This document shows, one piece after another, positions 1 through 32,594 of a DNA stretch of 32,594 nt. A model generated the notes under the pieces. It saw only the letters and a list, made by a program, of their open reading frames with translations, made no database searches and was not told where the DNA came from. The stretch is from positions 1-32,594 of the forward strand of contig CALFNB010000024.1 in NCBI GenBank assembly GCA_937902425.1, read 5' to 3'. The position numbers and the translations under genes are program-made. The first letter of the stretch is position 1. Each line of letters starts with the position of its first letter. This DNA comes from an uncultured Acetobacteraceae bacterium (GTDB lineage Bacteria; Pseudomonadota; Alphaproteobacteria; Acetobacterales; Acetobacteraceae).

Positions 1-599
1 GCTTGCAGTAGAGGCTCAATGCGCCGCTGGCCGGCTTCAAGGCGCTCATCAGCTCGGGCCGCGGCAGCGGTGCGTTCGAGCAGCACCTGGTCGATCGCCA
101 GCCGCATCGCGGCCGCGAACGCCGTGTCCTCTCGCGCACTCTCGTATGCGCCGACTATCAGACGGCACAGCAACCGCTCGCCAAAACTGTCCGCGCGAAA
201 GCGTTCGTCATAGGCGGCGGCTTTCTTCACCGCCTGGTTCGCGATTTCCCTCGCGTCAAGGTTGGCATGCGCGACGGTCAGCCGATCCGGCAAGGTTTCC
301 GACAACACGGCCGGGAGTGCTTCGAGCATCCCCGCCATCTCGGCCCGACCGTGTGGATCGGAGCCGAATTCGTGGATCAGCCACTCGCGATGTTCGCGTT
401 CGATCCGTTTCGCCAGCCGTCCAGCGGCCTTGCTCACCACGTCGCGGGGGCGGTCGCGCAGCGCATGCCCCGCCTCGATGCTCCGGTCGCCGACCTCGGC
501 GAGCAGTGAAGCGAACTCAAACTCGTTGGCATGCAACACCGCGGCAAGCGAGGTGAAGGCCCAGGCCCCGAGTTTCATGGCGCAGGCGGCGTCGAGCAC
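1..599 (-). CDS. Unknown protein, N-terminal part; runs off the left edge
   Basis: An open frame on the minus strand runs without a stop from about 599 to the window edge, about 199 codons. The proposed start is GTG at 597-599, preceded by GGAGGG four bases upstream; an ATG seven codons later (576-578) is the alternative. The visible protein is almost entirely helical by composition. It begins near MKLGAWAFTSLAAVLHANEF and contains a charged stretch (RLAKRIEREHREWLIHEF) and a coiled-coil-like end (RADERLEAGQRRIEPLLQ) just before the edge. The plus-strand frames here have the skewed Ser/Arg composition of antisense shadows. I do not recognise the family. Helical N-termini of this kind sometimes precede NTPase or repeat domains in large signalling or defence proteins, but that domain would lie outside the window. 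I am fairly sure it is coding and unsure of start and function. Confidence 0.6.
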   Translation of the reverse strand, partial: MLDAACAMKLGAWAFTSLAAVLHANEFEFASLLAEVGDRSIEAGHALRDRPRDVVSKAAGRLAKRIEREHREWLIHEFGSDPHGRAEMAGMLEALPAVLSETLPDRLTVAHANLDAREIANQAVKKAAAYDERFRADSFGERLLCRLIVGAYESAREDTAFAAAMRLAIDQVLLERTAAAARADERLEAGQRRIEPLLQ

Positions 600-929
600 G
601 GGTCCCTCCGCGACAACCAATCCAGGAGTGGAAGCGTTTCACGCTACGCCGGTATGCGTCGTTCTTCCAATGAAATTGGTGCCGCCCCCAGGGCCGGAAG
701 TAAGCTGGAAGGGCGACAACGAAAAGGAGATAGATTCAGAAGTTCAACCGTAACAGACAATATCAGGGACCCACCCAATTTCCGGAGGCCAACTATCTCG
801 GCGAACAGTCGGTTGAGGCCGGCACCGGCAAGACCCACACGGCGAGAATCCGTCACGGCGGACCGGTTGACCAGGTCCCCTCAGTGGGCCTTGCCGCGGG
901 CCGCCAGGATCCACGAACGACCGTGGATC
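600..929. other. Non-coding gap with no convincing gene
   Basis: This 330-base stretch lies between the start of the leftmost minus-strand gene and the stop of the Uma2-like gene. It should contain the promoter of the leftmost gene. A plus-strand frame from about 737 reads through a Walker-A-like peptide (EAGTGKTHTARI, near 810-845). It is preceded by AAGGAG around 723-728 but has no ATG, GTG or TTG at the expected place. Minus-strand frames here are short and unrecognised. I annotate no gene. The only clear structure is the hairpin at its right end. Confidence 0.5.
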
Positions 930-931
930 CT
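906..931. terminator. Perfect 10-bp hairpin overlapping the Uma2 stop codon
   Basis: AGGATCCACG (906-915) and CGTGGATCCT (922-931) are perfect reverse complements separated by AACGAC. The right arm includes two bases of the TAG stop (930-932) of the minus-strand Uma2-like gene, so the hairpin forms exactly at the end of that message. No T-tract follows on either strand, so if it terminates transcription it is not a classical intrinsic terminator. It could instead stabilise the 3' end of the mRNA. Confidence 0.5.
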
Positions 932-1520
932 AACCAAGAAGCGCCGCAACGGGGATCACCGCCCCGGGCAATAGCTGAGGCTCCAGGACACCCCCGCGCC
1001 CAACATGCGACACCGACGCGTACTGCCCGCCCTCTGGTGCCCGGCAAACTTCCACCTCGCCCGCCGCGAGGTTCACGATCCAGAACTCCGGGATGCCATG
1101 CCGGGCATAGAGCGATCGTTTCACGCGCCGATCATAAGCCAGGCTGCTATCGGCGACCTCGATGATCAGCAACACCTCGTCGGGACGCGGTGTTGCCCGG
1201 CGGTAATCATCGGCCCTCGGCTTCAGAACCGCGAAATCCGGTTGCGGTTCACTGCGGTCGTCGAGTTGCACCGGATTTTGCACCGCCACGACACCCCGGT
1301 CACCCACGGCCAGGACAAGCCGGCGGTTAAGCGCGTTAACGGTGCCCGCGTGCTCGCTGCCGATCGGCGACATGGCTATCAACTGTCCTTCAATGAGTTC
1401 GACACGGTCGTCCTCGGTCAGGATGCCAACCTCACCCATGCGATGGTATTCAGCCACGGTCAGCGCGCGCCGGGCGACCCATGGATTACGGGTCAGGAGA
1501 TCGGTCTCGCCTGGTGCCAT
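930..1520 (-). CDS. Uma2-family (DUF820) PD-(D/E)XK endonuclease-like protein
   Basis: The protein has 196 residues from ATG at 1518-1520, preceded by GAGGGAATGGGAAG. The frame is open further upstream, but those residues lack a ribosome site. The family layout is clear. An N-terminal segment (LTVAEYHRM...DDRVELIEGQLIAM, about residues 20-50) is followed by the HAGTVNALNRRL helix. The nuclease-fold acids lie in PDFAVLKPR (Asp95) and IIEVADSS (Glu121), with the RRVKRSLYARHGIPEFWIVN helix-strand after them. Uma2 proteins belong to the restriction-endonuclease-like fold and occur in many copies in some bacteria. Their biological role is largely unproven and they are often called putative endonucleases. 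It is transcribed away from the aldehyde dehydrogenase gene, and its stop codon lies in a hairpin. Confidence 0.9.
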   Translation of the reverse strand: MAPGETDLLTRNPWVARRALTVAEYHRMGEVGILTEDDRVELIEGQLIAMSPIGSEHAGTVNALNRRLVLAVGDRGVVAVQNPVQLDDRSEPQPDFAVLKPRADDYRRATPRPDEVLLIIEVADSSLAYDRRVKRSLYARHGIPEFWIVNLAAGEVEVCRAPEGGQYASVSHVGRGGVLEPQLLPGAVIPVAALLG

Positions 1521-1681
1521 CTTCCCATTCCCTCGGCTCAGAACCGGATTCAGTAAGCATGCCACCGGATGAACGCAAGGTATGACAACTTCAAGGTCCA
1601 CGAGCCAGATCCGCCAGCCCTGACAAAGCCCCCGAAACGCCCTATCTTCCGGTTAACCCCACGGACCAGGAGGACACACCC

Positions 1682-3160
1682 ATGTTGAACCCGCTCTCTC
1701 CCCTGCCGCTGAAGGACCCGACCTTGTTCCGCCAGGCCAACTACCTGGACGGCAAATGGGTGGAGGCCGATGGGGGCAAGACCATCGTCGTGAAGAACCC
1801 CGCCACCTTCGAGGCGATCGGCGAGGTCCCCGCCATGGGCACCGCCGAGACCCGCCGCGCGATCGAGGCCGCGCACCGCGCCTTTCCGGCCTGGCGCGCC
1901 TTGCTGGCCAAGGAACGCCGCGCCATCCTGCGCAAACTCTCCGACCTGATGCTGGCCAACACCGACGATCTCGGCGTCATCATGACCGCCGAGCAAGGCA
2001 AGCCGCTGACCGAGTCCAAAGGCGAGATCGCCTACGCCGCCAGCTTCATCGAATGGTTCGCTGATGAGGCACTGCGCGTCTACGGCGACACCATCCCGCG
2101 GAACGCCCAAGGCCGCCGCATCCTGGTGCTGAAGGAGCCGATCGGCGTGTTCGCCGCCATCACGCCGTGGAATTTCCCGTCCGCGATGATCACCCGCAAA
2201 GCCGGCCCGGGTTGGGCGGCGGGCTGCACCGGCGTGCTCCGGCCGGCGAGCCAGACCCCGTTCTCCGCTCTGGCGCTGGCGGTGCTGGCGGAACGCGCGG
2301 GCATGCCGCCGGGCGTGTGCAACGTGCTGACCGGCCCCTCCGGCCCGATGGGCGACGAGCTGACCAGCAACCCGATGGTGCGGAAGCTGTCGTTCACCGG
2401 CTCGACCGAGGTGGGTGCCAAACTGCTCGCCATGTGCGCCCCAACCATCAAGAAAACCTCCATGGAACTGGGCGGCAACGCGCCGTTCATCGTGTTCGAC
2501 GACGCCGATCTCGACGCCGCCGTACTGGGCGCCATGGCCAGCAAATACCGCAACACCGGACAGACCTGCGTCTGCGCCAACCGGCTGCTGGTGCAGGACG
2601 CCGTCTACGAGGCGTTCGCCGGGAAACTCAAAGCCGCGGTGGAGGCGATGATAGTCGGCAACGGCATGGAAGCCGGCGTCAGCCAGGGCCCACTGATCAA
2701 CGCCGACGCCCTCGCCAAGGTCGAGGAGCACATTGGCGACGCGGTCAAACGCGGCGCCTCGATCGTCACCGGCGGTAAGCGTCACGCGCTTGGCGGCAAT
2801 TTCTTCCAGCCGACGATCCTGGCGAATGTGCCCTCCGATGCGCTGATCTTCCGCGAGGAAACGTTCGGACCCGTCGCACCGTTGTTCCGCTTCAAGACCG
2901 AAGCGGAAGCGATCCGGATGGCCAACGACACTCAGTTCGGTCTGGCATCGTATTTCTACGCCCGCGACGTGGGCCGCATCTTCCGCGTGGCGGAGGCGCT
3001 GGAATATGGCATCGTCGGGATCAACGAAGGCATCATCTCCACCGCCGAGGCACCGTTCGGTGGGATGAAGCAGTCCGGGTTGGGACGCGAGGGGTCGAAG
3101 TACGGGATCGAGGATTATCTGGAGGTGAAGTACCTGGCGCTCGGCGGCATCGGGGGCTGA
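1682..3160 (+). CDS. gabD: NAD(P)-dependent aldehyde dehydrogenase, succinate-semialdehyde type
   Basis: The protein has 492 residues, the normal length for GabD-type enzymes, which oxidise succinate semialdehyde to succinate in the cytosol. AGGAGG lies eight bases before the ATG. Visible motifs are TPWNFP (Asn164), the cofactor loop GCTGVLRPAS (181-190), FTGSTEVG (238-245), the general base in MELGGNAPF (Glu262), the nucleophile in NTGQTCVCAN (Cys296), and EETFGPV (392-398). The N- and C-terminal regions (YLDGKWVEA; GGMKQSGLGREGSKYGIEDYLEVKY) match the GabD/GabD-like subfamily. One difference is notable: the usual VLKPAE loop reads VLRPAS, so the conserved Lys that contacts the adenosine ribose or 2'-phosphate is Arg187. 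A closely related semialdehyde could be the true substrate. The gene stands alone; the toxin-antitoxin remnant converges on its 3' end. Confidence 0.9.
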   Translation: MLNPLSPLPLKDPTLFRQANYLDGKWVEADGGKTIVVKNPATFEAIGEVPAMGTAETRRAIEAAHRAFPAWRALLAKERRAILRKLSDLMLANTDDLGVIMTAEQGKPLTESKGEIAYAASFIEWFADEALRVYGDTIPRNAQGRRILVLKEPIGVFAAITPWNFPSAMITRKAGPGWAAGCTGVLRPASQTPFSALALAVLAERAGMPPGVCNVLTGPSGPMGDELTSNPMVRKLSFTGSTEVGAKLLAMCAPTIKKTSMELGGNAPFIVFDDADLDAAVLGAMASKYRNTGQTCVCANRLLVQDAVYEAFAGKLKAAVEAMIVGNGMEAGVSQGPLINADALAKVEEHIGDAVKRGASIVTGGKRHALGGNFFQPTILANVPSDALIFREETFGPVAPLFRFKTEAEAIRMANDTQFGLASYFYARDVGRIFRVAEALEYGIVGINEGIISTAEAPFGGMKQSGLGREGSKYGIEDYLEVKYLALGGIGG

Positions 3161-3550
3161 CACACGAGCCTGGCAAGACATGGCCAGTTATCCGCCTCCC
3201 GCGGTGCCCGGCGCGCGGCTCGGGTGAGCGGCATGCGGTCGTGAACCAGACTGAGAACCTCGACCGCACCGTCTGGGGCGAGACGGTAAACGATCAGATG
3301 GCGGGGTTCAGCGACCCTCGCGTTCCGTTCGACCAGGCGTCGCGCTGAACGTAGGTGATATGCCCGAAGGCCGGCGACACGGGGAATATGTCGCGAGCCA
3401 GGGAGGTCCGGGGCAATCGCCGATCGCTGCCATCGCCGCCAGGATCAGGCGATGATATCGGGTAGCGGCGTCGATCCCCCAACGGAGGGCACTCTCAAGG
3501 AGAATATCGTCGATGCGATCGGCGGCTCGCCCAACGAGGCGCCAGGCCAC
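3115..3550 (-). pseudogene. ParE/RelE-type toxin gene, broken by a one-base insertion
   Basis: From the GTG at 3548-3550 the frame encodes a ParE-like N-terminus (AWRLVGRAADRIDDILLES, then RWGIDAATRYHRLILAAMAA). It shifts after IGD. Removing one of the two A bases at 3415-3416 (plus strand) restores a continuous protein that goes on as LPGSRHIPRVAGLRAYHLR, then VERNARVAEPRHLIVYRLAP and VEVLSLVHDRMPLTRAARRA. These are the expected ParE C-terminal strands. As read, the protein ends as an unrelated out-of-frame tail at 3308. The restored frame ends at a TAA at 3115-3117, inside the 3' end of the aldehyde dehydrogenase gene, so the stop may also have drifted. ParE toxins act on gyrase and RelE toxins cleave ribosomal mRNA; the class is inferred from sequence pattern. 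Either the gene is decayed or the base is a sequencing error. Confidence 0.8.
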
Positions 3551-3833
3551 TACGCCTGATCAACCGCCAAACGATCGGGCAACGCGCCATCGTCCGCTCG
3601 TGGAGGTCTTCAATGTCCTCGGAAGACGCGATGGTCACAAAGCGTCCGGCGTCCGCGACGGCGATACCTGCCTTTGCCTCGGAGATGACTTCGTCTTCAG
3701 CGGCGAGATCCTCGACAAAACGTCGTGCCGCCTCGACAAAGAACGCGGTCTCACTCGCGATTTTGCCCTCGGCGATCTGGCGGTCGATGAGAGACTTGAG
3801 TTCGTCCGGCAACTGAACCTGGATCACGCCCAT
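3495..3833 (-). CDS. ParD-like antitoxin, C-terminus altered by a one-base deletion
   Basis: The ATG at 3831-3833 is preceded by AGGAGG at seven bases. The N-terminus (IQVQLPDELKSLIDRQIAEG) is a ribbon-helix-helix DNA-binding region of the ParD/CC2985 type. The C-terminal toxin-binding part includes SSEDIEDLHERTMAR. As read the protein has 112 residues and ends in a basic tail that is simply the toxin gene read out of frame. Adding one base near 3578-3582 gives a C-terminus reading MARLPDRLAVDQA and a TAG at 3550-3552. That TAG would overlap the toxin GTG by one base, the usual coupled arrangement, and give 94 residues. The DNA-binding half is intact, so it may still repress its own promoter. 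The operon would run antitoxin then toxin, converging on the aldehyde dehydrogenase gene. Confidence 0.8.
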   Translation of the reverse strand: MGVIQVQLPDELKSLIDRQIAEGKIASETAFFVEAARRFVEDLAAEDEVISEAKAGIAVADAGRFVTIASSEDIEDLHERTMARCPIVWRLIRRSGLAPRWASRRSHRRYSP

Positions 3834-3982
3834 GAAACGCCTCCTGTGCGATCAGGATAGCAAGACGCGATGTACTCCGCACCTGTGACGGGTGGCCAGG
3901 AAACACGGTACGTGGTTCCGGACTTCCCAACAGTGGCTGCCCACGCGATGCTCCGCCGCCATCGTCCTCAAGGTACCCCACC

Positions 3983-5680
3983 ATGCCAACGCCAAACTGG
4001 CGCACTCGCGCCGGCACGACCTTCACCTGCGAAAAGCAATCCGCCACCGGCAAACGCGGCATGGTCGTCACCAACCACGCGCTCGCCTCGGCGGCCGGCG
4101 CGGAAATGCTCGCGGCCGGCGGCAACGCGATCGACGCCGCGATCGCCGCGTTCTTCACCCTGACCGTCGTCGAGCCCATGATGGTCGGCGTACTGGGCGG
4201 CGGCATGGCACATATCCGCCTCGCCGACGGCACCCACATCCTGATCGACAACCAGAGCACGGCGCCGCTCGCTACCGGCCGGACGACTTACACGCCCGAC
4301 CCGCGCGCCGCGCCCGGCAACATGGACACGATCGAGCGGAAGAACGCCCTTGGCCCGACCGCCGTCGCCACGCCGGGCAATTTGATGGGTTGGTGCGAGG
4401 CACTGGAACGTTTCGGCACGTTGCCTCGCGCCGATGTGATGGAACCGGCGATCCGCCACGCCTCCCGCGGTTTCCGGGTCACGCCGTATCTGCACGAATG
4501 TGTGTCCGACTGCGCCGCCGACCTCACACGCGATGCCGAAATCGCGAAACTTTATCTGCCGCGTGGCTTGCCGATCGCGCCGGGCACGCGGCTGGTCACC
4601 GGTGATTACGCCGAGACACTGCGTTCCATCGCGCGCGAGGGGCCCGCGATCCTTTACGCCGGCTCGCTCGGCCGCCACTACGTCGACCACATGACGAACT
4701 CCGGCGGCTACCTCTCGCATGAGGATCTGACCCGCTACCGCACGATCACGCGCGAGCCGATCCGCGGCACCTATCGCGGCTTTGAGATCATCGGCCCGCC
4801 GCCGCCCTCGTCCGGGCCGTTGCACATCGTGCAAATGCTCAACATCCTCGAAGGTTACGATATCGGAGCGCTCGGTTTCGGCTCGCCCGACACGCTGCAT
4901 CTGCTCGCCGAGGCGCTGAAGATCGCCTTCGCCGATCGCGCCGCCGCGACCGCCGATCCGGCGTTCGTGAAAGTCCCGGTGGAGAAGTTGCTCGACAAAG
5001 CCTACGCCGCCGACCGCCGCGGCCGCATCGACATGAAGCAAGCCCAAACCTGGAGCGCCGAGGTGGCACCGGGGGATGGCGGCTCACACACCACGCATCT
5101 GACGGTGGCCGACGGCATGGGCAACGTCGTCGCGAGCACGCAAACCATCAACAGTCTGTTCGGTGCGCGCTATATCGTGCCCGGCACCGGCATGATCCCG
5201 AACAACTATATGTTCGTGTTCGATCCGCGGCCGGGTCATGCGAGTTCGATCGCGCCGGGCAAGCGGGTTACCTCATCGATGTCGCCGGTGATCGTGCTGC
5301 GCGACGGCAAGCCGGTTTACGCTTTGGGCTTGCCGGGCGGGCTGCGGATTTTCCCCAGTGTGATGCAGGCGCTGTCCAATCTGATCGATCACGGGATGAC
5401 CGTGCGGGAAGCGGTCGAGGCGCCGCGCATCTGGACGCAGGGCAACGCACTGGAGCTTGAGGCCGGCTTTCCCGCCGCGGTCTTCAAGGCGCTGGCCGAT
5501 CGCGGCCATCCCGTCGCGAGCGTCGGCAACGTCGCGGGTGGGATGAGCGCGATCCAGTTCCATGACGGCGGCATGCTGGAGGGCGCCGCCTGCTGGCGCG
5601 CTGATGGGACACCGATCGGGGTCGGAGACGGGTTGGCTCGCCCAGGCGTGCGGTTCCGGCCGGAGGCGACGCGGATATGA
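3983..5680 (+). CDS. Gamma-glutamyltransferase-family Ntn hydrolase (GGT/acylase)
   Basis: The protein has 565 residues, normal for the family. GGT enzymes are made as one chain that cuts itself before a Thr. Here that residue is Thr370 in SHTTHLTVAD, which would give a large subunit of about 369 residues and a small one of about 195. Other family motifs are GGNAIDAAIAA (46-56), VGVLGGGMAHIRL (68-80), RVTSSMSPVIV (428-438) and LPGGLRIFPSVMQ (450-462). The GGT signature near the last of these is usually SPGGSRI, so the donor-site Ser is missing. This suggests an acylase or a GGT-like enzyme with another substrate. No signal peptide is visible, so it is probably cytosolic, unlike the periplasmic enterobacterial enzyme. 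The ribosome site is weak (AAGG). Its 3' end faces the minus-strand membrane protein 29 bases away. Confidence 0.88.
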   Translation: MPTPNWRTRAGTTFTCEKQSATGKRGMVVTNHALASAAGAEMLAAGGNAIDAAIAAFFTLTVVEPMMVGVLGGGMAHIRLADGTHILIDNQSTAPLATGRTTYTPDPRAAPGNMDTIERKNALGPTAVATPGNLMGWCEALERFGTLPRADVMEPAIRHASRGFRVTPYLHECVSDCAADLTRDAEIAKLYLPRGLPIAPGTRLVTGDYAETLRSIAREGPAILYAGSLGRHYVDHMTNSGGYLSHEDLTRYRTITREPIRGTYRGFEIIGPPPPSSGPLHIVQMLNILEGYDIGALGFGSPDTLHLLAEALKIAFADRAAATADPAFVKVPVEKLLDKAYAADRRGRIDMKQAQTWSAEVAPGDGGSHTTHLTVADGMGNVVASTQTINSLFGARYIVPGTGMIPNNYMFVFDPRPGHASSIAPGKRVTSSMSPVIVLRDGKPVYALGLPGGLRIFPSVMQALSNLIDHGMTVREAVEAPRIWTQGNALELEAGFPAAVFKALADRGHPVASVGNVAGGMSAIQFHDGGMLEGAACWRADGTPIGVGDGLARPGVRFRPEATRI

Positions 5681-5709
5681 AACTCAGGCCTCAGCGACCG
5701 CCAGGCCGA

Positions 5710-7047
5710 TCACTGTGGCACTTCGGTGCACGGCGCCGGGCAACTGATGTCCACCTTGTCGAACGTCTGCGCGAATGTCGCCACGATCGGCAGGTTGTCT
5801 CCGCCGACCAGAACGGCCAGCCCCAGCACAGCGCCGACATACAGCCAACGCGCCGTCTTCATCTGACGCACCCACGGCGCCAGCCCGGCCGCCAGCCCGA
5901 ACACCAGAAAGTGCATATGCGCGGCGTAGATATAGACACTGCCGCGAAACTGAAAATCGAGATGGAACACGAGGTTCAGCAACAACGCCGTGGCCATGCC
6001 TCCGGCGAGCCATCGTGTGCGCGGATGGGTCAGCGCGCCAACCGCGCCAATGGCGAGGAACACCAGCCAGCACCAGACCGCGACCGAACCAATCGGGGAG
6101 AACCGCCAGCCGCGGAAATCGCGCATGTCGATCCCCTCCGGCAAATGCAGGAAGTCGTAGTCCGGGGACACGAACGAGTAGCCCAGAAACGTCCGCAACA
6201 ACTGCAAGCCACCAACGCGAAAACCCTTCGTGCGCAGCCAGTAGATCTCCTTCAACGCCAGCACCGGATCGGCCAGCACGGTCAGCAGCGCGTCATGCCA
6301 GACAATAACGCCGAGCACCGCGACGATGCCGGTCAGCACGAGGCCGAACACGATCGCGCGGCGCACCGCCTCGATCGGGCCGGCGTCGCGCAACGAAACC
6401 AGCAGTTCGGCGACGAACACCTGCATCACGTTGGTCAGCGTGACGCCGAACGAGAACACCGCGATCGCGTAACGCCGCCATAGCCGGGGTTTCCCATCGG
6501 CCAACCGAGACGCCGTCACCAGCCAGAGCGCCGCCAGGCCGAACCCCGCCGGACCGTACGCCTCGACGATGATCGCGGTGAAAATCTGCGTGCCGGTGAC
6601 CGCGAACAGCACGGTCAGCGCCACCGCCTCCGGCAGCCCGCTCCGGATCACCCGCAGGAACAGGAAGCAGACCGCGACCGTGCCGCCGCCAAAGCAGGCC
6701 ATCACCATCGCGGAGGCTTGTTTGGGATCCAGGCCAGCCGCAAGGAACGGCCAGGCGAGCGGGCGAAGCAGCAGGATCAGCGGATGCTTGAAGTTCCCCG
6801 GATCAGCCGGCGCGAGCGCGAAGGTGCTGACATAGCGGGCCGGATCGAAATCGAACGCGAGATTGTAATAGTCGAGGTACTGCCCCCGCGCCAGGCGCAG
6901 CCCAAGCACCACGTACAATGCCAGCGCCGCCACGCCGAGCACGGCCGCCATGAGCAGGTCAGCGGACCGGAGTTCGCCTCCACCTGCTTTGTCGCGCCCA
7001 TGCAACGCGGGGGCGGTAACGCGAGTGAAGGCCATTTCAGATACCAT
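5710..7047 (-). CDS. Polytopic membrane protein, possibly a GT-C glycosyltransferase
   Basis: The protein has 445 residues with about ten or eleven hydrophobic segments spread along its length, for example LLMAAVLGVAALALYVVLGL near the N-terminus and WLYVGAVLGLAVLVGG near the end. After the first segment there is an acidic loop (YLDYYNLAFDFDPARY). This resembles the catalytic or metal-binding first periplasmic loop of GT-C enzymes, which use polyprenyl-phosphate sugars as donors. I recognise no specific family, so the assignment rests on topology, the acidic loop and context. The gene is divergent from the HAD-UbiA fusion with a gap of about 65 bases. The pair may share a promoter region and a pathway. 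ATG at 7033-7035 is an alternative start. A Wzy-like polymerase is another possibility but I see no supporting motif. Confidence 0.65.
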   Translation of the reverse strand: MVSEMAFTRVTAPALHGRDKAGGGELRSADLLMAAVLGVAALALYVVLGLRLARGQYLDYYNLAFDFDPARYVSTFALAPADPGNFKHPLILLLRPLAWPFLAAGLDPKQASAMVMACFGGGTVAVCFLFLRVIRSGLPEAVALTVLFAVTGTQIFTAIIVEAYGPAGFGLAALWLVTASRLADGKPRLWRRYAIAVFSFGVTLTNVMQVFVAELLVSLRDAGPIEAVRRAIVFGLVLTGIVAVLGVIVWHDALLTVLADPVLALKEIYWLRTKGFRVGGLQLLRTFLGYSFVSPDYDFLHLPEGIDMRDFRGWRFSPIGSVAVWCWLVFLAIGAVGALTHPRTRWLAGGMATALLLNLVFHLDFQFRGSVYIYAAHMHFLVFGLAAGLAPWVRQMKTARWLYVGAVLGLAVLVGGDNLPIVATFAQTFDKVDISCPAPCTEVPQ

Positions 7048-7111
7048 CGGTCACCGGTGCCACATATCGTGCTTTACAACGGCGATAAGCCGTGATGTCA
7101 ATCGGTTCCAT

Positions 7112-8680
7112 ATGGTTTCGAGCAGTAGCGGTGGCATGATTCCCGCGAATTCCGACCCCTCTGATTCCGGCGACGGAATTGGCGACGGAATGCCGCGTTT
7201 TTTCGCACGATCGGCGGACGCGGATATCGTCGCCGCCTCTTTCGAGGCGGCCTCGGCGGAATTGCTGCCGCTTTGCGTCGATCTCGACGGCACGCTGGTC
7301 CGCACCGACACGCTGATGGAGGGGATGATCGCGCTTCTGGGCTCCATGGACCCGAGCGCCATCTTCGGTGCGTTCGCCGCCAGCCGGTCCGGGTTCAAGG
7401 CGCGTGTGGCGGACCTCGCGCCCTGCGATCCGGCGTTGCTGCCCTACAACGAGCCGTTGCTGGACTACATCCGCGCCGAACGCGCCAAAGGCCGGCGCAT
7501 CGTGCTCGCCACCGCCGCCAATGAGGCCGTGGCCGAACGCGTCGCCGCGCATTTGGGATTGTTCGACGAGGTCGTCGCCTCGACCACGGGCCACAACCTC
7601 AAAGGTGCCGCGAAAGCCGAGGCGCTGGTCGCCCGCTTCGGTGCCGCCGGTTTCGTTTACGCCGGGGACGCGCGCGCCGACCTCGCGGTGTGGCGGCATG
7701 CCGCGGCGGCGATCCTGGTAAACGTGCCACGCGGCGTCGCGTCGAAGGTACGGACATCGGGGCCGGTGGAACACGCGATCGACGACCGGCCGCCGCGCGC
7801 CGCGGCCCTGCTGCGCGCCATGCGGCCGCACCAATGGGTCAAGAACCTGCTGGTCTTCGTGCCCATCTTCACCGCGAACGCGATGGGGAACCCGCACAGT
7901 TGGGCCGGCGGCATCATGGCTTTCGCGGCGTTTTCCGTTGTCGCCTCCTCGATCTATTTGGCGAACGATTTGCTCGATCTCGCGGCCGACCGGGCGCACC
8001 CGCACAAGCGGCACCGGCCGTTCGCCGCGGGCACCGCGCCGCTGCCGGCCGGTATTGGGCTCTCGCTGGTCCTGTTGGCGGCCGGGGCCGCGATCGCGTG
8101 GCAGGCGGGTATCCTGGCCATCGTTCTCTCCTACGCGGCGATGTCTCTGGGCTATTCCCTCTGGCTCAAACGCCAGCCGCTGGTCGACGTGTTCCTGCTG
8201 GCCGGTCTTTATACCGTTCGGCTGATCGGCGGCGGCGAGGCCACCGGACACTCGCTCTCGCTCTGGTTGCTGGCGTTCGCGAGTTTTCTGTTCCTCAGCC
8301 TCGCCCTGATCAAGCGCGTCGCCGAGGTAATCGACAGCGCGCACCGCTCCGCGCGGGTGGTGTCCGGGCGAGGCTACGGGCCCGGCGATCTGATGATCCT
8401 CGAGCTGTTCGGCGTCTGCTCGACCTTCGCGTCCAGCCTGGTGCTCGCGCTTTATGTGCAGTACGAGACGACCGGCGATCGCTACGCCTCCCCTGCCCTG
8501 CTGTGGGGCATCGTGCCGCTGGCGCTGCTGTGGAGCTGCCGAATGTGGCTGTCCACCACACGCGGTTATATGCACCACGATCCGATCATGTACGCCGCGC
8601 GCGATTGGGTCACCTGGGCGATCGTCGGCGCCATGGTGGCCGTCGTGCTCGCCGCGCGCGCCGGTATGCCGCTGCCATGA
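7112..8680 (+). CDS. HAD phosphatase-UbiA prenyltransferase fusion (DPPR-synthase type)
   Basis: From the ATG at 7112 the protein has 522 residues; 7136 and 7190 are alternative starts and none has a good ribosome site. The N-terminal half is a HAD domain: DLDGTLV (Asp57, Asp59), ATAANEA, a Lys in GHNLKGAAKAEA, and AGDARADLAVW. The second half is an integral membrane UbiA domain opening with MRPHQWVKNLLVFVP. Its catalytic motif is ND-x2-D-x3-D-x2-HP-x-K-x2-RP (Asn285 to Arg302), as in decaprenyl-phosphate 5-phosphoribosyltransferase (Rv3806c type) and the rhizobial NoeC protein. Those enzymes attach phosphoribose to a polyprenyl phosphate, the first step towards polyprenyl-phosphoryl arabinose. 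The fused HAD domain may then remove the 5-phosphate; this is inference. An ArnE/F-like gene follows 22 bases downstream. Confidence 0.85.
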   Translation: MVSSSSGGMIPANSDPSDSGDGIGDGMPRFFARSADADIVAASFEAASAELLPLCVDLDGTLVRTDTLMEGMIALLGSMDPSAIFGAFAASRSGFKARVADLAPCDPALLPYNEPLLDYIRAERAKGRRIVLATAANEAVAERVAAHLGLFDEVVASTTGHNLKGAAKAEALVARFGAAGFVYAGDARADLAVWRHAAAAILVNVPRGVASKVRTSGPVEHAIDDRPPRAAALLRAMRPHQWVKNLLVFVPIFTANAMGNPHSWAGGIMAFAAFSVVASSIYLANDLLDLAADRAHPHKRHRPFAAGTAPLPAGIGLSLVLLAAGAAIAWQAGILAIVLSYAAMSLGYSLWLKRQPLVDVFLLAGLYTVRLIGGGEATGHSLSLWLLAFASFLFLSLALIKRVAEVIDSAHRSARVVSGRGYGPGDLMILELFGVCSTFASSLVLALYVQYETTGDRYASPALLWGIVPLALLWSCRMWLSTTRGYMHHDPIMYAARDWVTWAIVGAMVAVVLAARAGMPLP

Positions 8681-8702
8681 TCCTTCGCGCGAACCGGTGG
8701 CG

Positions 8703-8732
8703 ATGCCCCGGGTGGCCATGCCCCGCGTGGCC
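8703..8732 (+). repeat. 15-bp tandem duplication containing start codons
   Basis: ATGCCCCGGGTGGCC (8703-8717) is followed directly by ATGCCCCGCGTGGCC (8718-8732), one mismatch, and then by another in-frame ATG at 8733. The translated N-terminus is MPRVAMPRVAM. The duplication leaves the true start of the small transporter undecided. Confidence 0.85.
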
Positions 8733-9107
8733 ATGCAAGGCATAATCCTGGCGCTGGCACTGGTGAGCATCTGCATGAGCGCGGTGGCCCAGGTGCTGTT
8801 TAAGGTGGGGATGTCGGGGGCGGCGGTGCGGGCGGCGTTGGCGGATGGTGCCGCACTCGGCGTGATCCGCGCGGTGGCGCTCAATCCGGGCATCGTTGGC
8901 GGCCTGGCGCTGTATGGTCTGGGCACCGTGCTTTGGTTGGGTGTGCTGTCGCGCGCCGAGCTGTCCCAGGCTTATCCGTTCGTCGGCCTGAGTTTCGTCC
9001 TGACCGCGGTGTTTGGCGCGGTGCTGTTCCATGACACGCTGTCGGCCGGACCGATCGCGGGGATCGCGGCGATCGTGGTCGGAGTGTATCTGGTCGGGCG
9101 CGGCTGA
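8703..9107 (+). CDS. Small four-helix transporter, SMR/EamA (ArnE/F-like)
   Basis: The protein has about 134 residues from ATG at 8703, or 124 from 8733. It contains four hydrophobic segments: IILALALVSICMSAVAQVLF, then VGGLALYGLGTVLWLGVLS, AYPFVGLSFVLTAVFGAVLF and IAGIAAIVVGVYLVG. The pattern AQVLFKVGMS after helix 1 and LSQAYPFVGLSFVLTA in helix 3 are typical of the small multidrug resistance/EamA superfamily. In polysaccharide loci, small members such as ArnE/ArnF flip polyprenyl-phosphate-linked pentoses. Its position 22 bases after the HAD-UbiA gene suggests it flips that enzyme's lipid-linked product (inference). A 15-base tandem duplication places three in-frame ATG codons at the 5' end. 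Confidence 0.78.
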   Translation: MPRVAMPRVAMQGIILALALVSICMSAVAQVLFKVGMSGAAVRAALADGAALGVIRAVALNPGIVGGLALYGLGTVLWLGVLSRAELSQAYPFVGLSFVLTAVFGAVLFHDTLSAGPIAGIAAIVVGVYLVGRG

Positions 9108-9202
9108 ACGACGACTCCCCTGACACCATTGCAGGTCGATCTTGCATATCACAGGTCAAACCAGTAGATTCGGACGTTGAATTAAATGGTCGGACCGGTT
9201 CC

Positions 9203-10612
9203 ATGAGCTCGCGATTCGAAACCCTTGGCAATGCCAGCGTGGTGGTTTTTGAGGACGCGAAACCAGTCCTGGCGACTGATCCCTGGCTGGTCGGGACCTG
9301 CTATTTCGGCAGTTGGGCGCTGGATCACCCGCTCTCGCGGCAGCAAATACAGCATATCACCGAGGCTGGCTGGATTTGGATTTCGCATGGCCATCCCGAC
9401 CATTTGCACGATGAGTCCCTGGGGATGTTGCCGGCTGGCAAGCAGTTCCTGCTGCCGGACCATTACGACGGCGATATAGCAACGAATCTGCGGGAACGGG
9501 GGTTCGATGTCACCATTCTCCCATACCGGAGCTGGCACCGGTTGACGCCCGGCGTTCGCGTGATGTGCATCGACAATATCAATCAGGACGCCATTCTGGT
9601 CATTGAGGCCGACGGCTCGCTGATCATCGATCTGAACGACTCGCCATTGTGCGGGGAATTCAATTTTCTCCGCCGCCTGATCAGAGGCTATCCACGCGAG
9701 AAGACCTGGCTGCTCGCGCTGTGCTCGGTCGACGCGGACATGTTTAATTTCGTGGACGAGACCGGTCAGTCGCTGGTCGGGCCGCCGGAGGAACGCAAAC
9801 CAGGGGCGGTGTGGACCGTCGCGCGAACAGCGGCGCAACTGGGCGTTGGTCACTTTTGTTGCTCCTCGTCGCAGCACATTTACGTGCGCGAGGATTCCGT
9901 GTGGGCCAATCCCCACCGCATCAGTTGGGCCGATATGAAGCGCTACTGGTCGCGCCCCGAAGTCGATCTCATCGAGCCGTTTGTCACCGTTGACCTCAAC
10001 AGTGGCGCGTATGTCAGGAACCATCCTCAGCAGATCTCCGATGAAAGCCAGATCACCGCGACGACGGGAGACGACGACTGGTCGGCGCGCCTGACCGCCG
10101 AGGAATGGAACCGCGTTGAAACATTCATGCATAAGTTTCAGTTGATTCGGCGGTATATCGACTTCGTGGAATTTCAGGTCGGCGGCGAAACACGACGTAT
10201 CCCGATTAGCCGGCGCGGCGATGACGCGAATGCCAGGGGCATCGTGTTCCACGTGCCGAAACAGTCGCTGCTGACCACGGTGGAGTATGGCTATCTCGAC
10301 GACCTCCTGATCGGGAATTTCATGAAGGTGCGTCTGGTCAATACCAAACTTTATCCTCGGTTCACGCCGCTGGTGGCGAAAATCGGAGGCAATGCCAAGG
10401 TCTTTACCAGAGGACAGTATTATCGCTTTTTGTCGCGCTATTTCCGCCGGAACCCGGTTGGGATGGTGACGTATCGGACGCAGATCGAATGGGACCAGAT
10501 CATATTGCCGTGGTTCCGCACGCTATCGGAACGTCTCGGGATCAAGCGTCCGTTGAAGTATCTGTACCGGCGTTGGTTGGGTGATCCTGTCGGCACCGGG
10601 AAACCGGTCTGA
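9203..10612 (+). CDS. Metallo-beta-lactamase-fold hydrolase with long C-terminal extension
   Basis: The protein has 469 residues. The metal-binding motif ISHGHPDHLHD gives His62, His64, Asp66 and His67, preceded by a strand ending in ATDPWLVGTCYFGSW (24-38). A later strand IIDLNDSP (141-148) is where family members place a bridging acid. The organisation resembles UlaG-like hydrolases and the MBL part of CMP-N-acetylneuraminate hydroxylase, but the N-terminal Rieske domain of that enzyme is absent. From about residue 230 a large extension has no motif that I recognise; its C-terminus is rich in aromatic and basic residues (YYRFLSRYFRRNP; LKYLYRRWL). No signal peptide or membrane helix is seen. 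Its location after the lipid-pentose genes suggests a sugar-modifying or hydrolytic role, but the substrate is unknown. The ribosome site is weak. Confidence 0.75.
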   Translation: MSSRFETLGNASVVVFEDAKPVLATDPWLVGTCYFGSWALDHPLSRQQIQHITEAGWIWISHGHPDHLHDESLGMLPAGKQFLLPDHYDGDIATNLRERGFDVTILPYRSWHRLTPGVRVMCIDNINQDAILVIEADGSLIIDLNDSPLCGEFNFLRRLIRGYPREKTWLLALCSVDADMFNFVDETGQSLVGPPEERKPGAVWTVARTAAQLGVGHFCCSSSQHIYVREDSVWANPHRISWADMKRYWSRPEVDLIEPFVTVDLNSGAYVRNHPQQISDESQITATTGDDDWSARLTAEEWNRVETFMHKFQLIRRYIDFVEFQVGGETRRIPISRRGDDANARGIVFHVPKQSLLTTVEYGYLDDLLIGNFMKVRLVNTKLYPRFTPLVAKIGGNAKVFTRGQYYRFLSRYFRRNPVGMVTYRTQIEWDQIILPWFRTLSERLGIKRPLKYLYRRWLGDPVGTGKPV

Positions 10613-10723
10613 TAGCGGGCGGAATGTGCCGCACCCGACGTCGTTCGTTCGCGTCCGCGCACGCTCCAGGATAAGCCGAGAGAGCAGGCCCACGCGTCAC
10701 GGTTTGGATGAAAGGTGGTCCGC

Positions 10724-12874
10724 TTACGCGACCGGCGTCGCCTCGGATCGGCTGAATTCGTGAGCAGCCCAGACCCGGTCTCGCATGGACGGTGGCACCA
10801 GATCCACGGGATTGCCTGGTAGACCGCCCAGAGTCTCGAAGAAGAACGCGCAGACCGCTTTGAGATTGTCGAGGAAATTCCTCAACTCGGCCTCGGTCCT
10901 GACATACGGCGTTCGCCGGGCCAGCGACGGGCTGTGATAGTGCAGAGTGAAGACCCGAAATCCGCGCGCCGTCATCGACTGAATCAGGCGGATCTGCTCC
11001 TCCGCGGACACACCTTCGGGCGTCAGTGTGACGGTGTTGGCCAGATGCAGACGCGACAGGATACCCGGCAGGTGCAAACGGATGGCCAGCGGCGAGCGCA
11101 GCGCGCCATGCAACCTCGGTGGCAGTGGGGCGAACAGGCCCAGTTGTCCGCGGGTCATCGGGATGGATGTTATCTCACCGTGTCCGACTTGATACGGGCG
11201 AGCCTCGGTAAACCGGAAGTCGGGCCCACCGCTGGCTCGCAGATCGGCCAACGGCAAGATACTGAAGTCGACCGCGAAGCCGAGGCGGGCCAGCGTGTTC
11301 ATCGTGTGGCGGCCGACACCGTAACGGCCCGCCTTGAAGAACAGCGGCGTGATGCCGAAGTTGCTGTTGATCGTCGTGATGAGGGTGCGCAGCTTGCGTT
11401 CTTCCAGATCAGCCGGAAGATTACCTCCGAACGAGTTGTACTCCGACACTGCCTCCTCGAACGGTGGATTGACCCATGGATGCAGATGCGCGCCAATAGC
11501 ACACCCTTTCCGGTCGAAGATCTCGCGCAGCGGCCCGTAGCCTTCGGCCTGGGAAGCGACCGCGTAGTCGACCAGATAAATCGGGCGCGCACCGTAACCA
11601 TCGAAGATCGCCTGCGCCGAGATCTGCTGACGCATAGAGCTGACATTGGTCAGGGAGCGGTCGAAATCCTTGCTCCAATCGAACTCAGCCTCGGTATCGA
11701 CCACGATGTACAGGCTTGGCGGGTCGTCCGGGAAGGTCGGAACTTCGGTAAAGCGCACGCCGTTGACGGTGAGCGGACCCTGAATGGCGGGCGGTTCCGG
11801 CCGGGGGCGATACCGGCCAAGGCGCGGCTGAACCGGGAACAAACCTGACACCAGAGACCGGGCAATCTGCCAGGTCCGGGGACGGGTTTGGTCGCTCCAG
11901 CGGAAAGAATCGTGATGCCGGGCGGGAATACGGACCTGACCGGCCCGCAGCGAGGCCTGAATCACCCGCCACCATAGCCTGCCCGTGTACTGGGTCACCT
12001 TCCGAAACTGCTCTTGGTCCAACGTGTAGGCATTGGCGAAGCCAGTCACCAGGAGGTTCAGGAAGCCGCCCAGGCGCTCCACGGCCGATTGGTCGGCGAA
12101 AGGTGTCCCGGCGATCAGGTGCTCGGCGACCAGACCGGCCTCGGCGTCGTGGTTCGCGCCCAACAGGTCCGCGTAGACGCCTTTCAGGACGCTGGCGGTC
12201 CGGTCGATCATTTCCGTCCGCCGCGTGCGGGTCAGGTTCAGGTCGTGCTGGCGATAGATGACGAGATACTCCGGCAGCACAGCGATTTCGCCCATTCGCA
12301 TCACGCGGTGGGAGAAATCGAAATCCTCGGCATATTTGAATTCTTCGCGGAGATAGGTGCCGAGATCCTTCACGGTCTCGGCGCGGAACATCATGGAAAC
12401 GTGCCCGACGGGATTGCTGACATGAAGCATCCACTGCAGTACGCGCGGATCAGCGTCGGCGGGTTGCCGGCTGCGCTTGATTTCGCCCCGCTCGAGCACC
12501 GACATCTCGGCGCCGACGATCAACGTGCGCGGATGCCCGTCCAAGAACGCTTTTTGTTTGCCGAACCGGGTCGGCAGGCAAAAATCATCGGCGTCTATCC
12601 GCGCGATATACCGGCCGGCGGCCTCCGACATCGCCCGATTGAGCGAGCCCACAATCCCAAGGTTGCGCGGATTATCCAGAATACGCAGCCGAGGATCAGA
12701 AATCCCGGAAAGGATTTCCAGGGTCCGATCGGTCGAGCCATCGTTCACCACCAGAAGCTCGAAATCCTCGAACGTCTGCGCCAACACGCTCTTGACGCTT
12801 TGCAAAATGTGGAGTTCCGCATTGTACGCGGGCATCAGGACGCTGATCGCGGGAGCCGGTGAATTTAGCGCCAT
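10724..12874 (-). CDS. GT2 glycosyltransferase fused to a polysaccharide deacetylase (WalW-like) domain
   Basis: The protein has 716 residues. The N-terminal domain (about 9-330) is a GT-A family 2 glycosyltransferase. It has ISVLMPAYNAE (10-20), VVNDGSTDRT (42-51), the metal-binding IDADDF (93-98) and the acceptor-base region KYAEDFDFSHR (180-190). The C-terminal domain (about 385-670) resembles the polysaccharide deacetylase-like WalW family linked to exosortase-type exopolysaccharide loci. Its motifs are YIVVDTEAEFDW (389-400, Asp393), IGAHLHPWVNPPF (460-472, His463 and His465), FKAGRYGVG (513-521) and FTLHYHSPS (642-650). The ordered NodB-type Asp-His-His pattern is present. No signal peptide is seen, so the deacetylase half would act in the cytosol on an intermediate, or its role has changed. 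The gene is divergent from the first flippase across 322 bases. Confidence 0.88.
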   Translation of the reverse strand: MALNSPAPAISVLMPAYNAELHILQSVKSVLAQTFEDFELLVVNDGSTDRTLEILSGISDPRLRILDNPRNLGIVGSLNRAMSEAAGRYIARIDADDFCLPTRFGKQKAFLDGHPRTLIVGAEMSVLERGEIKRSRQPADADPRVLQWMLHVSNPVGHVSMMFRAETVKDLGTYLREEFKYAEDFDFSHRVMRMGEIAVLPEYLVIYRQHDLNLTRTRRTEMIDRTASVLKGVYADLLGANHDAEAGLVAEHLIAGTPFADQSAVERLGGFLNLLVTGFANAYTLDQEQFRKVTQYTGRLWWRVIQASLRAGQVRIPARHHDSFRWSDQTRPRTWQIARSLVSGLFPVQPRLGRYRPRPEPPAIQGPLTVNGVRFTEVPTFPDDPPSLYIVVDTEAEFDWSKDFDRSLTNVSSMRQQISAQAIFDGYGARPIYLVDYAVASQAEGYGPLREIFDRKGCAIGAHLHPWVNPPFEEAVSEYNSFGGNLPADLEERKLRTLITTINSNFGITPLFFKAGRYGVGRHTMNTLARLGFAVDFSILPLADLRASGGPDFRFTEARPYQVGHGEITSIPMTRGQLGLFAPLPPRLHGALRSPLAIRLHLPGILSRLHLANTVTLTPEGVSAEEQIRLIQSMTARGFRVFTLHYHSPSLARRTPYVRTEAELRNFLDNLKAVCAFFFETLGGLPGNPVDLVPPSMRDRVWAAHEFSRSEATPVA

Positions 12875-13196
12875 GGTTCAATTATCCTGGCCTCGTGCCC
12901 AATGTCCACTCGGTTGTGCGGCCAGCCATGACAATTCACCGCCCCCGACGCGTCCCCATCGATCTGACCTGTCCGCGGTGCGTGAGCCGCCGATGTCCAG
13001 GCCAGGCACCGTGTAATCACGACGCAATCCGCTTCAGGTCAAGGAAACACCTGGCAACCTCGTGACCGGTTTGGCATTTAGCGGCCGCGGCGTTTCCCGC
13101 GGCTTGCATTTCGCGATCGGAAGCCGGTACATCGATGAGGATCAGAAGCCCGATCGGACAAATTCGCGTGAACCACGATGGCCATGAGCTGACGGT
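12875..13196. promoter_or_regulatory. Divergent intergenic region with a GC hairpin
   Basis: This 322-base gap separates the divergent GT2-deacetylase gene (minus) and first flippase gene (plus). It must hold both promoters. I cannot point to a convincing -35/-10 pair. The only clear structure is a hairpin at 13084-13103: GCCGCGG and CCGCGGC around a six-base loop. It lies about 90 bases before the flippase start and could act in the 5' leader of that transcript. No credible small gene was found here. Confidence 0.5.
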
Positions 13197-14696
13197 ATGA
13201 GTTTGAAGCAGACGATCGTGTCAGCCGTCGGATGGTTCGTCGCCGTCAAAGTATCCGTTCAGCTCGTCACCTGGGCGATGACCCTGGTGGTGATCCGGAT
13301 TCTCTCGCCCGACGACTACGGCCTGATGGCGGTGTCGCAGATCTTCGTGAATTTCATGCTCGGGTTCGGTTCTCTCGGCTTCGGCGATGCGCTGGTGCAG
13401 CAGGGTGAAACCTCCAGGATGGTGGTGGCTCGGCTGTTCGGCGTGCTGCTGGTCTCCGCGCTGGTACTGGGCGCGCTGATGGCGCTGGCGGCGTATCCGA
13501 TCGGGGCGTGGTACCACGATCCACGCCTCGTGCCGCTGATTCAGGTGTCGAGCCTGGGGTTCCTGTTCACCGCCCTGACCGCGCTGCCGCGCGCTTACCT
13601 GACCAAACACCTCAAGGTGCGGCCCATGTTCATCATGGAGCTGTCCTCCGGGCTGGCCGGCGCGGCCGCCGTCATCCTGCTCGCCTTCGGCGGTTATGGC
13701 GTCTGGTCCCTCATGCTGGGCTGGCTCACCACGAACGTGGTCAAGCTGCTTGGCTTCGTCTTGCTGGCCTCGGAATACTACACTTGGCCGCGGTTCGGAA
13801 TCGCCGGCATCGGGCCATTGTTCTCGTTCGGGATTTACCGGACCTTCGAATACATCGTCTGGATGATCTTCGCCTCCGCGGACATCTTGATCATCAGCCG
13901 CCTTCTGGGCCCGGTCGAGGTCGGCGTGTATGTGGTCGCGTCGAATTTCGCGACCATGCCGCTGAACAAGATCGCGCCAATCGTCAACGCGACCGCGTTT
14001 CCGGCGTTCGCGCTGGTCCAGGAGCGGCCCTCCGAGGCCCGGTTCTATGCCTTGAAGGCAGTGCGGATGATGGCGGCGATCGCGGTCCCGCTGTTCTTTG
14101 GCCTCGCCGTCACCGCGCCCGAAGTGGTCGATCTGGTGTTCGGCCCACACTGGGCCGCCGCCAAGCCGGTGCTCGGCGTACTCGCGCTCGCGGTCACGTT
14201 CCGGGCGATCTTGCTGGTGGTACCGAACTTCCTGCAGGGGATCGGCGATTCTCGCGCCAGCTTCTGGTGCAGCGCCATCGGCGCGCTGATCTTTCCGCCC
14301 GCTTTCATCATCGGCTGCCATTGGGGCATCGTCGGCGTCGCCTGGGCGTGGCTTCTGGGCTACCCGATCATGTACGCGGCGAGCGCGATGATCGCGTCCC
14401 GGCGCGGCGGTCTGAACACCCGGTTGTTGCTGCTCGCGCCGGTGCAGCCGATCATCGCGGGCTGCATCATGATGGGCGCCGTCGCCACGACCCGCCCGCT
14501 GCTGTCAGACACGCTGCCGGAGGCCGTGAGTTTCGCGATTTTGGTCATGGTCGGCGCGACGACCTATGGCGGCGTCCTGCTGCTGCTGTTCCGCGGTCTG
14601 GCGATGGAGGTGCTGAAGATTTTCCGGCGTCCCGCATCAGCCGCCGATGCACCGATGCACGATCCAGGCCTGTCCCCCGTGAAGAGCCAGGATTGA
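13197..14696 (+). CDS. MOP-family polysaccharide flippase (Wzx/WzxC type), copy 1
   Basis: The protein has 499 residues with about 12 or more hydrophobic segments. The N-terminus (KQTIVSAVGWFVAVKVSVQL), the IRILSPDDYGLMAVSQIFVN segment and the SFGIYRTFEYIVWMIFASAD region are typical of the PST/MOP group, which moves lipid-linked oligosaccharide repeat units across the inner membrane. The short C-terminal tail (MHDPGLSPVKSQD) is hydrophilic. The ribosome site is poor. The GT2 gene starts eight bases after its stop, so the two are probably translated from one message. Its substrate cannot be read from sequence. Confidence 0.9.
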   Translation: MSLKQTIVSAVGWFVAVKVSVQLVTWAMTLVVIRILSPDDYGLMAVSQIFVNFMLGFGSLGFGDALVQQGETSRMVVARLFGVLLVSALVLGALMALAAYPIGAWYHDPRLVPLIQVSSLGFLFTALTALPRAYLTKHLKVRPMFIMELSSGLAGAAAVILLAFGGYGVWSLMLGWLTTNVVKLLGFVLLASEYYTWPRFGIAGIGPLFSFGIYRTFEYIVWMIFASADILIISRLLGPVEVGVYVVASNFATMPLNKIAPIVNATAFPAFALVQERPSEARFYALKAVRMMAAIAVPLFFGLAVTAPEVVDLVFGPHWAAAKPVLGVLALAVTFRAILLVVPNFLQGIGDSRASFWCSAIGALIFPPAFIIGCHWGIVGVAWAWLLGYPIMYAASAMIASRRGGLNTRLLLLAPVQPIIAGCIMMGAVATTRPLLSDTLPEAVSFAILVMVGATTYGGVLLLLFRGLAMEVLKIFRRPASAADAPMHDPGLSPVKSQD

Positions 14697-14704
14697 CGGT
14701 CGAT

Positions 14705-15685
14705 ATGGATGCGTCCCCGCGCGTTTCGGTCGTGGTGCCGACCTACAACGCTTCCGGCCGGTTGAAGAAGACGATCGAGTCGGTGCTGGCGCAGACCGTG
14801 CCGCCGTTCGAAATCATCATCGTCGACGACGGTTCGACCGATGACACAAAACAGGTCTGCGCACATTTCGGCGGCGCGATCTGCTACCTCGCGGTCGAGA
14901 ACGGTGGTCAGCAGCGGGCACGCAACATCGGTGTCGCGCGTGCCACCGGCGAGTGGATCGCGTTTCTCGATCACGACGATCTTTGGGACCCCGACTATCT
15001 CGCCGAACTGCGAGCGTTCCAGGCACGCCATGCGTTCGATCTCGCCTTCTGCGACAGCCGGACCTTGCGGGAGCGAGAGGACGGGCATGTCATCCAGGAC
15101 GGCACGCGCTTCATGGAACTCGCGCCGGCGGGCTACTGGCAAGGCATGGGCGTTGACCCCGCGGACCGGTGGAGCGTGCTGGAACGTTATGACTACGCGC
15201 ATTTCCTGGAATTCCATCCCGTGCAACCGTCGGTCCTGACGATCCGCGCGGAGCTGTTTCGGGCACTGGGGGGGTTTGATCCACGAATGCGCGGTGTCAG
15301 CGCCGAAGATTTCGAGTTCGAGCTGCGGGCCATCCGGTCGGCACGAATTGGGCTGATCTGGCGGCCACTGGTGACCATTACCCGCCACGCGGGGAACGCC
15401 AGCGTCGATGGCGGCAAGATGGCGATGGATCTGGTTGATTGCCTGCGGTTCGCCCAGAAGCATCACAATCTCAGCACGGCGGAAAGCCGCGCCATCGAAG
15501 CGGAGCTGCAACGACGTTTGCCGCATGCGATGGACGGGGCATTCACGTTGCGGCGGTTCGCGGAACTGTGCGAATACCGGTCGTTGTTGGCCACGAGACC
15601 GGCGATGCGAACCCGGATCAAATGCGGGCTGGCGCGGTTACCCCGGTACGTCGCGAACCTCTGCGCCGATGCCCTCACGAGATGA
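14705..15685 (+). CDS. GT2 family glycosyltransferase
   Basis: The protein has 326 residues from ATG at 14705. The open frame extends far upstream, but that part is a shadow of the flippase gene. The GT-A domain is clear: VSVVVPTYNASGRLKKTIES (residues 7-26), IIVDDGSTDDT, the QQRARNIGVARATGEWIAFL nucleotide-sugar region, and the metal-binding DHDDLWDPDYL. The segment RGVSAEDFEFELRA supplies the usual ED catalytic pair. The C-terminal 90 residues are helical and basic (RTRIKCGLARLPRYV). It probably adds a sugar to the lipid-linked repeat unit on the cytosolic face. It follows the flippase by eight bases. Donor and acceptor are unknown. Confidence 0.9.
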   Translation: MDASPRVSVVVPTYNASGRLKKTIESVLAQTVPPFEIIIVDDGSTDDTKQVCAHFGGAICYLAVENGGQQRARNIGVARATGEWIAFLDHDDLWDPDYLAELRAFQARHAFDLAFCDSRTLREREDGHVIQDGTRFMELAPAGYWQGMGVDPADRWSVLERYDYAHFLEFHPVQPSVLTIRAELFRALGGFDPRMRGVSAEDFEFELRAIRSARIGLIWRPLVTITRHAGNASVDGGKMAMDLVDCLRFAQKHHNLSTAESRAIEAELQRRLPHAMDGAFTLRRFAELCEYRSLLATRPAMRTRIKCGLARLPRYVANLCADALTR

Positions 15686-15826
15686 GGTCTGCCTCGCGGA
15701 AACCTGCCCGGCGACCGCCCGGTTCCGAAGCCTGGGCACAGATGGTATATGCGGTGGAGGGTCTATCATGACTTATCGAATTGTTTGAATGGTTGAAGTT
15801 CGCATGAGCGTTTACGGAACCGGCCG

Positions 15827-16498
15827 ATGACCTCCGATATCGCCATGTATACGGAAAAGGCGGACGCCTATTTCGACTTCGCGAGAACTGATATCGCCCC
15901 ATTGTTGCCTGACCGAATGGACCGGGTGCTGGAGATCGGCTGCGGCGCCGGTGCGACGCTAAAATGGCTTCGGTCCCAGCATTCCGTGCGACACGCGGTC
16001 GGGATTGAGGTAGTGCCGGAGATGGCGAAACGCGCGGCATCCGTCTTCGATGTGGTATTATCCGATAATGTCGAGACAATGGAACTGCCTTCGGGCAGCT
16101 TCGATGTCATCCTCGCGCTCGACGTTCTGGAGCATCTTGTCGATCCATGGTCGGTCGTCAGGCGGTTGCATCGATTATTAAACCCGGATGGCGTAATCAT
16201 CGCTTCGATTCCAAATATTGGCCACTATTCCGTATCCGTTCCGTTGGTCCTACGAGGCCGGTGGAACTATACGCCAGAAGGATTGCTCGACCAGACCCAT
16301 CTGCGATTCTTCACCGGGAAAACCGCTGTTGAATTGCTCACGTGTTCCGGCCTCATCCATGACATGACGGCCATCGTGCGCCGGGGGCCGAAGTTTCGCT
16401 CGGCGAAAGCAAGATGGTACTCGCTGAAGATCCTGACCTGGCTTCTGCCCGGCCATCTGCTCAACTGGCAATTTTTGATCAGGGTCAAAGCAACGTGA
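15827..16498 (+). CDS. Class I SAM-dependent methyltransferase
   Basis: The protein has 223 residues. The SAM-binding motif I is VLEIGCGAGATLKWL (about 34-48), motif II is VGIEVVPEMAKRA, motif IV is FDVILALDVLEHLVDPW and the post-motif is LLNPDGVIIASIPNIGHY. The region WNYTPEGLLDQTHLRFFTG is typical of methyltransferases found with glycosyltransferase genes. It probably methylates a sugar or sugar precursor. A very short frame begins at an ATG about 24 bases upstream and ends in a TGA overlapping this gene's ATG. It may simply be chance. A 141-base gap separates this gene from the GT2 gene before it. Confidence 0.9.
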   Translation: MTSDIAMYTEKADAYFDFARTDIAPLLPDRMDRVLEIGCGAGATLKWLRSQHSVRHAVGIEVVPEMAKRAASVFDVVLSDNVETMELPSGSFDVILALDVLEHLVDPWSVVRRLHRLLNPDGVIIASIPNIGHYSVSVPLVLRGRWNYTPEGLLDQTHLRFFTGKTAVELLTCSGLIHDMTAIVRRGPKFRSAKARWYSLKILTWLLPGHLLNWQFLIRVKAT

Positions 16499-16555
16499 GC
16501 CAGGCGCGACGATCTTTTCCAAATGCCGAATCAGTAATGTAATTGGGATCCGCGA

Positions 16556-17569
16556 ATGGGAAATCACGGCTTTAATTCATCGGTGTTGGAACAGGCGCGG
16601 GGCGCGCGCATTCTGGTCGCCATCACAGTGCACTTCAACCCGACCCGAGTGGGGTTTCTCGCCGAAGTCTTGCGGTCTCTGGCGAATTTCCCAGTGGCAG
16701 CCATGGACGTCGTCCTTATCACTAACACATTCGGCGAAGTGGAGCTTGAGCTCCTTCGCCGCCTTTGCGACGAAATATTCCCTGACAGAAATACCTCAAT
16801 AAGAAGCCATGGTGACCTCGCCCATCCATTCGACCTGACGTGGTGTCACAAGGCGATCATCGCAAAAGAGTTCGCCGGTGAGAACGACGGCAAGTACACG
16901 CACTTTATTTATCTGGAGGATGACATAAGACTGGACTTCGCCAATTTCTGCTATTTTGTTGACTTTCGAGAGAGGTTGAATGGAGCGGGTGTTCTGCCCT
17001 CCTTCCTGCGAGTGGAATACAGCGCGGCATTGAATGGTTTCGTCAGCACGGATATGGTCGCGCCGGTGAATGTCATCGAGCAACCTCACATTGATATTGG
17101 CGAAACTGTACTGGTCAATCCTCCTAATCCGTACACCGCCTGCTTTATTCTCGATACCCGGCTCGCCGGGGAATATGTGCTGACACGCTCGTTCGAAAGG
17201 GGGAAAAGTCGCGCCGTCAGTGATATGGACGTCCGTGAACGGGCAGCCATGGGTTTATGTCATGAGAACGTACCAAAATCGTTCCAAAGTCGCTACGTGG
17301 TTCCCTTCTCAAAGACAGCAGGCATGGCATTGAATTGTGCCTGGATTTCGCATCTACCGAACAATTATGCGAACGACCCGAACATCGGCTTTGGTAAGAT
17401 CCGTATGGATTCACTATTCGTAACGACATCACGCGACCATACCGCGGCGGTTACCGAAGGACCTGGGAGGCGAACCGACGAAGCGGAAGGACAGATCGCG
17501 CGGAGAGGTCGGAACATTGCCAACAAAGTGATTGAAGGCCTGCGGTGGCGGCTTGGCTTCAAACGATGA
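16556..17569 (+). CDS. Putative GT-A-like glycosyltransferase of unrecognised family
   Basis: The protein has 337 residues; GGGATC lies six bases before the ATG. It opens with a strand-turn region (ILVAITVHFNPTRVGFLAEV), followed by DVVLITNTFGEVELELL. The centre carries THFIYLEDDIRLDFANFCYF, where LEDD is in the place of a DXD metal site. A later part includes NPPNPYTACFILDTR and SDMDVRERAAMGLCHENVP. These suggest a nucleotide-sugar-dependent GT-A fold, but I cannot name the family. The C-terminus is basic (KVIEGLRWRLGFKR) and could associate with the membrane surface. It sits between a methyltransferase and the second flippase, all on one strand. GC content is visibly lower than in the flippase genes. 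Confidence 0.7.
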   Translation: MGNHGFNSSVLEQARGARILVAITVHFNPTRVGFLAEVLRSLANFPVAAMDVVLITNTFGEVELELLRRLCDEIFPDRNTSIRSHGDLAHPFDLTWCHKAIIAKEFAGENDGKYTHFIYLEDDIRLDFANFCYFVDFRERLNGAGVLPSFLRVEYSAALNGFVSTDMVAPVNVIEQPHIDIGETVLVNPPNPYTACFILDTRLAGEYVLTRSFERGKSRAVSDMDVRERAAMGLCHENVPKSFQSRYVVPFSKTAGMALNCAWISHLPNNYANDPNIGFGKIRMDSLFVTTSRDHTAAVTEGPGRRTDEAEGQIARRGRNIANKVIEGLRWRLGFKR

Positions 17570-17728
17570 TTCCGGTCGGGGTTTACCTCCTGGTGACGGG
17601 AACGGCGGGATATCTTTCCGGGAATCATCTTGGTCAATTTGACCTACTGGTAACTCTTGGTCGGGCTTATGTCTGGATTGGCCCGCGCATGAACCATCGC
17701 CACCCGGCGGGCAGTGGATGGATATGAC

Positions 17729-19171
17729 ATGACGTTTTCAGTTCGCCGCAGCCTCGCGTGGATGGCCATGTCGCAGGTGGGCCTGTTCATCATGCAATTT
17801 GCCACATCACTGGTGATCGCGCGGCTGCTGACGCCCTACGAGATGGGCGTGTTCGCCATCGCCTTCGCGATCGTGGGCTTGCTGGCCACCCTCCGGGGAT
17901 TGGGCCTGTCAGGCTACGTCGTCCGCGCCACGGAGGTAAATCCGGGTCTGCTCGCCACCCTGTTCACCATCAACGCGGCGCTCGCACTGATCGTGTCGGT
18001 CATCATCGCCGGGCTGAGCTTGCTTGGCGGCGCGCTGCTGGGCGAACCGGGCGTGCGGAGCCTGTTGCTGGTGATGTCGGTCCTCCCGCTGATCAGCATC
18101 TTCGAGTTCCTGCCGGCGGCGGGCATCGAGCGGCGCGGCGAATTCGGCCCGATCGCGCTGGTGAACCTCACCCGTACTTTGATCAGCAACGCGGTCATGC
18201 TTGGCTTCGCGTTCAAGGGCTTCAGCTACATGAGTCTGGCCTATGGCCAGCTCGCCGGCGCCTGCGTCGCGGTCGCCGGGGTGAACGTCGTTGGCTGGCG
18301 TCACGCCAGCGTGCACCTCGGTATCGCCGGATGGCGCGACATCATGCGGTACGGGCTGCACATGCTGGCGATTTCTGGCGTTAACATGGTGGCATACCGG
18401 ATGGCCGAACTGGTGATGGGCAGGATGCTCGGCCTGAGCGCGCTCGGGCTGTATTCCCGCGCGTCAGGCCTGAACAGCCTGCTGTGGGACAATATCTACT
18501 TTCTCATCGTGCGGGTCGTGTTCGTCGATTTCGCCGAACAGCGCCGGCGCGGAGGATCCTTGCGGTACAGCTACCTGCGCATTCTGCAGATGATGACCGC
18601 GCTGCTGTGGCCCGCGTTCGCCGGCCTCGCCGTTATCTCTGGCCCGCTGGTGGTGACCCTGTACGGCGAGCAATGGGTGGCTGCCGCGGTTCCGTTCAGC
18701 CTGCTGTGCCTGTCCTCCATCGTCGCGGTTTCGATCGCCATGATATGGGAAGTGTTCGTCGTCTGCCAGGAGACCGGGCGGCAAGCACGCTTCGAGTTCG
18801 TACGCGCTATTGTCGGGCTGGTGCTGTTCACCGCCGGATGCTTTATCAGCCTTTCCGGTGCCGCCGCCGCGAGGATCTGGGAAGTGCTGTTCGCCGTCGC
18901 CCTCAATCGTCCTCACCTGAAACGGATGACGGATACGCGCACCCGAGACTCCGCCCCAATCTATCTGCGCAGCGGCATATTGACCGTTGTCGCGGTCACA
19001 CCCGCCTCGGTGGTCATGACAATCTACGACTGGTCCCCACATGCGCCGGTGCCAGCGGTCCTTGCCGCAGTGTCAATAGGCGTGGCGGCTTGGGCGGCCG
19101 GGCTGTGGGCGTTACGGCACCCGCTACTTGATGAGGGCCGACTGGTGCTGGCCCGCCTTCTTACGGGGTAA
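17729..19171 (+). CDS. MOP-family polysaccharide flippase, copy 2
   Basis: The protein has 480 residues from ATG at 17729, chosen because GGATGGA lies at a workable distance; ATG at 17714 would add five residues. Hydrophobic segments occur throughout. The N-terminus (RRSLAWMAMSQVGLFIMQF), ARLLTPYEMGVFAIAFAIVG and GLSALGLYSRASGLNSLLWD are characteristic of the MOP/PST flippase group. It differs clearly from copy 1 at 13197, so it is not a recent duplicate. Having two flippases in one locus suggests two lipid-linked products or two merged gene clusters. Its 3' end faces the minus-strand methyltransferase gene eleven bases away. Confidence 0.9.
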   Translation: MTFSVRRSLAWMAMSQVGLFIMQFATSLVIARLLTPYEMGVFAIAFAIVGLLATLRGLGLSGYVVRATEVNPGLLATLFTINAALALIVSVIIAGLSLLGGALLGEPGVRSLLLVMSVLPLISIFEFLPAAGIERRGEFGPIALVNLTRTLISNAVMLGFAFKGFSYMSLAYGQLAGACVAVAGVNVVGWRHASVHLGIAGWRDIMRYGLHMLAISGVNMVAYRMAELVMGRMLGLSALGLYSRASGLNSLLWDNIYFLIVRVVFVDFAEQRRRGGSLRYSYLRILQMMTALLWPAFAGLAVISGPLVVTLYGEQWVAAAVPFSLLCLSSIVAVSIAMIWEVFVVCQETGRQARFEFVRAIVGLVLFTAGCFISLSGAAAARIWEVLFAVALNRPHLKRMTDTRTRDSAPIYLRSGILTVVAVTPASVVMTIYDWSPHAPVPAVLAAVSIGVAAWAAGLWALRHPLLDEGRLVLARLLTG

Positions 19172-19182
19172 CTCGAGTCCTT

Positions 19183-20064
19183 TCAAGCGGATCGCTGCCA
19201 ATAAGATCCGCTACCATCGATATCTATCAGGGCATCCTTGATCCCTCGTGCCGACCGGAAATCACCAACAGCCTGCGCGCACGGTGGCAAAGAAAAATCA
19301 TCAATGATCACGAACCCACCTGGCGATAATTTATCGTATAGAGCTTCCAACGCCTGTATAGTAGACTCATACATATCGCCATCGAGTCTGAGGACTGCTA
19401 ATCGATCGATCGGTGCTATCGGAAGGGTATCTTTAAACCACCCTTTGAGAAACCGAACACGGTCATCCAGCAACCCGTAACGTCGGAAGTTGCTCTGAAC
19501 CTCCTCCAGTGGAATTGCGAGAATATCGAAGGTATGCCATTGATCACCCTCGTCTGCCTTGTACTTATTCGGGGATGGAGACGGCAGACCCTCGAACGAG
19601 TCCGCGACCCATACCGAACGAGTTTCATCCCCATATGCCTTCAGTATCGCCCGCATGAAGATGCAGGCACCGCCGCGCCAAACTCCAGTTTCAATTAGAT
19701 CTCCCGGTACACTATGACGAAGAACGCTCTCGACACAGGTTTGTAAGTTATTGAGCCGTTTATGACCAATCATCGTATGCGCCCGTGCCGGCCAGAATGT
19801 TCCGTTCGCGATCGCGAGCACTCTCTCTTCGTGCGTGAACGAGTCATTCGACTCGGCCATCGTGATCCGGTACCGAGCCAGCAATCCACTTATCATCCAA
19901 AGAAATTGCCGCTTGATCCACGGCGTTCCGACTTTGATTTGATACGGAACGAGATGCGCCAGCGGATGATCGATGAATATGCTGTCCGATAGAACACGTT
20001 TCATCAAATCGAGATACAACATCTCGGGGCTGATTTCGCCTAAACTTAGAACAGTCAGCGGCAT
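19183..20064 (-). CDS. TylF/MycF-type sugar O-methyltransferase
   Basis: The protein has 293 residues. It carries the family features: the SAM-binding region VPGDLIETGVWRGGACIFMR, WVADSFEGLPSP, the metal-associated RLDGDMYESTIQAL and GGFVIIDDFSLPPCAQAV. The N-terminal MLYLDLMKRVLSDSIF stretch is also usual. TylF and MycF methylate hydroxyls on deoxysugars of macrolides, and relatives occur in O-antigen clusters, so methylation of a polysaccharide sugar is likely. An ATG at residue 15 is an alternative start. The gene is divergent from the next methyltransferase across 557 bases and has lower GC than the left half of the locus. Confidence 0.9.
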   Translation of the reverse strand: MPLTVLSLGEISPEMLYLDLMKRVLSDSIFIDHPLAHLVPYQIKVGTPWIKRQFLWMISGLLARYRITMAESNDSFTHEERVLAIANGTFWPARAHTMIGHKRLNNLQTCVESVLRHSVPGDLIETGVWRGGACIFMRAILKAYGDETRSVWVADSFEGLPSPSPNKYKADEGDQWHTFDILAIPLEEVQSNFRRYGLLDDRVRFLKGWFKDTLPIAPIDRLAVLRLDGDMYESTIQALEALYDKLSPGGFVIIDDFSLPPCAQAVGDFRSARGIKDALIDIDGSGSYWQRSA

Positions 20065-20621
20065 TTTCTTGTGCCGCGATAAATGTAGGATTTACGGTGT
20101 TGAGTTTTAACGTCCGTCTCGGTGAGAGTTCCTGCGCACTGGGATTGCTTCGTGCCCCAATTGCCGCATGCTGCTTCAGACCCCCCGCCCACGACACTTC
20201 TGCTATTACTATACCGCGCTCCCTTCGTAGCCGACTCAGCCTCATCGGCAGGTGCGGTAAATAGGAATGAAACCCCTGTTAATAGGTCTGATGGCCTAAA
20301 ATTGAAGACGCGATCTCTCATTTAATACTCCCGTTCCGAGGTGAATTGGTCTACATTGGCATGGTTGGAGGCATTTCACCACATGGGACGTTGGCACACA
20401 ACTCGAGCACACCTTCGATTTCGCATTACGCACCTTGCGAGATTTACAGCGGGCACGCGCCTGTAGGTGCGAGCTGAGCACAAAACAGCCTTCCCTGGGT
20501 CACTTGTCACCCTGACGAGGCATCTACAATCATGTGGGCAAAACAATTTGCACGCCGAAGCGAATTCGCAAACCACCGCCTCATAAGAATCCAAAGCCAT
20601 GCGACCATGAAGAGGTGAACC
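20065..20621. promoter_or_regulatory. 557-base divergent gap in the A/T-richer segment
   Basis: This is the longest gene-free stretch in the window, between two divergent methyltransferase genes. It should contain both promoters. I see no protein family in any frame. The longest candidates are short, lack ribosome sites or have shadow-like composition. A plus-strand frame of about 38 codons from 20360 has GAGGTG far upstream, but too far for translation. The ribosome site for the right-hand gene is AGAGGTGA just before 20622. No tRNA, insertion-sequence ends or direct repeats were recognised. It could be a relic of the event that brought in the flanking genes. Confidence 0.5.
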
Positions 20622-21449
20622 ATGAATCCTGTAGTTTCTCGCATCATTGGCTGGCACAAGAAGACAGAAAAACAGCAAGCATTGGTAAAATATCGCGTTA
20701 ACAGCCTTATCGCGTCGCTCATATCGTTATGGCCGGGGCGGCTCTGGAGTCTATTATCGTATTTCAAATCCGATAAGCACCTCACCGGTCAGCACCAATA
20801 TGGCTTCACGTATGATGAATTATTCCGACCATTTAAGTATCGGCGCCTCAAGCTGCTCGAGATTGGAATCGGCGGTTTCGGTGTTTTTGTGGGAGGCAAT
20901 TCACTTCTCGCGTGGAAAGCATTCTTCCCTTTTGGAAGCATTATCGGCTGCGACATCAATCCAAACTCTGAACTGACCCATGTGCGTACAAAAATCTACC
21001 AGATTGACCAGTCCTCTGGCGATCAATTAACCGCTTTGCAGCGAGATGAGGGGCCGTTTGACATAATTATCGACGATGGCTCGCATTTAAGCGCGCATCA
21101 AATATTCACGTTCGAGCATATGCTGGACACTGTGAAGGATGGTGGATTTTATATCGTCGAAGATGTACAAACATCATATTGGCCAATGGAACTCTTCGAG
21201 ACTCAATGGGACGGCGCCCACGTGGATGACCCAAATTTCTCCCGTACATGCGTCGGTTATTTTACCGATCTGGCAAAATATCTGAATCACGCTGAATTTG
21301 CAAAATTGGATAATCTTTCACCAAAATTCTTGTTTCTAGCCAAGAAAATTCGACGCATTACGTTTGAACATAATATGATCATCATTTTGAAATGTCCGAA
21401 TGTTGAACCGTCGAACTCTGTCAGGCGCCGCATCGTCAAGGAACCCTAA
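20622..21449 (+). CDS. Class I SAM-dependent methyltransferase, probable sugar O-methyltransferase
   Basis: The protein has 275 residues; AGAGGTGA lies five bases before the ATG. The SAM motif is LKLLEIGIGGFGVFVGGNSL, followed by FGSIIGCDINPN, FDIIIDDGSHLSAHQI and GGFYIVEDVQTSYW. This layout is that of sugar O-methyltransferases from glycosylated natural products and polysaccharide clusters (the family that includes rhamnosyl O-methyltransferases of tetracenomycin and elloramycin type). Codon usage is strongly A/T-rich compared with neighbours: 21301-21360 is 32% GC against about 70% at 24721-24780. This points to horizontal acquisition. Its 3' end meets a 20-bp palindrome and then the convergent GT2 gene. 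Confidence 0.88.
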   Translation: MNPVVSRIIGWHKKTEKQQALVKYRVNSLIASLISLWPGRLWSLLSYFKSDKHLTGQHQYGFTYDELFRPFKYRRLKLLEIGIGGFGVFVGGNSLLAWKAFFPFGSIIGCDINPNSELTHVRTKIYQIDQSSGDQLTALQRDEGPFDIIIDDGSHLSAHQIFTFEHMLDTVKDGGFYIVEDVQTSYWPMELFETQWDGAHVDDPNFSRTCVGYFTDLAKYLNHAEFAKLDNLSPKFLFLAKKIRRITFEHNMIIILKCPNVEPSNSVRRRIVKEP

Positions 21450-21481
21450 CAGCCAGATCAACGGCGGCACATCGTTCGCAT

Positions 21482-21501
21482 GACCGCCGGATCCGGCGGT
21501 C
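21482..21501. terminator. 20-bp perfect palindrome between convergent genes
   Basis: GACCGCCGGATCCGGCGGTC is a perfect 20-base palindrome, 30 bases after the methyltransferase stop and 80 bases before the stop of the convergent GT2 gene. In RNA either strand could form a GC-rich hairpin, with a small unpaired loop at the centre. No long T-tract follows. A bidirectional terminator is the simplest reading; a protein-binding site is possible because it contains a BamHI-type centre and full dyad symmetry. Confidence 0.6.
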
Positions 21502-21580
21502 CTTCAGTTGGCCAGGATGGAATCCCCATCGTCCGACAAAAGGTGCCTCCGGATAGCCACTGGAAACGGCTTTCAACGGC

Positions 21581-22564
21581 TCACGATATCGCATCGATCA
21601 TTCGAATCCATAGCCGCGGATTCCGTCCAACCAACTCGCGGAACGGGAACGGGATGCGCCGATTGGGATCATACACGCCACCCATGCCTCGCAGACCATC
21701 CCAGAGCCCCGCCAGCACCGCGTTTAACACCACCGGGTTATCAGGCATTTGGTCGAGCAACACCAACCGCTGTCGCACGATCCAGATGAGAAACCTTAAG
21801 AATTGCAAGCGCGAACAAAATTTTCGCCACATCAGGATTTCGTTTCGAGACATGTAGTAGTAATAATGTGGCTTTAATTCCTCTACCGAGTCGGTCGCGG
21901 GCTTTCCTCGATGAAAGATCGAGGCTTCAAACACCACCATGTTACGAAATCCAGCAAGCGCACTTCGGATTGAATAATCGTAGTCCTCCCAGTAAGCAAA
22001 CAGGTGATCATCCAATTCGCCGATTTTCTCATACGCCGCGCGCCGCACCAGCATCGCCGTGCCAACGAGGCCGATCCGGTCCGGATATTGCGTGTGCCAT
22101 TCTTGCGCCCGCACGACATCATTCGTGGGCGTATAATCCGGGACCGCGAGGTCAAAGAGGCCGCAGGCGGATTGAACAACGTCGTGGTCGTATTCCTCAA
22201 GGATCAGCGGACTAGCGAGACCGATCCCGAAATCAGCCTCACATATATCAATCATTCTGGTGAGCGCATTCGGCTCCGCCACTGCGTCGTTATTAAACAG
22301 CCAAACATAGTCCGCACCGCGATCGAACGCGAGACGCATGGCTCGGTTATTGCCACCCGAATAACCACGATTCTCGGGGTCTTCGATCAGGCAGGCACGG
22401 TCGCCCAGGCCTCTGAGCACCTCGATTGAACCATCGGTTGAACCGTTGTCGACGATCAATATTCGTCGGTTAGTGTAAAGTTGTCGCTCCAATGATGCAA
22501 CGCAGCGCATTGTGTCCGTGTGACCGTTCCAGTTCAGTACAATGATATACACCAAAGGCTGCAT
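21581..22564 (-). CDS. GT2 family glycosyltransferase, rhamnosyltransferase-like
   Basis: The protein has 327 residues. The N-terminal GT-A motifs are VYIIVLNWNGHTDTMRCVAS (5-24), ILIVDNGSTDGSIEVLRGLG, ENRGYSGGNNRAMRLAFD and the metal site LFNNDAVAEPNALTRM. Downstream come GLVGTAMLVRRAAYEKIGE and DDHLFAYWEDYDYSIRSALA, where the ED pair supplies the catalytic base. The NWNG and GYSGGNN signatures are those of the WbbL/rhamnosyltransferase-like GT2 branch. The real donor is unknown. The start ATG has no good ribosome site close by. A small gene with a strong site ends 18 bases upstream on the same strand, so translational coupling is possible. Confidence 0.9.
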   Translation of the reverse strand: MQPLVYIIVLNWNGHTDTMRCVASLERQLYTNRRILIVDNGSTDGSIEVLRGLGDRACLIEDPENRGYSGGNNRAMRLAFDRGADYVWLFNNDAVAEPNALTRMIDICEADFGIGLASPLILEEYDHDVVQSACGLFDLAVPDYTPTNDVVRAQEWHTQYPDRIGLVGTAMLVRRAAYEKIGELDDHLFAYWEDYDYSIRSALAGFRNMVVFEASIFHRGKPATDSVEELKPHYYYYMSRNEILMWRKFCSRLQFLRFLIWIVRQRLVLLDQMPDNPVVLNAVLAGLWDGLRGMGGVYDPNRRIPFPFRELVGRNPRLWIRMIDAIS

Positions 22565-22582
22565 GATGGCGTCGTTCCAGAT

Positions 22583-22726
22583 TTAGCTACCCTCCTCGCA
22601 TGCCCGGTGAGACCATCGTAATTCCTCGGTGGGAAATTGCTCATCCCGCGGTTGAGTCATCGCCATGTACTGCTCCCAATTCCTGTTCCACACCTGTCCG
22701 GCGGTGCCCACGCGGCGTACTGGCAT
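22583..22726 (-). CDS. Small 47-residue protein of unknown function
   Basis: An ATG at 22724-22726 on the minus strand is preceded by AGGAGG at eight bases, one of the strongest ribosome sites in the window. The frame runs 47 codons to a TAA ending at 22583. The product begins MPVRRVGTAGQVWNRN and continues through NWEQYMAMTQPRDEQFPTEE, with three Trp and one Cys. No membrane segment or known motif is seen. It lies between the UDP-glucuronate decarboxylase and GT2 genes on the same strand. It may be a real small protein, a leader that couples translation to the GT2 gene, or the remnant of a longer gene. Evidence is only the ribosome site and position. Confidence 0.45.
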   Translation of the reverse strand: MPVRRVGTAGQVWNRNWEQYMAMTQPRDEQFPTEELRWSHRACEEGS

Positions 22727-22768
22727 GTGCGTTGCCTCCTGGCTTCATATAGTTGTCAAATTCGCTTT

Positions 22769-23740
22769 TCAATGGTCGACGAGTTGACCGGCCCCCTCCA
22801 GCATTCCCCGGAAAAACTCCACCGTCCGCCCCAACCCTGTCTCCAGGTCAACCTTCGGTCCCCACCCCAACACCTTACTGGCCAGCGTAATGTCCGGACA
22901 CCGCTGCGTCGGATCGTCCATTGGCAACGGCTTGTGCACGATCCGCGACCGCGACCCGGTCAGACCGATCACGCGCTCCGCCAGTTCCCGCACCGGGATT
23001 TCATGCGGATTGCCGATGTTGATTGGCCCGGTCACCTCCGGTCCGGTCGCCATCATGCGGACGAACCCCTCGATCAGATCGTCGACGTAACAGAACGCCC
23101 GCGTCTGACTGCCATCGCCGTACAGCGTGATATCCTCACCCCGCAACGCCTGCACAATGAAGTTCGACACCACGCGCCCATCGTTCGGATGCATCCGCGG
23201 GCCATACGTATTGAAGATCCGCACCACCTTGATGGCGACCTTATGCTGCCGGTAGTAGTCGAAAAACAGCGTCTCCGCGCAGCGCTTGCCCTCATCGTAA
23301 CAGGCGCGCGGGCCGAGCGGATTGACGTTGCCGCGGTAGTCCTCGGTCTGCGGATGAATGGTCGGGTCGCCATAAACCTCACTGGTCGACGCCTGCAGGA
23401 TCTTGGCGCCGACCCGTTTCGCGAGGCCGAGCATGTTGATGGCGCCGATCACACTGGTCTTGGTCGTCTGCACCGGGTCGAACTGGTAGTGCACCGGCGA
23501 CGCTGGGCAAGCCAGATTGAAAATCTCGTCGACCTCGACATACAGCGGAAACGTCACATCGTGCCGCATCACCTCGAAATGCGGATTGTCGAGCAGACGA
23601 ACGATATTGTCCTTCCGGCCGGTGAAATAATTATCGACGCACAGCACATCGTGGCGATCGCGCAGCAAACGCTCACACAGGTGGGAGCCGAGGAAGCCGG
23701 CCCCTCCGGTCACCAGAATGCGCTTTCGTGTCAGGTCCAT
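22769..23740 (-). CDS. uxs: UDP-glucuronate decarboxylase (UDP-xylose synthase), SDR family
   Basis: The protein has 323 residues from ATG at 23738-23740; a TTG five codons upstream is in frame but less likely because GGGA lies about nine bases before the ATG. It has the NAD-binding GGAGFLG (12-18), [12 protein letters not shown], the substrate-recognition [27 protein letters not shown], and the catalytic YDEGK (Tyr148, Lys152). Later come [20 protein letters not shown] and [17 protein letters not shown]. These are hallmarks of UXS, which converts UDP-glucuronate to UDP-xylose in the cytosol. A UDP-apiose-forming relative is less likely. It supplies a pentose donor and supports a pentose-containing polymer. 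Confidence 0.93.
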
Positions 23741-23853
23741 CAGTGGAATTCCCAAATCTCAGGAGGCAGCCAGGCGATGCCCGTATTTCGCTGAATTCCG
23801 GCGAAAGGTCACGTACAATTGACGTGCCTCGCGGGTTCGGAACGGCGGCGGCG

Positions 23854-24579
23854 TCACCGCCGGAAGTTTCGCGGGCGCAACCCGGCATGGAACCACGTGA
23901 TCAACGAACAGATATCGAATACCGGCAGGCCCGTCGCCTCCCGCAGCGCATGAGCGTACGGCGGCATATTGGTGCATTCCAGCACGATCGCTCCGATATC
24001 GGCGTGGCGCGCGAGCAACGCCCGGCCGGCGTCCAGGATGTCCCGCTCGGCGAGGTCGACGTCCAGGTCGTCCTTCTCCGCCTTGATGAGCACCCGGAAG
24101 AATTCGCGTCCGGTTTCGGTGCCGGCGATCGGGGTATCGAGCGGCACGCCCGCCGCCTCCAAATGGCGCGGGGTCAGCGAGGCGGCTGACACGGTGATCA
24201 CCCCGACGCGCTTGCCGGGCGGCAGGGTCGCCTGAACCCAGGGGACCTGGATCAACGCGCTGGTGGCGACCGGCACCTGGACATGGGCCGCGAGTTCCCG
24301 CTGAAACAGCGCCAGGAAGCCGCAATTGGTGGTGATTGCCTCGGCACCCAGATCCACGAGGTCGGCGGCGGCGGCGAGGAAATCCGGCAGCAGCCCCTCC
24401 GCGCCGCGCAGGACGACGCGTTCGGGGGTGGCACCGCGCACCACGCGATACAGCACGGGAAACGGCCAGGTGAGGGCGTTGCCCATGTCGCCTTGGATGC
24501 GGGGGAAGCGGGCCTCCAGCATCAGAATGCCCAGGGGGGCGCCGTAGATGGATTTGCCACCTGTCGCGATGCTCGTCAT
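23854..24579 (-). CDS. Asp/Glu racemase superfamily protein
   Basis: The protein has 241 residues. The two catalytic cysteines of the cofactor-independent racemase fold are visible: TTNCGF (Cys86) and LECTNMPPYAH (Cys202). Other features are GILMLEARFPRIQGDMGN near the N-terminus, VPVATSALIQVPWV, RVGVITVSAASLTPRHL and a final VFDICSLITWFHAG. Members include aspartate, glutamate and hydantoin racemases, maleate isomerases and arylmalonate decarboxylases. The sequence does not settle which. It is divergent from the RraA-like gene with a 92-base promoter region, so a joint catabolic role is plausible. Confidence 0.88.
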   Translation of the reverse strand: MTSIATGGKSIYGAPLGILMLEARFPRIQGDMGNALTWPFPVLYRVVRGATPERVVLRGAEGLLPDFLAAAADLVDLGAEAITTNCGFLALFQRELAAHVQVPVATSALIQVPWVQATLPPGKRVGVITVSAASLTPRHLEAAGVPLDTPIAGTETGREFFRVLIKAEKDDLDVDLAERDILDAGRALLARHADIGAIVLECTNMPPYAHALREATGLPVFDICSLITWFHAGLRPRNFRR

Positions 24580-24671
24580 GCGGCTATCTTGCCTGAAACC
24601 ACGCGCGCGGGCGAGACTGCCGTGAGACCCCAGCGCACCCGGTGGTGCACACTGACCGAGGAGACGACACC

Positions 24672-25367
24672 ATGGCCGACCGGCCCTTCAACCAGGCTGA
24701 CCTCGACGTTCTGGCCCAATGGGACACGCCGACCATCTGCAACGGGCTGGAGATCACCAACCCGGAGCGCCGCCGCTTCGGCTACACCGTCGAGCCGATG
24801 GTCTGCATCAACCCGAAAGCCAAACCGATCGTCGGACTGGCTCGCGTCGGCATGATCCGCTCCACCGAAGTGCCGCGCGGCACGGTCACCGACCGCGCCG
24901 ACTGGTACGATTACGTGCATGCCACCGACTTCCCCACCATCGCGGTGATCCAGGACATCGACGGGCAGATCGGCTACGGCGCCTACTGGGGTGAGGTGCA
25001 GTCGACCGTTCACAAGGCGCTCGGCTCGATCGGCTGCGTCACCAACGGATCGTTTCGCGACCTCGACGCATGGGCGCCGGGCTACCAGATGATCGGCGGC
25101 CGCGTCGGGCCGAGCCATGCGCATGTCCATATGGTCACGTTCGGCCAGCCGGTGAACATTTTTGGCATGCAGGTGGGCCACGACGACGTGATCCACGCCG
25201 ATTTCCATGGCGCGGTGGTCGTGCCGGCCGACGCGGTGCGGAAGTTGCCGGCGGCGATCGACCTGATCTCTCGGCGGGAGAAGGTAATCCTGGACGTCTG
25301 CCGCGCGCCTGGCTTCACGCCCGCGAAACTGCGCGACGCGCTGAAGCGGTCGGGCGAAATCCATTGA
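24672..25367 (+). CDS. RraA-family protein, probable aldolase/oxaloacetate decarboxylase
   Basis: The protein has 231 residues from ATG at 24672, with GAGGAG eight bases before it; an ATG ten codons upstream lacks such a site. RraA-fold enzymes cleave 4-hydroxy-4-methyl-2-oxoglutarate and decarboxylate oxaloacetate. Family landmarks are WGE (106-108), NGSFRD (125-130, with the substrate-binding Arg129 and metal-linked Asp130) and the DDVIHADFHGAVVVP strand (171-185). The name RraA comes from an RNase E inhibitor, a role that most catabolic members do not have. It stands divergently to the racemase and 18 bases before the FmdB-like gene, so the three may share regulation. Confidence 0.88.
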   Translation: MADRPFNQADLDVLAQWDTPTICNGLEITNPERRRFGYTVEPMVCINPKAKPIVGLARVGMIRSTEVPRGTVTDRADWYDYVHATDFPTIAVIQDIDGQIGYGAYWGEVQSTVHKALGSIGCVTNGSFRDLDAWAPGYQMIGGRVGPSHAHVHMVTFGQPVNIFGMQVGHDDVIHADFHGAVVVPADAVRKLPAAIDLISRREKVILDVCRAPGFTPAKLRDALKRSGEIH

Positions 25368-25385
25368 CCCGACGGGGATGTTGCG

Positions 25386-25625
25386 ATGCCCAACTATGAG
25401 TACGAATGCGAGACCTGTGGCCCGTTCACCGAGAACCGGCCGATGGCGGAGTTCGATCAGCCGCAACCCTGCCCGGATTGCGGCGATATCGCGCCCCGGT
25501 TGCTGACCTGCCCGGCGCTCGCGGGTGGTGCGAGCGAGGACGCGGGGATGTCGGCGGCGCCGTCGCATCCCGGCGGCTGCGCCTGCTGCTCTGGGCCACG
25601 CAGTTGGAGCGCGGACGCGGTCTGA
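25386..25625 (+). CDS. FmdB-family zinc-ribbon protein
   Basis: The protein has 79 residues and begins MPNYEYECETCGPF, the classic FmdB opening. Four cysteines form two pairs (Cys8/Cys11 and Cys29/Cys32) expected to bind one zinc ion. The C-terminus has a Gly/Ser-rich stretch and a further Cys cluster (GGCACCSG). FmdB proteins are named for a regulator of formamidase/acetamidase genes, but most have no tested function. GGGGA precedes the ATG, and the gene starts 18 bases after the RraA-like gene, so they form one operon. It may regulate or assist the neighbouring catabolic enzymes. Confidence 0.9.
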   Translation: MPNYEYECETCGPFTENRPMAEFDQPQPCPDCGDIAPRLLTCPALAGGASEDAGMSAAPSHPGGCACCSGPRSWSADAV

Positions 25626-25634
25626 CGGTGAACC

Positions 25635-25662
25635 ACGGCGGGTCTGGCGCCAGGTCCGCCGT
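25635..25662. terminator. Bidirectional hairpin between convergent genes
   Basis: The inner CTGGCGCCAG is a perfect palindrome. Adding GGCGGGT and GTCCGCC through two G-U pairs, and outer AC/GT, extends the stem to fourteen base pairs. It begins nine bases after the FmdB stop and reaches the stop codon of the convergent amidohydrolase gene. No T-run is present. A shared terminator is the likely role. Confidence 0.6.
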
Positions 25663-26681
25663 CACGCGTTCCGCCACGCCGGCAAGATTCGCAGTGCGTT
25701 GCCGCGACCGATCGCCGCCAGTTCTTCGTCGTTGAACCGCGCGGTCAGGCCAGCGACGTGTTCCGCGCTGGTTCGGTACGGAAAGTCCGTGCCGAACACG
25801 ATTTGTGACAATGGCACGAGTTTGGCCAGCGCCTGAATGGTGATCTCGTTGGCGACCTGAGCCGTATCGTAAAAGAAACGGTTCAGTTCGTGATCGACCA
25901 TGTCGCGGGTGAACTTGCCTTTGTACGGCGGGGTAGTGACCATCTGAATACGCAACCGCTCGGCGACCGACGTGATCACACCGCCGCCGTGCGAAAAAAT
26001 GAAGTTGATGTCGCTGTAGCGCGCCGAGGCGCCGCTGAAGATCAGGCTGATGAGCGTGCGTGTCGTATCGGCGCCCCAGTCCACGGCGGCGTCCGGCACG
26101 CCTTTCACCAGATTGACACAGCAGCTGGGACTCATGGGGTGGGTATACACGACGCCTTTTCGGCGGTTCAGTTCATCGAACACCGGCGCGAATTCCGGGT
26201 ATCCCAGCCATTTGTCGCCGTAATTGGTCATCATACCAACGCCGTCGACCTTCAACGTATCGAACGCGTATTCGATCTCCTTCAGGGTTTCGTCGATATA
26301 AGGCATCGGCAACATCGCGAAGACACCGAAACGGCCGGGGTGATCCTTGGCCAGTTGCCGCGCCCATTCGTTCGACTCGCGCGCGACCTTGGCCGCTTCG
26401 GGTGCGGGCAGAAAGCCAACCTGCGGCGGCATCGGCGAGGTGATGGCGGTGGCTGTCCCCGCCTTGTCCATATCCTCAAGCGATTTCTCGGGCGTCCAGG
26501 ACACCATTGGCGGATTGTCGAGTTTCGCACGTTTGACCGCGTCGACCCAGGCCGGGGGAACCAGATGATGATGCACATCGATGAATTTGTCCTTCGGCGC
26601 GGCATGCGCACCCGGCGCGAAGACGCTGGCGAGGCCGCCAAGCCACACGTGCCTGCGCCCGCAAACGCAAGGCTGGTTCAT
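25662..26681 (-). CDS. Tat-exported metal-dependent amidohydrolase (amidohydrolase 2 family)
   Basis: The protein has 339 residues from ATG at 26679-26681, which is supported by GGGAGG seven bases upstream. The frame extends further upstream only as a shadow of the crotonase gene. A likely twin-arginine signal lies at residues 8-28: GRRHVWLGGLA, then a short hydrophobic core and AHA-A, which would send the folded enzyme to the periplasm. The hydrolase domain follows: FIDVHHHLVPP (His37, His39), VVYTHPMSP, FIFSHGGGVI and IVFGTDFPYR with the metal-binding Asp. ACMSD-like decarboxylases and lactone hydrolases share this fold. Its ATG overlaps the crotonase stop as ATGA, so the two are translationally coupled. 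Confidence 0.9.
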   Translation of the reverse strand: MNQPCVCGRRHVWLGGLASVFAPGAHAAPKDKFIDVHHHLVPPAWVDAVKRAKLDNPPMVSWTPEKSLEDMDKAGTATAITSPMPPQVGFLPAPEAAKVARESNEWARQLAKDHPGRFGVFAMLPMPYIDETLKEIEYAFDTLKVDGVGMMTNYGDKWLGYPEFAPVFDELNRRKGVVYTHPMSPSCCVNLVKGVPDAAVDWGADTTRTLISLIFSGASARYSDINFIFSHGGGVITSVAERLRIQMVTTPPYKGKFTRDMVDHELNRFFYDTAQVANEITIQALAKLVPLSQIVFGTDFPYRTSAEHVAGLTARFNDEELAAIGRGNALRILPAWRNA

Positions 26682-27463
26682 GATTTTTCCTCCCGTTTCC
26701 GCCGCCGTTGTTCGACGAACGCGCCCATCAGGCGTTTGGTTTCCTCGCTGCCATGCGCGGCGGCGACGGCGCGGATGCCCTGCTGGATCGCATCCGCGAT
26801 CGACATCCGTTCCCAGTCGTGCATCAGCTCTTTTTGCGCCCGGATCGCGTGCGGACCGGCGGACAGGATCGCGGCGACCCAGTCCTCCACCGCCGCGTCG
26901 AGTTCCGTTGGCGGAACGATCCGTTCGACGAGGTGGCAATCGGCGGCCTCTCGGGCGTCGATGTGCCTGCCGGTGAACACCAACTCCCGGGTTTTGCCCC
27001 AACCGATCAGCCGCGGAAGCAGACAGGCCTCCATGCCGGACGGCAGGCCGAACAGCACCTCCGGCATGCCGAAACGCGCGGTGTCGGCCGCGGCGCGCAT
27101 GTCGCAGGAGGCGGCGATTTCCAGTCCGGCACCAAAACAATAGCCGTTGATGCGGGCGATCACCGGTACCGGCGCGCGGCGGATCGCCTCGCACACGCGA
27201 TGGGTCAGGAACGGTCCTTCGTAGGCATGCTCCGGTTCAAATGTCGCCATTTCCGCAATGTCGGCGCCACTGATGAACGATCGGTCGCCGGCGCCGGTCA
27301 ATACGATCACGCGCAGGTCCGGTTGCGCGGACACGCGCTCGATCGTTTCCGCCAGTTCCCGCTTGCCGGGATTGCCCAGGGTGTTGCGGCGCGGGGCGTT
27401 GTTGACCGTGACCGTCGCGACGCCGCGGCTGTCGGTGGTGGCGAGAATCAGATTTCGCGTCAT
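26678..27463 (-). CDS. Enoyl-CoA hydratase/isomerase (crotonase) family protein
   Basis: The protein has 261 residues. The oxyanion-hole motif is FISGADIAEM (63-72), the second loop is INGYCFGAGLEIAASCD (105-121). Both acids used by classical hydratases are present with the usual 20-residue spacing, Glu115 and Glu135 (in FGMPEVLFG). This favours true enoyl-CoA hydration over other crotonase reactions, although CoA substrates vary widely. The C-terminus is very basic (FVEQRRRKREEKS). It is upstream of, and overlaps by four bases, the exported amidohydrolase, an unusual pairing of a cytosolic CoA enzyme and a periplasmic hydrolase. The ribosome site is not evident. A large palindromic element begins about 40 bases before its start. 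Confidence 0.9.
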   Translation of the reverse strand: MTRNLILATTDSRGVATVTVNNAPRRNTLGNPGKRELAETIERVSAQPDLRVIVLTGAGDRSFISGADIAEMATFEPEHAYEGPFLTHRVCEAIRRAPVPVIARINGYCFGAGLEIAASCDMRAAADTARFGMPEVLFGLPSGMEACLLPRLIGWGKTRELVFTGRHIDAREAADCHLVERIVPPTELDAAVEDWVAAILSAGPHAIRAQKELMHDWERMSIADAIQQGIRAVAAAHGSEETKRLMGAFVEQRRRKREEKS

Positions 27464-27501
27464 GAGGAGAGGGTCCGGTCAAAGCAGTGTGCCGTCAAGC
27501 G

Positions 27502-27739
27502 CCGGGGTTTCACCCCGGACCCCGACCAAGAGGCGCTGCCTCTTGGAACTCCGCCAAGGACAGTGGTCCTTGGAACCATTGATTTGGTTGGTTCTCTGAG
27601 GAGGGCCGACGCGGACCTTGCAAGGTCTCCGTTGGCCCTCCTCAGAGAACCAACCAATGGACAGATTTCAAAGGGCCTCGCCCTTTGACGGAGGTCCAGG
27701 AGGCAGCGCCTCCTGGCGGGTTTCAGGGCAGCGCCCTGA
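27502..27739. repeat. 238-bp symmetric palindrome cluster (seven hairpins)
   Basis: Seven inverted repeats lie in a row. The left side has stems 27502-27508/27512-27518, 27526-27534/27538-27546 and 27554-27561/27566-27573. The centre is a long hairpin with 24-base arms at 27584-27607 and 27634-27657, closing on the palindrome GACCTTGCAAGGTC (27614-27627). The right side has stems 27668-27676/27680-27688, 27696-27704/27708-27716 and 27723-27729/27733-27739. Left and right hairpins are in mirror order, and spacers such as AACTCCG and ACCTCCG (right side read in reverse) match, so each side is a copy of the same three-hairpin cassette facing inward. The centre of symmetry, 27620.5, fits all of it to within one base. 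It lies beyond the PEP-CTERM stop and upstream of the crotonase start. Confidence 0.9.
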
Positions 27740-27744
27740 CGCTT

Positions 27745-28374
27745 TCACCCCCGCCGCCGGACGAACCGCAGCCCCGCGAAACCCACGCCGAGAACAGCGA
27801 ACGAGGCTGGTTCCGGTACCGGTGCGGTATCGAACGCGACCTCACCGAGATTGACGCTGGTCCCCCCATGTCCCGAGTTGATCTGCAATCGAACGAATTC
27901 GCCTGCCCCCGAGACGCTGAAGGTCTGAGCGCCAAGACCGATCACCGCGTTGAAGGAGCCCAAAGCCGTCACCCCGGACGTGAACCCGGCGTCCAGCGCG
28001 GAACTCAACGTAAAGCTGTTGACCGCGAGGAACGTGTTTTGCGTCCACATGGCGAATGTTGATATCGAGTAGTCACTCCCCAGGTCGAACTCCAGGTAAC
28101 CAGGCATCGTATTGGCACTGCTGGCCCAACCGGTCGAAGCCGAGACCACGGCATGCGTGGGAGCCAGGTTGATGTAGGTTTCAAAGTCGGTCTGGCCGCT
28201 GATGAAGCCGACCGACAGTCCCGACTGGTCGATGAGATGACCGGTCGAGCCCCCCGCCGTGCCGAGCGTATTGCCGACGACCGCGACCGGCGACCGGATC
28301 GTCCCGGCGTGAGCGGGCGCTGATCCGGCGAAGCAAAGCACTACCGCGCCCGCCAGCCAGCGTTGCATCTTCAT
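27745..28374 (-). CDS. PEP-CTERM sorting-domain protein, secreted
   Basis: The protein has 209 residues from ATG at 28372-28374; residues further upstream in the same frame are non-coding and include tandem repeats. A signal peptide is clear: MKMQRWLAGAVVLCF followed by AGSAPAHA-G. The mature part is rich in Ser, Thr, Gly and small residues (GYLEFDLGSDYSISTFAMW; TFSVSGAGEFVRLQINSG) and resembles a beta-sandwich or discoidin-like surface domain. Residues 186-209 are a PEP-CTERM tail: VPEP, then a hydrophobic helix (FAVLGVGFAGLRF) and RRR. Exosortases (EpsH/XrtA) cut such tails, and these systems accompany exopolysaccharide loci. No exosortase gene is in the window. It sits just upstream of the palindrome cluster, which may serve as its 3' end. 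Confidence 0.88.
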   Translation of the reverse strand: MKMQRWLAGAVVLCFAGSAPAHAGTIRSPVAVVGNTLGTAGGSTGHLIDQSGLSVGFISGQTDFETYINLAPTHAVVSASTGWASSANTMPGYLEFDLGSDYSISTFAMWTQNTFLAVNSFTLSSALDAGFTSGVTALGSFNAVIGLGAQTFSVSGAGEFVRLQINSGHGGTSVNLGEVAFDTAPVPEPASFAVLGVGFAGLRFVRRRG

Positions 28375-28530
28375 TTTTAGATGCCCATCTCCGAAATAAT
28401 GATCCACCTTGTGCTGTCGCGAATATTTCATTCCAAAGGATTGCAAATCCATTGCGAATGTTCGGCTTACAACAAATTTCATCAGATAACGTTCACCTGG
28501 GACGCTATTGGAACGCGCAGCTTCAATCAC

Positions 28531-28620
28531 GTTCGTGCCGTCGAACACGGCGGCGGGCACGTTCGTGCCGCCGAACACGGCGGCGGGCACGTTCGTGTCA
28601 CCGGACACGATGGCGGGCAC
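28531..28620 (+). repeat. Three tandem 30-bp direct repeats
   Basis: Three adjacent units of exactly 30 bases start at 28531, 28561 and 28591. Each begins GTTCGTG and ends GGCGGGCAC. Units 1 and 2 differ at one base; unit 3 differs at several. They lie between the PEP-CTERM gene and the DsbA-like gene, about 160 bases upstream of the PEP-CTERM start. On the minus strand the 30-base period is in phase with codons and would read as TNVPAAVF-type repeats, but no start or ribosome site supports translation. They may be regulatory-protein sites or a simple tandem array. Confidence 0.9.
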
Positions 28621-28656
28621 ACCAAGCCGGTGTGGCGCACCCGCCAAGGATCGATG

Positions 28657-29268
28657 TCACTTACGCCGGCGTAGAACCGCGTCACGGATCAGCGGCATGC
28701 GATCGTTGCCGAAATACATGTCATCGCCGCCGACGAACATCGTGGGTGAGCCAAACCCGCCGCGGTCGATCAGTTCCTGCGTGTTGTCGCGCAGCTTGTC
28801 CTTGTTCGCCTGGTCATTGATCGCGGCGAAGAACGCCGTCGGATCGATCCCGGCCTTTTGGCAGATCGAGGTCAGCACATCGTCCTTCGAGATGTCCTTG
28901 TCGTCACCCCAATACGCATCGAACGTGGCCAGCGCGAACGGTTCGAGCTTATCGGTGCCCTCCAGCCAGCAGCAGCCGCGCATCGCCTTGACGCTGTTCA
29001 CCGGAAACACCGTGGGCCGGTAGTGCATCCGGATGCCAAGGAAGCGAGCCCAGTCGGTCTGGTCTTTCTTATTATAGGCGGCTTTCGCCGCGACCGGCTT
29101 TTCGCGTGAGTTGTGCACACTCGGGTTGACCGCATTGAACACGCCACCGACCAGATGTGGCCGGAAAGCGATGGTCACGCCGACCTCTTTGCGCAATTCC
29201 AGCAGGTTGTGAAACGCGAAATACGTCCACGGGCTGGAACAATCAAAAAAACATTCCATTTCTGCCAT
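28657..29268 (-). CDS. DsbA-family 2-hydroxychromene-2-carboxylate isomerase-like protein
   Basis: The protein has 203 residues; CAGGAAG precedes the ATG. The N-terminus MAEMECFFDCSSPWTYFAFH carries the CSSP site of kappa-class GST/HCCA isomerases, in which a Ser (Ser11 or Ser12) binds the glutathione thiol, instead of the CxxC of true DsbA proteins. Other matches are FRPHLVGGVFNAVNPSVH, MRGCCWLEGTDKLEPFALA, and GGFGSPTMFVGGDDMYFGND near the end, with the cis-Pro region GSPTMF. NahD-type enzymes act in naphthalene degradation, but many homologues have unknown substrates. A glutathione transferase gene follows on the same strand upstream, so a glutathione-dependent pathway is plausible. Confidence 0.9.
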   Translation of the reverse strand: MAEMECFFDCSSPWTYFAFHNLLELRKEVGVTIAFRPHLVGGVFNAVNPSVHNSREKPVAAKAAYNKKDQTDWARFLGIRMHYRPTVFPVNSVKAMRGCCWLEGTDKLEPFALATFDAYWGDDKDISKDDVLTSICQKAGIDPTAFFAAINDQANKDKLRDNTQELIDRGGFGSPTMFVGGDDMYFGNDRMPLIRDAVLRRRK

Positions 29269-29324
29269 GATTCATCTTCCTGTTGGCGTCAGCGGGAGCG
29301 TGGAGCTTACCGCCTCTCCCGTCA

Positions 29325-29345
29325 TGGCCGGGTCCGACCCGACCA
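29325..29345. repeat. Short imperfect hairpin, possible dispersed repeat
   Basis: TGGCCGGGT (29325-29333) pairs with ACCCGACCA (29337-29345) with one mismatch and a three-base loop. The surrounding GTCATGGCCGGG resembles a short repeat found many times in several alphaproteobacterial genomes; this is from memory and not checked. It lies in the 144-base gap between the DsbA-like and glutathione transferase genes and may act as a terminator or mRNA stabiliser. Confidence 0.5.
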
Positions 29346-29412
29346 TCACTCTTGTCATCGTGTTGTCGTCGATGGACCGATCTAACCGGGCCATTACGAA
29401 CCGAACTCTCGC

Positions 29413-30138
29413 TCAGCGCACCGGTACCGGACGGGCGCGCTGGTTATAGAGCATCTTCGCGCGCCGATCCTTTTCCTCCTGCGACAGTTTCGACTGGTCC
29501 TCGGCCATGTCCGATCCCACCGCCATGCCGCGCTGCACGCCGGGACGAGCGCCCATTTCCTCGAACCAGCGTTTGAAGTACTTGAATTCCTCGATGTCCT
29601 GGCCTTGCGCCTTCCAGTTCACCGTCCACGGGTAGCAGATCATGTCGGCGATCGTGTACTGGTCGCCGGCCACATACTTGCTGACGTACAGCCGGTTGTT
29701 CAGCACTCCGTACAGCCGGTTCACCTCATCCGTGAAGCGCGTGATGGCATAGGTCTGGTCGCCCTTGCTGGCATCCAGCCGGCGGAAGTGACCACATTCG
29801 CCACTCTTGGGGCCCTGATTGGCCATCTGCCAGATCAGCCACTCGTTCACGGCGTATCTGCCGCGCATATCCTGAGGGTAAAACTTCCCGACCTTCTCCG
29901 CGAGGTACATCATGATCGCACCCGACTCGAAAATCGCGAGCGGCTCACCGCCGTCGGCCGGCGCGGTGTCGACCATGGTCGGCATGCGATGGTTCGGGTT
30001 CATTTTCAAGAACTCGGGAGTGAACTGGTCGCCGCGGCCGATGTTGCACGGGATGATCTTGTAAGGGATCGCCGCCTCTTCCAGCAGGATCGTGACCTTC
30101 TTCCCGTTTGGTGTGGGCCAATAGTGCAGGTCGATCAT
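29413..30138 (-). CDS. Glutathione S-transferase family protein (YfcG/Ure2-like)
   Basis: The protein has 241 residues from ATG at 30136-30138, which has GAGGGAG upstream; the longer frame to 30282 overlaps the divergent gene and has no support. The thioredoxin-like N-domain begins MIDLHYWPTPNGKKVTILLE, with the TPNGKK turn of the YfcG/Ure2-like group. NPNHRMPTMVD contains the cis-Pro and IFESGAIMMYLAEKVGKF binds glutathione. The all-helical C-domain carries QYTIADMICYPW, the N-capping motif. YfcG-type enzymes reduce disulfide bonds of small thiols. It stands divergent to the metallophosphoesterase, with 97 bases between starts. Confidence 0.9.
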   Translation of the reverse strand: MIDLHYWPTPNGKKVTILLEEAAIPYKIIPCNIGRGDQFTPEFLKMNPNHRMPTMVDTAPADGGEPLAIFESGAIMMYLAEKVGKFYPQDMRGRYAVNEWLIWQMANQGPKSGECGHFRRLDASKGDQTYAITRFTDEVNRLYGVLNNRLYVSKYVAGDQYTIADMICYPWTVNWKAQGQDIEEFKYFKRWFEEMGARPGVQRGMAVGSDMAEDQSKLSQEEKDRRAKMLYNQRARPVPVR

Positions 30139-30235
30139 GTCTCGTGCTCCCTCGTGGTTGGCATTTCGCCCGGCACTCTGGCACAACCTGGTCAACCCGG
30201 CCACACTGGCCGGAAGCAAAACTGGATCCAGGACC

Positions 30236-30943
30236 GTGACTGATATCGTACTCGTGCACAGCTCTGATTTACATGTCGACAACGACCCACATCAGGGCCC
30301 CTACGGAGCGGACGGCACCACCGGCTTACGGGTCGTACTGGAGGCGGCGAAAGCGCATGACGCTCACATCGTTCTGCTCGTGGGCGACATTTTCGACAAC
30401 AACCGCCAGCCCGACTGGATCCTGAAGCGCTGCACCGAATTGCTGGCGGATGCCGGCCGGCCGGTCGTGTTCCTGCCCGGCAACCATGATCCGCTGACAC
30501 CCGATTCCGTCTATCTGCGTGGCGACATGGTGGAACTTCCGCATGTGCATGTGATCGGCGTCACGCACGAGCAGGCGGTGTATTTTCCTGAGTTCGACAT
30601 GGAAATCTGGGGCCACGCGCATGTCGATTACGGCAACATGGTTCCGCTGCGCGATCCCAGGCCAAAGACGGCCCGCTGGCACATCGCGCTGGCGCACGGA
30701 CATTATGAGGATGATGGCGCGGTGCCGCTGCGTCCCTCGTGGCTGATCAGCAACGCGGAACTCGACGCCACCGAGGCCGATTACATCGCGCTCGGCCACT
30801 GGAACCGCGCGGCCCAGGTGGGGACGGGGAAAGTTCCGGCGTATTATTCGGGATCGCCTGATCTGGCGAAAACGGTGAACGTCGTGCGTTTGACCCACAA
30901 TGGCGCGGTCGAGGTCACCCGCGCGCCGATTTCCTGGGTGTAG
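30236..30943 (+). CDS. Calcineurin-like metallophosphoesterase
   Basis: The protein has 235 residues from GTG at 30236, selected because the domain starts immediately after it (TDIVLVHSSDLHVD) and AGGA lies just upstream; the ATG at 30137 would overlap the divergent transferase gene. The five family motifs are Asp11/His13 in SSDLH, Asp51 in VGDIFDNN, Asn83-His84-Asp85 in GNHD, His154/His156 in LAHGHYE and His188 in LGHWN. These bind two metals. The order resembles SbcD/Mre11-type exonuclease domains and YfcE-like phosphodiesterases. No SbcC-like partner is adjacent, so nuclease activity is unproven. Its stop is six bases from the convergent PPK2 stop. Confidence 0.88.
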   Translation: MTDIVLVHSSDLHVDNDPHQGPYGADGTTGLRVVLEAAKAHDAHIVLLVGDIFDNNRQPDWILKRCTELLADAGRPVVFLPGNHDPLTPDSVYLRGDMVELPHVHVIGVTHEQAVYFPEFDMEIWGHAHVDYGNMVPLRDPRPKTARWHIALAHGHYEDDGAVPLRPSWLISNAELDATEADYIALGHWNRAAQVGTGKVPAYYSGSPDLAKTVNVVRLTHNGAVEVTRAPISWV

Positions 30944-30949
30944 GCACGC

Positions 30950-31822
30950 CTATTCCTTCGACAGCGCCAACCGGATGGTTTCCAGTTCCTCCCGGCGCGC
31001 GGCATCGGTTTTCGGATAGCGCGACTTCAGGCCCTTCAACGTGTCGACGATGACCTGCGACACGATCAGCCGGGCGTTGCGCTTGTCATCGGCCGGAACG
31101 ACGTACCAGGGCGCATGATCGGTGCTGGTCTCGCTCATGCAGTCCTGATACGCGGTCATATAATCGTCCCAGAACGCCCGCTCCTGAATATCCGCGATAC
31201 TGAACTTCCAGTTCTTGCGTGGTTCCTCGATCCGGGCGAGGAACCGTTCGCGCTGCTCGTCCTTCGACAGATGCAGGAAAAACTTGACGATCCGCGTGCC
31301 GTTGCCGTGCAGATGCCGCTCCAGATTGTTGATCGAACGGTAACGCTGGTGCCAGCGCTGCTTCAGATCGCGCGGCGCGCCCGCTACGCCCTCGGCGTGC
31401 AGGATCTCCGGATGCACACGGACGATCAGCACTTCCTCATAATAGCTTCGGTTGAAGATGCCGATGCGGCCGCGTTCGGGCAGATCGCGCGTGCAGCGCC
31501 AGAGGAAGTCGTGCTGCAATTCCTGTGGGCTCGGGTGTTTGTAGCTGAACACCTGGCAGCCCTGCGGGTTGATGCCGGACATCACGTGGCGGATGGCACC
31601 GTCCTTGCCCGCCGCGTCCATCGCCTGAAAAATCAGCAGCACGGCATGACTGTCGGCGGCATAAAAACGCTGCTGCAGCTTGTCGAGTTCGGCGACATGG
31701 CTGGCCAGCAACGCATCGTACTCCGGCTCGGAATCGTAAGCTGGCGCGACGCGGGTTGGCCGGTGCTTCAGTTTGACGGTCTCGCCTTCGCGGACGCGGA
31801 ACGGGGTCACATCGATTGCCAT
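30950..31822 (-). CDS. ppk2: Polyphosphate kinase 2 family protein (class III-like)
   Basis: The protein has 290 residues from ATG at 31820-31822; an ATG twelve codons upstream is possible but less typical of the family. The Walker A region is [20 protein letters not shown] (Asp69, Lys73), Walker B lies in [20 protein letters not shown], and the lid Arg residues are in [20 protein letters not shown]. These define the PPK2 phosphotransferases, which move phosphate between polyphosphate and nucleotides in the cytosol. The sequence [13 protein letters not shown] resembles class III enzymes, which can phosphorylate both AMP and ADP. It is convergent with the metallophosphoesterase and sits downstream of the CopD-like gene. 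Confidence 0.93.
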
Positions 31823-31876
31823 GCGAGGGAGTCTCCGCCGGTCCAGGTCAGCGATCAAGTCCAGCCGGTCGCGCGA

Positions 31877-32359
31877 TCAAAACCCCGCCAGATTGATGCC
31901 CGCGACGCCGGCCGCGGCGCCCGCCACGGTGATCAGGCTCAATGTCAACAACACCCAGTGCAGCCGTTCCACCAAACGGTACGTCGCGACCGGGTCGCGC
32001 ACGGCGCGGCGCTCGAGCAGGCGATCGAGAAAAAATGGTTCGGCGATGAACAGCATCACGGTGAATACCAGCCAGGTCAGAACCATGGCATGCATCCACC
32101 AGAACGGAGCGGACGCGAACCAGTCCCAGGCGTCGATCCGCCAGGTCATGTAGAGCCCGCTCAGCCCCGCCAGGGCAGTGGTCCAGCGCGCTTGCCTCGC
32201 GAACCGCGCTTCAATCGCATGAAACGCGCCGAACCGTTCCCTGGGCGGATACGCGCGCCGGATGCCGGGCAGCAACACCGTCGTTACCATCCCCACGCCG
32301 CCGATCCACAGCACGACCATCACCAGGTGCAGCGCGCGGGCGATCCCGAAATCGGTCAT
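31877..32359 (-). CDS. Four-helix membrane protein, CopD-like
   Basis: The protein has 160 residues with four hydrophobic segments: ALHLVMVVLWIGGVGMVTTV, TTALAGLSGLYMTW, WWMHAMVLTWLVFTVMLFIA and LHWVLLTLSLITVAGAAAGV. The opening RALHLVMVVLWIGGV is the pattern of CopD and related small cytochrome-like proteins, with His11 a candidate heme ligand. Other His residues (FHAIEARF, MHAMVL, RLHWVL) are spaced through the helices. Copper uptake or heme binding is possible but not shown. It lies 54 bases upstream of the PPK2 start on the same strand and may be cotranscribed. Confidence 0.72.
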   Translation of the reverse strand: MTDFGIARALHLVMVVLWIGGVGMVTTVLLPGIRRAYPPRERFGAFHAIEARFARQARWTTALAGLSGLYMTWRIDAWDWFASAPFWWMHAMVLTWLVFTVMLFIAEPFFLDRLLERRAVRDPVATYRLVERLHWVLLTLSLITVAGAAAGVAGINLAGF

Positions 32360-32475
32360 GGCGGGTCTTTCTTGATGGGCGGGGCCAGGGAGCCGTCACG
32401 GCGAGGAAATCCTGGTATACCCAATCGCAGAGGCAATGCGTGGTGCCGCCTCCGAAAGAAGGCAGCGTCAACACC

Positions 32476-32548
32476 GAGACACAGCGCGACAGAGACAGAA
32501 AAAATCCAGCATTTTACCAGGACTTTCTTCTCTGTGGCGCTGTGTCTC
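32476..32548. repeat. Inverted repeat, 20-bp arms around a 33-bp loop
   Basis: GAGACACAGCGCGACAGAGA (32476-32495) is the reverse complement of 32529-32548 with one mismatch. The 33-base loop is A/T-rich, with a run of A. The element lies in the 235-base stretch upstream of the CopD-like gene at the right edge. It may be a terminator for a gene beyond the window, or one unit of a dispersed family. No coding frame of quality crosses it. Confidence 0.75.
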
Positions 32549-32594
32549 CGTGGTAACGCTTTCCTTCCATGAGGCCAACGAAGTCGCGGGTTGT

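Follow-up and report, generated by a model that had tools for sequence, protein, structure and literature searches.

The window analysed here, a stretch of 32 594 nt from an Acetobacteraceae genome, contains an ordered string of hairpins between two genes, and the question raised by this locus is whether such a string is a unique local structure, an RNA or one copy of a mobile repeat. The original prediction described six short hairpins and one long central hairpin arranged in mirror symmetry about position 27620.5, and likened them to REP/BIME elements.

Anatomy and folding of the window element

We observed that the hairpins follow each other in the order H1-H2-H3, long centre, H3-H2-H1. The features of the element and of its two neighbours are:

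26678-27463, minus strand: neighbouring enoyl-CoA hydratase/isomerase gene (PF00378)
27497-27744, no strand: whole mirror-paired palindromic element, 248 bp, located between the start of the hydratase gene and the stop of the PEP-CTERM gene, with family matches
27497-27501, no strand: left outer end AAGCG, inverted with respect to 27740-27744
27501-27584, minus strand: left three-hairpin cassette (model R1, 87.0 bits)
27502-27518, no strand: left hairpin H1
27526-27546, no strand: left hairpin H2
27554-27573, no strand: left hairpin H3
27584-27657, no strand: central long hairpin with arms 27584-27620 and 27621-27657
27657-27740, plus strand: right three-hairpin cassette (model R1, 92.9 bits)
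27668-27688, no strand: right hairpin H3
27696-27716, no strand: right hairpin H2
27723-27739, no strand: right hairpin H1
27740-27744, no strand: right outer end CGCTT, inverted with respect to 27497-27501
27745-28371, minus strand: neighbouring PEP-CTERM protein gene; its stop codon adjoins the element and its start codon is approximate

When the six short hairpins are reflected about 27620.5, each falls on its partner with an offset of at most 1 nt. The ungapped inverted identity over 2 × 123 nt about this point is 0.593, compared to a mean of 0.266 (sd 0.043, maximum 0.439) at 843 other centres in the window, which confirms the predicted mirror symmetry. The central hairpin pairs at 34 of its 37 positions. 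An independent repeat finder reported arms at 27514-27575 and 27667-27728 (62 nt, 74% complementary) together with the central 37-nt arms. The outermost 5 bp of the element are inverted and adjoin the PEP-CTERM stop codon at 27745, and the G+C content is 0.621 for the element and 0.618 for the window.

The element fills the gap from the start of the hydratase gene (27463, minus strand) to the stop of the PEP-CTERM gene (27745). The dsbA and hydratase genes are adjacent in 18 of 20 relatives (L011-L030), and R1 found no cassette in that interval; the hits in L011 (a divergent pair with a gap of 72 nt) and in L015 fall outside it. This site does not isolate the element, because in the window the PEP-CTERM gene also sits between dsbA and the hydratase gene. 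Two further observations were made in this neighbourhood: the interval from dsbA to the PEP-CTERM gene (28371-28656) shows, by eye, tandem copies of a GC-rich repeat of ~30 nt, and in one relative (L030:2322-3000) a PEP-CTERM gene other than that of the window immediately precedes a hydratase gene whose first part is missing.

Folding of both strands had been proposed as a check. For the region 27464-27745 we calculated RNA folding energies of −192.4 kcal/mol on the plus strand (z −14.4) and −183.7 kcal/mol on the minus strand (z −12.4), and 0 of 200 shuffled sequences folded as well on either strand. The covariance model R1 describes a single cassette and derives from 37 left and right cassettes in nine genomes of the host genus. 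Within this alignment 96.9% of 801 cells are paired and 16 of the 22 stem pairs show two-sided changes; the observed covariation was reached by 0 of 500 shuffles on four measures and by 11 of 500 on a fifth, the number of pair types. The expectation that pairing is kept while the stem sequences change is borne out by these values. The covariation need not prove selection, as template switching or recombination between arms likely drives the turnover of the stems.

A cis-acting RNA or terminator-like structure under selection on the transcript, instead of mobile DNA, would be consistent with such a stable fold on both strands and with the two-sided covariation, and copies often lie directly after stop codons. 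Against this, presence at the same site varies between relatives, copies also occur within tight gene pairs (e.g. RND-type permease and lipoprotein genes), the flips and copy-specific centres described below are unexpected of a conserved RNA, and no Rfam family reached its gathering score in the window. We regard such an RNA as most improbable, and a known RNA family as the identity of the window element was rejected on the Rfam result. As a separate observation, a 24-nt hairpin with the core GGNCCGC...GCGGNCC is nested in the loops of different element hairpins (L004, L007, L047, L048, L053, L061, L066, L071, L122), and in the host-genome DNA examined 9 of its 10 distinct contexts lie inside mirror elements.

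Copies, orientation and insertion sites

The original prediction suggested a mobile or dispersed family, against which a single unique copy would have argued. Using blastn with the window element against the host genome (6.82 Mb in 667 contigs, 89% complete) we obtained 72 matches, several of them full-length at 80-90% identity, and R1 found 68 cassettes at E ≤ 1e-3. A unique structure was therefore rejected and the dispersed family upheld. Regarding the orientation of neighbouring cassettes within 400 nt, 38 of the 68 form 19 divergent pairs, while no tandem and no convergent arrangement was observed. The 30 unpaired cassettes comprise 17 situated at most 130 nt from a contig end, 4 that a transposon cuts off, 2 that overlap as hits on the two strands and 7 with weak matches (E 1.1e-6 to 9.6e-4). 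Single cassettes are thus rare in the host genome. A search of the genome for single cassettes and paired forms had been proposed as a check; on this count the unit is the mirror pair. Two host-genome contigs (L010 and L053) have the left flank and left cassette in common (74.5% over 251 nt) and differ in their centres.

Beyond the host genome, an R1 match at E ≤ 1e-5 was found in 101 of 200 sampled genomes of the family, representing 59 of 102 genera; since 22 candidates were scored per genome, the copy counts per genome are lower bounds. The paired form is present beyond the host genus as well, for instance in G152, G208, G250 and G070. The link to Acetobacteraceae suggested in the original prediction holds as far as titles go: the best protein relatives are MAGs of 76-83% identity, mostly titled Acetobacteraceae. 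The window element had no match in plasmids or phages, a relative's copy had none in plasmids, and one pattern of 26 letters had no exact hit among viral contigs. A segment of ~5 kb between two oppositely oriented copies was seen to be the same in two species (L186, G208:C18:232500-241000, and L261, G262).

Comparison of strains for presence or absence had also been proposed, and presence does vary between relatives. Sites A and B, both in genus g121, carry the element in two species (G152 and G260) and lack it in three (G262, G254 and G250), with 4 nt at site A in G262 compared to 255 nt in G152; R1 found no cassette on the empty loci. Site C separates the RND-type permease and lipoprotein genes of a tight pair; G208, G260, G152 and G250 carry an element there, G262 carries half of one, and G257 and G255 carry none. 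The moving unit is the whole mirror pair, with outer inverted ends, both cassettes and the central hairpin. Two further candidate sites were less informative: the flanks of C301 were dropped as an empty-site comparison, as its two genes are nonadjacent in relatives that carry both on one contig (e.g. G006), and at the C30 site G006 has a 132-nt spacer in which R1 found no cassette and which is too divergent to place a breakpoint.

At site C we also noted that in five of five species (L167, L173, L174, L175, L176) the lipoprotein frame runs uninterrupted from its 5′ end across the element up to the lipobox. The open frame persists despite differing insert lengths; the five species share ancestry, and of the 204 frames that cross 34 copies, 70 are open by chance.

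The gain at sites A and B of a small noncoding unit of ~300 bp with outer inverted ends is what is expected of a MITE. A DDE or serine transposase would move such an element by recognising its outer inverted ends, and homologous recombination between the arms would produce the flips and inverted flanks; the genome-wide transposase search covered the Y1 family alone. On the other hand, no direct target duplication was seen at either site, where the empty relatives are only ~74-82% identical, the ends differ from copy to copy, and we saw no longer copy that carries a transposase between its cassettes; the 4-kb interruption of one copy is a distinct IS1595-type transposon that has ends of its own. 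We therefore consider this origin unlikely.

In-place flips, inverted ends and a possible mechanism

By comparing the filled sites we found that parts of the element are turned in place. At site A the cassettes of G152 and G260 agree in inverted order at 60/62 and 59/62 positions, and in direct order only at 48/60 and 50/62. At site B the cassettes agree directly (58/60 and 59/62) while the 35-nt centre agrees at 33/35 positions when inverted versus 19/35 when read directly. For a broader survey we took copies with a 35-nt spacer and arms matching at 19 or more of 22 positions, from a subset of the copies of each genome (27 copies in G152, 34 in G260, 10 in G208 and 2 in G262), and counted a pair as orthologous if both flanks match over more than 200 nt. 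This yielded 13 G152/G260 pairs with flanks of 90-98% identity. In 7 of them the cassettes, the 35-nt centre or both are inverted and in 6 neither is; the cassettes are inverted in 5 pairs and the centre in 3, one of these weakly (0.66 versus 0.49). Turned cassettes with an unturned centre occur in 4 of the 13 pairs and require two events or ectopic gene conversion. Four of 8 further pairs with more distant genomes show an inversion, these pairs being non-independent.

The flips might instead be artefacts of short-read draft assembly at inverted repeats. The G152 and G260 assemblies are drafts of 80 and 90 contigs, and many host-genome copies end contigs, as seen from the 17 of 30 unpaired cassettes close to contig ends mentioned above. 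But the left and right cassettes differ, as the direct agreement at site A indicates, so that misassembly could turn them only by way of a long outer repeat free of mismatches, and at this site the outer ends are imperfect; at site B the arms agree directly and the centre alone is turned. We judge an assembly origin of the flips to be rather improbable.

The inverted similarity does not stop at the hairpins. We observed that the two ends of a copy are alike as inverted repeats for ~40 nt beyond them. Flanks read outward were identical at 16 or more of 26 positions in 10 of 34 copies, compared to 2.3% of random pairings, in a threshold test devised after the flanks had been inspected; the other 24 of the 34 copies, including the one in the window, fall below the threshold. 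The excess, calculated from 37 copies, is strongest in the first 28 nt and reaches the baseline by ~45-50 nt. Copies with flanks running off the locus were left out, which gives the 34 and 37 copies of the two tests. In the window copy the inverted similarity covers just a few outermost bases. The inverted ends at sites A and B lie mostly within the inserted DNA. At site B in G260 they extend into the host coding sequence, where the left CACGTCTGACGCTG is present in inverted form on the right. The empty site A is already a weak palindrome, and the host part of the inverted ends could be this pre-existing palindrome; more generally, the inverted ends could instead reflect a preference for palindromic targets.

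Identity within and between copies was compared in two genomes. The two central arms are more similar within a copy (0.866 and 0.865) than between copies (0.711 and 0.690), whereas left and right cassettes are less similar within a copy (0.667 and 0.660) than between copies (0.729 and 0.710), the highest values being those of left-left and right-right comparisons. As arms and cassettes behave oppositely, we infer that a full unit with distinct halves is copied and that its centre and ends are reworked in each copy. Because the left and right cassettes remain distinct from each other, we rejected a snap-back origin, in which one of them would serve as the template for the other.

Taken together, our findings point to a non-autonomous mobile palindromic element of Acetobacteraceae that is remodelled at its own hairpins, through either template switching or recombination, a reading to which we assign a probability of about 60%. 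Inserted element DNA is predicted from the folding to fold back on itself. Template switching or recombination at this fold would keep the central stem paired within each copy, and the same process may extend the inverted similarity into the flanks and may flip the 35-nt centre or the cassettes in place; the similarity and the flips themselves are seen in the alignments. Insertion probably involves an enzyme or a host replication step acting on the folded single strand. The parts of two earlier reports drawn on here describe that template switching between inverted-repeat arms homogenises the arms and inverts the spacer (PMC8604942), and that hairpins are created and maintained by template switching (PMC8794818). 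The cassettes speak against this reading, as they are not homogenised within copies (0.667 versus 0.729 between copies). Neither a transposase nor an excision product was found for the element, Y1 being the transposase family searched genome-wide. A bolder version, which we hold to be possible if doubtful, is a mobile palindrome that can do without its own transposase. Polymerase template switching on its fold would copy it to new sites and rebuild it in place, leaving host DNA at the ends in inverted, not direct, copies and flipping nested segments like switches.

Comparison with known repeat systems

The original prediction likened the cluster to REP/BIME elements, though larger and more ordered, and proposed to look for an associated TnpA-REP (Y1) transposase. 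In the portion of PMC3116915 drawn on here, REPINs are described as REP doublets that form a hairpin, show compensatory changes, include few singlets and are mostly extragenic. The mirror element resembles them in its conserved inverted ends, its less conserved folding spacer, its compensatory changes, its mostly extragenic location and the inverted doublet as replicative unit, which we observed in the 19 divergent pairs among 68 cassettes. Unlike the REPINs of that description, its ends are three-hairpin cassettes of ~83 nt and the whole measures ~250-300 bp, no RAYT dependence was found for it, and its copies flip in place. A REP/REPIN, in which a REP-associated Y1 tyrosine transposase moves two short palindromes in inverted orientation, would be in line with these likenesses and with the one Y1_Tnp gene of G006, a relative that carries copies. 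However, Y1_Tnp is absent from the host genome (0 genes at 89% completeness) and from 15 of 16 relatives. Nor did 40 genomes of the family show an association: the gene occurs in 5 of the 20 element-rich ones and in 3 of the 20 that lack a model match. The tag GTAG was found within 6 nt of H1 at 0 of 68 ends and CGTC at 5 of 68, and six hairpins with a centre in ~250 bp stand against REPs of 20-40 bp. A RAYT-driven REP was rejected on these grounds; an association with a Y1 transposase was not supported, and we consider mobilisation of this kind highly improbable.

If confirmed, the preferred reading of a fold-reworked mobile palindrome would describe a mobile DNA element that spans its bacterial family and exceeds REPs in size and order, in a family where Di Nocera and colleagues report, in the part of their paper considered here, that CGTC REPs are missing (PMC3733652). 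It would also provide natural species pairs that display palindrome insertion, the upkeep of stem pairing and flipping, and would open two questions to testing: by what means palindromic repeats spread when no transposase is known for them, and whether a mutation process, rather than selection, can generate compensatory changes in hairpins. A prior description of the mirror element was not found among the open-access PMC papers that the literature searches listed.

Several further systems share single traits with the element, each compared here with a portion of the respective source. Like the REPs tagged by CGTC or GTAG (PMC3733652), it consists of short palindromes with variable stems, and the CGTC elements are mostly head-to-head dimers; unlike them, it has rare or no tags, loops of mostly 3-4 nt and hairpins in strings of three. 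With the Rickettsia palindromic elements of ~150 bp (PMC10969869) it may share the ability of a palindromic repeat to lie in frame in genes, an open frame through the mirror element having been observed at one site, but it differs in sequence and in its mirrored multi-hairpin anatomy, and the examined copies are mainly intergenic. The 4-kb IS1595-type unit recalls the IS elements which target REP sequences (PMC1525189), as this transposon joins the mirror element at the same GGACAGAT site in three copies; IS1595 and IS1594 are not named in the main text of that paper. The unit (L124:3403-7371, G000:C418:10902-14870) has inverted ends CGGTATTATGTAGC..., encodes an IS1595-type transposase (PF12762, E 6.4e-35) and interrupts one hairpin element, with GACAGATT as an apparent duplication of 8 bp. 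Its end joins a hairpin element at GGACAGAT in four of six genomic places (also L086:2633 and L088:1731) and does not do so in two. In anatomy and behaviour, the mirror element is nearest to REPINs and MITEs.
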